A stretch of 45,264 bases of DNA from Candidatus Poribacteria bacterium (GTDB taxonomy: Bacteria; Abyssobacteria; SURF-5). Below, in pieces: positions 1 through 45,264 of this stretch. Where the stretch lies: the NCBI GenBank assembly GCA_016215705.1, contig JACRIR010000077.1, positions 1-45,264 on the forward strand. The letters are read 5' to 3'. Position numbers and translations under genes: made by a program. How positions within the stretch are numbered: the stretch's first letter is position 1; each line of letters starts with the position of its first letter. Below the pieces are notes generated by a model. The model was given only the letters and a program-made list of their open reading frames with translations, was not told where the DNA came from and made no database searches.

Positions 1-1412
1 ATGGTCGGGTAGTGTTAGTGCCTTACAGCGCTCCCGGAGATGAAGTGTTGCTGGAGGGAGTCGAGAGTCGCAGGGGAGTCAGTTGGGGGAGCATCAAGGA
101 GATTCTTTCTCCGTCTCCTTCGCGGGTCAGTCCGTTCTGTTCGCATTACACACAATGTGGCGGGTGCCAACTGCAGCATATTTCTTATGCGGAGCAGTTA
201 GTGCAGAAGCGTCTTATGTTGGAAGACGCTCTGAAGCGTTTGGGTGGCTTAAGAGACGCGCACGTGGATAGCTGTGTCGGATCGCCCGCGGATAAGGGAT
301 ATCGAAGCAGAGTGAGGTTTCATTGCCATAGGGGCGAAATCGGTTTTCATGAGTCTCGCAGCAATACGATCCACCCTGTGGATTGTTGTCCTGTACTTTC
401 GGACAAGATAAACGCCTGCCTGAAGCATCTCTCATCATATCTTTCTGAGCATCCCATAAGAGGCTTGTCGGAAATTCATATGATGGAAGACACGGATTCG
501 CATGTGATTCTTATGCTTGAGATGGATGCTTTGCCCGGGGCCGGAGTTGTTGATGGGCTGCGGGGGGCGCTGACAGGGGAAAGGGGAAAGGCGAAAGGGG
601 GAGAAGCAGCCACTGAAGAGGGGAAAGGCGAAAGGGAAAAGGCGAAAGGGGAAGAAGCAGCCACTGAAGAGGGGAAAGGCGAAAGGGGAAAGGCGAAAGG
701 GGAAGAAGCAGAAAAAGAAACGGAGAGATTGCTTAAGGGGGGGTTGAGCCATCAGAATGACGGAGAGCGGGAGAGTGGCGGTGTTTCCGGAGCGGTGGTC
801 AGGGTGGGGAATCAGACGAGGCATTTGTGGGGCGAAATGTATTCCACAGTTTCAGTTGAAGGGCGCGTTTTTCGGGTCAGTCCGGGATCATTTTTTCAGG
901 CAAATACCGGCTTGTTGCCCATTCTCTTACAGCAGGCGCTGAGCGCCGTCAAGGCAGATAGGATTGACACAGGGGTTGAACTCTATGCCGGGGTTGGTCT
1001 CTTTTCAATAATGTTTTCAGAAAGAGTAAGAAGGCTTGTGGTTATCGAATGGAATAGAGATGCGGTGGAAGACGCCGGGGTCAATCTGCATACTAATCAG
1101 ATCAAGAACGTGGAAGTGATTGCCAAATCTGTCGAGGACGCGTTGGATTCGTTGCTTTCCATGGACGCCAAGCCGGAGTTCGTTGTGATGGACCCGCCCA
1201 GAGAAGGGTTGTCAAATGCAGTGCGCAGCAAGATTGTGCAGATGTCACCGGAGCAAGTAGTCTATATTTCCTGTGATCCTGCTACGCTGGCGCGGGATAT
1301 CAAATTCCTTATGGCATCGGGGGAATATGTTCTCGAAAGAGTTCAGCCGCTGGATATGTTTCCGCACACATCGCATATTGAGTGTATTTGCAGTTTGGCT
1401 AGAGTCGGATAG
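1..1412 (+). CDS. rlmD: RlmD/TrmA-family RNA (uracil-5-)-methyltransferase, 5'-truncated by window edge
   Basis: SAM-dependent methyltransferase that would convert a uridine in 23S rRNA (or tRNA) to 5-methyluridine in the cytoplasm. The frame is open back to base 3 and reads GRVVLVPYSAPGDEV, the end of a TRAM domain, so the real start lies outside the window; the GTG at 12 is only the first in-window candidate. Numbering from it, the [4Fe-4S] motif CSHYTQCGGCQLQH has cysteines at 43, 49 and 52. The motif MDPPREG is near 394-402, and YISCDP near 417-422 carries the catalytic cysteine. The odd feature is an in-frame tandem repeat of 51 nt (17 residues, EAATEEGKGEREKAKGE type) at about residues 182-235, which adds a lysine/glutamate-rich loop to the middle of the protein. 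RlmD and TrmA cannot be told apart without alignment; the general family is clear. Confidence 0.9.
   Translation, partial: GRVVLVPYSAPGDEVLLEGVESRRGVSWGSIKEILSPSPSRVSPFCSHYTQCGGCQLQHISYAEQLVQKRLMLEDALKRLGGLRDAHVDSCVGSPADKGYRSRVRFHCHRGEIGFHESRSNTIHPVDCCPVLSDKINACLKHLSSYLSEHPIRGLSEIHMMEDTDSHVILMLEMDALPGAGVVDGLRGALTGERGKAKGGEAATEEGKGEREKAKGEEAATEEGKGERGKAKGEEAEKETERLLKGGLSHQNDGERESGGVSGAVVRVGNQTRHLWGEMYSTVSVEGRVFRVSPGSFFQANTGLLPILLQQALSAVKADRIDTGVELYAGVGLFSIMFSERVRRLVVIEWNRDAVEDAGVNLHTNQIKNVEVIAKSVEDALDSLLSMDAKPEFVVMDPPREGLSNAVRSKIVQMSPEQVVYISCDPATLARDIKFLMASGEYVLERVQPLDMFPHTSHIECICSLARVG
564..720 (+). repeat. 51-nt tandem repeat inside the rRNA methyltransferase gene
   Basis: The word GAAGCAGCCACTGAAGAGG begins at 603 and again at 654, and a third start, GAAGCAGAAAAAG, lies at 705. 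The period is therefore exactly 51 nt, a multiple of three, so the reading frame is kept. Each unit contains two GGGGAAAGGCGAAAGG words. The same purine word occurs between genes elsewhere in this window (near 4660, 5370, 6185, 10275, 21100), so this looks like an intergenic repeat that entered and expanded in a coding region. Confidence 0.9.
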
Positions 1413-1418
1413 CTTGCA

Positions 1419-1448
1419 TTGCGATTTTCGTTGTCCTCGGTGTATAAT
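1419..1448 (+). promoter_or_regulatory. Sigma70-like promoter upstream of the FHA histidine kinase
   Basis: A perfect -10 TATAAT at 1443-1448 is preceded by TTGCGA (4 of 6 matches to the -35 consensus) at 1419-1424 with an 18-nt spacer. It lies just after the methyltransferase stop and about 190 nt before the likely kinase start, so the transcript would carry the palindromic repeats at 1490-1620 as a long leader. Prediction by eye only. Confidence 0.4.
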
Positions 1449-1489
1449 CTGCTCAAACAGCGCTGTCAAGATACGCAAGAACAATAGCG

Positions 1490-1622
1490 GGCGCAATGAA
1501 TTGCGCCTCTAGAGTTAACGAGGGCGCCACGCCATAGTGATTGGATGGTGGCACTCACGTGGCGCAATGAAGTAAGGCCCGGCAATGAGATTGATGGCGG
1601 GCGCAATGAACAGAGGCCCCGC
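1490..1622. repeat. Palindromic GGCGCAATGAATTGCGCC-type repeats
   Basis: GGCGCAATGAATTGCGCC at 1490-1507 is a perfect 8-bp inverted repeat with a 2-nt loop. Diverged words of the same type (TGGCGCAATGAAGTAAGGCCC and GGGCGCAATGAACAGAGGCC) follow at about 1559 and 1598. The same palindrome type recurs at 13589-13608 and 13637-13658. These words create the upstream ATG codons that make the kinase reading frame look longer than it is. Confidence 0.7.
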
Positions 1623-1644
1623 AACAATTTTGGACAAAGTGCGT

Positions 1645-3324
1645 ATGCCGCATCTCAGGTTTGAAACAGGGTCCGCCAAGGGCACAACAAACCCGATTTC
1701 CTCGAAACGGGTTACCATTGGCCGCTCTCCTCAGAATGACATCGTCATTCACGACGAAACAGTGTCATCTTTTCACGCTGCTATTGCTTTTGTGAACCGG
1801 GCGTACTTTGTCGAGGACTGCAATTCCGCCAATGGCACATTCGTAAACGGTGTCAAGATTCACAGGAAACGTTTGGTCGATAAAGACGAGATTCTTGTGG
1901 GCAAGACACGATTAAGATATTTCGATGTGCCCGATACCGAAGAGGTGGACGAGATTGCCGTAAAGAGGCGTGATTCGAGAAAGATCGTAAGCGATTACAC
2001 CCCCAGCACTCCTTCGCCCAAGAGCGTCGAGGGTCTGAGACAGGCGCACGAGAATCTCAGGCGCGTGTATGAGATTCATGGAATTATCTCATCCATTTTC
2101 GACATCAAGAAGCTGGCCGAGAAAATCCTCGATATCATTTTCCCGCTGTTCGACGCCGACCGCGGCTACATCATGCTTTTCGACAGGGTAATCGACGATC
2201 TCCAGCTTATCGCAACGAAGAAGCGGGAAGGCGCGCATGAGGACTCCGGAGAGGCGGATTTCAGCCGTTCGATCGCCCGGCGCGTGCTTGAGAAAGAGGA
2301 GTCGGTCATAACGTCAAACGCACCCGAGGACAAGCGATTCTCGAGCAAGGCGAGCATTCTCGACGCGCACATCAAGTCAGCCATGTGCGTTCCCATACGC
2401 GGAAGGAAGGAAAAACTCGGCATTATCTATGTGGACCATCGCGGCGCGGCCGCTCACTTTTCCGATGAGCATTTGCAGCTCTTGACAATGGTCGCAAATT
2501 CCACGGGTATCGCGATTGACAATATTCGTCTGTATGAGGACAACCTCAAGATGAATATTCTCAAAGCCGTAAACGAAGAAATGCGGGAGACCAACCGCAA
2601 GCTTGTGGAATTGGAGTCATTGAAAGAGGACCTTACGAACATGGTCGTACACGACATGAAGAATCCGGTGTCGAACACAATGATGGCGCTCGACATGATC
2701 GCGTATGACCCGGCGGCCAAACTGACGGAGCAGCAGGTCGATTACATGCAAATGGCCAAGCGGAACCAGTTCAAGTTGTCCGAGATGATCACGAACCTGC
2801 TTGAGATATCGAGGCTTGAGAGCGGCGGAATCCAAATCAACAAGGTAACAATCGATATGCTTGAGATGATCAATCGGACCATCGAGCGTTACGCCGCGAT
2901 TACGAGGAAAGAAGAGAAGACGGTGCTGGTGTCGGTGGACGCTGCCGCTCAAACGATCGTGTCGGACGAAAGGTTGCTCGAGCGCATTCTCTCCAACATT
3001 CTTTCCAACGCCATCAAACATTCGTATCCCAAAGGGGAGATACTGGTCAACGTGGCCCTACCCGGCGAGGGCAACGGCATTCACGTTTCCGTCAAAGACT
3101 TCGGTGACGGCATCCCGAAGGAATTCCATCAGAAGATTTTCGAGAAGTTCTGTCAGGCCGGCCTGAGGGAGTTGGGTCATCGCACTGATACCGGGCTTGG
3201 GTTGGCTTTCTGCAAGATGGCTGTCGAAGCGCTCGGCGGCGCCATCTGGGTCGAGAGCGAGGTTCGCAAAGGCAGTTGCTTCACGTTCTCGCTTCCACAC
3301 GCATCCGCCGTGTCCTTGTCTTGA
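1645..3324 (+). CDS. FHA-GAF sensor histidine kinase
   Basis: Cytoplasmic signal-transducing histidine kinase, 559 aa from the ATG at 1645. Order of parts: an FHA phosphothreonine-binding domain at about 5-90 (IGRSPQNDIVIHDETVSSFHA, then NGTFVNG); a GAF domain at about 148-293; a short coiled linker; HisKA with the phosphoacceptor His336 in VVHDMKNP; and HATPase_c with N box SNILSNAIKHS, G1 box DFGDGIP and G2 box DTGLGLAF. There is no membrane segment or receiver domain. The frame is open further upstream (ATG at 1585), but those codons lie in palindromic repeat sequence, and the FHA domain starts immediately after 1645. No response regulator is adjacent, so its partner is encoded elsewhere. 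It converges with the HD-domain gene on the minus strand, separated by only 11 nt. Confidence 0.9.
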   Translation: MPHLRFETGSAKGTTNPISSKRVTIGRSPQNDIVIHDETVSSFHAAIAFVNRAYFVEDCNSANGTFVNGVKIHRKRLVDKDEILVGKTRLRYFDVPDTEEVDEIAVKRRDSRKIVSDYTPSTPSPKSVEGLRQAHENLRRVYEIHGIISSIFDIKKLAEKILDIIFPLFDADRGYIMLFDRVIDDLQLIATKKREGAHEDSGEADFSRSIARRVLEKEESVITSNAPEDKRFSSKASILDAHIKSAMCVPIRGRKEKLGIIYVDHRGAAAHFSDEHLQLLTMVANSTGIAIDNIRLYEDNLKMNILKAVNEEMRETNRKLVELESLKEDLTNMVVHDMKNPVSNTMMALDMIAYDPAAKLTEQQVDYMQMAKRNQFKLSEMITNLLEISRLESGGIQINKVTIDMLEMINRTIERYAAITRKEEKTVLVSVDAAAQTIVSDERLLERILSNILSNAIKHSYPKGEILVNVALPGEGNGIHVSVKDFGDGIPKEFHQKIFEKFCQAGLRELGHRTDTGLGLAFCKMAVEALGGAIWVESEVRKGSCFTFSLPHASAVSLS

Positions 3325-3335
3325 GAAGGAGTATT

Positions 3336-4271
3336 TCAAACTCTCTCGAGTTTGTGCGAGAGAGCCGTTCCGAATACCTCGACGACTTCAGGATCGAATT
3401 GGCGGCCGCTGCCGTTCTTGAGCTCTTCGAGCGCTTGCCAGGGGGGCATTCCTTTGCGATAGGGCCGGTCTGACGTCATGGCGTCAAAAGCGTCAGCGAC
3501 CGAGACGATTCGCGTTCCGAGCGAATGTGTCTTCGAGCCATTGCCATTCTTCTGGTCCATTTGAGAGAAGTGCTTGTGGTGCTCGAGCACTATCGGTATC
3601 GCTTCCTTCAGCACACCTCCGACGGAATGCAGAATCTTTGCTCCCTTCTCGGTATGCTGGGCCACCTGCATCATTTCTTCCTGCGTAAGGTTGGCGGCTT
3701 TTCCGATGAGGCTTGCGCTGATTTCGACTTTGCCGATATCATGGAGAAGCGCCGCGACGCGGATATTTTCGACTTCGTTTCGCGTCAGTCCCATCGCGAT
3801 TGCGATATCCATAGCATGCTCAGCCACGCGCTCCGAATGTCCTTTGGAATAGCGGTCTCTCGACTCGAGGTACTTCACAAGTATTTCAAGGATTCCGACG
3901 TATGCCTGCTGAAGCTCATCGATTCGCTTCTGCTTTTGCTCATACAAGGTGCCGACGATGTAGCTTGTGAGCAGAAGGAAGCCGCTCCAGCCGCAAAGTC
4001 CGCTGCCGAGATATCCGAGTCCTCTTCGACCCATGTATGCCTCGGTGTTCATGACGACGAAAAAGACAACTGCGAGAACGCTGAAAATTGCGACGAGGAC
4101 GGAAGCTTTCTTGCCGATGAAATAGCCGGCGATCAGGACCGGCAGATAATAGAAATTGAGCATCATCATTTTTTCATCGACCAGGTAGGTGATGCCAAAA
4201 ACGCTCAGCAGGACGATAAGGACGGTTATATCCTCGAAATTATCTATTACAACCTTTTTGAACTTTTCCAT
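3336..4271 (-). CDS. Membrane-anchored HD-domain protein (HD-GYP-like, GYP motif missing)
   Basis: Protein of 311 aa. The N-terminal third has about four hydrophobic helices, followed by a short coiled linker and an HD-GYP-type phosphohydrolase domain. Visible metal-site motifs are GHSERV, ALLHDIGK, VLEHHKHF and the very typical VADAFDAMTSDRPYRKGMP. True c-di-GMP phosphodiesterases have HHERxxGxGYPxG after the HH pair; here the stretch reads HHKHFSQMDQKNGNGSK, so the GYP tripeptide is absent. The enzyme may still hydrolyse a phosphodiester, but c-di-GMP specificity is doubtful. The start at 4271 is chosen because GGGAGAG lies 6 nt upstream; an in-frame ATG 36 nt earlier has no such site. Its neighbour is the FHA-GAF kinase, converging. 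Confidence 0.85.
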   Translation of the reverse strand: MEKFKKVVIDNFEDITVLIVLLSVFGITYLVDEKMMMLNFYYLPVLIAGYFIGKKASVLVAIFSVLAVVFFVVMNTEAYMGRRGLGYLGSGLCGWSGFLLLTSYIVGTLYEQKQKRIDELQQAYVGILEILVKYLESRDRYSKGHSERVAEHAMDIAIAMGLTRNEVENIRVAALLHDIGKVEISASLIGKAANLTQEEMMQVAQHTEKGAKILHSVGGVLKEAIPIVLEHHKHFSQMDQKNGNGSKTHSLGTRIVSVADAFDAMTSDRPYRKGMPPWQALEELKNGSGRQFDPEVVEVFGTALSHKLERV

Positions 4272-4850
4272 GGTTGCTCTCCCGCGTGTGTGTGTTTGCA
4301 TGCGCAAAGGGGAACATCTGTATCCGAATATGAGTAAAGATGCAAAGTTCGTGCCATTTGGGGTAAATGAATTTGATTGATTCTACGGCAGGAGGCCTGA
4401 AAGAGCGTAGGGTGCTTTTGAAGCGCAGCCAGATTCATAACCTATTGTGTGGTAATATGTTCCAGAATGCATCTTCTATGAGGGCCGGCACGCCTTGGCG
4501 TTGCAGGAACCCGGAGGCATGCGATGCCGGAAAGCGGGGCACATTCAGATTTGAACTTTGATTGTTCCTGAATGGCCGGTTGTGTTCGCGCGCCGCCAAG
4601 AATAATCTTGACACCAATAAGCCATAAATGGTAGAAATGCACCCGAGAAGCAGGCGAAAGGTCAAGGACGAAAGGGGAAAAGCCAAGAGAAGGGATTGCT
4701 TTGATCGGCTTGCAATGACCATATTGGGTTCGCTCTTTCTTTCACAATTAACCACGCCCGAGGCGTGATCATGCGCTCGCAAGAAACAGACATTGGAGCA
4801 TTTGCGACAAAAGGCAAGAAGTGACTCTTACAAAGGCGGAAGGATATGAT
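4272..4850. other. Intergenic region with diverged repeats and a possible promoter
   Basis: No convincing gene; the open frames here lack ribosome sites and recognisable protein content. It holds a diverged copy of the purine-rich GGCGAAAGG repeat (about 4655-4690). A perfect 6-bp hairpin CACGCC-CGA-GGCGTG lies at 4753-4767, and its surrounding sequence resembles 21195-21230. The two flanking genes are divergent, so promoters for both should lie here. Confidence 0.6.
4608..4637 (+). promoter_or_regulatory. Sigma70-like promoter upstream of the cobalamin adenosyltransferase
   Basis: A perfect -35 TTGACA at 4608-4613 is followed after 18 nt by TAGAAA at 4632-4637 (4 of 6 matches to TATAAT). 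The gene starts at 4851, so the leader would be about 200 nt and would include the purine repeat and the small hairpin. I saw no cobalamin riboswitch there. Prediction by eye. Confidence 0.4.
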
Positions 4851-5399
4851 ATGAAGTCGTTCAACAAGAAAGGTGACGGGGGGATGACGAGTCTGCTATT
4901 CGGGCACCGCGTTCCGAAGCACTCCCCGCGAACGGAGGCGTATGGGGTGATAGACGAGGCCAATTCGGCTCTCGGCCTGGCCCGCGCGCTTGTTTCCAGC
5001 CAGGAACTCAAGCAGACTATCCTCACCATACAAGAAGAACTCTTCATAGTAGGCTCCGAATTAGCGACATTGCCGGATGAGGTCTCGCGGCTGAAAACGG
5101 TTATCACTGAGTCGCACACGCTTCGTCTCGAGGGACTGATAGACGAATATCAGAAGCTTGTTGATATGCCGAGGGCTTTTGTCGCGCCGGGAGGCAGTCC
5201 GGGCGCAGGCGCGCTCGATCTCGCCCGGGCGATAATCAGGCGAGCGGAGCGGCGCATCGCAAAGCTTTTTCACGAAAAGGAGATGAGGAGTCCCGAGATT
5301 CTGAGTTACTGCAACCGCTTGGCCGACCTGTTGTTCACGGTTGCGCGCTTTGAAGAGAAGACCGGAGAAAAGGGAAGGAAGACGAAAGGGAGAGAATAA
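4851..5399 (+). CDS. pduO: Cob(I)alamin adenosyltransferase, PduO type
   Basis: Transfers the adenosyl group of ATP to cob(I)alamin to make adenosylcobalamin in the cytoplasm; 182 aa. Motifs: KKGDGGMTSLLFGHRVPK near the N terminus (family TxxGDxGxTxLxxGxRVxK), then TEAYGVIDEANSALGLARA, RRAERRI and SYCNRLADLLFTVAR near the end. The ATG at 4851 is chosen because GGCGGAAGGA precedes it by about 6 nt; the GTG at 4821 adds residues not seen in the family. The last 15 residues (EEKTGEKGRKTKGRE) are encoded by purine-rich repeat sequence, so the tail is probably not functional enzyme. The SDR gene follows 10 nt downstream, probably in one transcript. No B12-dependent enzyme is encoded in the window. 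Confidence 0.9.
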   Translation: MKSFNKKGDGGMTSLLFGHRVPKHSPRTEAYGVIDEANSALGLARALVSSQELKQTILTIQEELFIVGSELATLPDEVSRLKTVITESHTLRLEGLIDEYQKLVDMPRAFVAPGGSPGAGALDLARAIIRRAERRIAKLFHEKEMRSPEILSYCNRLADLLFTVARFEEKTGEKGRKTKGRE

Positions 5400-5404
5400 G
5401 GAGG
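5355..5404 (+). repeat. Purine-rich repeat overlapping the 3' end of pduO
   Basis: Sequence such as GGAGAAAAGGGAAGGAAGACG and CGAAAGGGAGAGAA is a diverged member of the GGGGAAAGGCGAAAGG repeat family seen at 573-720, 6180-6225, 10275-10305 and 21097-21150. Here it encodes the C-terminal tail of the adenosyltransferase and also supplies the AAGGAGG ribosome site of the next gene. Confidence 0.55.
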
Positions 5405-5409
5405 AACCC

Positions 5410-6180
5410 ATGGATTTGCAATTGAAGGGCAAAGTGGCTGTGGTAACCGGAGGCGGTCGCGGCATTGGGCTGGCGATGGCATTGGGACTGGCGGAAGAAG
5501 GCGCACACGTAGCCGTTGCCGAAATCGATGAAGAGAGCGCCGAGAAAGCGGTTGCGGAAATCATGAAGCGAGGCATCAAGTCTGTTGCGGTAAGAACCGA
5601 TGTTACGCAGCCGGCAAGCGTCAAGGCAATGGTGGAGCGTGTCGAGGCCGAGCTTGGGGGGATTCAGATACTGGTCAACAATGCCGCCAGGCTGCCTGGT
5701 TTCCTGACGTTTGTCGAGGAGAAGAACAGTGGTGGGTCTGCCGAGCTCTGGGCCAATATTGTGGACGTATGCTACCATGGCGTGATCAATTGCACTGCCG
5801 CCGTCATCGAAGGCATGGTCGAGCGCAAATACGGAAAGATAATCAATATGGCCTCCGACGCCGGCAAAGTGGGCGAGCCCCGGCAGGCCGTTTATGCGGG
5901 CGCGAAAGGCGCAATCATAGCATTCACAAAATCAATCGCGAAGGAAGCGGGCAGATATGGCGTCAATGTCAACGCTATCTGCCCCAGCATGACCAAGACA
6001 GAAGCTGTCCGCCAGATGCTCTCTGCGGATTTCGAGGCAAAAGTCGTGAAGGCATATCCGATGCGGCGTCTGGGCGAGCCGCAAGACATTGCAAACCTTG
6101 CCGTGTTCCTGGCATCGGACTGCGCAGGCTGGATCACGGGCCAGGCTATAAGCGTAAACGGCGGATATGCCACAGCTTGA
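5410..6180 (+). CDS. SDR-family NAD(P)-dependent oxidoreductase
   Basis: Classical short-chain dehydrogenase, 256 aa, cytoplasmic. TGGGRGIG at 13-20 is the cofactor glycine motif, NNA is at 90-92, the catalytic Ser is S149 in INMASDAG, and YAGAK gives Tyr162 and Lys166. ITGQAISVNGGYA near the C terminus is typical of the FabG-like group. The start at 5410 has GGAGG 5 nt upstream. It lies between the adenosyltransferase and two glycosidases. A role as a sugar (arabinose or xylose) dehydrogenase would fit the glycosidase context, but the substrate cannot be read from the sequence. Confidence 0.92.
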   Translation: MDLQLKGKVAVVTGGGRGIGLAMALGLAEEGAHVAVAEIDEESAEKAVAEIMKRGIKSVAVRTDVTQPASVKAMVERVEAELGGIQILVNNAARLPGFLTFVEEKNSGGSAELWANIVDVCYHGVINCTAAVIEGMVERKYGKIINMASDAGKVGEPRQAVYAGAKGAIIAFTKSIAKEAGRYGVNVNAICPSMTKTEAVRQMLSADFEAKVVKAYPMRRLGEPQDIANLAVFLASDCAGWITGQAISVNGGYATA

Positions 6181-6226
6181 AATAGGCGAAAGGCGAAAGG
6201 GCAAAGGCGAAAGGGGAGAGGAGCTA
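6180..6226 (+). repeat. Purine-rich GGCGAAAGG repeat
   Basis: Three successive GGCGAAAGG words directly after the SDR stop codon, ending in GGGGAGAGGAG. This is the clearest intergenic copy of the family that also forms the tandem repeat in the rRNA methyltransferase gene. A second repeat type, TTCATAGTTTATGGTTGAG, follows at about 6291-6307 and resembles 14513-14545. Confidence 0.75.
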
Positions 6227-6347
6227 AAGAAGAAAAGAACCAAAAAAGGGCAATTTACAGATACTCTACAGCGGGATTCATGGTCCGGGTTCATAGTTTA
6301 TGGTTGAGAAGAAGGGAAAAGAAGAGAAACAGACGGAGAGGATTTCC

Positions 6348-7829
6348 ATGATGGCACGCATAAAGATCGACACTGACCGTAGAATCGGAACAATCAACCC
6401 AAACATTTACGGCGGATTCATTGAGCATCTCGGGCGCTGTATCTACGGCGGAATATATGAGGAGAACTCACCTCTTTCGGACGAGCGAGGATTCCGGAAA
6501 GACGTGCTCGAGGCGATGAAATCACTCCGGTTGCCGAACCTGCGCTATCCGGGAGGCAATTTTGTGTCGGGTTATCATTGGTTAGACGGGGTCGGTCCGA
6601 AGGACAAGCGTCCGCGCCGCAAAGAACTGGCGTGGGGGGTGATCGAGTCGAACCGGTTCGGGACTGATGAATTCATTGAGTATTGCCGCGCCGTTGGGAC
6701 GGAGCCGTTCCTGTGCGTCAATTTGGGGACCGGCACTCCGGAGGAGGCGGCAGCGTGGGTGGAGTACTGCAACGGAACCGACGATTCGTACTATGCGAAC
6801 TTGCGCCGCGCGAACGGACATCCCGAGCCGCATGACGTCAGATTCTGGGGACTCGGGAACGAGATGGGTGGGTTTTGGCAAATCTGCGCCAAGAATGCAG
6901 AGGACTATGCGAAGACAGCGGTCGAGGCGGCGAAAATGATGCGGTGGGTGGACCCGTCAATCAAGCTGATAGCCGTGGGCGCACTCAGCTATGCGAACCC
7001 GCCGTCGTGGAATCTTGAAGTTCTCGAGAAGCTTGCCGGCTACGCCGATTATATCGCCCTCCACATTTATGTCGGCAATTCAGACTACTACAACAATGTG
7101 GCGGCGCCGCTCGTTGCGCAGAAACAGATCGACCTGTTCAATGCCACAATCACGGTCGCTCTCACAGACAAGAAAGTCCCCCGTACCGAGATCGCGATGG
7201 ATGAGTGGAACGTGTGGTACCGCACATTCGGCTCGGAACTCGAGGAGCGTTATAATATTGCCGACGCGCTGGTTGTGGCCGGGTTTCTCAATGTGATGCA
7301 CCGCAACTGCGCCACTGTCACTCTTGCGAATCTGGCGCAAATGGTCAACGTGCTCGCCCCAATTGTCACGAATGGCCGGGGCATGTTCCTGCAAACCATA
7401 TACCATCCGCTGAAACTGTATCGTGATCACTGCCTCGATGTCGTTCTCGACGCATTTATCGATTCGCCCACCTACCAGTCCAAAATCTTCGGCGAGCTTA
7501 CCTCCACGGGCGAAGGTACACCATTGGAGACGGTTCCTTATCTTGACGTGTCTGCGACGACCGTTGAGAATGCAGCCCGGCTGGTTCTCGCGGTGATAAA
7601 CAGGCACAAGGACAAGGCCATGAAGACCGAGATCGACCTGAGCGGTTATCCACCGAATTCGAATGGGGTGGTTTACGAGATAAACGGTGTGGCGGCGGAA
7701 GCGGAAAACTCTTTTGACGAACCGGATAAAGTGAAGACCGTGGAAAAACCTCTGCGCGGAGTATCAAGCAAGTTCACGTATTCATTTCCGGCGCATTCTG
7801 TGACGCTAATAGAACTGACGCGCATTTAA
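6348..7829 (+). CDS. abfA: GH51 alpha-L-arabinofuranosidase
   Basis: Retaining glycoside hydrolase that removes terminal alpha-L-arabinofuranosyl units from arabinan or arabinoxylan oligosaccharides; 493 aa, no signal peptide, so probably cytoplasmic. INPNIYGGFIEHLGRCIYGG at the N terminus is characteristic. The acid/base is Glu172 in GLGNEMGG and the nucleophile Glu286 in AMDEWNVWY, on a TIM barrel, with a C-terminal beta domain ending VTLIELTRI. GGAGAGG 8 nt upstream supports the ATG at 6348 (the ATG at 6351 is equally possible). The GTG-like extension back to 6300 is repeat-derived (KKGKEEKQTER) and was not used. The GH31 gene lies downstream on the same strand. Confidence 0.93.
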   Translation: MMARIKIDTDRRIGTINPNIYGGFIEHLGRCIYGGIYEENSPLSDERGFRKDVLEAMKSLRLPNLRYPGGNFVSGYHWLDGVGPKDKRPRRKELAWGVIESNRFGTDEFIEYCRAVGTEPFLCVNLGTGTPEEAAAWVEYCNGTDDSYYANLRRANGHPEPHDVRFWGLGNEMGGFWQICAKNAEDYAKTAVEAAKMMRWVDPSIKLIAVGALSYANPPSWNLEVLEKLAGYADYIALHIYVGNSDYYNNVAAPLVAQKQIDLFNATITVALTDKKVPRTEIAMDEWNVWYRTFGSELEERYNIADALVVAGFLNVMHRNCATVTLANLAQMVNVLAPIVTNGRGMFLQTIYHPLKLYRDHCLDVVLDAFIDSPTYQSKIFGELTSTGEGTPLETVPYLDVSATTVENAARLVLAVINRHKDKAMKTEIDLSGYPPNSNGVVYEINGVAAEAENSFDEPDKVKTVEKPLRGVSSKFTYSFPAHSVTLIELTRI

Positions 7830-7849
7830 GAGCAATTTCAAACTGCAAA

Positions 7850-7907
7850 GGGCCTCAGGCCCGAGGCGCAAAGAGAAACCTTTGTTACCCTTTGCGCCCT
7901 TTGCGCC
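7850..7907. repeat. Hairpins between the two glycosidase genes
   Basis: GGGCCT-C-AGGCCC at 7850-7862 is a perfect short palindrome. GGCGCAAAG at 7865-7873 pairs exactly with CTTTGCGCC at 7890-7898, and again with a second copy at 7899-7907. No T-run follows, so an intrinsic terminator is unlikely. It may be another dispersed repeat (compare the CTTTGCG words near 10417 and 30864), or a partial processing or pausing site between abfA and the GH31 gene. Confidence 0.6.
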
Positions 7908-7954
7908 TTTGCGGTCTAATGGGCTTGTTCATACTATCATTTTGGGAGAATCCT

Positions 7955-10273
7955 ATGCCCGACTTTCAGCCTGAGAGCACGCCCATCTTTGCCCACCCTG
8001 ACCGGACGTATCACTATCTTGAAACCTGTAGCTCAGCGGAGAAAGACGGCTCAAGCGCCGTCTTTGGCGGAGTCCTCGAGAGCGGCCGGGAGATATCGTT
8101 AGTCGTCTCGGTGACTACACCGAATATCATTCGCGTTCGTTATGACGCAACCGGCGGCAGCGTCGAGCATGAGACACCGTTTATTGTAAGGGGGGAATCC
8201 GAGCCGCCGCGCTTTGAGATTCGTGAGGACTCCGAATCTTACTCTTTCGATACGGGAGCAGTGATCGTTCATGTGATCAAATCACCGTGGCAGATGTCAG
8301 TCACTGATTCATCCGGCAACGTTCTCTTTCAGCAGGAAGTCCGCGACAAGGCATTTGTGATTCCGGTGACATATCCGACGGGCTTTTCAGAAGGGTCAAA
8401 CGGAAGCGTTGGCGCGCATGAGAATTTCTCACTGCTGCCCGACGAGCATCTGTTCGGGCTCGGCCCCAAGGGAATGAGTTTCAACAAGCGCGGCACGCGG
8501 TCGGTGATGTGGTGCTCGGACACGTTCGGCACGAACACCACGGAACTGTCGTATATAAGCATTCCGTTCTTTGTGAGTTCGCGCGGATACGGCCTTTTCC
8601 TGAACTCCGGCGCGAAAAGCATTTTCGAGCTTGGCTCGTATTCGGCCGCGGCAGGAAGCGTATGGGTCGATTCGCCGCTGATGGACTATTTCCTCATATT
8701 CGGCAAGACACCTGCGGAGATTATCTCCGGCTACACGTGGCTTACCGGCAGGCCGCCCGTGCCGCCGAAATGGGCGTTCGGCCTCTGGATGTCGAGGTGC
8801 TGGTATTTCGACCGTCCTACCATCGAAAGCGTGGTCGAGAGAATGCGTTCGCTCGGAATCCCGCTCGATGTCGTCAACATTGATCCGGCATGGCTCAAAG
8901 ACTGGCCCAAGAGACGGCGGCCCGGTTGCGAGTTCGAGTGGAATACTGCCGACTTTCCTGATCCCGAAGGATTCCTGCGCGAGCTTCGAGAGAAGAACGT
9001 GCGCGTTTGCTTGTGGGAGAACCCCTATGTGCCGCTCGACAGCAATTTTGGGAGGGAAGGCGAGAGAAAGGGCTATCTCGCAAAAAACCCGGATGGCTCA
9101 GTCGCAGAGCCCGATCATCCGATATGCTCCGATATGGGGCTTATTGACTATTCGAATCCCCATGCGGTCGAGTGGGTGAAAGAGGCTCACCGCAGGCTCA
9201 TGCGGCAAGGTGTAGCGGCTTTCAAGACGGATTACGGCGAGGGTGTTCCCGAAAGCGCAGTGTTCCACAATGGAAAGACCGGCCGCGAGATGCACAACGT
9301 CTACCCTCTCCTTTATAACAGGGCCGTGCACGACGTCATTCGAGAGGTCAACGGCGAGGCCATAGTATTTGGCCGCTCGGGGACCGCGGGCTCGCAGAGG
9401 TATCCGATTCAATGGGCGGGCGATTCGCAGTCGACCTTTTCCGGAATGGCCGCTGCGCTCAGGGGTGGGCTGAGCTACTCTCTGTCAGGCGGCGCACTGT
9501 GGAGCCACGATATCGGTGGATTTGTTGCGCCCGGAACCATCGCCGACGTGCCACCGTCACGGACTCTTTACATCCGGTGGGCACAATTCGGACTATTGAG
9601 TCCGGTTGCGCGATTTCACGGAAGGAGTCCGCGCGAGCCGTGGGAGTTCGGGGAGGACGCAGTCAGAATCGTTCGCAAGTTTGCGTTGCTCAGGTCGCGT
9701 CTGATTCCCTATATTTATTCATGCGCTCACGAGGCGAGCCGAACCGGCATGCCGATAATGCGGCCGCTCTATCTCGAGTTCCCGGATGATCCTCACGCGC
9801 CGCATGAGGACCTCGAGTATCTGTTGGGACGTGAGTTGCTGATTGCGCCGGTTTTCAACGAAGTGGGGGAGAGGACCGTTTATCTTCCGGCAGGCGAATG
9901 GACCGATTTCTGGACCGGCTCCGTTCATGCGGGTCCCGTTTTCCTTAAGCTGAACGTTCCACTCGACAGCATGCCCATATATGTAAGAGAAGACTCAATT
10001 CTTCCGCTGTGCAAGGAAATGCAACACGTTGAAGAACAGCCGTGGGACGAAGTCGAAGTTCACATCTACTTGAAACAACGCGCGGCATTCTCATTGTTTG
10101 ACGGAAGCGAACAAACCGACTTTGAGGCATCTCGCACGGCCGATCACATTCACATGGCCATTTCTCAATCGACGAGAACGTACCATGTCGTTCTACACGG
10201 GCTCAGCGACGTAGAGGACATCAAGTTCTCCTGCAATATTCCAGACCTTACTTGGGAACACCGACTCTCCTGA
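7955..10273 (+). CDS. yicI: GH31 alpha-xylosidase, YicI type
   Basis: Releases alpha-linked xylose, for example from xyloglucan-type oligosaccharides; 772 aa, the same length as E. coli YicI, cytoplasmic with no signal peptide. The nucleophile is Asp426 in FKTDYGE and the acid/base Asp490 in QWAGDS; the KTD(F/Y)GE form marks the YicI-like xylosidase group rather than the alpha-glucosidases. FGLWMSRCWYF and IDPAWLKDWP are further family motifs in the barrel. GGGAGAATCCT before the ATG at 7955 supports this start; an upstream in-frame ATG at 7892 lies in repeat sequence. With the arabinofuranosidase it suggests use of hemicellulose fragments. No transporter, xylose isomerase or xylulokinase is nearby. 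Confidence 0.92.
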   Translation: MPDFQPESTPIFAHPDRTYHYLETCSSAEKDGSSAVFGGVLESGREISLVVSVTTPNIIRVRYDATGGSVEHETPFIVRGESEPPRFEIREDSESYSFDTGAVIVHVIKSPWQMSVTDSSGNVLFQQEVRDKAFVIPVTYPTGFSEGSNGSVGAHENFSLLPDEHLFGLGPKGMSFNKRGTRSVMWCSDTFGTNTTELSYISIPFFVSSRGYGLFLNSGAKSIFELGSYSAAAGSVWVDSPLMDYFLIFGKTPAEIISGYTWLTGRPPVPPKWAFGLWMSRCWYFDRPTIESVVERMRSLGIPLDVVNIDPAWLKDWPKRRRPGCEFEWNTADFPDPEGFLRELREKNVRVCLWENPYVPLDSNFGREGERKGYLAKNPDGSVAEPDHPICSDMGLIDYSNPHAVEWVKEAHRRLMRQGVAAFKTDYGEGVPESAVFHNGKTGREMHNVYPLLYNRAVHDVIREVNGEAIVFGRSGTAGSQRYPIQWAGDSQSTFSGMAAALRGGLSYSLSGGALWSHDIGGFVAPGTIADVPPSRTLYIRWAQFGLLSPVARFHGRSPREPWEFGEDAVRIVRKFALLRSRLIPYIYSCAHEASRTGMPIMRPLYLEFPDDPHAPHEDLEYLLGRELLIAPVFNEVGERTVYLPAGEWTDFWTGSVHAGPVFLKLNVPLDSMPIYVREDSILPLCKEMQHVEEQPWDEVEVHIYLKQRAAFSLFDGSEQTDFEASRTADHIHMAISQSTRTYHVVLHGLSDVEDIKFSCNIPDLTWEHRLS

Positions 10274-10504
10274 GAAAGGGGAAAGACGAAAGGAGCAAGG
10301 GTAGAGGGATTCCTTATCGGCGCCCATCGGCGTCGCTATAGCATAACCACACAAACTCCCAACCGCAGAGGACGCTGAGGGGGGAAGACACTGACATTCT
10401 CAAGTTTTCCTCTGCGGCTCTTTGCGACCTCAACGGTTGCTCTCTTGCTTCCAAAACGCATGAAGATATTGGTAGCGTAACGCGGGAACGCAACGACAAA
10501 CGCA
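10272..10504. other. Intergenic repeats between the GH31 gene and the DNA methyltransferase
   Basis: A purine repeat (GAAAGGGGAAAGACGAAAGG, 10275-10294) follows the GH31 stop. CCGCAGAGGA at 10363-10372 pairs perfectly with TCCTCTGCGG at 10408-10417 over a 35-nt loop. The flanking genes converge, so the hairpin could help end transcription, but it has no T-run. No coding sequence seen. Confidence 0.6.
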
Positions 10505-12066
10505 TCAAGCGCGTGGTTTTCGGCGGCGGGGGGATGTGGTGGTTCGATATGTCGCTCTGTCGTCGAATACTAATTGAGGTTGACGATCTTCAAAGGCGCT
10601 GGCGTGGGTCAAATACTCTTGTGCCGAACTGCTCTTGTTCAGCTTTTCAGCCACTCGCATGAGGTCAATCCGGTTGAGGACGTCTATCTTTATCGGACGT
10701 TTTGAGTCGAAAAAGATAATGGAACGCAAAAACCGTTGGCAAATATCCGAGTTCAATAGCTCACATATGAAGCGGGCCTCGTCTTCGGATTTGCAGGGAA
10801 TGAAGTAGCATGTATCGTCAAGCGCTATGGGTTTCCCGCGAAATTGTCCTATCGCCTCGAAGCGGCAGGTTTTGTACAGGCCGGATATTGCTACCTTCCA
10901 GGGCGCGAAAGTATAGTCGCCGATGCCAAAGACAGAGAAACGGGCGCGTTCTTCGTAAATAATGCTTCTCCGTTTGTCCAGTGTTTCGGCGTAGCGCACA
11001 AGATACTCCCACGTCTTGGGCGCAACGGCCGCAATTGTCGAGGTGTCATCCGACGGTTTCTTCTGAGTGATAAGGACCAATTTATCCGGCGTCGTGCGGC
11101 CATTGGCAATGTCAGATGACTTCAAGAGCGGGAAGAGATAGGTTGATTCTAAATCGCACTCCTGGCGTTTCCCGTTGATGAGGCGCCGCCCTTGTCGAGT
11201 AAACTCCATGACGGAGGCTGCGTCGTGCTTCACTCCGGATCGCCATGTATAGTAGGCAGTCCCCTCGATGTCTCGCAAGCGGAGGTACTCGTCAATGTCG
11301 GCTACAAGCTCCTTTCCCGCCAGCCCTATGGTCGAAATCTTGCCGTTGAAGGAAAGGCCGGGATAGACGGGCGCGGCCGGTGTCGGTTCATTGACACCGG
11401 TATGTATGATCAGGAGACAAGCGTCCACCGAGACCCCGAAGTGTTTCTGTGCATCAATCAGATGGAGTGAGCATCGCCCTGTGTTCAGCTTGTTCACCCA
11501 CGCATGGCGAAGGACTTTTCTTGCGGTAGATGTCTTGCAGAGCATTGCCAGGCACGCGGGCCTTCGGCTCAATGCTTCGGTAAGCCTGATAAGCATCCAT
11601 TCCGAAATATCAAAATTGGCTTTACCCGTCTTCGCCGCGAAACCATTGTGCCGCTGGAAATTGCTCTTCTCCGGGAGGTTGTTACCGCCCAAAGCGCCGA
11701 GCGCCGAATTGGTGACCCAAGGGGGATTTCCTATGATAAGAAGGCGACTTCCCAAATCTTTCAGGAATCCGTGCCAATCAACGTGAAAGAAATCCTTACA
11801 CTCAATCTGTGTCATCCTTCCGTTTCGATGCGGAAGCGTCTTGCGGAGTTCCTCAATATATCGAGGGTCGATATCGAACGCATGGAGAGTATGCGCGCGG
11901 GGGAATGCCTCGATTGCTGTGACGACAAAGCTCCCCTGACCGCAGTGGGTTCGACGATGACTTCGGGGGTTTCTCCGCTGTCGCGAAGAAAAGCGGCAAA
12001 TTTTCTTGTTAGATCAAGAGGAGTCTGGAAATCCCCAAACTCGATTTTCTTTGTCGTGTTCATCAT
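10505..12066 (-). pseudogene. N6-adenine DNA methyltransferase, split by a single frameshift
   Basis: The N-terminal part (12066 to about 11945) reads IEFGDFQTPLDLTRKF and then VIVEPT. After a 1-nt frameshift at about 11944-11946 the other frame continues CGQGSFVVTAIEAF, then FDIDPRYIEEL, and runs into the part with GNPPWVTNSALGALGG. Joined, it gives the SAM-binding motif EPTCGQGSF and the catalytic motif NPPW of gamma-type adenine methyltransferases, about 520 aa in total, with a C-terminal target-recognition region. One missing T in CCCACTTGC would explain the shift. It may be a real inactivating mutation, a phase-variable state (though there is no long homopolymer at the site) or a sequencing error. 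No restriction enzyme or specificity subunit is adjacent, so it is an orphan or a remnant. It lies between two convergent blocks rich in repeats. Confidence 0.85.
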
Positions 12067-12136
12067 GCGATTCGGTCTATGCCGTCCACAATGGAGTGAT
12101 TCTTCGCCTCGCTCCTAAGAAAGCGGCGATTGTCGC

Positions 12137-12181
12137 CCTGAATTGGGGGACACATTGCGGCAAGGTGTCCCCCAATTAAGG
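12137..12181. repeat. REP-like hairpin, diverged copy (AATTGGGGGACAC)
   Basis: AATTGGGGGACAC at 12141-12153 pairs perfectly with GTGTCCCCCAATT at 12165-12177 across an 11-nt loop. It is the diverged member of the family whose near-identical copies lie at 15982-16030, 35337-35385 and 43780-43826. No T-run follows. Confidence 0.85.
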
Positions 12182-12197
12182 ATGGGCGCATCCATCA

Positions 12198-13502
12198 TTA
12201 TTCCATGTGTTGCATTATCATTCCGGCCACGTCGGTGATATTGAGGTTTTCGGGAGGTTTGTGGGCGGACCAGAGGAAGGCGTCGTCCCATGTGTGCATG
12301 CCGGTGAGAACGCTGCGGCCGAACAGTTTCGGTTGTTTAAGCGAGCCTTTGATGTCGAAGCCGTAGTTAGAGACAGCCACGAGGTCCGGCCCTTGAGAAG
12401 CAAAAGGGCCATCATACACTGCGTCTCTCTCGAATACATGTTGCATTATGCGCTCGCCGTCTAATGAAAGCTCGCTCAGGCCCGCCTTTATGTCTGTGAG
12501 AATGGGCCGGACGTCTTCCGGTTTGACGGAACCTTTCGGATGCTTGCCCACCATGTTCAAGTAAATACGCGAGGGGTCGAGCGCGAAGGCGCGTGTGCCT
12601 TCGGCAATGGCCTCGATCGAGTCGGCGTCAGGAGTCTGAAGCTTAAGGAACCCCTCTTTTTTCAGCCAATTATTCAGATAGAACTCTTGCCTCACTCCGG
12701 TAAAGCCGTGGTCTGAAAGGATGAAGAAGCCGGGAGTCGGGTCGGCTGTGTCGGTGAGCTTTCGGAATCGCGAGTACATGCGGCCGACAAAAGCGTCCAC
12801 TCTTCGATAGTAGTCCAGAAACATCTTGTGATACGGATGCGTCTCATTGTCGAGCGCGTCCCAGAGATAGTGGTGTAGCCTGTCGGTTCCTGTGACAACG
12901 ACCTCGAAGAAATCCCAATCCTCGTTTTCCCAGAAATAATTCGTGATGCGCTCGCGCGAATCGAGAGTTTTGACAAGCTCGCCGGTCAGGTAGGCGTGGT
13001 CTTTCGCGCGCGTCGTGTCAATGTCGATGATGTAGCCATCCTGCTCGAGTTTCGGAAGGATGGACGGCGGATGAACGGCCTTGCATAAACTTATTGCCAC
13101 GAAGCCCGAAATGAGGACTCCTTCGATCGGGCGGGCAGGATACGTCGAAGGCTGATTGATGACTACGCTTCGCTTTCTGCGCTCGCCAATTTTGTCCCAA
13201 ATGGTTGGCGCGCGAAGGTCACCGAATGACGGGAAGCGCAGACTGTAGGAATTCGGTTTCAGGTCGGTGAATCCGAAAATGGAATGCCAGCCCGGGTTTT
13301 TGCCGGTCATGAAGCTTGGCCAGCTTACGGCCGAGATTTCCGGCAGGGTCACACACATCTTGCTCAGGTGTCCCGCGCGGACTATTTCCGCAAGTGCGGG
13401 CATTGTGCCGTCTTCGGTGAAACGTTTTACGAGCGTGTATGGGACTCCGTCGAGACCGATTACGCAGACCTGCTGCTTCTTCTTTCTCCAGAATGGCGAC
13501 AT
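12198..13502 (-). CDS. Alkaline phosphatase superfamily hydrolase (type I phosphodiesterase/nucleotide pyrophosphatase-like), copy 1
   Basis: Metal-dependent phosphodiesterase/phosphatase-like enzyme, 434 aa; no clear signal peptide (MSPFWRKKKQQ is charged). The first metal ligand is Asp18 in VIGLDGV. By alignment with the neighbouring copy the nucleophile is Ser57 in PEISAVSWPSFMTG. Further metal-site motifs are VVTGTDRLHHYLWD, ILSDHGF and GMHTWDDAF. The start at 13502 has AAAGGGA upstream. It is the last gene of a minus-strand cluster with APS kinase and ATP sulfurylase, which suggests a role linked to sulfonucleotides or sulfated or phosphorylated products; the substrate is unknown. Relatives in other genomes are generally annotated only as alkaline phosphatase family proteins. 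Confidence 0.85.
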   Translation of the reverse strand: MSPFWRKKKQQVCVIGLDGVPYTLVKRFTEDGTMPALAEIVRAGHLSKMCVTLPEISAVSWPSFMTGKNPGWHSIFGFTDLKPNSYSLRFPSFGDLRAPTIWDKIGERRKRSVVINQPSTYPARPIEGVLISGFVAISLCKAVHPPSILPKLEQDGYIIDIDTTRAKDHAYLTGELVKTLDSRERITNYFWENEDWDFFEVVVTGTDRLHHYLWDALDNETHPYHKMFLDYYRRVDAFVGRMYSRFRKLTDTADPTPGFFILSDHGFTGVRQEFYLNNWLKKEGFLKLQTPDADSIEAIAEGTRAFALDPSRIYLNMVGKHPKGSVKPEDVRPILTDIKAGLSELSLDGERIMQHVFERDAVYDGPFASQGPDLVAVSNYGFDIKGSLKQPKLFGRSVLTGMHTWDDAFLWSAHKPPENLNITDVAGMIMQHME

Positions 13503-13888
13503 GTTGTTCCCTTTATGAAAGATGACTTCTGTCCTACCCTTTAGGAAATCTTGGAAAGCAATCGTGCGAATGAATTCGCACCCACAAAGGGCGCAATGAA
13601 TTGCGCCCCTACAGGCATTGATTAAGAAGTTTTGTAGGGGCGCGATTCATCGCGCCCAAGATTGGTACTGGTTCCGTGGTTCCATGATACAACGTCTATA
13701 AGGTACCCCCCTTTATCAAAGGGGGGATGTAGTCGTCCAATTTCTGGAAGGAAGCCATATCATGACTGTGCCGATGCCAATCCGAATGTGAGATGTAGGC
13801 GTCCAATTTCTCGAAGGAAGCCATATCCCCTCAATGAATGAATCCGGATTCCCTCCTTAATAAAGAGGGGGCAGAGGGGATTTTTCTC
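13503..13888. other. Repeat-filled gap between cysC and the AP-superfamily gene
   Basis: No gene seen. It contains palindromes of the NGCGNAATGAATTNGCNC type (13564-13581, 13589-13608, 13637-13658). A perfect 9-bp hairpin CCCCCCTTT-ATC-AAAGGGGGG lies at 13706-13726. A 36-bp direct repeat is at 13726-13761 and 13792-13827, and CCTCCTTAATAAAGAGGGGG lies near 13853. It looks like a landing site for several small repeat families and may interrupt an older operon. Confidence 0.75.
13726..13827. repeat. Two 36-bp direct repeats 66 bp apart
   Basis: Copies at 13726-13761 and 13792-13827 share the core GTCCAATTTCT, then GAAGGAAGCCATATC, differing at two positions (T/G and G/C). The 30 nt between them are unique. 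Only two copies exist and no cas gene is near, so this is not a CRISPR array. Confidence 0.8.
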
Positions 13889-14488
13889 CTAGATATACCC
13901 CAGCGAGCGCAGGCGCTCTTTGATTTTTTCTTCTTCCTCGTCTGAGTATTCTTGCTTTCCCGATGGGGGAATGTGTCCCAATATCTCCAACGTCTTGACG
14001 ATCTTGTTGAGGCTTTGGTCCACCGTCTCTTTGTCGGTCTCGACGACAATTTCGGCGTCCAGCGGCTCCTCATAGGGATCGTCGACTCCCGTGAACCCCT
14101 TGATCTCGCCTCTGAGAGCCTTTTCGTAGAGGCCTTTCGGGTCGCGTTTCTTCAGCGCATCAATTGGGCATCTGCAATATATTTCGACAAACGACCCGAT
14201 AAGCTTGCGGTTCTCGTCGCGGATGGCGCGATAAGGCGAAATGGCAGCGGCTATCGCAACGACGTCGTTGCGCGTCAGCAGATGACAGACAAAGCCGATC
14301 CGCCTGATATTGATGTCGCGATCCTCCTTCGAGAATCCGAGCCCCTTGCTCAGATTTGTGCGGATGACATCTCCATCGAGCACTTCTACTTTAAGGCCGC
14401 GCTCGAGGAGAATCTCTTCGATCTTTCGCGACAGTGTTGATTTACCTGAGCCGGAAAGGCCCGTAAACCAGATTGTGAACCCTTTCAT
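13889..14488 (-). CDS. cysC: Adenylylsulfate (APS) kinase
   Basis: Phosphorylates APS to PAPS with ATP in the cytoplasm; 199 aa. The P-loop GLSGSGKST is at 10-18, LDGDVIR follows, and [30 protein letters not shown] are family signatures. The start has GGAGGCG about 8 nt upstream. It lies in a cluster with ATP sulfurylase and two AP-superfamily enzymes on the same strand; no APS/PAPS reductase is present, so the PAPS is more likely used for sulfation than reduction (inference). The C terminus carries an extra acidic tail, [19 protein letters not shown], after the normal end of the kinase fold. From memory, tails ending RLRxLGY are common at the ends of sulfatase and alkaline phosphatase superfamily proteins, so this one may be shared with them. 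Confidence 0.95.
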
Positions 14489-14506
14489 TTATTGACGCCT
14501 CCTAAG

Positions 14507-14550
14507 AAATTGGTTCATAGTTTAGGGTTCATGGTTCATCGTTGAACCCC
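14507..14550. repeat. GGTTCATAGTTTAGGGTTCA-type short repeat
   Basis: Successive GGTTCATAGTTTAGGGTTC, ATGGTTCATCGTTGAACCCC words just upstream of cysC. The same word type is seen at 6279-6307. The gap between cysC and the next gene is 90 nt, so this does not exclude co-transcription. Confidence 0.55.
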
Positions 14551-14578
14551 GGAAAGCCACCCTGTCAAGTCGTTACGG

Positions 14579-15955
14579 TTAGGCGATGGGCTTGCCGATC
14601 ATTTCAACCGGGATATCGATTCCGAAGTGTTTCAATACTGACGGCGCGATATCATAAATAGAATAGTTGCCTCTGCCACCGGGCTTTTGGCCGGGAATGC
14701 TCCAAACGAATATGCCTTCTTCCGCGTGGTTTGCATCATCGGGGCCGGTATCGTTTTCATACAAGTAGATCGAGTCCATTCCGACCGAACCCGCCGAACG
14801 CCAATCCAGATTGCCCAAATAGACAACGAGGTCCGGCGGAATACCATTTGTCGCGCGATATACTTCTTCGGGCTTAAAAGCCTTTGTGTTTATACATTTA
14901 CCGCTTTCGTCAACGATTGCTTCGAGGCGGGCCTTGAGTTCGTTGCGCACTGCCTCATAGTCCTTCTTGGGAATGATTCCTTTTGGCTCCCTGCCCTCGA
15001 CGTTCATGAAAATGCGGCTGTAGTAACCGCCCTCTCCCCAGGCTTTCGTCTTGCTCCAATCGACCATGTCGGTCTTGAACTTCTTCTGTTCAGTCGGCTT
15101 TTCCTTGAGCGTGAGGTAGCCTTCACGCTGGAGCCATTCGTTTATGCAGATTGCGCCCACCATTGTCTTCGCGCCGTGGTCTGAAACAATCATGACGGAG
15201 GTGTCGGACGGCAATATTTCCAACGTCTTCCCGATTTCGGCATCGACGTTTACATAGTAATCGTGTATCGAGTTTTCGTACTTATTCCCGGGCTCGTAAA
15301 GGCGGTGAGCCTTATCGGAGTATCGCCAGAAGCCGTGGTGGATGCGGTCTATTCCCATCTCTACCATAATCGCAAAGTCGTAGGAGTCCTTGCGATAAAA
15401 ATGACGGAACGCCTTGAAGCGGCGCTCGGTCATCACGTAAATGGCTTTCAATAGATCATCTTTCTGATCGGTGCGAAAATCCTCTACGTCTATGATGTAA
15501 TTACCGTCGGCCACCCGGTCGAGTTCCGCCTTGATTTCCTCCGGAAACGTATATGAGGCGTTCTTGTCAGGGGTTAGAAAGCAACCGACGAGCATGCCGT
15601 TCAGCGGGCTGGGCGGATACGTCTGGGGCACTCCGAAGACGAGCGAGCGCAATCGGTGTCGGGAGAGGTGATTCCAAAGAGTCTTCGCCTTGACGTATTT
15701 CGCGTTGGCGAAGTACAAATCTTCATAATCATAACTGCGCCGATTGCGGAAACCGTAGAACCCGAGCATGCCCGGGTCGTGCGAGGTCATCATTGAAGTC
15801 CATGCCGGCACTGTGATTGGGGGAACCGTCGACTTGAGCGGGCCGTGGAGTCCGCTCCGGGCAAGCCGCTTGATGTTTGGCAGATCGTCTATCCACCGGT
15901 TGAACACAAGGTCCGGTTCAGCGCAGTCGAGTCCGAAGATAACTAATTTGGCCAC
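14579..15955 (-). CDS. Alkaline phosphatase superfamily hydrolase (type I phosphodiesterase/nucleotide pyrophosphatase-like), copy 2
   Basis: Paralogue of the enzyme at 12198-13502; 458 aa, no signal peptide. Asp10 in IFGLDCAEPD is the first metal ligand, Thr48 in PPITVPAWTSMMTS the predicted nucleophile, and MGIDRIHHGFW, IVSDHGAKTM and NHAEEGIF supply further metal ligands. It starts with GTG at 15955, with CAGGAGCT about 8 nt upstream. It lies between ATP sulfurylase and APS kinase; a REP-like hairpin sits in the 98-nt gap to ATP sulfurylase. Two divergent copies in one sulfate-activation cluster suggest distinct but related substrates, which the sequence does not identify. Confidence 0.88.
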   Translation of the reverse strand: MAKLVIFGLDCAEPDLVFNRWIDDLPNIKRLARSGLHGPLKSTVPPITVPAWTSMMTSHDPGMLGFYGFRNRRSYDYEDLYFANAKYVKAKTLWNHLSRHRLRSLVFGVPQTYPPSPLNGMLVGCFLTPDKNASYTFPEEIKAELDRVADGNYIIDVEDFRTDQKDDLLKAIYVMTERRFKAFRHFYRKDSYDFAIMVEMGIDRIHHGFWRYSDKAHRLYEPGNKYENSIHDYYVNVDAEIGKTLEILPSDTSVMIVSDHGAKTMVGAICINEWLQREGYLTLKEKPTEQKKFKTDMVDWSKTKAWGEGGYYSRIFMNVEGREPKGIIPKKDYEAVRNELKARLEAIVDESGKCINTKAFKPEEVYRATNGIPPDLVVYLGNLDWRSAGSVGMDSIYLYENDTGPDDANHAEEGIFVWSIPGQKPGGRGNYSIYDIAPSVLKHFGIDIPVEMIGKPIA

Positions 15956-15981
15956 GTAATAGCTCCTGTCTGAAGTTGTCC

Positions 15982-16030
15982 ATCCTTAATTCGGGGACAC
16001 CATGTCGCATGGTGTCCCCGAATTAAGGAT
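15982..16030. repeat. REP-like perfect hairpin (23-bp arms, TCG loop)
   Basis: Arms 15982-16004 and 16008-16030 are exact reverse complements with the core CTTAATTCGGGGACACCATG and a 3-nt loop. The core is identical to the copies at 35337 and 43780. It lies in the gap between sat and the AP-superfamily gene and could terminate, pause or protect the minus-strand transcript. No T-run is present on either strand. Confidence 0.95.
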
Positions 16031-16053
16031 AACGGGGGATTCTCCGCTGACTT

Positions 16054-17208
16054 CTACTCCTCTTTTTGCATTGCCTTCATCAACAGTTCCGCCACCTCCG
16101 GTCGCGTAAACTCCGGTGGCGGCGTCTGGCCGTTTTTCAACATCTCGCGCACTTTCGTTCCGCTGAGAACGATATGGTCCGGGCCACTGTGCGGACACGT
16201 TTTTGTCGATGCCATGCCGCCGCATTTCTTGCAATAGAAGGCATTGTCGAAGAAGAGCGGCGTTATCCCGAGTTCTTCCGGCTCGAAGTCACGAAAGATG
16301 CGATGCGCGTCAAACGGACCATAGTATGACCCGACGCCCGCATGGTCTCTTCCCACGATGAAGTGGGTGCATCCGTAGTTTTTCCTGATGAGCGCATGGA
16401 AGATCGCTTCCCTCGGGCCCGCATAACGCATCGCGGCGGGGAAAACGGAGAGCGCGACGCGGGTGCGCGGATAGTATTTTTCGAGGAGCACCTCATAGCA
16501 TTTCATTCTAACTTCGGGCGGAATGTCGTCACCCTTGGTTTGTCCTACGAGCGGATGGATCAGAATTGCATCGACGATCTCGAGCGCGCATTTCTGCAGG
16601 TATTCGTGGGCGCGATGTATCGGATTGCGGGTTTGAAACGCCGCAATCTGCTGCCACCCTTTTGACTTGAAGAGTACGCGGGTCTCTTTGGGGTCGAGCC
16701 GATAATTATTGAAAAGCTGGTGCTTTGGTCGATGCAGGAGGCTTATCTTGCCACCCAGATAGACGTCCCCGATGCTTTGCAGATATTGGTTTCCGGGATG
16801 CGCGCTATCGATTGTCCGAAGGACAACGAGTGCCTCGCGTTCCTTGTCAACCTCAAACTTATCTTCGAGATGGAGCACCCCCAGCAGGCTGCTCTCCATG
16901 TCGAGAAGCGCGATATCTGAGCCGATCTCGTATTGTTCGCCTCCGCCTTCCTTGACCGCGAGGACGACCGGAATTGTCCATGGGAGTCCGTTTGGGAGCC
17001 TCATGAGGTCCAGGATACTGACATATTCTTCGCGGGTCATAAAGCCTTCAAGCGGGCTCATGGCGCCGGTCGCAATCATTTCGACGTCACATACTTCACG
17101 AGCGTTCAGAGAGATGCGCGGCATATGGGGTGCGCGCTCTTCAAGGGCCTCGCGTTCTTGTCCCTCGACCATCCTGCTAACCAGTTGCCCGCCGTGAGGT
17201 TTGATCAT
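16054..17208 (-). CDS. sat: Sulfate adenylyltransferase (ATP sulfurylase)
   Basis: Makes APS and pyrophosphate from ATP and sulfate in the cytoplasm; 384 aa, the homo-oligomeric Sat type without an APS kinase domain. The active-site motif QTRNPIHRAHEY is at 192-203 and GRDHAG near 282-287. A zinc-type cysteine cluster (YCKKCGG, then KTCPHS) near 317-335 is usual for bacterial and archaeal Sat. The start at 17208 has GAGAGGA about 8 nt upstream. With cysC it completes a route to PAPS. No aprAB or dsr genes are nearby, so a role in dissimilatory sulfate reduction is not supported here. Confidence 0.96.
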   Translation of the reverse strand: MIKPHGGQLVSRMVEGQEREALEERAPHMPRISLNAREVCDVEMIATGAMSPLEGFMTREEYVSILDLMRLPNGLPWTIPVVLAVKEGGGEQYEIGSDIALLDMESSLLGVLHLEDKFEVDKEREALVVLRTIDSAHPGNQYLQSIGDVYLGGKISLLHRPKHQLFNNYRLDPKETRVLFKSKGWQQIAAFQTRNPIHRAHEYLQKCALEIVDAILIHPLVGQTKGDDIPPEVRMKCYEVLLEKYYPRTRVALSVFPAAMRYAGPREAIFHALIRKNYGCTHFIVGRDHAGVGSYYGPFDAHRIFRDFEPEELGITPLFFDNAFYCKKCGGMASTKTCPHSGPDHIVLSGTKVREMLKNGQTPPPEFTRPEVAELLMKAMQKEE

Positions 17209-17414
17209 CCAGCGAATCCTCTCAAACAGACGGTAGAATCGGGTTTCCTTATTCTGCGAATCAGTCTAATCATTTTATGGATATCCGGCCTTTCCTGTCA
17301 AGGAATATGAAAGTAAGCAAAGGAGATGCCAGAGAGACGGTTCAGTGGCAGAAACCTAGTGGCAGGAGCGGAGGAATAGGACCGCCGCCGTTCTTTTTGG
17401 ATTCCTCCGGAGAA

Positions 17415-18632
17415 TCATCCGAGGAACAGGGACCGCCTTTTCTTCAGGAGCGAGTCCACCATGTCCTGTATCGTTGAGCGGAGCTGCCTGTTGAGACGGT
17501 TAATGATGACGTTATCCTTCAGGGCGGATTCGTCATATTCATCGTATCTGATGACTTCGCCTACATTGATGTACCATTTCGTCGGCAGTGGAACGAGACC
17601 AAGGGGGCCCAGCCACGGGAATGTCAGGCTTATCGGGAACAATGGCATACCGAAGAATTTCCCGAGCCAGTTCGCGTATCCAAGCACAACATATATTTCT
17701 TCAGCGCCGACAACGGCGGTAGGCACCACCGGCGAATGTGTCCTTATGGCCAGTCGGATCACGCCACCACGGCCAAAACGCGCTAGATTGTAACGGTTCC
17801 CGAACCCTTTGGCCATGCCCTTTATTCCTTCGGGAAACACACCCACCAATTGATCTTGTCTGAGCAGCCTCTCAGCATTTTCCTGGCATGCCCTCACCTG
17901 CCCAAAAGCGTTCATGAACGCTGTCGCGAAGGGAAGTTGTCCGAACCAGTCCTCGATCATGAACCGGGCAACGCGGTGGGCCGGGTGAATCTTGAAGACG
18001 GCGGTCGCAATCATGGCGCCGTCAAAGGGGATTACGCCGGAATGGTTCGCGACAATGAGAGTGCGGCCCTTGCCCGGAATATTTTGGAGGCCCGTCGTCT
18101 CCACTCTCCAGTACGTCTTATAAAGAAACATCACGAGCTTTTCCAGCGGACTTTTATCGATTTCTTTGTCGGAGAATTTGCCGAATTCGTCCATGTGCTC
18201 GAGCATGTCGATCAGTCGTTCGTAATCGTGCGGCCGCTGACCCGGCAGAACTGAGAGGAACATGTCCACCAGACGTTTTTTCTCAGGTTTCGTTCGACGG
18301 GTCGGTACGCGGGAAGGCGCGGGGGCAGTCCTGCGCCTGGGTTCCTTCGGCGATTCCTCCATATCCTCCTCGCTCTGCAATTTGTCCGATCCTTTGGCTT
18401 CGGAACGTGACTTCCTGCCGGATTCGATTCTCTGTTTAAGCTTTTCTTCCAGTCCGGCGAGTTTCTCCTCCAGCCTCTTCTCAATTCGAGTCGCGACTGC
18501 CTCGACATGCGCGTCGGTTGAGGCGGGCTCAGTTGTCTCGCTCTCGGCGACCAGGCGAAGTTCCTCGTCCTTAGTTTCGCCGTTAGATGAATCCGCGACA
18601 AGGTTTGTTTTTTTTCGGATTTCGGTGGTCAT
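17415..18632 (-). CDS. PlsC-like 1-acylglycerol-3-phosphate acyltransferase with charged N-terminal extension
   Basis: Lysophospholipid acyltransferase-family protein, 405 aa. Residues 1-120 are a charged, partly coiled extension (RIEKRLEEKLAGLEEKLKQR, then basic and proline-rich). The catalytic domain begins at about 165: ANHSGVIPFDGA gives His197 and Asp204 (an HX6D spacing rather than the common HX4D, as in diacylglycerol or hemolysin-like branches), and FPEG is at 266-269. There is a hydrophobic patch but no clear signal peptide; probably bound to the inner membrane face. GGGGGG precedes the start at 18632. It lies 43 nt after the SDR epimerase on the same strand, a pairing that suggests lipid or surface-lipid modification. 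The acyl donor and acceptor are unknown. Confidence 0.88.
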   Translation of the reverse strand: MTTEIRKKTNLVADSSNGETKDEELRLVAESETTEPASTDAHVEAVATRIEKRLEEKLAGLEEKLKQRIESGRKSRSEAKGSDKLQSEEDMEESPKEPRRRTAPAPSRVPTRRTKPEKKRLVDMFLSVLPGQRPHDYERLIDMLEHMDEFGKFSDKEIDKSPLEKLVMFLYKTYWRVETTGLQNIPGKGRTLIVANHSGVIPFDGAMIATAVFKIHPAHRVARFMIEDWFGQLPFATAFMNAFGQVRACQENAERLLRQDQLVGVFPEGIKGMAKGFGNRYNLARFGRGGVIRLAIRTHSPVVPTAVVGAEEIYVVLGYANWLGKFFGMPLFPISLTFPWLGPLGLVPLPTKWYINVGEVIRYDEYDESALKDNVIINRLNRQLRSTIQDMVDSLLKKRRSLFLG

Positions 18633-18675
18633 TATTGTTCGCCCCCCATCGAATCAGTTTGTCGGCATTCGTGAA

Positions 18676-19764
18676 CTATTCCTCGTCTGCGACGCCGGCG
18701 AGAGCCGCGACTTCTTCTTCCGACGGCTCTTCAGGTTCCCTCACGTGCCGCACGCGGCCGAGGCGCTTGGCTTCGAGGAAATCCTCGAGAGCATCCCATG
18801 CGGTCTTTTTTGCCTCGAACCCCATCACTTCCTTTGCTCTCGAGCCGTCAGCGAGACAGTGGTATCTCAAAAAGTCGAGGTGCTCAGCAGGGAAAGGTCC
18901 CACTTTTGCGATCCACAGCGCTGTAAAGAGGGCTTCAGCCGCCGGATATAGCAAGGGCAGGCGGGGTTTGTTGGCAAGCTTCAGGATCATGCTGAGGGGA
19001 ATCGCGCGTTTTCCGACAATGTTGAACACGCCGTGGAAGTCTTCGTCCATGGCGAGCTTGAAGGCATCCAAAACGTCTTCTTCTGAAACGAATTGAACCA
19101 GAGGGTTATAACCGAGTACAGTCGGGCACACCGGCATTGAAAGATAGTGGGTCCAGCAGTTCTCAACCGTCGGCCCCATGATACTGCAATGCCTGAGCAC
19201 GGCGACGAGGGTGTTCGGGTTGTTGTTCCAGAAGCGCAGCAACTGCTGTTCAACTTCGACTTTGTCCAACTGGAATTCGTAGTCCATCCGCGGGCGGGGG
19301 CGATAGTCTTCCGTCATATAGTGGGGGTTGTCGAAGTGAGCGCCGTACACCAGGGTTCGGCTTGCAGACACTATCTTGCGGACTGGAACTTCCGAGCATG
19401 CCGACAGCAGATGCATTGTTCCTATCGAGTTGAGCTCGTGCGCATAGGTAGTGTCCTCGATCGGCCTCTGAAAGAATCCGGCATTTACCACGATGTCGGG
19501 TTTTTCTTCGTTTAGAACTTCAATGAGCATCTCGTCGGCGCGGGGATTGGTCAAGTCAACCTTGTAGAATTTCATTTTTGGAAACTTGAAGGAAGGCTTG
19601 TGTATGTCGACTGCGACAACATGCTCGTATCGATCGTCAGACTTGAGACGCTTGAGCAAGCAGTTGCCGACAAACCCGGATGCTCCCGTCAGCAGCACGC
19701 GTTGGCTGCTTGTGCTTCCCTCCACCCCGTTTCCACTCGTTTCCTTCTTGTGAGCCCTGGCCAT
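18676..19764 (-). CDS. NAD-dependent epimerase/dehydratase (extended SDR), possible catalytic Tyr to Phe change
   Basis: Extended SDR protein, 362 aa, with a Rossmann fold beginning QRVLLTGASGFVG (glycine motif 27-33). The Ser region SASRTLVYG is near 133-141. The expected YxxxK is not canonical: the lysine at 168 in FQLDKVEVE has Phe164 four residues before it, while a Tyr sits at 162. The fold may bind a nucleotide without normal SDR chemistry, or Tyr162 may serve. The start at 19764 has a GGGGGG run upstream. It opens the minus-strand cluster that continues into the acyltransferase, sat and cysC genes. The C terminus is acidic (EPSEEEVAALAGVADEE). Confidence 0.85.
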   Translation of the reverse strand: MARAHKKETSGNGVEGSTSSQRVLLTGASGFVGNCLLKRLKSDDRYEHVVAVDIHKPSFKFPKMKFYKVDLTNPRADEMLIEVLNEEKPDIVVNAGFFQRPIEDTTYAHELNSIGTMHLLSACSEVPVRKIVSASRTLVYGAHFDNPHYMTEDYRPRPRMDYEFQLDKVEVEQQLLRFWNNNPNTLVAVLRHCSIMGPTVENCWTHYLSMPVCPTVLGYNPLVQFVSEEDVLDAFKLAMDEDFHGVFNIVGKRAIPLSMILKLANKPRLPLLYPAAEALFTALWIAKVGPFPAEHLDFLRYHCLADGSRAKEVMGFEAKKTAWDALEDFLEAKRLGRVRHVREPEEPSEEEVAALAGVADEE

Positions 19765-19809
19765 CTTGGGAACCCCCCACTTTTCCTACACTTCGTTTGG
19801 CGAAGGACT

Positions 19810-19838
19810 ATTCTCTCATTTTCGGGAATGCAAGTCAA
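19810..19838 (-). promoter_or_regulatory. Sigma70-like promoter for the epimerase-acyltransferase-sat cluster
   Basis: On the minus strand, TTGACT (complement of 19833-19838) and GAGAAT (complement of 19810-19815) are separated by 17 nt, 5 of 6 and 4 of 6 matches to consensus. The -10 is about 46 nt before the epimerase start. By eye only. Confidence 0.45.
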
Positions 19839-19988
19839 GGACTGCGTCAAACATAAATCCGACACAGATAATTTACCATGATAATGATTTCTAGGCAAGG
19901 GGTTTTCGGCTGATTTTCGAGAAAAAAGATGAAAATAGGCAAGTTCCGGATGTGATGGAAATGGTTTCCTCTTTTGCCCCGGTACTTC

Positions 19989-21080
19989 TTAGGAGACCGG
20001 GACCTTCTCTTGTAGCTTCTGCATCTCCGCCTCTATGCTTTCTCTTTTTTGGCGAGCCTGTGTCGCCTGGCTCTCGGCGTCATTGACAGTCTCGCGCATC
20101 ATCCCGACTTCCGAGGTCAGTTTATCCACATTTGTTTTTGCGCGACCCATCTCACGCTGAGCCGCATCGCGGGCAGGCAAAGTTTCCTGGTATTTGGTCA
20201 GGAGTTCCTTATGCTTTTCTTTCAGGGCCGCGATTTCAGCCTCCGCTTTGTCTATCTGTTCCTTGATTTCCTGGCTTGCGCGCTGCCGCTCCTCGAATGA
20301 TGCCTGCGCCTCGGCCATCCGGGTGGCAAGCACTGCAAGTTCGCGGTCGCGCTCGGTCATCTCGTCTTTGAGGTGTTTGAAGGTTTCTTCAGCGTCAGAT
20401 TCGGTTCTCGCCGCTCTTTCGAACTCGGCGCGCAAGTGTTTTTCTTTTTTCCTTGCCTCTTCCGCCTCGAGTCTGGCGATCAGTTCGGCCGCCTTGAGCG
20501 CGAACTCCTTAGCGCTTGCGCCGTTGCCGGACAACAGAGCCTCTTGTGCTTTCTGCAACAAGTCCTTCGGGTCAGTTCGTATGGAATCGCGCATTTCGTC
20601 TCCCTCCTGAATGTGTAAGCTTGTGCCATTGGTGGGCACATGCGCGGATAACACCGGGCCTGACTGTTTATCAGACGCATCGTGTTTTGCGGTCCGGTCC
20701 GGAGGCGTCTCGGCGTTCCAGCGCGACCGCCATTCCTCCAATCCCGCAAATGCAATCTCGCCCTCGTCGAGAGATTCTCGCACGAGTCCCGCCAGTTCAG
20801 ACGTCAGAATCCAAAGACGCTCTTCGAAGTCCGTTCTCCCTTTTGCCGCCGACATGAGGTGTTTCTTCACTTCGAGGCAGGCCGCCTCGAAAGGATCAAG
20901 GGATTCGTATCGGGCCACGTCGAGGATTGAATCCACAATCTCGACCAGATGTCGGATAACTTTCTTACGGTCAAGCTTTCCCCTCTTCCACGAGTTTTCG
21001 AGAACGCGGAGGTCCTCTCTCAAGTTCTCCAAAAGATCAATCTCGCGCCGGGATTTGTTCCCATTTTTGAAATAGATCAC
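19989..21080 (-). CDS. Coiled-coil protein of unknown function
   Basis: Protein of 363 aa that I do not recognise. Residues 1-125 are a helical, charged domain (for example LLENLREDLRVLENSWKRGK). A polar, low-complexity linker follows at about 125-170. Residues 170-205 resemble a small helical repeat (LLQKAQEALLSGNGASAKEFALKAAELIA), and residues 205-360 form a long heptad-like coiled coil rich in E, K, A and R. No signal peptide or membrane segment. Starts with GTG at 21080 behind a strong AGGAGGT about 8 nt upstream, which argues that it is really translated. It stands alone between repeat-rich gaps. A scaffold or structural role is possible, but nothing in the sequence proves it. Confidence 0.75.
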   Translation of the reverse strand: MIYFKNGNKSRREIDLLENLREDLRVLENSWKRGKLDRKKVIRHLVEIVDSILDVARYESLDPFEAACLEVKKHLMSAAKGRTDFEERLWILTSELAGLVRESLDEGEIAFAGLEEWRSRWNAETPPDRTAKHDASDKQSGPVLSAHVPTNGTSLHIQEGDEMRDSIRTDPKDLLQKAQEALLSGNGASAKEFALKAAELIARLEAEEARKKEKHLRAEFERAARTESDAEETFKHLKDEMTERDRELAVLATRMAEAQASFEERQRASQEIKEQIDKAEAEIAALKEKHKELLTKYQETLPARDAAQREMGRAKTNVDKLTSEVGMMRETVNDAESQATQARQKRESIEAEMQKLQEKVPVS

Positions 21081-21096
21081 CTATTCTACCTCCTAA

Positions 21097-21150
21097 GGAA
21101 AGGGGAAAGGTAAAAGGAGCAAGGCGAAAGGGAAAAAACACGAAAAGGAG
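21097..21150 (+). repeat. Purine-rich GGGGAAAGG/GGCGAAAGG repeat
   Basis: GGAAAGGGGAAAGGTAAAAG and GGAGCAAGGCGAAAGGG form another member of the dispersed family. It lies immediately upstream of the ribosome site of the coiled-coil gene, on the strand opposite that gene. Confidence 0.65.
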
Positions 21151-21740
21151 AAAGAGAATAGTCTCTGCTTCCCAAATTTCACCTTTCTTTCATAAATTGG
21201 CCACGTTACCGGCGTGGTCAGGCGCTCCTAAGTTCCAGACATCTGCGCTCGAAGCATCGTTCGTATATTGAGGGGAGAGCAATATCTATACCAAAGCACG
21301 ACGGCAGCATGCGCAGTGATCCTGAGCGGCTCAAACGCTTGCAGGTCGCGCACGGAGTTTATCCGAAGGGACTCTCCGGTTACTAAGTCGCTAAGATAGT
21401 ATTTCTCAGTATCTTACAACTATTCTTCTATCCGGGAAACCTATGACTCCGCAAGGGCAGCAGACCACGGGCAGAGTCTTCTGTGAAACCGCGGCACAGG
21501 CGATGACAGGTGGAACAAGATACTTTGTCGTCGTACAAAATTGGTCTGTCATCACCCATGTTGTCCTGAGTCATCGACCTGCCTGCGACAGGTCAATTGT
21601 GGAGGAAACGAAGCAATCTTTCTGTTTCTTGGGCCTTCACTGATTTCGCCTTGCTCCCCTTAAGTCTTTCCCCTGTTCATGTCGTGTCGAAACTTCTGGA
21701 ATTTTCTTGGGCTTTCTGGTAAACTATGGGCAACGCCTAA

Positions 21741-21815
21741 TTGAACCGGCAAAAACCCCTAAACAGGTTGTCTGTCCGAAAGCACACCTATTCGGACTGC
21801 TGACCCGGTTCAATC
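21741..21815 (+). ncRNA. Candidate structured leader RNA upstream of the acyl-CoA dehydrogenase
   Basis: ATTGAACCGG at 21741-21750 pairs exactly with CCGGTTCAAT at 21806-21815. Inside it, GTCCGAA at 21775-21781 pairs exactly with TTCGGAC at 21792-21798, and a weaker AACC/GGTT hairpin lies at about 21755-21770. That gives a possible three-way junction 71 nt before the ATG. A further small hairpin TGCCT-GCA-AGGCA lies at 21851-21863. I do not recognise a known riboswitch class, and it does not fold as a tRNA. It could equally be another palindromic repeat. Confidence 0.4.
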
Positions 21816-21886
21816 TCCCGGCAAAGTAAAAACTACGGTGTTCTGGGCATGCCTGCAAGGCACGCCTCCAAGAAGGAGAGACTCGC

Positions 21887-23707
21887 ATGGGGAACAACTA
21901 TTATCGGATCAACAAGCGTGACGTTGATTTTGTCCTGAACGAGCAACTCAAGATCGAGCAGCTCTGCGAGCTTGAGAGATTCAAGGATTTTTCGCGTGAT
22001 GATTTCGACATGATTATCAGCGAATCGATCAAGTTCGCGCAGGAAGTGCTCGGGCCTCTGAATCAGGATGGGGACCGCGAGGGCGCACATTTCGATAAGG
22101 GCGACGTGAAGGCGCCGGCTGCTTTCCACAAGCCGTACAAGCTTGCCTGCGATAACGGCTGGGTTGCCATGTCCAACAGTCAGGAATGGGGCGGCCAAGG
22201 GCTCCCGACCGTGATTGCGATGGCGGCGGGAGAGATATTCTCCGGCGCATGCACCGGATTCATGCTGTACTTCCCCGGTCCCGGCGTCGGCCACATGGTC
22301 GAGAATTTCGCGTCGGATGATCTTAAGAACCTTTTCTGCGAGAAGCTTTATACCGGCGAGTGGGCAGGCACAATGTGTCTCACCGAGCCACAGGCCGGAA
22401 GCGCGGTCGGCGACATCAGAACCACCGCCAAGAAAGACGGAGACACGTATCTAATCTCGGGTACGAAATGTTTCATTACTGCGGGCAATCACGACCTGAC
22501 TCCCAACATTATCCACGGGGTTCTGGCGCGCATCGAAGGCGCTCCGCCCGGAACGAAGGGAATAAGCCAATTCATCGTTCCGAAGTATTGGGTCGAGAAG
22601 GACGGCTCGGTCGGCAAGTTCAATAATGTCACATGCGCCGGCATCGAGCACAAGATGGGGATTAAAGCGTCCGCCACATGCACGCTGAACTTCGGTGAGG
22701 ACGGCCCCTGCCGCGGTTACCTGCTCGGCGACAAAGAAAACCAGGGCATGAAGCAGATGTTCCAGATGATGAACGAAGCGCGTATCACTACCGGCCTGCA
22801 GGGGATCGCGCTGGCCGCAGCCGCGTTCGAGAACTCCGTACAATACACGCAAGAGAGGATTCAGGGTGTCGACGTCAAGGCGATGAAGGACCCCAACGCT
22901 CCGCGTGTTCCCATCATCAAACATTCGGACGTGCGCCGGATGCTCCTGCAACAGAAGTCGATGGTTGAAGGGATGAGAGCCTTCGCATACAGGCTGGCAA
23001 TGTTCGAGGACCTCGGCCACTCACATCCGGACGAGGACAAGCGCAAGTTCTATCAGGGATTCGTGGACATCATGACGCCCATCATCAAGGCCTATTGCTC
23101 CGACATGGGCTTCGAGATGACCTCCGTCGCAATGCAGTGCTACGGCGGCTATGGCTACTGCCAGGAATATCCGGTCGAGCAGTATTGCCGCGATGCGCGC
23201 ATAGCGATGATATTCGAAGGCACAAACTTCATCCAGGCGGCGGACCTGATCGGCCGCAAACTCAACATCGGCGGCGGCGTGCTTATGCAGAACTACATGG
23301 CATACCTCGACGAGTTTATCGGCGGCCTCAAATCCAACGGCAAAGTGGGAGCGCTCGCGGAGAAACTCGACGCCGCGAAATCGGTCCTTCTAGACACCAC
23401 CATGAAGATAGCCGGCTTCGCAATGGAAGGCGACCTCGACTACGTCATGTCGATTGCCACACGCTACCTGCACATGTTCGGCGAGATAGTCATCGCGCGC
23501 GAGCTCATCGAGCAGGCCGCGATCGCTTCCGAGAAAATGGGAAAAGTCGCTAAGGACAGCTCGGATTACGCCTTTTATTCAGGGAAGGTGCATGCGGCAA
23601 CGTACTTCGCGAACAACGTGTTGCCGGGCGTTGAAATGAAGGCCAAGATAATCGAGAACCGCGACCGTAGCTGCATCGAGATACCCGATAACGGCTTCAG
23701 CGCGTAA
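21887..23707 (+). CDS. Acyl-CoA dehydrogenase, long (about 600 aa) type
   Basis: FAD-dependent alpha,beta-dehydrogenation of an acyl-CoA, feeding electrons to electron transfer flavoprotein; 606 aa, cytoplasmic. CLTEPQAGSAVGDIRTTA (FAD/substrate motif), GTKCFITAG and GYGYCQEYPVEQYCRDARI are typical. The catalytic base is predicted as Glu444 in MIFEGTN. The extra C-terminal helical domain (about 470-606) marks the larger FadE5-like branch often annotated with an acyl-CoA dehydrogenase C-terminal domain. The start has AAGGAGAG about 7 nt upstream. No other beta-oxidation gene is adjacent, so it appears to be transcribed alone, behind the possible structured leader. Chain-length specificity cannot be told. 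Confidence 0.95.
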   Translation: MGNNYYRINKRDVDFVLNEQLKIEQLCELERFKDFSRDDFDMIISESIKFAQEVLGPLNQDGDREGAHFDKGDVKAPAAFHKPYKLACDNGWVAMSNSQEWGGQGLPTVIAMAAGEIFSGACTGFMLYFPGPGVGHMVENFASDDLKNLFCEKLYTGEWAGTMCLTEPQAGSAVGDIRTTAKKDGDTYLISGTKCFITAGNHDLTPNIIHGVLARIEGAPPGTKGISQFIVPKYWVEKDGSVGKFNNVTCAGIEHKMGIKASATCTLNFGEDGPCRGYLLGDKENQGMKQMFQMMNEARITTGLQGIALAAAAFENSVQYTQERIQGVDVKAMKDPNAPRVPIIKHSDVRRMLLQQKSMVEGMRAFAYRLAMFEDLGHSHPDEDKRKFYQGFVDIMTPIIKAYCSDMGFEMTSVAMQCYGGYGYCQEYPVEQYCRDARIAMIFEGTNFIQAADLIGRKLNIGGGVLMQNYMAYLDEFIGGLKSNGKVGALAEKLDAAKSVLLDTTMKIAGFAMEGDLDYVMSIATRYLHMFGEIVIARELIEQAAIASEKMGKVAKDSSDYAFYSGKVHAATYFANNVLPGVEMKAKIIENRDRSCIEIPDNGFSA

Positions 23708-24006
23708 TCAAGGTTTGTCGTTGGCGCTGATTTATTCGCAGAAGTTTGTGGGGGCGACCCGCCGGGTCGCCCCTACGTTTATGGACTGCCGCCAGTCGGC
23801 GCACTCGTTATGCCGATTCCGATCGGGGCGTCCCTGCGTTTATGGACTGCAGGAGAGCGCGGCGGTTGGGCGGCAAATTGCAGGCCGCCCCTACGTTTAT
23901 GGATTGCTGTTTTCGCATCGGACGTCGTCTTATCGTTGTCCTTTGTGATCTTTCCGCCTCGGGCCTGCAACTCTTTGCGAAAAAACCTGCCACAGTAGAT
24001 TCTGGT
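23708..24006. repeat. Palindromes and three copies of CCCTACGTTTATGGACTGC
   Basis: The words at 23771-23789, 23832-23850 and 23889-23907 are near-identical and spaced about 60 nt. Each is preceded by a different palindrome: GGGGCGACCC-GCC-GGGTCGCCCC at 23751-23773 is a perfect 10-bp hairpin, and GGGCGGC pairs with GCCGCCC at 23868-23890. No gene seen. The flanking genes converge here, so this may act as a bidirectional end region. Confidence 0.75.
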
Positions 24007-24804
24007 TTATTTCGATAGTCTCACGGGCCCGTACGGCGTCTGAATAGAACCCGAGGCGGCTATCTCCGGTTTTCCGGTGACGCCGCTCATAAGCAATTTA
24101 ATCAAACCATTCGAGGCTGAGACCTCGCCCGAAAGATTGAATTGTTGTGTCTGACCCGCGCGCACGGGACCGGGCGATGATGCGCTCAGGTCGCCGATCC
24201 GGACATCCCCGAGGTCGAGGGTGTAACGCAGGCTTCCAATGCCGAGCGGGAACACATTCGGATTCTTGATCTCCGAATCGACGATAACAGTCGCTTTGCT
24301 GAGCGAGACGTCCGCAAGCCGAACTTTTAGCGCCGTCAAGAGAGGCGGTTGGAGAATCGGAACCGATCCCGAGTGCGAAACGGGGACTTCAAAGGATTGC
24401 CCGAGGGCAGCCAATACAAATGCGCCATGTAGTGTATAGGAGACTTCGGAAGCATTACCGAGACTCTTATATGTGCGCCATAGATCGTGATAGGACAAAC
24501 GCACGGGGAAACTGACAGTGCCCACTCCGCGCGCCGGTAATTCGGCGGCCGCGGCCATCTCAGAACTCACAAAATCGGAGCCCTGAATCTCAATGCCATA
24601 TCGTACCCGCGGACTCGGCAGGACCACAGGAAGCGGATTGCGGATGTCGACGTCAAAAGCCATATTGACGCCGTGGAAATCGATTGCCGTAACTCGCGGA
24701 CGAACAGCCTGCACCGTGGGCCGCAACGTCACCGGCAAAGTCGAACAGCCAAACATCATAGCGCTCACCGCAAGCGCGGTCATGAACGTCCGCATAGCTC
24801 GCAT
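24007..24804 (-). CDS. LEA type 2 (WHy-domain) lipoprotein
   Basis: Probable lipoprotein of 265 aa: the signal sequence MRAMRTFMTALAVSAMMFGC has a lipobox (MFGC, Cys20). The mature part contains two LEA_2/WHy-like beta domains, about 38-140 and 150-255, seen from the repeated pattern of DFHGVNMAFDVDIRNPLPV and KATVIVDSEIKNPNVFPL with later VRAGQTQQFNLSGEV. In other bacteria such proteins are linked to desiccation or envelope stress, but the function here is not established. GGAGAG lies about 5 nt before the start at 24804. It is divergent from clpB, itself a stress gene, across about 320 nt. Confidence 0.85.
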   Translation of the reverse strand: MRAMRTFMTALAVSAMMFGCSTLPVTLRPTVQAVRPRVTAIDFHGVNMAFDVDIRNPLPVVLPSPRVRYGIEIQGSDFVSSEMAAAAELPARGVGTVSFPVRLSYHDLWRTYKSLGNASEVSYTLHGAFVLAALGQSFEVPVSHSGSVPILQPPLLTALKVRLADVSLSKATVIVDSEIKNPNVFPLGIGSLRYTLDLGDVRIGDLSASSPGPVRAGQTQQFNLSGEVSASNGLIKLLMSGVTGKPEIAASGSIQTPYGPVRLSK

Positions 24805-25127
24805 ATCGCTCTCCTATTTCCTGCTCAATCATACCCTAAAAGGAGCCTGGGCCGCAAACAGGCAACCGGGGTTCTCCTGTAATCCCCTTCATACCAATGT
24901 GTTAGATTAGCTCCGCCGAACTGTGTCATTTTGAAGCGATTTTGTCTTCCAAGGCTGGCTTCCAACACTATCTGTTTCATAACACTTTGGTCTATTTATA
25001 GTTATATTCATGAACGGCATTGGCATTCATATTGCTCTTGCTAATGATGTCCGGCTAAAGCTCAAGAAGTTTCTCGTGTGATTCGTCCTCGTTCGTGATC
25101 CAATCCTTTCTTAGGAGGTTTTATCAT
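24805..25127. other. Divergent intergenic region between the LEA lipoprotein gene and clpB
   Basis: About 320 nt, A+T-richer than its surroundings near 24980-25050. I saw no CIRCE element and no clear heat-shock sigma factor motif. Possible -10 words (TATATT at 25003) lack a good -35 partner. No coding sequence seen. Confidence 0.5.
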
Positions 25128-27731
<2,604 letters not shown>

Positions 27732-27735
27732 GGGG

Positions 27736-28446
27736 TTACCGCTGCGAATGGAAGACAAACTTAGACCTGCCCATGATAATCTCATCGCCATCGACAAGGA
27801 ATGCCGATTCGATGCGTGTGCCGTTAACCCGGGTTGGTGAGAAGACCGCGAGGTTGGTGATCTGGAAGCCTTTCTCAAGACGGCTGAGAATCGCATGACG
27901 GCGTGACGCAAAGAAGCCTTGAATTCTCACGTCGCAGTTCTCTGCTTTCCCAAAAACGACATCGCTTTTGTCGAGCGGAATCAGACCCTTCGGGTCCGGC
28001 ACACCCTTGATGCGCAGATGTGCTTTTCCGGTCGCTGAAACCTTCTTCTGGATTTTCTGCATCTTCTCGGGCTCGACAAACATGGTGCCGCGCTCCGGCA
28101 TGTCCATGTCGGGCAACGCGCCTGCGGAGGACGTGTGAACGGCCGAGCCCTTTTTGGAACTGCTCTCGAAAACGAGAATGTGCTTGCCGATGCCTATCTC
28201 ATCGCCGAAGTTAAGCGCGGCGGGTTGCTCGACGCGCTGGCCGTTGACAAAAGTGCCATTGTTACTGTCAAGGTCGTTAATAGTGAAGGAGTCTTCCTTT
28301 TTCTCGACTATGGCGTGATGACGCGATACTGCCAGGTTGTCAATCATAACGTCGCAGTCTTCCGCCCGGCCGATCAGCATTTTCTCTTTGTCAATATCAT
28401 AGGTTTGCAGCACATCTCGCCCGAAAACAAGCTTCAGCACCGCCAT
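27736..28446 (-). CDS. Twin FHA-domain protein
   Basis: Cytoplasmic phosphopeptide-binding protein, 236 aa, with two FHA domains. The first, about 22-95, shows IGRAEDCDVMI, SRHHA and NNGTFVNG. The second, about 160-232, shows VFGKAENCDVRI, SRRHA and TRVNG; the usual NGT is changed to SPTRVNG. Between them the linker contains RGTMFVEPEKM with Thr121, which could itself be phosphorylated and bound by one of the domains (inference). GAGGAGAG precedes the start at 28446. No Ser/Thr kinase is encoded nearby. The FHA-GAF kinase at 1645 is a possible functional relative but is 25 kb away. Confidence 0.9.
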   Translation of the reverse strand: MAVLKLVFGRDVLQTYDIDKEKMLIGRAEDCDVMIDNLAVSRHHAIVEKKEDSFTINDLDSNNGTFVNGQRVEQPAALNFGDEIGIGKHILVFESSSKKGSAVHTSSAGALPDMDMPERGTMFVEPEKMQKIQKKVSATGKAHLRIKGVPDPKGLIPLDKSDVVFGKAENCDVRIQGFFASRRHAILSRLEKGFQITNLAVFSPTRVNGTRIESAFLVDGDEIIMGRSKFVFHSQR

Positions 28447-28510
28447 AGCTCTCTCCTCTTTTTGCCTGCCGCCGAGTTGCAGAACCCATTTATCGACAAA
28501 TTGTTAGTAA

Positions 28511-28539
28511 ATTGTACCATTCATGGTGAAATTTTGCAA
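28511..28539 (-). promoter_or_regulatory. Sigma70-like promoter for the twin-FHA gene
   Basis: On the minus strand TTGCAA (28534-28539) and TACAAT (complement of 28511-28516) are separated by exactly 17 nt, 4 of 6 and 5 of 6 consensus matches, with the -10 about 65 nt before the start codon. One of the better promoter matches in the window. Confidence 0.55.
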
Positions 28540-28706
28540 CCACATTCTTGGGATTGGCACATTTGTTTTTTGCCGGCGATTGATGATAAGCTCTATGCAC
28601 AAAGGACAATCTGGCGCCGGACGATTCAATTGTTCCGAGTTGGGACAAATTTGGAGGCGATCGTGAACCCCAGCCCGTGAACAACAAACCATGAGAGGAA
28701 AAACCA

Positions 28707-29858
28707 ATGAGAATAGCCAAGATCGAGGTTTTCACAGCCAAGCCGCCGCGCGCATGGATGAGCCCCGTCATGACGCGCATCCATACCGACGAAGGCATTA
28801 CCGGCATAGGAGAAGTGGCGCTCGCCTACGGCCTTGGCGGCGAGGCCGGAGCGCGGATGATCAAGGAAATAGCGGCATTCCTGCTGCTTGGCGAGGACCC
28901 TTTCCGGATCGAGTATATCTGGGACAGGATGTTTCGCGACACCTTCTGGGGACAAGGGGGCGGGCCGGTTGTTTACGGCGCAATGAGCGCTATCGATGAG
29001 GCCCTATATGACATAAAGGGCAAGGCCCTGAAAGTGCCCGCCTACGAACTGCTCGGCGGCAAGTGCCGCGACCGTATCCGCCTCTATGCGAACGGCTGGT
29101 ACGTCGGCGCAGCGGAACCTCACGAATATGCAGAGGCGGCGCGCAAAGTCGTCAGCGACGGGTACACCGCTATGAAATTTGACCCCTTCGCAATCAGGCC
29201 CGACGGCAGTTGGGGTTACCCCGGCCGGGTCATAGAGAAGGACATGGCCCAGTGCGTGTATAACCGGGTCAAGGCCGTTCGCGAAGCGGTCGGGCCCGAT
29301 GTTGATATCCTGATCGAATGTCACGGAAACCTGGGAACAACGTCTGCCATTCAGGTTGGGAAACGTCTCGAGGAACTTGCGCCCTTCTTCTACGAAGAGC
29401 CGGTCGATGCGCTAAATGTCGATTGCATGAAGAAAGTCGCCGAGAACGTCAACGTTCCCCTCGCGGCGGGCGAACGGCTATACAGCCGGTACCATTTTCG
29501 GAAGTACATCGAGGATCAGGCGCTCGATTTCTTGCAGCCGGATATCGGCTTGGCGGGCGGATTGACCGAAACCAAGAAGATCGCCACATATGCCGAGACG
29601 TACAACCTTGTCGTCGCGCCACACAATTGTGCGGGACCTGTTGCAACAGCCGCAGCGGTGCAACTCGACGCATGCATGACCAATTTCCTGATCCAGGAAT
29701 GGTTCCCATACTTCAGCGACGAACACTATGCGTTAGTCACGAGCCCACTCGAGAAAAAGGCCGTCAACGGCTATTTCGAGATTCCGAATACACCCGGCCT
29801 CGGCGTCGATCTCAGTCCTCAGGCTGTCAAGGAACTCGATTGCATTGTAGTTGAATGA
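28707..29858 (+). CDS. Mandelate racemase/muconate lactonizing enzyme-family dehydratase (enolase superfamily)
   Basis: Mg2+-dependent enolase-superfamily enzyme, 383 aa, probably a sugar-acid dehydratase of the galactonate or mannonate type. Likely metal ligands are Glu204 in LIECHGNLG, Glu230 in FFYEEPV and Glu256 in AAGERLYSR. His206 and His306 (in VAPHNCAGP) are candidate acid/base residues, with Asp279 in QPDIG as the partner. The KxK pair of racemases is replaced by MKFDP. Such dehydratases act in the breakdown of aldonic acids, which would fit the pentose glycosidases of this genome, but these genes are about 18 kb apart. AGAGGAAAA lies before the ATG. It converges with the flagellin-like gene, 34 nt apart. 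The substrate is not determined. Confidence 0.92.
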   Translation: MRIAKIEVFTAKPPRAWMSPVMTRIHTDEGITGIGEVALAYGLGGEAGARMIKEIAAFLLLGEDPFRIEYIWDRMFRDTFWGQGGGPVVYGAMSAIDEALYDIKGKALKVPAYELLGGKCRDRIRLYANGWYVGAAEPHEYAEAARKVVSDGYTAMKFDPFAIRPDGSWGYPGRVIEKDMAQCVYNRVKAVREAVGPDVDILIECHGNLGTTSAIQVGKRLEELAPFFYEEPVDALNVDCMKKVAENVNVPLAAGERLYSRYHFRKYIEDQALDFLQPDIGLAGGLTETKKIATYAETYNLVVAPHNCAGPVATAAAVQLDACMTNFLIQEWFPYFSDEHYALVTSPLEKKAVNGYFEIPNTPGLGVDLSPQAVKELDCIVVE

Positions 29859-29892
29859 GGTTTGAAAGCGACTTTTGATTGGGCCGTTGCGC

Positions 29893-30747
29893 TCATCCGA
29901 CTACGTCAAAAAGAACGCCTGTCCGGTCGCCGGCAATACTTTGCGCAATATCGCTCGCGCGCAGGCCGATTTCAGAGAGGACAATATCGTTCACAGGGCC
30001 CGAAAAACCGGCCCCGGCCGCAGACGAAACGCCCACTGGATTCCTCGCAAGGACTTCGATATTGCGAGAAGCCGCGTCGAGCGTCTCGGTCTCGAAAGTC
30101 TCAAGGTCAGTTCGGGTTTGCGCGATGTCTCTTACTGCCGCGTCCACTACCAGAAGCGAGTCGTCAGCCCCTTGAGCCGTGGTGACATCTATCTCCGCCA
30201 GGCTATTAAAACCGCTAACGTTCTCCACGCCTCGACCGAGATGGTCGGGGGAAAGGTCGCGGAGGGGTATCAGCACGACGCCGGTAGTCCCAAATCCGAA
30301 AGGATTTGTCCGGAAGGACCCGCTAAAGAGCGGACGACTCGCAAATCTGGCCGCTATGATAATCAGGTTGATTGCATCAATGTCTTTCTCGATTCGCTCC
30401 TGAATCTCCAGGAGTTCCGCATTCCCGATTGGTTGTCCGTCATTGCCCGCCACAAGAGTCAGCCGACGAATCTCGGCCAGTCGGCCGTCGATCTGTACGA
30501 GCGCCGCGTCCGCAGTCCGTACCAGCGCCACCGTCCGCGTCGTCGCCGTCGCCAATGCCACTACGTCGCCTATGCGGACTCGGGAAATGTCGCTGATGCC
30601 GAAGTCGCCCGCGACTCCGCCCGCAGGATTCGTGGAACCTATTGTGAAAGCGGACCCGAGCACCCGCGAATCCGTCCGCACCGCGTCCAGTGCAAAATCG
30701 GTTCGCCGGATACCCATAGGCGCCGAAAAATCGATCCTCAATCCCAT
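29893..30747 (-). CDS. Flagellin-like (FliC/FlgL) orphan protein
   Basis: Protein of 284 aa that resembles a diverged flagellin without a variable central domain. The N-terminal part carries the flagellin pattern of a long helix (RTVALVRTADAALVQIDGRL, then AEIRRLTLVAGND) followed by LLEIQERIEKDIDAINLI and SRPLFSG, matching the usual region that ends in N.KLL.G. The C-terminal part has the matching pattern (SLLVVDAAVRDIAQTRTDLE, then ETLDAASRNIEVLA) and a helical end. The extreme N-terminal residues (MGLRIDFSAPMGIRR) do not match normal flagellins. No other flagellar gene is in the window. It may be a functional filament or adhesin-like protein, or a relic; the frame is intact. GAGGGG lies about 9 nt before the start. 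Confidence 0.65.
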   Translation of the reverse strand: MGLRIDFSAPMGIRRTDFALDAVRTDSRVLGSAFTIGSTNPAGGVAGDFGISDISRVRIGDVVALATATTRTVALVRTADAALVQIDGRLAEIRRLTLVAGNDGQPIGNAELLEIQERIEKDIDAINLIIIAARFASRPLFSGSFRTNPFGFGTTGVVLIPLRDLSPDHLGRGVENVSGFNSLAEIDVTTAQGADDSLLVVDAAVRDIAQTRTDLETFETETLDAASRNIEVLARNPVGVSSAAGAGFSGPVNDIVLSEIGLRASDIAQSIAGDRTGVLFDVVG

Positions 30748-30943
30748 CCTTCAACACCCCTCAATCTCCTTCGAGGTTTCTTATTAAAGTATGTATCTGA
30801 AGTCTCGGAGTGGAAAACGGGAGGAAAGCCCCATCGTCTTGTTAGTGACTAGGTCCTTGGTTTTTCTTTGCGGGCTTTACGCCTTTGAGGTTAATGTCTG
30901 ATGCGAAGAGAGGACTCTGTGGAAATGCCAATAAGGAAGGTTA

Positions 30944-31903
30944 TTACTTCCGCTTGTGAGTCGCGTAGAAACCGACCCACTCGCCGTTTTTGAGGGTTTT
31001 ATCGAGGCGCCAGCCCAGCCGCGCCATTTCGCGGCGCACGGGGATGACTGACTCGCGCGTCAGTCCCGATGCGATAAGAGCCTTTCCCGCGAGCAGGCGT
31101 GTGATATCCGGTAGCAAAGGGAGCATTTCATGTCCTAACATGTTACACACGCCCAGATCGAATCGCCCTCTTATGGAAGGTCCAAACCGGTTGCACATTA
31201 TTCTCACCTTGGTAAGGACCCGATTAAATTTGCAGTTTTCTGTCGCGTTTTCTGTCGCGACTTCGTCCATTTCGACGGCCACCACGCTTCGCGCGCCGAG
31301 CTTTGCTGCTCCGATGGAAAGAATCGCGCTCCCCGCGCCAATGTCAATCACGCGAGAGCCCTGTCTCATATGAAGCTCCAGCAGTTTAAGACAAATCTGG
31401 GTTGTCGCATGGCTGCCGGTTCCGAACGCCATTCGCGGATATATGTAGATAACTATTTGGCCAGGTTTCTTCGGCGTTTCTATCCACGAGGGACAAATCA
31501 GAACCCTTCTTGTCACCCTCACGGGTTTCCAGTTTCGCCGCCATTCTTCGGCCCAGTCCTCTTCCGGAACTTCCTTGATATCGCCGACTTTCAGCTTTCG
31601 CCCGCCCGCGGCTGAGCCGCCCGCCGCCGATATCAGTTCCGCAATCAGTTCCATGTGTGCTTGCAGGTCGGCGGGATCAATCGCGTCTTCAAAATAGGCA
31701 TCAACTTGTTCCCGCTCCCCACCCTCGTCCTTTGATTCAATTCCGCAGCAGCGCAGCGACTGGACAGCGTCAACGAATGCGTCCATCGGAGACAGACCCG
31801 TTCTCTCAGGGTCCGTTCCTCGTTTCTCTGCGTCACCCTTGGCTACCGAGACAGTGACTTTATGCCAGATTTTTTCAGGTCTCTTGCTTTCAGGCTTTTT
31901 CAT
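30944..31903 (-). CDS. prmA: Ribosomal protein L11 methyltransferase-like protein
   Basis: SAM-dependent methyltransferase of the PrmA family, 319 aa, modifying lysines of ribosomal protein L11 or a related target in the cytoplasm. EDWAEEWRRNWKPVRV ends the N-terminal substrate-binding domain, PRMAFGTGSHATTQICLKLLE is the strongest family signature, and the SAM site is VIDIGAGSAILSIGAAKLGA. The usual N-[IL]-L motif is NMLG here. The N-terminal domain is longer and more polar than in E. coli PrmA (293 aa), with an insertion around SKDEGGEREQVDAYF. The start at 31903 (MKKPESKRPEK) is preferred over one 72 nt upstream because the upstream residues do not look like a family N terminus. Its promoter is not clear. 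Confidence 0.88.
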   Translation of the reverse strand: MKKPESKRPEKIWHKVTVSVAKGDAEKRGTDPERTGLSPMDAFVDAVQSLRCCGIESKDEGGEREQVDAYFEDAIDPADLQAHMELIAELISAAGGSAAGGRKLKVGDIKEVPEEDWAEEWRRNWKPVRVTRRVLICPSWIETPKKPGQIVIYIYPRMAFGTGSHATTQICLKLLELHMRQGSRVIDIGAGSAILSIGAAKLGARSVVAVEMDEVATENATENCKFNRVLTKVRIMCNRFGPSIRGRFDLGVCNMLGHEMLPLLPDITRLLAGKALIASGLTRESVIPVRREMARLGWRLDKTLKNGEWVGFYATHKRK

Positions 31904-32213
31904 AGCCGCCAGTATATCACATTGTGGGTCTATCCTTCCCTCTGTCGCAGCGTGATGCAATTGGTCTCGCGCCATGCACGACTAGCGACATTCATGCTCC
32001 CGAATTCGCAAAACCGTATTTGCCTGTTTCAAGAAACATGATTATAATATGGAAACTTTCAGCTTGGGCATCGGGAGCGTACGGAAGTAGTTGCGGGCGT
32101 TTGGCTAAGCAGTCTGCGTGAATTCTGAGCCCGTAGTCGGGGATACTACGCTGCTTGGCGCCCCCGGTCAAGAAACAGATGCGGGTTTCTTATGAGGTGG
32201 GGGAGGGCCTCCA
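31904..32213. other. Divergent gap and leader region before the ACIII operon
   Basis: About 310 nt without a gene. It holds the promoter listed at 32019-32048 and, downstream, an imperfect hairpin: AAGCA/TGCTT (32107-32111 with 32152-32156) and GCGT/ACGC (32116-32119 with 32148-32151), enclosing GTAGT/ACTAC (32133-32149 region). It could be a leader structure for the respiratory operon. Confidence 0.45.
32019..32048 (+). promoter_or_regulatory. Sigma70-like promoter of the ACIII operon
   Basis: A perfect -10 TATAAT at 32043-32048 with TTGCCT (4 of 6) at 32019-32024 and an 18-nt spacer, about 165 nt upstream of the first gene. No other promoter-like sequence of this quality is seen before the operon. 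Confidence 0.5.
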
Positions 32214-33518
32214 TTGGATTTTCCGGTCGTTGAAGTTCCTTTGATCGGTGGCCGTATGCTTATCGCACTTGTCGGAATCATCCATGTGCTGATAAGTCAT
32301 GGCTGCGCGGTGGGTGGCTCATTTTTTCTGGTCCTGCTCGAATATAAGTCGATTCGAGAACGCAACGAGCGACTCAACCTGGTGGCATATCGGCTGACTC
32401 GCTGGTTTTTTATCCTGACTACTTCCGTCGGCGCGATGACGGGTGTGGGCATCTGGTTTACCACTAACATGTTCTCGCCGGTGGGAATCGGATCGCTCCT
32501 GCGGGTGTTCTTTTGGGCGTGGTTCGTCGAATGGCTCGTATTCATAACCGAAATAGTTCTCGTGGCGGTTTACTACCTCTCGTGGCGGCGCATGTCGCCG
32601 CAGAAACATCTGAGAGTAGGAATCGCTTACATTCTGACCTCTTTACAAACCATGATCATAATCGTGGGAATTCTGGGGTTCCAGCTTACGTCCGGGAAAT
32701 GGATGTCCACTCGTTCGTTCTGGGACGGCTTTTTCAACCCCACATATGTTCCTCAGTTGTTCAGCAGAATCGCGTTGGCCGGGATTCTGGCCTGTGCATT
32801 CTGCCTTCTCATTTACGCCTTCCTGCGCGACCTGCGCGATGTCCGGACGCAGTTCCTGCGGTTCTCGGGCGCATACCTTCTGTTCGTGAGTCCGCTCTAT
32901 CTGCTCGCCACGTTCGCGTACTATCAGGTCTTGCCGGAGCGAGCGCAAGCTTTTATATCCGTCGCGCTTGTTACGCTCCAACTGACACAATACGCTCAAT
33001 GGAGCAAAATATTCTTCGTCGCTGTTGTGGGGGTTATGCTCTTGACGGGCGCCGTCTTATTTCTCAAGCAAAGGACATACGGCGTTCTTTCAATCTTGCC
33101 GATACTTGTGCTCACCGTCGCGGTTGCGCAATTCGAGAGGGTCCGCGAGTTCGCTCGCAAGCCCTACGTGGTCGACGGCTATTTATACAGCAACGGTTTT
33201 CGTAAGGTGGAACTACCCTTTATTTCGGACGTAGGGGCATCGCGATACGCAACATGGGCGTGGCGAGGGCTTGACCAGAAGAAAGGCGATGCCGCCTTGG
33301 GACACATGCTGTTCCGGCTGGAATGCTCGACTTGCCACACTTATCGCGGCATAAACGGGATTTTCAGGAAGAAGATACTTGCACCCGGCGAGGAAGCAGC
33401 GTTAAGATTTCTCAATACCTACGAGTTCTCGCATCCGTATATGCCCCCATTCGCCGGCACACAGAGTGAGAAAGAGGCCCTGGCGTATTTCTTGGGCGAA
33501 GGCGCAACGAAAAAATGA
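32214..33518 (+). CDS. CydA-like membrane protein with C-terminal cytochrome c domain, subunit 1
   Basis: Integral membrane protein of 434 aa with about nine hydrophobic helices followed by a periplasmic monohaem c domain (CSTCH at 371-375, distal ligand probably Met in YMPPF). The N-terminal half resembles cytochrome bd subunit I: LIALVGIIHVLISHGCAVGG with His24/His29 in the first helix, and SVGAMTGVGIWFTTN in the place of the CydA GVATGLTMEFQFGTNW region. At the position of the CydA b558 histidine it reads QLFSRIALAG, so that His is missing. The start is TTG at 32214, supported by GGGGAGGG 5-6 nt upstream and an in-frame stop at 32193; no earlier ATG exists. It overlaps the next gene by 4 nt. 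Assignment to the CydA superfamily is by eye. Confidence 0.8.
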   Translation: MDFPVVEVPLIGGRMLIALVGIIHVLISHGCAVGGSFFLVLLEYKSIRERNERLNLVAYRLTRWFFILTTSVGAMTGVGIWFTTNMFSPVGIGSLLRVFFWAWFVEWLVFITEIVLVAVYYLSWRRMSPQKHLRVGIAYILTSLQTMIIIVGILGFQLTSGKWMSTRSFWDGFFNPTYVPQLFSRIALAGILACAFCLLIYAFLRDLRDVRTQFLRFSGAYLLFVSPLYLLATFAYYQVLPERAQAFISVALVTLQLTQYAQWSKIFFVAVVGVMLLTGAVLFLKQRTYGVLSILPILVLTVAVAQFERVREFARKPYVVDGYLYSNGFRKVELPFISDVGASRYATWAWRGLDQKKGDAALGHMLFRLECSTCHTYRGINGIFRKKILAPGEEAALRFLNTYEFSHPYMPPFAGTQSEKEALAYFLGEGATKK

Positions 33519-34786
33519 CGAACATCCCCATCGACATACCGTTGTCATTGCCGGCGCCCGATGGCGTGCTCAAAGCGCTGCTCGTGATAACTTTCATCGT
33601 TCACATTCTGTTTGTCGGACTCATGGTCGGCGGCGCATATTGGAGCGTCATTTTCAAGCTGCTCGGCAAAGAAGACCCCTTCTACGAGCGCCTGGCAAGA
33701 GAAATACTCGATACGGTGACAATCAACAAAAGCCTTGCCGTTGTGCTTGGCGTGGCGCCGCTCCTGCTCATAGGACTGACATACACCGGTTACTGGTACA
33801 CTGCCAACATGATGACCGTCCCGGCGTTTCTGTCAATTATCTGGCTGGTAATCTTCGCGTTCCTATTTTTGTATGCCTACAAATACACATGGGACAGCCT
33901 TGGCGACCGAGCGCCGTTCCTCCATCTGTCCTTCGGATTGTCCGCCTGCGCAATCTTCGCTTTTGTGCCATTGATCTTTTTGGCCAATATCAACCTGATG
34001 CTCCTGCCATTCCGGTGGGATGCCACCAAAGGATTCATTCAGGCGCTGCTCTTGCCAAATGTCTTGTTCAGATACATGCACTTTTTCGTGGCCGTGTTCG
34101 CCATAATCGGATTCTTTGCTGCAATATATTTTTGGTGCCGAGGGCGGAAATCCGACGACCTGTTCTACATGCGGTCGCAAAAACTCGGCCTGAAATGGGC
34201 GTTGGGCGGCACATTGCTGCAAAGCATTTTTGGAACACTGAATTTCATATCCCTGCCGCAAGGCGCATACTCGAGAACTTTACTGATACATATTGCCGCC
34301 GCTCTGGCGCTGGCGGCGGTGGCCTGCATCGCGCTTGTGCGCGCGCTTCTGACGACGTCCGGCAAACCCATTGTCGCCGCCGTCGCGCTGCTCGGAGTAG
34401 TCGCTCTGCTAATGAGCTTCGTGCGGCATACCGTCAGGGAGAATCTCTTGCGAGAACCCCGAATGGTGGCCAACCAGCGCACGCTGGAATATCAAACATC
34501 GTTGGCGACGTTTCTGAAGACATACACGCCGGAAAGCGGGAAACTGCTCAGTGGCGAGGACCTGTTCAAGCGCTACTGCACGAGTTGTCACGCGCGCGAC
34601 CGGCTGCTCCTTGGGCCGTCAACGCAATACATGGTTCAGAAATACAAGGGCAAGAAGGAAGACATGGCGGCGTTTGTCTTGAACCCCAAGAAAGTCAATC
34701 CCGATCTTCCGAGCATGCCCAAACCTCCGATAGGTCAGTATGAAATCGAGGAGATTGTCGAATATATTCTGGGCGGGAGTCGCTAG
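33515..34786 (+). CDS. CydA-like membrane protein with C-terminal cytochrome c domain, subunit 2
   Basis: Distant paralogue of the preceding protein, 423 aa, same architecture: about nine membrane helices, then a monohaem c domain (CTSCH at 355-359; candidate Met ligand in LPSMPKPP). His30 in FIVHILFVGLMVGG matches the first-helix histidine of CydA. Unlike subunit 1 it keeps a histidine, His189 in RYMHFFVAVFAI, at the place of E. coli CydA His186. The ATGA overlap with subunit 1 and the 3-nt gap to actA show tight co-translation. Together the pair may form a haem-bearing membrane module that docks on ACIII, either passing electrons to an external acceptor through the c haems or reducing oxygen. 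The function is inferred only. Confidence 0.8.
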   Translation: MTNIPIDIPLSLPAPDGVLKALLVITFIVHILFVGLMVGGAYWSVIFKLLGKEDPFYERLAREILDTVTINKSLAVVLGVAPLLLIGLTYTGYWYTANMMTVPAFLSIIWLVIFAFLFLYAYKYTWDSLGDRAPFLHLSFGLSACAIFAFVPLIFLANINLMLLPFRWDATKGFIQALLLPNVLFRYMHFFVAVFAIIGFFAAIYFWCRGRKSDDLFYMRSQKLGLKWALGGTLLQSIFGTLNFISLPQGAYSRTLLIHIAAALALAAVACIALVRALLTTSGKPIVAAVALLGVVALLMSFVRHTVRENLLREPRMVANQRTLEYQTSLATFLKTYTPESGKLLSGEDLFKRYCTSCHARDRLLLGPSTQYMVQKYKGKKEDMAAFVLNPKKVNPDLPSMPKPPIGQYEIEEIVEYILGGSR

Positions 34787-34789
34787 ACC

Positions 34790-35299
34790 ATGAAGACAAT
34801 CGCGATCTACGTTGTGATTGTCGCATGGTTCGCCGCAGTTGTGGTGGCAGTGGCCGCGTTCGGGCTCATGCAGGAGCCATCAATGAGGCCAAAGCAGCCG
34901 ATCGAGTATCCTCACCATACCCATGTGCAAGACGTCGGCATGCAATGCCTCGATTGTCATCGCTATGCTGAAAAGTCGATATATGCCACCATCCCGGGAA
35001 CGGACATTTGCATGGGCTGTCATGAGTCTGTGGCCACCGATAAGCCGGAAATCATAAAACTGACGGAAGCATACCGTTCCGGCAAGCCGGTCGGGTGGGT
35101 GCGTGTGTATCAGGTGAAACCGCATGTCTACTTCTCGCACAAGCGGCATGTTCTGAGCGGCATGAAGTGCCAGGAATGTCACGGGCCGGTCGAGCAGATG
35201 ACCACCGTCCAGCGTGTCACCGACCTCGGCATGGGGTGGTGCGTGAAATGTCATAGAACCCGGGGAGCGCCGAGAGAGTGCGACACTTGTCATAAATGA
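34790..35299 (+). CDS. actA: ACIII pentahaem cytochrome c subunit
   Basis: Membrane-anchored periplasmic multihaem cytochrome, 169 aa. One N-terminal hydrophobic helix (AIYVVIVAWFAAVVVAVAAF) serves as anchor. Five CxxCH haem sites follow: CLDCH, CMGCH, CQECH, CVKCH and CDTCH, with extra histidines (YPHHTHV, FSHKRHV) for bis-His ligation. Five haems, the anchor and the position before a Mo/FeS fusion gene match ActA of alternative complex III. Starts 3 nt after the preceding stop. A REP-like hairpin follows it. Confidence 0.93.
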   Translation: MKTIAIYVVIVAWFAAVVVAVAAFGLMQEPSMRPKQPIEYPHHTHVQDVGMQCLDCHRYAEKSIYATIPGTDICMGCHESVATDKPEIIKLTEAYRSGKPVGWVRVYQVKPHVYFSHKRHVLSGMKCQECHGPVEQMTTVQRVTDLGMGWCVKCHRTRGAPRECDTCHK

Positions 35300-35336
35300 G
35301 TCCAAGGTCGCAATAGAGGGTGTCTGCGGGGCGTCT

Positions 35337-35385
35337 GGCCTTAATTCGGGGACACCATGCCGCATGGTGTCCCCGAATTAAGGCC
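35337..35385. repeat. REP-like perfect hairpin inside the ACIII operon
   Basis: Arms 35337-35359 and 35363-35385 are exact reverse complements (23 bp) with a CCG loop. The core is identical to those at 15982-16030 and 43780-43826. It fills much of the 109-nt gap between actA and actB, the only long gap in the first four genes of the operon, and could protect or attenuate the transcript there. Confidence 0.95.
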
Positions 35386-35408
35386 CCAAAGCCGAAGATC
35401 AAAAGAGA

Positions 35409-38381
35409 ATGTGGCGTCTTACACGGAAAAGTAGGAGCGTGATACATCTGAGAAGAGGTTTCAGCAGAATCAGCCGGAGACGATTCCTCGCAACAAGCGG
35501 GCTTGCAGGCGCGGCCGCAATGGCGCCCGTCGGGCGCGCGCGCGCGGGCGTGATACTCAAACACCTCATTCCGGAAGAAGACATAATTCCCGGCGTATCA
35601 TACTGGTTGAATTCAACATGCAGTGAATGTCCGGCAGGCTGTGGCGTCAAAGTGCGCCTCCGGGAGGGCAACGCGGTCAAGATCGAGGGCAACGAGAATC
35701 ACCCCGTGAACCATGGCGGGCTCTGCGCGCGCGGACAATCTGCTCTGCAGGCGCTATACAGCCCGGCGCGGATTCAAACGCCTCTGAGACGAAATGCAGG
35801 CGGGCGAATGGACCCGACAGGTTGGAAGGACGCCTTCGACCTCATAGCCCGCTCCACGTCTGCGAGCGGCTCTTCGGAAAAAGTGGTCGTTGTAACGAGC
35901 CAGGTTACAGGCGCTATGCGCGCAATGCTCGAGCGGTTCGCCGCCGGTTCGCCGAAGTTCAACTTCTTCGTTTGCGAGCCATTGGATTACGCGCCGGTCG
36001 CCGCCGCCAATAAGCTTTGTTTCGGGCTCGAGGCAGTTCCGACTTATTCCTTCGATAAAGCGCGCACGATAGTCTCGTTCGGCGCCGACTTTCTCGAAAC
36101 GTGGTTGTCGCCCGTCAGCAACGCTCACGGGTACGCCATATCCCGGAATCCGACCAATGGCGCTATGAGCAGGATGATTCAGTTCGAATCTTATATGTCT
36201 CTCACCGGCGCAAACGCCGACGAACGATATTGCTGTCCGCCGGGAGTTGAAACATTGGTCGCGCTTTCAATCGCATCACGGATGCTATCCGGAACGGCAT
36301 TGCCGGCAAGCGAGTGGGAAACATGGCGGAGCGCGCTGCGGCCGTTCACAATCGAGCGCGCCGCGAAGGCGGCCGGTGTCCCGCCGCAAGTATTAGAGCA
36401 GGTTGCCGACAGGCTGCGTTCTCAAACGCCGAGCTTGGCGCTAGCCGGGGGACCGAGTTCACACTCCACTTGTGCGACGGCGTTGCAGGTGGCCGTCAAC
36501 CTCATCAATTTCAGCGCGGGCGGGTATGGCAAGACGCTCACTTTCGACCGAGCCGAGCATGCGCCCGTTGGCACATACAGCCAATTGCTCGATTTGGTCG
36601 AGGATATGGAAGCCGGACGCGTCTCGACGCTCATCGTTCACGAATGTAATCCCCTGTTCGCATTCCCCGAACCGGAGCGGTTGAAGACGGCAATGAAGCG
36701 CGCGCCCCTCAAGATTCAGTTGGCTTCGGTCAGGGATAGCGCAAGCGAATCGTATGATATTGTTCTGCCTGCGCTTCATTGGCTCGAGCGATGGGACAAG
36801 GTTGAGTCTCGCAGCGGAGTCTATAGCTTGCAACAGCCCGTCATCAAGCCGTGGTGTGATGCCAGGCATGCGGGCCAGGCGCTGAGCGATATTATGGCCG
36901 TTTTGCCGGATCACACGACCAGGATGCCGGAAGACTACCAACAATTCTTGCGGGAGCGGTGGGAAAACATTCCCGGGGATAGGTCGGCTTCCGAGGATTC
37001 CGATGATTTCTGGAAACAAGTTCTTACGGACGGTGGGTATTGGGCGCCGCCGGTCTCACGGAAAGTAACCCTGAACGCGCGCGCCGCCGAGGCGATAAGC
37101 GATTTCGCGCCGATGGTTTCACTATCCGGCGAGCATGTGCTCCTGCCGGTCACGACAGTTCGCTATGGTGATGGACGCCAGACCGGCAGACCCTGGCTCT
37201 ACGAAATGCCCGACCCGATCACCTTGATTGTGTGGGACACTCCTCTCCTCATATCACTCGGCACATCAAAGAAATGGAACTGCCAATCGGGTGATATCGT
37301 CAGGCTCAAGTGCGATAAGGGTTTTCTGGAGGCGCCGGTTTACGTTCAGTCCGGCACACACGACGCCGTTGTGGCAGTTTCTCTCGGCGCCCCCAGTGAC
37401 AAGTACGCCTCATTTTATTTCGAGCCGGCGAATCATCCCCTGCACCGTCTGAGAGGTGACATCGACAAGTTCTCCGGCGCCCTCTCATGGGTCGGCACGC
37501 CACTTACGTTTGAAGGAGTCACAGGTCACAACCGGCTTGCTCGCCTGCAAGGTTCCGGCCGCCAGGACGGCCGCGGCATCGCACAAACCATCGCGACCAC
37601 CGAGGTCGGCAAGCTGGGCAAGGCAAGCCGACGGCCCGCAACACTTGAGTTCGACCTGTATCCGAAACACGAACACCCGGTGCACGACTGGGGCATGGTG
37701 ATCGACCTTTCGGTCTGCATCGGATGCGGCGCATGCGCGGTCGCGTGCTACGCGGAAAACAACGTCCACGTCGTCGGAAAGAATGAATGCCTGCGCGGCC
37801 GCGAGCAGTCGTGGCTTCGAATAGAGCGATTTATTGATAAGGGGCGCACTGTTTTCCTGCCGGCGTTGTGCCAGCAGTGCGAGCACGCTCCGTGCGAGAC
37901 CGTCTGCCCCGTTTATGCCGCCGTGCACAGCAGCGAAGGGCTTGATGTGCAGGTCTACAACCGCTGCGTCGGCACACGCTATTGCGCGAACAATTGTCCG
38001 TATAAGGTGCGCAGGTTCAATTGGTTCACATACAAGGTCGATCCGCCGCTGGAGAAGCAGTTTAATCCTGATGTTTTTGTCCGCACTCGCGGAATCATGG
38101 AAAAATGCACATTCTGTATTCAGCGAATTCGAGAGCACAAGGAAATCGCCAAAGACGAGAAACGCCGGCTGCGCGACGGCGAAGTAGTGCCCGCCTGCGC
38201 GCAAAGCTGTCCGACCGGCGCCATCCGTTTCGGCGACTTGAAGGACCCGGCCAGCCAGGTATCAAAGCAAATGGATGATCCGCGAGGCTATGCCATACTC
38301 GCGGAACTGAACACTCAGCCGTCGATTCTCTATCTCAAGCGCGTTTACCATGCCGACGGCACGGTTACGGAGACATTGTGA
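35409..38381 (+). CDS. actB: ACIII molybdopterin-like/iron-sulfur fusion subunit
   Basis: Large periplasmic subunit of alternative complex III, 990 aa. A Tat signal SRRRFLATSGLAGAA lies at 22-36. The first part is a molybdopterin oxidoreductase-like domain with C71-x2-C74-x3-C78-x27-C106 (TCSECPAGC, then GGLCARG), followed by the usual long domain (for example HECNPLFAFPEPERLKTAMK) to about 730. The C-terminal ferredoxin part, from about 760, has four cysteine motifs: CIGCGACAVAC, CQQCEHAPCETVCP, CVGTRYCANNCPYK and CTFCIQRI with CAQSCPTGAI. ActB of characterised ACIII has this two-part fusion and is not thought to bind an active molybdenum cofactor (established knowledge). The ribosome site AAGAGA before the ATG is weak. 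actC follows 7 nt downstream. Confidence 0.94.
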   Translation: MWRLTRKSRSVIHLRRGFSRISRRRFLATSGLAGAAAMAPVGRARAGVILKHLIPEEDIIPGVSYWLNSTCSECPAGCGVKVRLREGNAVKIEGNENHPVNHGGLCARGQSALQALYSPARIQTPLRRNAGGRMDPTGWKDAFDLIARSTSASGSSEKVVVVTSQVTGAMRAMLERFAAGSPKFNFFVCEPLDYAPVAAANKLCFGLEAVPTYSFDKARTIVSFGADFLETWLSPVSNAHGYAISRNPTNGAMSRMIQFESYMSLTGANADERYCCPPGVETLVALSIASRMLSGTALPASEWETWRSALRPFTIERAAKAAGVPPQVLEQVADRLRSQTPSLALAGGPSSHSTCATALQVAVNLINFSAGGYGKTLTFDRAEHAPVGTYSQLLDLVEDMEAGRVSTLIVHECNPLFAFPEPERLKTAMKRAPLKIQLASVRDSASESYDIVLPALHWLERWDKVESRSGVYSLQQPVIKPWCDARHAGQALSDIMAVLPDHTTRMPEDYQQFLRERWENIPGDRSASEDSDDFWKQVLTDGGYWAPPVSRKVTLNARAAEAISDFAPMVSLSGEHVLLPVTTVRYGDGRQTGRPWLYEMPDPITLIVWDTPLLISLGTSKKWNCQSGDIVRLKCDKGFLEAPVYVQSGTHDAVVAVSLGAPSDKYASFYFEPANHPLHRLRGDIDKFSGALSWVGTPLTFEGVTGHNRLARLQGSGRQDGRGIAQTIATTEVGKLGKASRRPATLEFDLYPKHEHPVHDWGMVIDLSVCIGCGACAVACYAENNVHVVGKNECLRGREQSWLRIERFIDKGRTVFLPALCQQCEHAPCETVCPVYAAVHSSEGLDVQVYNRCVGTRYCANNCPYKVRRFNWFTYKVDPPLEKQFNPDVFVRTRGIMEKCTFCIQRIREHKEIAKDEKRRLRDGEVVPACAQSCPTGAIRFGDLKDPASQVSKQMDDPRGYAILAELNTQPSILYLKRVYHADGTVTETL

Positions 38382-38388
38382 AACTGCC

Positions 38389-39723
38389 ATGACCAACGAG
38401 CACACTCGAGACAGATTTGAGCAGATCGACCGGCTTGTGCTTCGGTCATTACTGCGACCCGGGAAGCTTTATATCGCTTTCTCCGCGGTTGTGCTGGTGT
38501 GCCTCGGTCTCGGTGTTTTCGCCTACTCGCGGATAATCACTGTCGCGATCGGTGTGACGGGGAAAAACAATCCGGTGCATTGGGGCGCGCTCATAACCAA
38601 TTTTGTCTTTTGGGTCGGTCTGGCCCACTCAGGCACACTCATATCAGCTATACTCTACCTTTTCAGGGCAAGGTGGCGGACGAGCATCAACCGCATTGCC
38701 GAGGCGATGACCGTGGTCGCCATCATGACAGCCGGACTTTTCCCCCTTGTTCACATGGGGCGCGTATGGCGCGCCTACTATCTTGTGCCATATCCGAATT
38801 CCCGTGAACTGTGGCCGAACTTCCGCAGTCCTCTGCTGTGGGACGTGTTTGCTATCACCACATATATGCTCGTAAGCATTATGTTCTTTTACGTCGGATT
38901 GATACCCGACCTTGCAACGGTTCGCGACCGCTCCAATGGCCTTGTAAAGAAGGTGTACTCGCTTCTTTCTCTGGGCTGGCGCGGGAGCAACCGTCAGTGG
39001 CATCATTACGAGACGACCTACCTGCTGCTGGCCGCGCTCGCGACGCCGCTTGTAATCTCTGTACACAGTGTGGTCAGTTGGGACTTTGCGGTCTCTTTGG
39101 TTCCCGGATGGCACAGCACAATTTTCGCGCCCTATTTTGTGGCAGGCGCCATATTCTCCGGATGCGCCATGATTATCGTGATACTGATGCCGATGCGCAA
39201 GTTCCTGGGGCTCGAGAATCTCATCGAGCCCTTGCATTTCAGCATGCTCTGCAAGATGCTTATTTTCATGAGCCTGATAATCACCTATTCATATTTCTCG
39301 GAGTTCTTTGTCGCGTGGTACAGCGGCAACGTCTTCGAGCAACACAGCTTCTACAACCGCGCGTTCGGGTTCTACAGCCCGTTGTTCTGGGTTATGGTCC
39401 TATGCAATTCGATTCTGCCAATCACGCTCTTCAGCGCGCGGCTGCGCTCAAATATGATTTATGTGTACGTTGTGGCGGTTTGCGTCGTGATCGGCATGTG
39501 GCTTGAAAGGTTTGTGATTATTGTCAGCAGTCTGTCTCAGGATTATGACCCTTATGCATGGGGACAATACTGGCCCTCAATTGTCGAGTGGGGCATCACG
39601 TTGGGCAGTTTCGGGATGTTCTTCTTCATGTTCGGAATGCTTACCAGGATATTCCCCGTTGTGGCGATGGGCGAGGTCAAATCGCAACTCCGCCCCGGGC
39701 CGGGAGATGCCGGTCATGCGTGA
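38389..39723 (+). CDS. actC: ACIII NrfD-like quinol-binding membrane subunit
   Basis: Integral membrane protein, 444 aa, about ten helices, NrfD/PsrC family; the quinol-oxidising subunit of ACIII. HWGALITNFVFWVGLAHSGT, FPLVHMGRVWRAYYLVPYP, and HSVVSWDFAVSLVPGWHSTIFAPYFVAGA are typical ActC segments. The ATG at 38389 is chosen over one at 38350 inside actB because the family sequence begins after it. It overlaps actD by 8 nt. Confidence 0.93.
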   Translation: MTNEHTRDRFEQIDRLVLRSLLRPGKLYIAFSAVVLVCLGLGVFAYSRIITVAIGVTGKNNPVHWGALITNFVFWVGLAHSGTLISAILYLFRARWRTSINRIAEAMTVVAIMTAGLFPLVHMGRVWRAYYLVPYPNSRELWPNFRSPLLWDVFAITTYMLVSIMFFYVGLIPDLATVRDRSNGLVKKVYSLLSLGWRGSNRQWHHYETTYLLLAALATPLVISVHSVVSWDFAVSLVPGWHSTIFAPYFVAGAIFSGCAMIIVILMPMRKFLGLENLIEPLHFSMLCKMLIFMSLIITYSYFSEFFVAWYSGNVFEQHSFYNRAFGFYSPLFWVMVLCNSILPITLFSARLRSNMIYVYVVAVCVVIGMWLERFVIIVSSLSQDYDPYAWGQYWPSIVEWGITLGSFGMFFFMFGMLTRIFPVVAMGEVKSQLRPGPGDAGHA

Positions 39724-40240
39724 CAAGCGTCCGATATTGCTTGCGGTCTTCTCGAGTCCGCAAGAGTTGACCGAGGGCATCAATTCGATGCTGCGCTCCG
39801 GCCACAAGACGATGGAAGCGCTCAGCCCGATTCCGCTGCCGGAGTTGGAAGACCTGCTTCATCAGCCGACCGACATTGTGCGCTGGTTCGCGCTCGGTGG
39901 CTGCATCGTCGGAGGTGTGTTCGGAATGGCGCTCCAGGCATTGACCGTCCTTCATTGGCCGCTCCTGGTCGGCGGGAAGCCTCCTCTTTCATGGCCTGCG
40001 TTCGTGGTAATCGGCTTCGAAATGGCGATCCTCTTCGGAGCGCTTGCAACTCTTGCTGGATTCATGTTGAGCGCAAAACTACCGCCCATCGCAAAGGAGC
40101 ATTACCATATTGGCTGTTCACAGAGCGATTTTGCCTTGCTGGTTTGGCATCACGAATTGGATTATGCGTCGATCGAGATACAGTTGAAGGCCGTCGGAGC
40201 GCGCGAAGTTCGGCTTCCTGAGACCGAAGCTCCCGGGTGA
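39716..40240 (+). CDS. actD: ACIII membrane subunit, DUF3341 type
   Basis: Small ACIII subunit, 174 aa, with two central hydrophobic helices (VRWFALGGCIVGGVFGMAL and AFVVIGFEMAILFGALATLAG) and soluble ends. Begins RDKRPILLAVFSSPQELTEG, typical of DUF3341/ActD, with the later PLPELEDLL region and a short C-terminal domain (CSQSDFALLVWHHELDYASI). GGGAG lies about 9 nt before the ATG at 39716. The frame runs further upstream inside actC, which I take as overlap, not coding. About 110 nt follow before actF, the second-longest gap of the operon, with no clear element. Confidence 0.88.
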   Translation: MRDKRPILLAVFSSPQELTEGINSMLRSGHKTMEALSPIPLPELEDLLHQPTDIVRWFALGGCIVGGVFGMALQALTVLHWPLLVGGKPPLSWPAFVVIGFEMAILFGALATLAGFMLSAKLPPIAKEHYHIGCSQSDFALLVWHHELDYASIEIQLKAVGAREVRLPETEAPG

Positions 40241-40349
40241 GAGCGTCCGGCAGTCGGCAGCTTGGTGAAAACCGGCGCACGAGCGAATTTCGGGACAGAT
40301 TCAAGTCAGGGTTTGCTGAATAGGTTCTCTTGTTGCGAGGTCACCTTGA

Positions 40350-41372
40350 ATGATGAACAAGCTCATTGACCAGTTCTGGCAAGCGTACCTGGTCAACTTC
40401 CTGTTCTGGATCAGCCTCGCACAAGGCAGCGTCGTCTTCGCGGCTGTGCTGGACATCACGAACGCCAGGTGGGGGAGGCGCTATGTCCAACTGTCCCGAT
40501 ATTTCGCCGGCTTCTTGCCGGCCGGCATCGCGCTATTTGCGATCTTGCTCCTTGGCCGTAATCATCTGTTCCCCTGGATTGCTGAACCAATACCTGGTAA
40601 AGCCGTGTATCTCAATGTGCCATTCCTCGCGGCGCGCGGCCTGTTCGGATTAGCCATTCTAACCATGCTCAGTTGGAAGTTCATGTCCGCAACGAAGAAC
40701 AGATATTCTCACGCCGCGCGTTCCGGCGGGTCGGGGTGGAGCGTCATTCTCGTGATGGCCTTCATGATTGTCTATAGCTACGTCGCGGTGGACCTCATGA
40801 TGTCCCTGCAGCCCCATTGGCACAGCACGCTGTTCGGAGCGCATTTCGCGGTCGGCTCTCTGTACCTCGGCATGGCCGGTCTGTGCTTCGTGGGCATTCT
40901 GAGCGGAGGTGTTCCCCGCGAAGACCGCCAGAAGCTTTGTCAACTTCTGTTCGGCTTTTCTCTGTTCTGGATTTCATTGCTGTGGAGCCAGTATATTGTC
41001 ATCTGGTATGGGGACATACCGGATGAGGCGTCTTTCGTTTATCTTCGGTTCTACTACATGCCTTGGAAAGCGGTCTCAATCGCCGTGCTCGCGCTGGGAT
41101 TCGTTTTCCCGTTCAGCGCCTTGATGTCTCGACGCGCGAAGCTCATAGGCGTTGTCCCCTTCTTTTCATCGGCCTCCGTGGCCCTCGGCCTATTGCTCGA
41201 AAAATACTTATTTGTCGTTCCCTCATTGAGCCCTGACAAGTTGGGCTCAATAGGGGTTCTTGCGCTGATGGCAGTGGCTTTTGCGGCCTTATTCGGTCTT
41301 AGTTACAGGTTCTCTGTCCGACGCGCAAAGCCGGAAGCACGGGATTCTGTCTCTGACGGACTCATTTCTTAG
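40350..41372 (+). CDS. actF: ACIII second NrfD-like membrane subunit
   Basis: Second NrfD-family membrane protein, 340 aa, about nine helices, equivalent to ActF. Motifs shared with ActC include [22 protein letters not shown] (split here around the histidines) and [15 protein letters not shown]. ActE, the monohaem cytochrome c that usually lies between ActD and ActF, is absent: the 109 nt between the two genes hold no frame of that size. GAGGT is found upstream of the ATG (40350 or 40353). A rubredoxin gene follows 23 nt after the stop. Confidence 0.9.
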
Positions 41373-41395
41373 ATTACGCCGAAAGGAGCCAACAC

Positions 41396-41560
41396 ATGAA
41401 GAAATACACGTGCACCATATGCAGCTATATCTACGACCCGGCTGTGGGCGATCCCGAAAACGGCGTCGCCCCCGGCACCGCATTCGATGATATCCCGGAC
41501 ACGTGGGTGTGCCCGCTGTGCGGCGCCGGCAAAGATTTTTTTGAAGAAACCAAAGACTAA
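41396..41560 (+). CDS. Rubredoxin
   Basis: Small iron protein of 54 aa that carries one Fe(Cys)4 centre. [14 protein letters not shown] and [15 protein letters not shown] supply the two CxxC pairs (Cys6, Cys9, Cys39, Cys42), with the full family core between. The ATG at 41396 has AAGGAGCC 5-8 nt upstream. It lies after actF and before aspA. A ferritin-like protein without its own rubredoxin domain is encoded two genes later, and rubredoxin is a natural electron donor for such proteins. Confidence 0.97.
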
Positions 41561-41600
41561 CTCCCTGGGCTCTGCCCCCAGCCAAACAGGATATCGACCG

Positions 41601-43082
41601 ATGAAACCGAATTCCGAACCCGGAGGAAACAAAGCGGCCAATGCGAGGATCGAGAAAGATTCCCTCGGCGTGAGGGAAGTGCCCGCCGAGGCATATTACG
41701 GAGTTCAAACCCTGCGCGCGCTGGAACATTTCCGCGCCAGCGGGCTGACACATCCGGGGTCGCTTCTGCGCGCCTATGTCATGATAAAGAAGGCCTCTGC
41801 CCTCGCGAATGCAGAATTGGGTGAACTCGACTCGCGTCGCCAACGCGCCATCGTGTGGGCCTGCGACCGGATTCTGACCGGCAAGCATCTTGATCAATTC
41901 AAGCTCGACGCATACCAGGCAGGCGCGGGCACATCATACAACATGAACGTTAACGAAGTGCTCGCAAACCTGGCGCTGGAACGGCTCGGCAAACCCAGGG
42001 GCGACTATGAATACTTGAGCCCCAACGACCACGTCAATATGGCGCAGTCCACCAACGACACTTTCCCCACAGCCATGAACGTGGCGGCCCTGTTCGAGCT
42101 TGAGCCGCTTGACGACGCTCTTCGCAAGCTTGTTTCGGCCCTTCGCTCGAAAGGAAAAGAGTTCCGGCGTATTGTGAAATCCGCTCGCACTCACTTGCAG
42201 GATGCTGTGCCGACTACTCTGGGGCTGGAGTTCGATGCCCTGGCTGAGGCGGTTGACGCCGGCCGCAGCGAGCTCATTCGCCGCTCCACTCTGCTGCGTG
42301 AAATTGCGCTTGGAGGAACCGCTGTCGGAACCGGCCTGAATGCGCATCCGCAATTTCCTCGATGCGCGGCCAAACATCTCAGCAGGCTTTCAGGACTGAA
42401 ACTGAAGCCGGCGAAGAATCTGATTTTCGCCGTTCAATCCAACTATCGGATTGCTTCTCTGTCAGGCGCCCTCCGCGACCTGGCGCTCGAGCTAATAAGA
42501 ATTGCGAACGACCTGCGGCTCCTGAGTTCGGGTCCCACTACCGGCATTTCCGAAATCACACTCCCGGCCGTTCAGCCGGGCTCATCAATCATGCCCGGCA
42601 AGGTCAACCCTGTGATGGCGGAATGCCTGAACATGATCTGCTTTCAGGTGGTCGGAAACGATCTGGCGGTGGCCCTTGCCGTGCAGGCCGGCCAGTTTGA
42701 TCTGAACGTGATGATGCCGCTCATGGCTTTCAACCTGCTCCAATCCATGCGCCTGCTCTCGAATTATCTGCCCCATTTCGTCAAGGAGTGCCTCGAGGGC
42801 ATCACGGCAAACAAGGACAGGTGCAGGCGTTATTTCGAGGGAAGCATCGGACTTGCAACCGTGCTCAGCCCGTTCATTGGTTATCTGAAGGCCGCCGGGA
42901 TCGCCCACGAGGCATATGGTTCAGGCGAATCGATCAAGAGCCTCGCAATCAGGAAAGGCATACTGTCAGAGGCCGAATTCGAGCGAATAACCGACCCACT
43001 CAGACAAATCGCGCCCGGGAAATCCGCAACTGGAAGACGCAAAGAGAAAGAGCCGCAACCGCGAAGGAGGAAGAAGATATGA
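41601..43082 (+). CDS. aspA: Aspartate ammonia-lyase (aspartase)/fumarase-family enzyme
   Basis: Deaminates L-aspartate to fumarate and ammonia; 493 aa, cytoplasmic. EKDSLGVREVPAEAYYGVQTLRALEHF is closer to aspartase than to class II fumarase (which has YYGAQTQRSLENF). The lyase signature GSSIMPGKVNPV carries the catalytic serine loop. QSTNDTFPTAMNVA is a mixed form, so class II fumarase remains possible. Residues after about 475 form a lysine/arginine-rich tail (GRRKEKEPQPRRRKKI) beyond the family end. The ATG at 41601 is chosen because the upstream 38 residues of the frame overlap the rubredoxin gene. It overlaps the ferritin-like gene by an ATGA. Confidence 0.9.
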   Translation: MKPNSEPGGNKAANARIEKDSLGVREVPAEAYYGVQTLRALEHFRASGLTHPGSLLRAYVMIKKASALANAELGELDSRRQRAIVWACDRILTGKHLDQFKLDAYQAGAGTSYNMNVNEVLANLALERLGKPRGDYEYLSPNDHVNMAQSTNDTFPTAMNVAALFELEPLDDALRKLVSALRSKGKEFRRIVKSARTHLQDAVPTTLGLEFDALAEAVDAGRSELIRRSTLLREIALGGTAVGTGLNAHPQFPRCAAKHLSRLSGLKLKPAKNLIFAVQSNYRIASLSGALRDLALELIRIANDLRLLSSGPTTGISEITLPAVQPGSSIMPGKVNPVMAECLNMICFQVVGNDLAVALAVQAGQFDLNVMMPLMAFNLLQSMRLLSNYLPHFVKECLEGITANKDRCRRYFEGSIGLATVLSPFIGYLKAAGIAHEAYGSGESIKSLAIRKGILSEAEFERITDPLRQIAPGKSATGRRKEKEPQPRRRKKI

Positions 43083-43621
43083 CTGAGCTTCCCGAAAAGA
43101 TGGAAGACATTGTGAAGTTTGCAATCCAACTCGAAGAGGATGGCCTGCGAATGTATCGCGAGTTCGCGGAGAAATCGAAAGACCCCTTCGGCAAGAAGAC
43201 GTTCGAGGGACTTGTCGAGGATGAGCAGCGCCATGCGGAACTCCTGCGGAGAATATACGCCAAATGCGGCATAGAAGAGGTCGAGCGTATTGTCGCCCAG
43301 AGCAGGCGCGAGCCCGTTCGTCAGCGCTTCAAGACAATATTCGAGTTGGCGGGCGAAGAAGCCCGAAGACGCGCGTCAGCCGACCCGAGTGACATCGAGG
43401 CGATGCGAATAGCCCTTGATTTCGAGAAGCGCGGCTACAACCTCTACAACGAGGCGCAGCAGAAAGCCAAAGGCCAGTTGGAAAAAACGGCCTTCAAGCA
43501 CTTGACCATGATGGAGGGACAACACTTCGAGCTCCTGCAGGAGACCTTCGAGTACCTGAACGATACCGCCAATTGGTTCATGAAAAACGAAGGCTGGATG
43601 TTCGAGGGCGGCGCCATATAA
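43079..43621 (+). CDS. Ferritin-like/rubrerythrin-type di-iron protein
   Basis: Four-helix di-iron protein, 180 aa, probably a peroxide or superoxide stress protein of the rubrerythrin/ferritin-like group without a rubredoxin domain. The two di-iron half sites are QLEEDGLRMYREFA with DEQRHAELL, and DFEKRGYNLYNEA with MEGQHFELL (E-x2-H pairs). GGAGG lies 9 nt before the ATG. It overlaps the aspA stop by 4 nt, and the rubredoxin upstream is its likely electron donor. The C-terminal tail (NWFMKNEGWMFEGGAI) is found in relatives and has no cysteine pairs. Confidence 0.9.
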   Translation: MTELPEKMEDIVKFAIQLEEDGLRMYREFAEKSKDPFGKKTFEGLVEDEQRHAELLRRIYAKCGIEEVERIVAQSRREPVRQRFKTIFELAGEEARRRASADPSDIEAMRIALDFEKRGYNLYNEAQQKAKGQLEKTAFKHLTMMEGQHFELLQETFEYLNDTANWFMKNEGWMFEGGAI

Positions 43622-43914
43622 AGCGTTTTCGCCTCGAGCCAATTGATTATTGGCATTGATTCTGCTACGATAATGACGATTTCCATGCGTCCCCTCATGA
43701 GGCGCAGAGGGCCGTACAAACACATGAATCCGGAACGCCCGACTACGCCGTGCGGCGCGTTTAAGCAGGGGAGAAACAGCCCTTAATTCGGGGACACCAT
43801 GCCGCATGGTGTCCCCGAATTAAGGGAAATGATCGTCTGCTTCCTGGGAGCGCCTGCCCGCGCCTTACAGCAGGTCAAGTGGGAAAGAAATTTATTCCTT
43901 GGGAGTAAGCAAAA
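43622..43914. other. Gap between the ferritin-like gene and the glycosyltransferase
   Basis: About 290 nt with no gene seen. It contains the REP-like hairpin at 43780-43826 and otherwise nothing I recognise. Confidence 0.55.
43780..43826. repeat. REP-like perfect hairpin (22-bp arms, CCG loop)
   Basis: Arms 43780-43801 and 43805-43826 are exact reverse complements with the core CTTAATTCGGGGACACCATG. Identical in core and loop to the copy between actA and actB, and differing from the copy at 15982 only in the loop and end bases. No T-run follows. Confidence 0.95.
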
Positions 43915-44754
43915 GTGCTTTTGGGGCAGAAACTTGTTGTCGTAATGCCCGCTTACAACGCGGCAAGAACGCTCAAGCAAACCTACGACGAGGTCCCGAA
44001 GGACATTGTCGACGAGATATTGCTTGTCGACGACGGCAGCCACGACGAGACTATTGATCTCTCAAAGACGTTGGGCATAAAAACCTTCATTCATGAGCGC
44101 AACTTCGGATATGGCCGCAACCAGAAGACCTGCTACCGCGAAGCCCTGAAGACCGGCGCCGACATCATCGTGATGCTTCACCCCGACTATCAGTATTCGC
44201 CGAAACTGATAACCGCCATGGCCTCCTTGATCGCAGTCGGCGAATACGACGTTGTCATTGCCTCGCGAATCCTTGGCGTGGGCGCTCTCGAAGGCGGCAT
44301 GCCGATATACAAATACATTTCCAACAGGTTCCTCACTCTATTCGAGAACGTGATGCTATCCTATAAACTCTCCGAGTACCATACGGGCTATCGCGCTTTC
44401 TCGAAGAAAGTGCTCGAGGCGTTGCCGCTCATGGAGAATTCGGACGATTTCGTTTTCGATAACGAGATGCTTGCTCAGATTATCTTCTGGAACTATAAGA
44501 TCGGCGAGATATCGTGCCCCACCAAATATTTCCCCGAGGCTTCATCGATAAATTTTTCACGCAGTCTGAGATACGGTTTCGGCTGCATGTCCACTTCCCT
44601 CAAGTTCCGGCTCCAGAGGATGCATCTGCTGAAGTCCGGAATCTTTGACGAGAAGGGAAAAAAGCTCTTCGAGGATTCCTACTACCGTATGGTCGAAACC
44701 GATGCGACGCGCGAAGACCAGCCTTTTTCTGCTTCTTTCAACCGTAAACCGTAA
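43915..44754 (+). CDS. Family 2 glycosyltransferase
   Basis: GT-A fold glycosyltransferase, 279 aa, without a membrane helix. LVVVMPAYNAARTLKQTYDE opens the Rossmann-like half and VDEILLVDDGSHDET binds the nucleotide sugar. MLHPDYQYSP holds the metal-binding region and YHTGYRAFSKKVLEALP is typical of polyprenyl-phosphate mannose/glucose-like transferases. The start is GTG at 43915 with GGGAGT about 8 nt upstream. The last residues (FSASFNRKP) are encoded by a short AACCGTAAACCGTAAAC repeat, so the tail may be accidental. The acceptor is unknown; a role in lipid-linked sugar or surface polysaccharide synthesis is likely. Confidence 0.92.
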   Translation: MLLGQKLVVVMPAYNAARTLKQTYDEVPKDIVDEILLVDDGSHDETIDLSKTLGIKTFIHERNFGYGRNQKTCYREALKTGADIIVMLHPDYQYSPKLITAMASLIAVGEYDVVIASRILGVGALEGGMPIYKYISNRFLTLFENVMLSYKLSEYHTGYRAFSKKVLEALPLMENSDDFVFDNEMLAQIIFWNYKIGEISCPTKYFPEASSINFSRSLRYGFGCMSTSLKFRLQRMHLLKSGIFDEKGKKLFEDSYYRMVETDATREDQPFSASFNRKP

Positions 44755-44779
44755 ACGTGTTTCACTCTCTTCTCTCACT

Positions 44780-44810
44780 TTGGACACTTGGCCCCGGGAT
44801 GGTGTATTAT
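44780..44810 (+). promoter_or_regulatory. Weak sigma70-like promoter before the MBL-fold gene
   Basis: TTGGAC at 44780-44785 and TATTAT at 44805-44810 are good single boxes, but the 19-nt spacer is longer than the usual 17. It lies about 95 nt before the MBL gene start. Confidence 0.3.
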
Positions 44811-44904
44811 AGTCGAGCCCCTCTCTCCCAACCACTACGCGATTCTGTTGACGCGAACTGCGCGAAACACTCCCGCATAAGAGAGAAAAAATGGAGGCCT
44901 TCTC

Positions 44905-45264
44905 ATGGTCGAGGAAATAGCGGCAAATCTGTACCGGCTCGAAATCCCCCTTCCCGGAAACCCGTTGAAAAGCATCAATTCATATGTCATAAAGGGATCG
45001 GCTCGCAATCTTATCGTTGATACAGGGATGAATCGCAAAGTCTGCATGGAGGTCATGCGGGAAGGTTTGGGCAAACTTGCAGTCGACCTGAGCGCGACCG
45101 ACTTCTTCGTCACACATCTGCACGCCGACCATTTCGGCCTCGTCGCCGAACTGGCGACGGACACCTCGAAAGTCTACTTCAACAAGCCCGATGCCGAACA
45201 CATATTCTATACCGACGGCTGGAACGATATGATCAGCTTTGCCGGCTTGAACGGCTTCCCCGAA
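44905..45264 (+). CDS. MBL-fold metallo-hydrolase, 3'-truncated by window edge
   Basis: First 120 residues of a metallo-beta-lactamase-fold hydrolase. NLYRLEIPLPGNPLKSINSY and LIVDTGMN are the usual first strands, and THLHADHFG supplies the HxHxDH dinuclear metal site. It starts at the ATG at 44905 with GGAGG 7 nt upstream and runs off the right end. Glyoxalase II-like or lactonase-like functions are common in this family; the specific one cannot be told from the fragment. Confidence 0.92.
   Translation, partial: MVEEIAANLYRLEIPLPGNPLKSINSYVIKGSARNLIVDTGMNRKVCMEVMREGLGKLAVDLSATDFFVTHLHADHFGLVAELATDTSKVYFNKPDAEHIFYTDGWNDMISFAGLNGFPE

Follow-up and report, generated by a model that had tools for sequence, protein, structure and literature searches.

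A strongly diverged short flagellin encoded beside prmA in Candidatus Abyssubacteria, a paralog that may no longer build the filament

Six flagellin-homologous proteins of Vibrio vulnificus share about 53-75% identity, and the homologues FlaE and FlaF of this bacterium are reported to be exported without building a filament (PMC6692518). Campylobacter FlaC, a flagellin-like protein conserved in several species, is reported to be secreted and to have no part in motility (PMC4863622), and Caulobacter FljJ, a regulatory flagellin that shares 49% identity with the others and has FlbT as its partner, is reported to be a divergent paralog unable to form a filament alone (PMC7591256). The C-terminal end of flagellin binds FliS, and contacts with FliS, FliW and FlhA have been described on the Bacillus flagellin (PMC6070490).

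Here we describe a flagellin-like gene from a 5.47-Mb assembly of Candidatus Abyssubacteria, located on a stretch of 45,264 nucleotides (contig C251) to which we refer as the window. Its product is like the V. vulnificus FlaE and FlaF in being an extra flagellin homologue beside a flagellar system, and like Caulobacter FljJ in being a divergent flagellin paralog; its export, for which the Vibrio proteins provide the analogy, is our proposal. It is, however, far more altered than FlaE or FlaF, and whereas Campylobacter FlaC is described as conserved across several species, no such family came to light for the window form. We see about even chances that the protein is a flagellin paralog that is no longer a standard filament subunit and is perhaps still exported.

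The gene, its neighbours and the flagellar system of the genome

The gene and the two features directly upstream of it are as follows.

29893..30747, reverse strand: diverged short flagellin (284 aa; profile, BLASTP and structure matches)
30748..30943, reverse strand: gap of 196 bases between PrmA and flagellin genes (no sigma-70-like promoter or terminator-like site found)
30944..31975, reverse strand: PrmA-family methyltransferase, conserved upstream neighbour (PF06325, 6.7e-61; 71% identity to the SURF_17 copy)

The first-pass annotation had claimed an intact 284-aa frame and a flagellin-like product, and both claims hold. The frame runs unbroken from ATG to TGA; NCBIfam flagellin models match the product with E values down to 2.8e-10, flagellins of solved structure match it in phmmer with E values down to 9.8e-9, and BLASTP aligns it with a short flagellin on contig C243 of the same genome (37% identity, E 7e-50), so that homology to undoubted flagellins extends from end to end. 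Every NCBIfam score is under the curated cut-off, as are those of the ordinary short flagellins. The suggested HMM search also fell short of the cut-off in Pfam, where Flagellin_N reached 21.9 bits (cut-off 26.6), starting at profile position 45, and Flagellin_C had no match in the window protein, as against 48.1 bits for the C243 flagellin. Judged from its sequence, the protein is a true but strongly altered member of the flagellin superfamily. Open frames overlap the gene on both strands, as might be expected of a chance frame or of an assembly or frameshift artefact, but such an origin is hardly credible given that the end-to-end homology lies in one frame, that the other frames have no significant match and that codon-position GC resembles that of neighbouring genes. 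A frameshifted ordinary flagellin was rejected on the same lack of matches in the other frames.

SURF_17, which belongs to another genus of the same family and is described in a published account as Candidatus Abyssubacteria and motile (PMC6121073), has PrmA directly before the only short flagellin found there. Because the order is the same, we regard PrmA and flagellin as a conserved pair; beyond it, no other neighbour is shared within the SURF_17 stretch compared. The gene had been placed between a dehydratase and PrmA, and of these the PrmA neighbour stands, whereas the "dehydratase" belongs to the MR_MLE/enolase superfamily, is encoded on the strand opposite to the flagellin gene and lies outside the conserved pair. 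A functional tie to this neighbour was rejected, its SURF_17 counterpart (88% identical) being on another contig. A role for PrmA as a special flagellin methyltransferase was likewise rejected: it matches ribosomal L11 methyltransferase models (177.9 bits, cut-off 183.15), and nothing suggests a flagellin substrate. Elsewhere in the window, membrane cytochromes, a cytochrome c7-type protein, a molybdopterin/FeS protein and NrfD are encoded in a row (32214-39723, forward strand), a cluster that we take to resemble the alternative complex III type, and the reverse strand encodes a protein with two FHA-domain matches (27736-28446) and a LEA_2-domain protein (24007-24804, 81.2 bits).

Both ordinary short flagellins, those of C243 and SURF_17, carry a promoter-like site a short way ahead of the start codon (10-11 of 12 positions matching), which ends 41 bases from it in SURF_17 and 45 in C243. 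In both copies a sigma-54-like spacing with 2 mismatches and a sigma-70-like promoter fit the same place, so that either promoter class is possible. Around the window gene (29700-31100) no promoter-like site was found, the lone terminator-like site falls inside the gene, and a scripted search upstream found no clear sigma-28 or sigma-54 pattern. Transcription of the gene from prmA is possible.

The gene had also been called an orphan without flagellar neighbours. A Pfam scan of 10 neighbours in the window found no flagellar protein, but the orphan label is misleading in that the PrmA-flagellin order is kept in a second genus and the genome encodes further flagellins as well as a flagellar system; the proposed check for further flagellar genes turned up FlhA, FlgK, FlgL, FlgI, FliD, FliS, FliW and FlaG. 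Contig C186 carries a long flagellin with FlaG, FliD and FliS, contig C75 carries FlgL, FlgK, FlgI, a rod/hook-family protein and FliW, and the second short flagellin is on C243. Among the 3 genomes of the phylum in the collection (91-98% complete), FlhA and a long flagellin occur in all 3 and a short flagellin was seen in 2. The short flagellins of the phylum seem to be located away from flagellar clusters, and that of C243 adjoins a homologue of AmmeMemoRadiSam system protein B (L028, 9567-11783). The ordinary short flagellins (L010, 1501-2349; L001, 1075-1923) end in RTGM--DLLA, and the short family is itself unusual because this departs from the LAQANAIPQTVLQLLG ending of long flagellins.

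Retained and lost segments of the protein

For the tree and the motif counts, 14 of 32 loci supplied 18 flagellin rows, 17 were excluded as long or partial and the remaining one (L034) corresponds to the SURF_17 copy; we also included three long flagellins from Abyssubacteria. Structure alignments comprised 18 rows, excluding the third L035 copy and L058. Hallmark columns were those conserved in 75% or more of 21 other flagellins. Of these, the window protein keeps 13/32 in the N arm, 21/52 in D1 and 3/26 in the C arm, compared with 22/32, 35/52 and 14/26 for the C243 flagellin and 25/32, 37/52 and 14/26 for that of SURF_17. The segments below are scored on shared columns, meaning those common to both ordinary short copies, and their limits were chosen after viewing the alignment.

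30733..30747, reverse strand: residues 1-5 (MGLRI), flagellin N-terminal start, retained (4/4 columns kept)
30661..30732, reverse strand: residues 6-29, D0 N-terminal helix region, eroded (2/12 columns kept; pLDDT 35-39)
30592..30660, reverse strand: residues 30-52, former LSSGLRI-N-AADD-AG segment, altered and longer (8/15 columns kept)
30040..30591, reverse strand: residues 53-236, D1 core, retained (63/122 columns kept; helices 48-101, 109-132 and 191-235; pLDDT blocks to 93)
30127..30255, reverse strand: residues 165-207, best-kept block, codons changed (residue and codon comparison with the two ordinary copies)
29980..30039, reverse strand: residues 237-256, former IRD-D C-terminal segment, lost (1/14 columns kept)
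29896..29979, reverse strand: residues 257-284, C-terminal end, partly retained relative to the ordinary short copies (12/20 columns kept)

Given the post hoc block limits, this unevenness is suggestive only: D0 had not changed significantly more than D1 (p = 0.066; hallmark columns p = 0.33), and a permutation scan for uneven retention gave 0.11 and 0.26.

All four residues of the IRD-D motif are identical in 21/21 of the other flagellins and in both ordinary short copies, but in the window protein they read A, A, G and G. The SSGLRI-N-AADD motif, kept elsewhere with scattered changes, is lost as well. In the flagellar filament, it is these segments that link D0 with D1. The protein thus does not present the set of features (SSGLRI-N-AADD, IRD-D and D0 helices) by which a filament-forming flagellin is recognised. 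The first-pass annotation was right about the unusual extreme N terminus, but its claim that both terminal helical patterns of flagellin are present was not confirmed, Flagellin_N falling below cut-off, Flagellin_C finding no match, and the C arm being altered like the N arm.

AlphaFold2 models of the window and SURF_17 proteins, built with the same 18 sequences, have a confident D1 hairpin in both, with 10-residue blocks above 90 (maximum 93 for the window protein, 96 for that of SURF_17). Over residues 1-50 the scores are 35-39 for the window protein and 44-63 for the SURF_17 protein, and the C-terminal helix is lower too, although part of this drop is expected because the other alignment rows are closer to the SURF_17 protein. 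Foldseek with the window model returned 34 matches at E <= 0.001, all flagellins by title; PDB 2zbi, a bacterial cell-surface flagellin in which the fold serves outside the filament, came at rank 37, under ordinary flagellins. Of the D0/D1 fold proposed as a check, the D1 helical hairpin was therefore found, while D0 was modelled with pLDDT below 40 over residues 1-50. A hydrophobic-moment comparison of the D0 helices gave no clear difference.

The retention of the terminal residues and of the D1 core, together with helices at 12-36 and 250-283 that are still predicted, albeit with low confidence, would be consistent with a minor structural flagellin that joins the filament, perhaps at one of its ends, compensating changes having restored the core contacts; multiple flagellins per genome are reported for other bacteria. 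The loss of an IRD-D motif otherwise present in every flagellin compared, the loss of the SSGLRI-N-AADD segment and the low D0 model confidence make such a subunit unlikely.

Duplication, divergence and selection

The window, C243 and SURF_17 short flagellins are of one length class and form one group in the tree (100/100). The two ordinary copies are 67% identical to each other, and the window protein shares 37-40% identity with each of them, having lost both motifs and the promoter-like site; the SURF_17 flagellin is thus 67% identical to the C243 copy and 40% to the window copy, though it is the latter that occupies the PrmA locus. The end branch of the window protein (2.12) is about eight times longer than those of the ordinary copies (0.25 and 0.28), a length at which placement in the tree becomes uncertain; branch order inside the trio (support 86/52) is not settled. 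The simplest history that these sequences suggest would be a duplication in the lineage of the window genome, then fast change of the copy at the PrmA locus. Since the genome has flagellar machinery and two more normal flagellins, we probably see here a surplus copy that has either shifted to a different role or is gradually being lost. Scans of genome and viral contigs for short peptide patterns, which distant relatives may escape, found no relative of the altered form, so that a single sequence of the diverged kind was found. A phage-borne origin was rejected, there being no relative among the viral contigs.

Among the other loci, a Candidatus Tanganyikabacteria contig has four short flagellin genes in a row (L035, 2901-6831), the third of them (4842-5708) having clearly diverged further (branch 0.86), and the frame of a Hydrogenedentota flagellin (L037, 5947-6816) is split in two by a stop.

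The main rival reading is that of a duplicate flagellin under relaxed selection, decaying and with no current function, that has not yet acquired a stop. The very long branch, the loss of hallmark motifs in both arms, the missing promoter-like site and a shift in amino-acid make-up (5.6% N+Q versus 13-15% in the ordinary short copies) are all consistent with decay. The frame is intact, however, and indels relative to the ordinary copies are in-frame only. A codon model of three sequences puts omega at 0.12 on the window branch and rejects omega = 1 (2dL = 16.2); because synonymous sites on these branches are saturated, omega values are rough and recent relaxation, or recent loss of function, is still compatible with them. 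Residues 165-207 share 26/43 and 30/43 residues with the two ordinary copies, with the same codon at 5/26 and 8/30 of these, and recent gene conversion was rejected as the origin of this block since its codons have changed. Under simulated neutral drift to 40% identity, indels uncounted, the frame stayed open in 1/200 runs from each ordinary copy. The rejection of omega = 1, the codon-changed conserved block and the rarity of neutral frame survival all argue for past selection on the protein. By this comparison of sequences, selection has shaped it for much of the history of the gene, and may since have relaxed. We consider decay without function fairly unlikely.

A possible role outside the filament

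The first-pass suggestion of a repurposed filament protein is plausible, as motif loss with selection on the rest would fit it, though slow decay of a duplicate would fit as well. For a paralog that has left the standard filament, we propose the following course. A duplication within Candidatus Abyssubacteria would have given a second short flagellin; the C243 copy would have kept the ordinary sequence and its strong promoter-like site, and the copy at the PrmA locus would have changed at about eight times the rate. Its expression would depend on the prmA transcript or on a weak promoter, and the window protein may still be recognised by FliS and FlhA and pass through the flagellar export channel, for which the genome has FlhA, FliS, FliD, FliW, FlgK and FlgL. 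Because its two D0 arms would be unable to lock into the filament core, it would be released outside or modulate the flagellin pool rather than build a filament.

By analogy with studied flagellins, the ends that the protein retains would be the parts on which export and FliS binding of flagellin depend. From these ends, taken with the lost segments between D0 and D1, we therefore favour an exported or cytoplasmic protein outside the filament. More tentatively, it could be an exported D1-centred module kept by selection after both D0-D1 linking motifs had gone, an instance of a repurposing of flagellin that recurs after duplication.

The candidate phylum to which the gene belongs is far from the bacteria with known non-filament flagellins. 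If the gene is decaying, it is an ordinary duplicate; if it is functional, it would add one more independent case of a flagellin in non-motility use and would reveal which parts of flagellin are dispensable once filament building is not required.

Follow-up and report, generated by a model that had tools for sequence, protein, structure and literature searches.

For other ACIIIs, the route of the electrons from the FeS clusters of ActB to the haems of ActA has been worked out, and in the ACIII-caa3 supercomplex of R. marinus the ACIII contacts the oxidase and hands electrons straight to the oxidase c domain (PMC5928083). ACIII or ACIII-like genes have also been described beside bd-superfamily proteins, namely in Nitrospirales, in which the ACIII is followed by a CydAA' of the OR-N5 type (PMC12342949), and in Ca. 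Manganitrophus, in which ACIII-like components lie beside the bd-like TO_3 and TO_4 (PMC9040806); such an association is thus already known. According to a 2021 review, all biochemically characterised bd-type cytochromes are quinol oxidases, and a bd enzyme using another donor was still to be characterised (PMC8509429). The Abyssubacteria were described from fluids without detectable O2, with an oxidative phosphorylation set, no cytochrome c oxidase and a proposed anaerobic life (PMC6121073). In this lineage we have analysed an operon that we read, with a probability of roughly 0.6 and on the strength of sequence and structure comparisons, as a menaquinol:O2 oxidoreductase made of an ACIII (ActABCDF) and a heterodimeric c-linked bd-superfamily module, P1-P2.

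Layout of the operon and its genomic setting

The window, that is, the whole stretch of DNA analysed, is one contig of 45,264 nucleotides belonging to the genome (5.47 Mb, 92% complete) of an uncultured bacterium of the deep subsurface, whose sister in the same family is Candidatus Abyssubacteria SURF_17. The seven frames of the operon lie on the forward strand, where the earlier note had placed them and in the order it gave. P1 (32214-33518) is a CydA-like membrane protein with a C-terminal monohaem c domain and the predicted O2-reducing subunit; its start codon is TTG, supported by a conserved MDFP N-terminus. P2 (33515-34786), a second CydA-like protein with a c551-like domain, is its partner and the putative replacement of ActE. 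The two genes overlap by ATGA, and 3 nt separate P2 from ActA, both as claimed. ActA (34790-35299) is a pentahaem cytochrome c with five CxxCH motifs (best PDB match ACIII subunit A, 8k9e_A, E 3.6e-36), and ActB (35409-38381) is a fused molybdopterin-like and 4Fe-4S protein (best PDB match R. marinus ACIII, 6f0k_B, E 9e-128) in which a motif scan found a Tat-type signal (SRRRFLATSG) and a complete N-terminal 4-Cys motif. They are followed by the NrfD-like quinol-binding membrane subunit ActC (38389-39723; Pfam NrfD, E 8e-32), by ActD (about 39707-40240; Pfam ActD, E 1e-37) and by ActF (40350-41372), a second NrfD-like membrane subunit (best PDB match 6f0k_F, E 7e-27). Directly behind actF, on the same strand, lies a rubredoxin gene (41396-41560), absent from the earlier note and of uncertain operon membership, whose position is kept in both relatives (76% and 72% identity); an aspartase/fumarase-like and a rubrerythrin-like protein come next, in agreement with the earlier observation that no oxidase gene follows the operon.

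The absence of ActE was borne out as well, as just three frames of at least 60 aa with a CxxCH motif are found in the window, P1, P2 and ActA, none of which is a monohaem ActE, and no CxxCH frame lies between actD and actF in any of the three Abyssubacteria genomes. With ActA, a fused ActB, ActC, ActD and ActF in one operon and no monohaem ActE, the complex is a non-canonical ACIII, a variant lacking ActE. Rfam and tRNA scans of the window gave no matches. A palindromic 27-bp element, GGGGACACCATGCCGCATGGTGTCCCC, occurs together with near copies at 12146, 15993, 35348 and 43790 (chance expectation 0), and one copy of this type sits between actA and actB.

The order P1-P2-actABCDF, followed by the rubredoxin and aspartase/fumarase-like genes, is found in 3/3 genomes of the phylum compared; the earlier note had suggested looking for it in other genomes, and both other Abyssubacteria genomes have it. 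Identity across the three is 57-78% in P1, P2 and ActC and goes down to 44% in ActD, and the conservation of the order is far beyond chance. The genome-wide search for a separate haem-copper oxidase that the earlier note had called for found none in the host genome (G000; 92% complete) nor in the relative G002; in the relative G001 the one candidate for COX1, a partial weak match to a small four-helix frame, stayed below the family cut-off. The host genome encodes one canonical CydAB, one ActD only, a Rieske-cytochrome b cluster with a nine-haem protein, a second cytochrome b locus with a molybdoenzyme and an eight-haem protein, and, elsewhere, a separate membrane-anchored monohaem c (C232). 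Two further molybdoenzyme clusters of the host (C229/L135 and C267/L067) contain multihaem cytochromes with eight or more haems.

Fold and haem ligands of P1 and P2

In E. coli CydA, H19, E107 and E445 are the active-site haem ligands, H186 and M393 are the ligands of b558, and K252 and E257 belong to the Q-loop. Both proteins at the head of the operon had been read as fusions of a CydA-like protein with a cytochrome c, and their AlphaFold models (pLDDT 81 for P1 and 92 for P2) agree with this: the P1 model best matches CydA chains (Foldseek probability 1.00; VIA Z 28.1 over 315 residues, rmsd 3.1), and so does that of P2 (VIA Z 26.3 over 302 residues, rmsd 3.3). The c domains are equally clear, with a CxxCH at residue 371 and M410 as candidate Met ligand in P1, and a tail that matches c551/c552 (Z 10) in P2. 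The profile search that had been proposed succeeded in part, in that Pfam recognised P1 as Cyt_bd_oxida_I (E 2.5e-8) and P2 as cytochrome c only, with a sub-cut-off MscS_TM match and no CydA match. P1 and P2 are homologues (hhalign E 2e-22) that form separate clades, each with an SH-aLRT of 99.

The ligands were mapped on an alignment of 29 P1 and 25 P2 sequences with E. coli CydA (K-12). Equivalents of H19, E107, E445 and R448 are present in 29/29 P1 sequences, together with a Glu one column off E99; the H186 equivalent and the Q-loop are missing, and M393 is not conserved. In a set of 34 sequences, the P1 residues H24, E106, E113 and E312, mapped on E. coli CydA, are invariant (34/34). P2 keeps the equivalent of H19 in 24/25 and that of H186 in 21/25 sequences, lacks those of E99 and E107 and mostly that of E445, and both proteins lack the equivalents of K252 and E257. 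By this alignment, P1 seems to have an intact O2 site, neither protein retains the quinol site, and the losses are complementary: that of b558 and the quinol site in P1, and that of the acidic ligands in P2. The suggestion of a terminal oxidase module is thereby supported for P1, whose active-site ligands are fully conserved in a genome with no haem-copper oxidase found.

Both proteins belong to the cytochrome bd superfamily by their CydA fold, and P1 also by its active-site haem ligands. They are not quinol-oxidising bd oxidases (qOR, CydAB), as the Q-loop, the b558 ligands and a CydB partner are missing; the partner of P1 is the CydA-like P2. Membership of the OR-N group was rejected from the ligand pattern and from the tree, in which P1 and P2 each cluster separately from the sequences labelled OR-N-like (the label is inferred and does not come from a curated profile). 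P1 does not fall into the OR-N-like clade, and it has the E445 motif, which OR-N-like sequences lack. By exclusion, the P1-P2 pairs are probably to be assigned to OR-C, the family of Murali et al. 2021.

Distribution of the P1-P2 pair and of ActE

A genome scan with patterns derived from Abyssubacteria, and hence biased, recovered 51 P1 loci in many phyla; in almost every one P2 immediately follows P1, and outside Abyssubacteria these loci have no act gene within 10 kb. Because of this bias, we also searched 290 genomes from across Bacteria with profiles. Strong P1 matches were obtained in 23 further genomes, with P2 adjacent or within about 5 kb in 23/23, and no act genes beside the pair in the stretches read. 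Across this sample P1-P2 and ACIII showed no general association, the ACIII being present in 7/23 genomes with the pair vs 84/290. The earlier note had staked its reading on the pair standing next to act genes in relatives; this holds for all three Abyssubacteria, but in other phyla the pair stands alone. The c domain is present on P1 in every member, while P2 often has none, as in Alphaproteobacteria, Bacilli and most of the broad sample. The plasmid matches are stand-alone pairs only; those of Agrobacterium and Methylosinus (L060, L062) adjoin a sensor kinase and response regulator pair, and the Methylosinus pair is also near methanobactin genes. Two P1 frames (L098, 8949-11585, in G223; L106, 7863-10436, in G025) are 860-880 aa long, contain eight CxxCH motifs and are apparently P1-type oxidases fused to a multihaem cytochrome.

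ACIII loci were sought via ActD in the same 290 genomes; 84 contained ActD, and 78 loci were read and annotated. In the loci with ActA and enough sequence, 72 in all, a monohaem frame was scored in the stretch that begins at actD and reaches 2.6 kb beyond it, with an ActE that was displaced or fused to ActD counted as well. A P2 homologue lies upstream of actA in 9/72 loci, and a monohaem frame follows actD in 0/9 of these vs 61/63 of those without the fusion (Fisher p 6e-10, which overstates the significance since the loci are related and the rows not independent). The exclusion is seen in at least the Abyssubacteria, the G074/G093/G216/G075 group, G191 and G069. Six of the loci are non-Abyssubacterial (L213, L216, L218, L219, L220 and L222); a CydA-like/c fusion stands directly upstream of actA in all, ActE is missing in 6/6, and the profile search found no P1 in their genomes. 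Their fusion proteins group as a single clade (100) nested in the P2 family (97) and have lost the equivalent of H186 in 6/6 and that of H19 in 4/6, with the c motif kept. Haem-copper oxidase genes adjoin at least two of these loci, L213 (subunit genes read) and L216 (profile). The fusion-bearing ACIIIs are near neighbours in the trees of both ActC and ActB; for the origin of the ActE-less P2-type complexes the ActC tree needs two changes, and the ActB tree is compatible with one. In ActB, a four-Cys motif of the molybdopterin-like domain is kept in full in 31/73 ACIII loci, all P2-type ones included, and not in the other 42; this motif may mark two kinds of ACIII.

The strong mutual exclusion points to P2 in the role of ActE, and, as the six other ACIIIs carry a ligand-poor P2 homologue without P1, the common part would be the c domain and not the oxidase. 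In these six loci the P2-type protein is probably a membrane-anchored cytochrome c that feeds another acceptor. The comparison supports a distinct ACIII subtype in which P2 would replace ActE, with only Abyssubacteria also keeping the presumably catalytic P1. Of the earlier proposal that the c-domain modules replace ActE, the part concerning P2 agrees with this pattern, and the part concerning P1 has to be given up.

Proposed electron path, alternatives and comparison with known systems

Since P2 keeps haem b ligands and has P1 as a partner, and no haem-copper oxidase was found in the host genome, the simplest reading is a path from ACIII through P1-P2 to O2. In this prediction, which extends to the direction of electron flow, O2 as the acceptor, the haem content and the assembly into one complex, menaquinol would be oxidised at ActC, and the FeS clusters of ActB would relay its electrons to the five haems of ActA. 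P2 would stand in place of ActE, its c551-like domain taking electrons from ActA and delivering them to a di-haem site in P1, perhaps via the c domain of P1 itself, where O2 would be reduced. The operon thus probably encodes a complete quinol-to-oxygen path. The principle has precedents in the ACIII-caa3 contact of R. marinus (PMC5928083), in an F. johnsoniae ACIII that can dispense with ActE (PMC8552683), and in the ACIII or ACIII-like genes next to bd-like proteins of Nitrospirales (PMC12342949) and Manganitrophus (PMC9040806). It is not the sole possible respiratory route, as the genome also has the canonical CydAB and two cytochrome b complexes; with these complexes and the anchored monohaem c, the ACIII may have other acceptors. 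Neither is O2 reduction by P1 forced in a host from fluids without detectable O2 (PMC6121073) that also has a canonical CydAB. The stand-alone pairs without ACIII nearby, and the lack of ACIII enrichment in genomes with the pair, count against the proposed path.

In an alternative that we consider unlikely, P1-P2 is an independent c-linked bd-type oxidase that shares an operon with the ACIII: a soluble or anchored cytochrome c would carry the electrons, no joint complex would form, and ActE would have been lost for other reasons. The profile search shows the pair alone in 23 genomes, as does the genome scan in most of its 51 loci, a monohaem c is encoded elsewhere in the host genome, and ActE is dispensable in F. 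johnsoniae (PMC8552683). However, the strict exclusion of P2-type fusions and ActE, which extends to ACIIIs without P1, would be unexpected if P2 were unrelated to the ACIII. That both proteins merely relay electrons, with ActA at one end and a distinct periplasmic partner at the other, and without O2 chemistry, seems quite improbable; the flow could go either way, Qrc being an example of transfer into menaquinone. Such a role would suit the P2 homologues of the six other ACIIIs, which have lost b-haem ligands and resemble pure c-type carriers, the resemblance of ActA to QrcA (91 bits, cut-off 180) and the anoxic habitat of the host (PMC6121073), but the tested active-site ligands are kept in P1 without exception, and ActD, ActF and a fused ActB are marks of ACIII, not of Qrc. 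Finally, P1-P2 could protect an anaerobe by scavenging O2 (or NO, or peroxide) with electrons from the ACIII, energy conservation being secondary. Rubredoxin behind actF in 3/3 genomes and rubrerythrin-like genes behind the operon and beside cydAB agree with this role. Yet its wiring is identical to that of the quinol:O2 path and the purpose alone differs, and ACIII is regarded as energy-conserving (PMC5928083), an odd property in a pure scavenger; we consider this role very improbable.

Within the preferred reading of a menaquinol:O2 oxidoreductase, an evolutionary course can be offered tentatively, at a little under even odds. A bd-oxidase pair would have been recruited into an ACIII, where P2 displaced ActE and, in several lineages, decayed to a b-haem-less membrane cytochrome c, while Abyssubacteria kept the catalytic P1 and with it a quinol:O2 machine without a haem-copper enzyme. 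If this is true, gene content has assigned a c-type electron donor to an oxidase of the bd family. By naming a specific donor, the ACIII, for a non-quinol bd-type enzyme, the operon makes the question left by the 2021 review testable, and it offers an answer to the puzzle of oxidative phosphorylation without cytochrome c oxidase in Abyssubacteria (PMC6121073). It also suggests that ActE is exchangeable for an oxidase-derived subunit. The literature surveyed (the paper defining OR-C and OR-N is outside it and may cover part of this) yielded no account of the P1-P2 family in association with ACIII, of the exclusion of ActE, or of an operon for the whole path from quinol to oxygen in which no haem-copper enzyme takes part.

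Among the described systems, the Qrc menaquinone reductase shares multihaem c, molybdopterin-like, FeS and NrfD modules with this operon; it was ruled out by scores under the curated cut-offs (QrcA 91/180 bits, QrcB 227/440, QrcC 212/400 and QrcD 37/570) and by the subunit set, in which a fused ActB, ActD and ActF are present. The stand-alone P1-P2 of Flavobacterium, Xanthobacter, Bacillus, Zixibacteria and others share the pair, its ligands and the c domain of P1, but, unlike the Abyssubacteria operon, have no act genes nearby and often a P2 without c domain. Another ACIII/bd-like neighbourhood was read at L125 (5193-11695, in G084), where ActA-ActB is directly followed by an OR-N-like CydA and cytochrome c proteins. 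The likeness to Nitrospirales and Manganitrophus lies in ACIII or ACIII-like genes beside bd-superfamily proteins, although the Nitrospirales ACIII has actE, lacks actF and adjoins an oxidase of the OR-N kind. The canonical ACIIIs of R. marinus, F. johnsoniae, Roseiflexus and Chloroflexus have in common with the present one the pentahaem ActA, the fused ActB, ActC, ActD and ActF, whereas the latter lacks ActE, is led by two CydA-like/c fusions and has no haem-copper oxidase found beside it or in the genome. The R. marinus supercomplex differs in that its terminal enzyme is a haem-copper oxidase and its donor is ActE.
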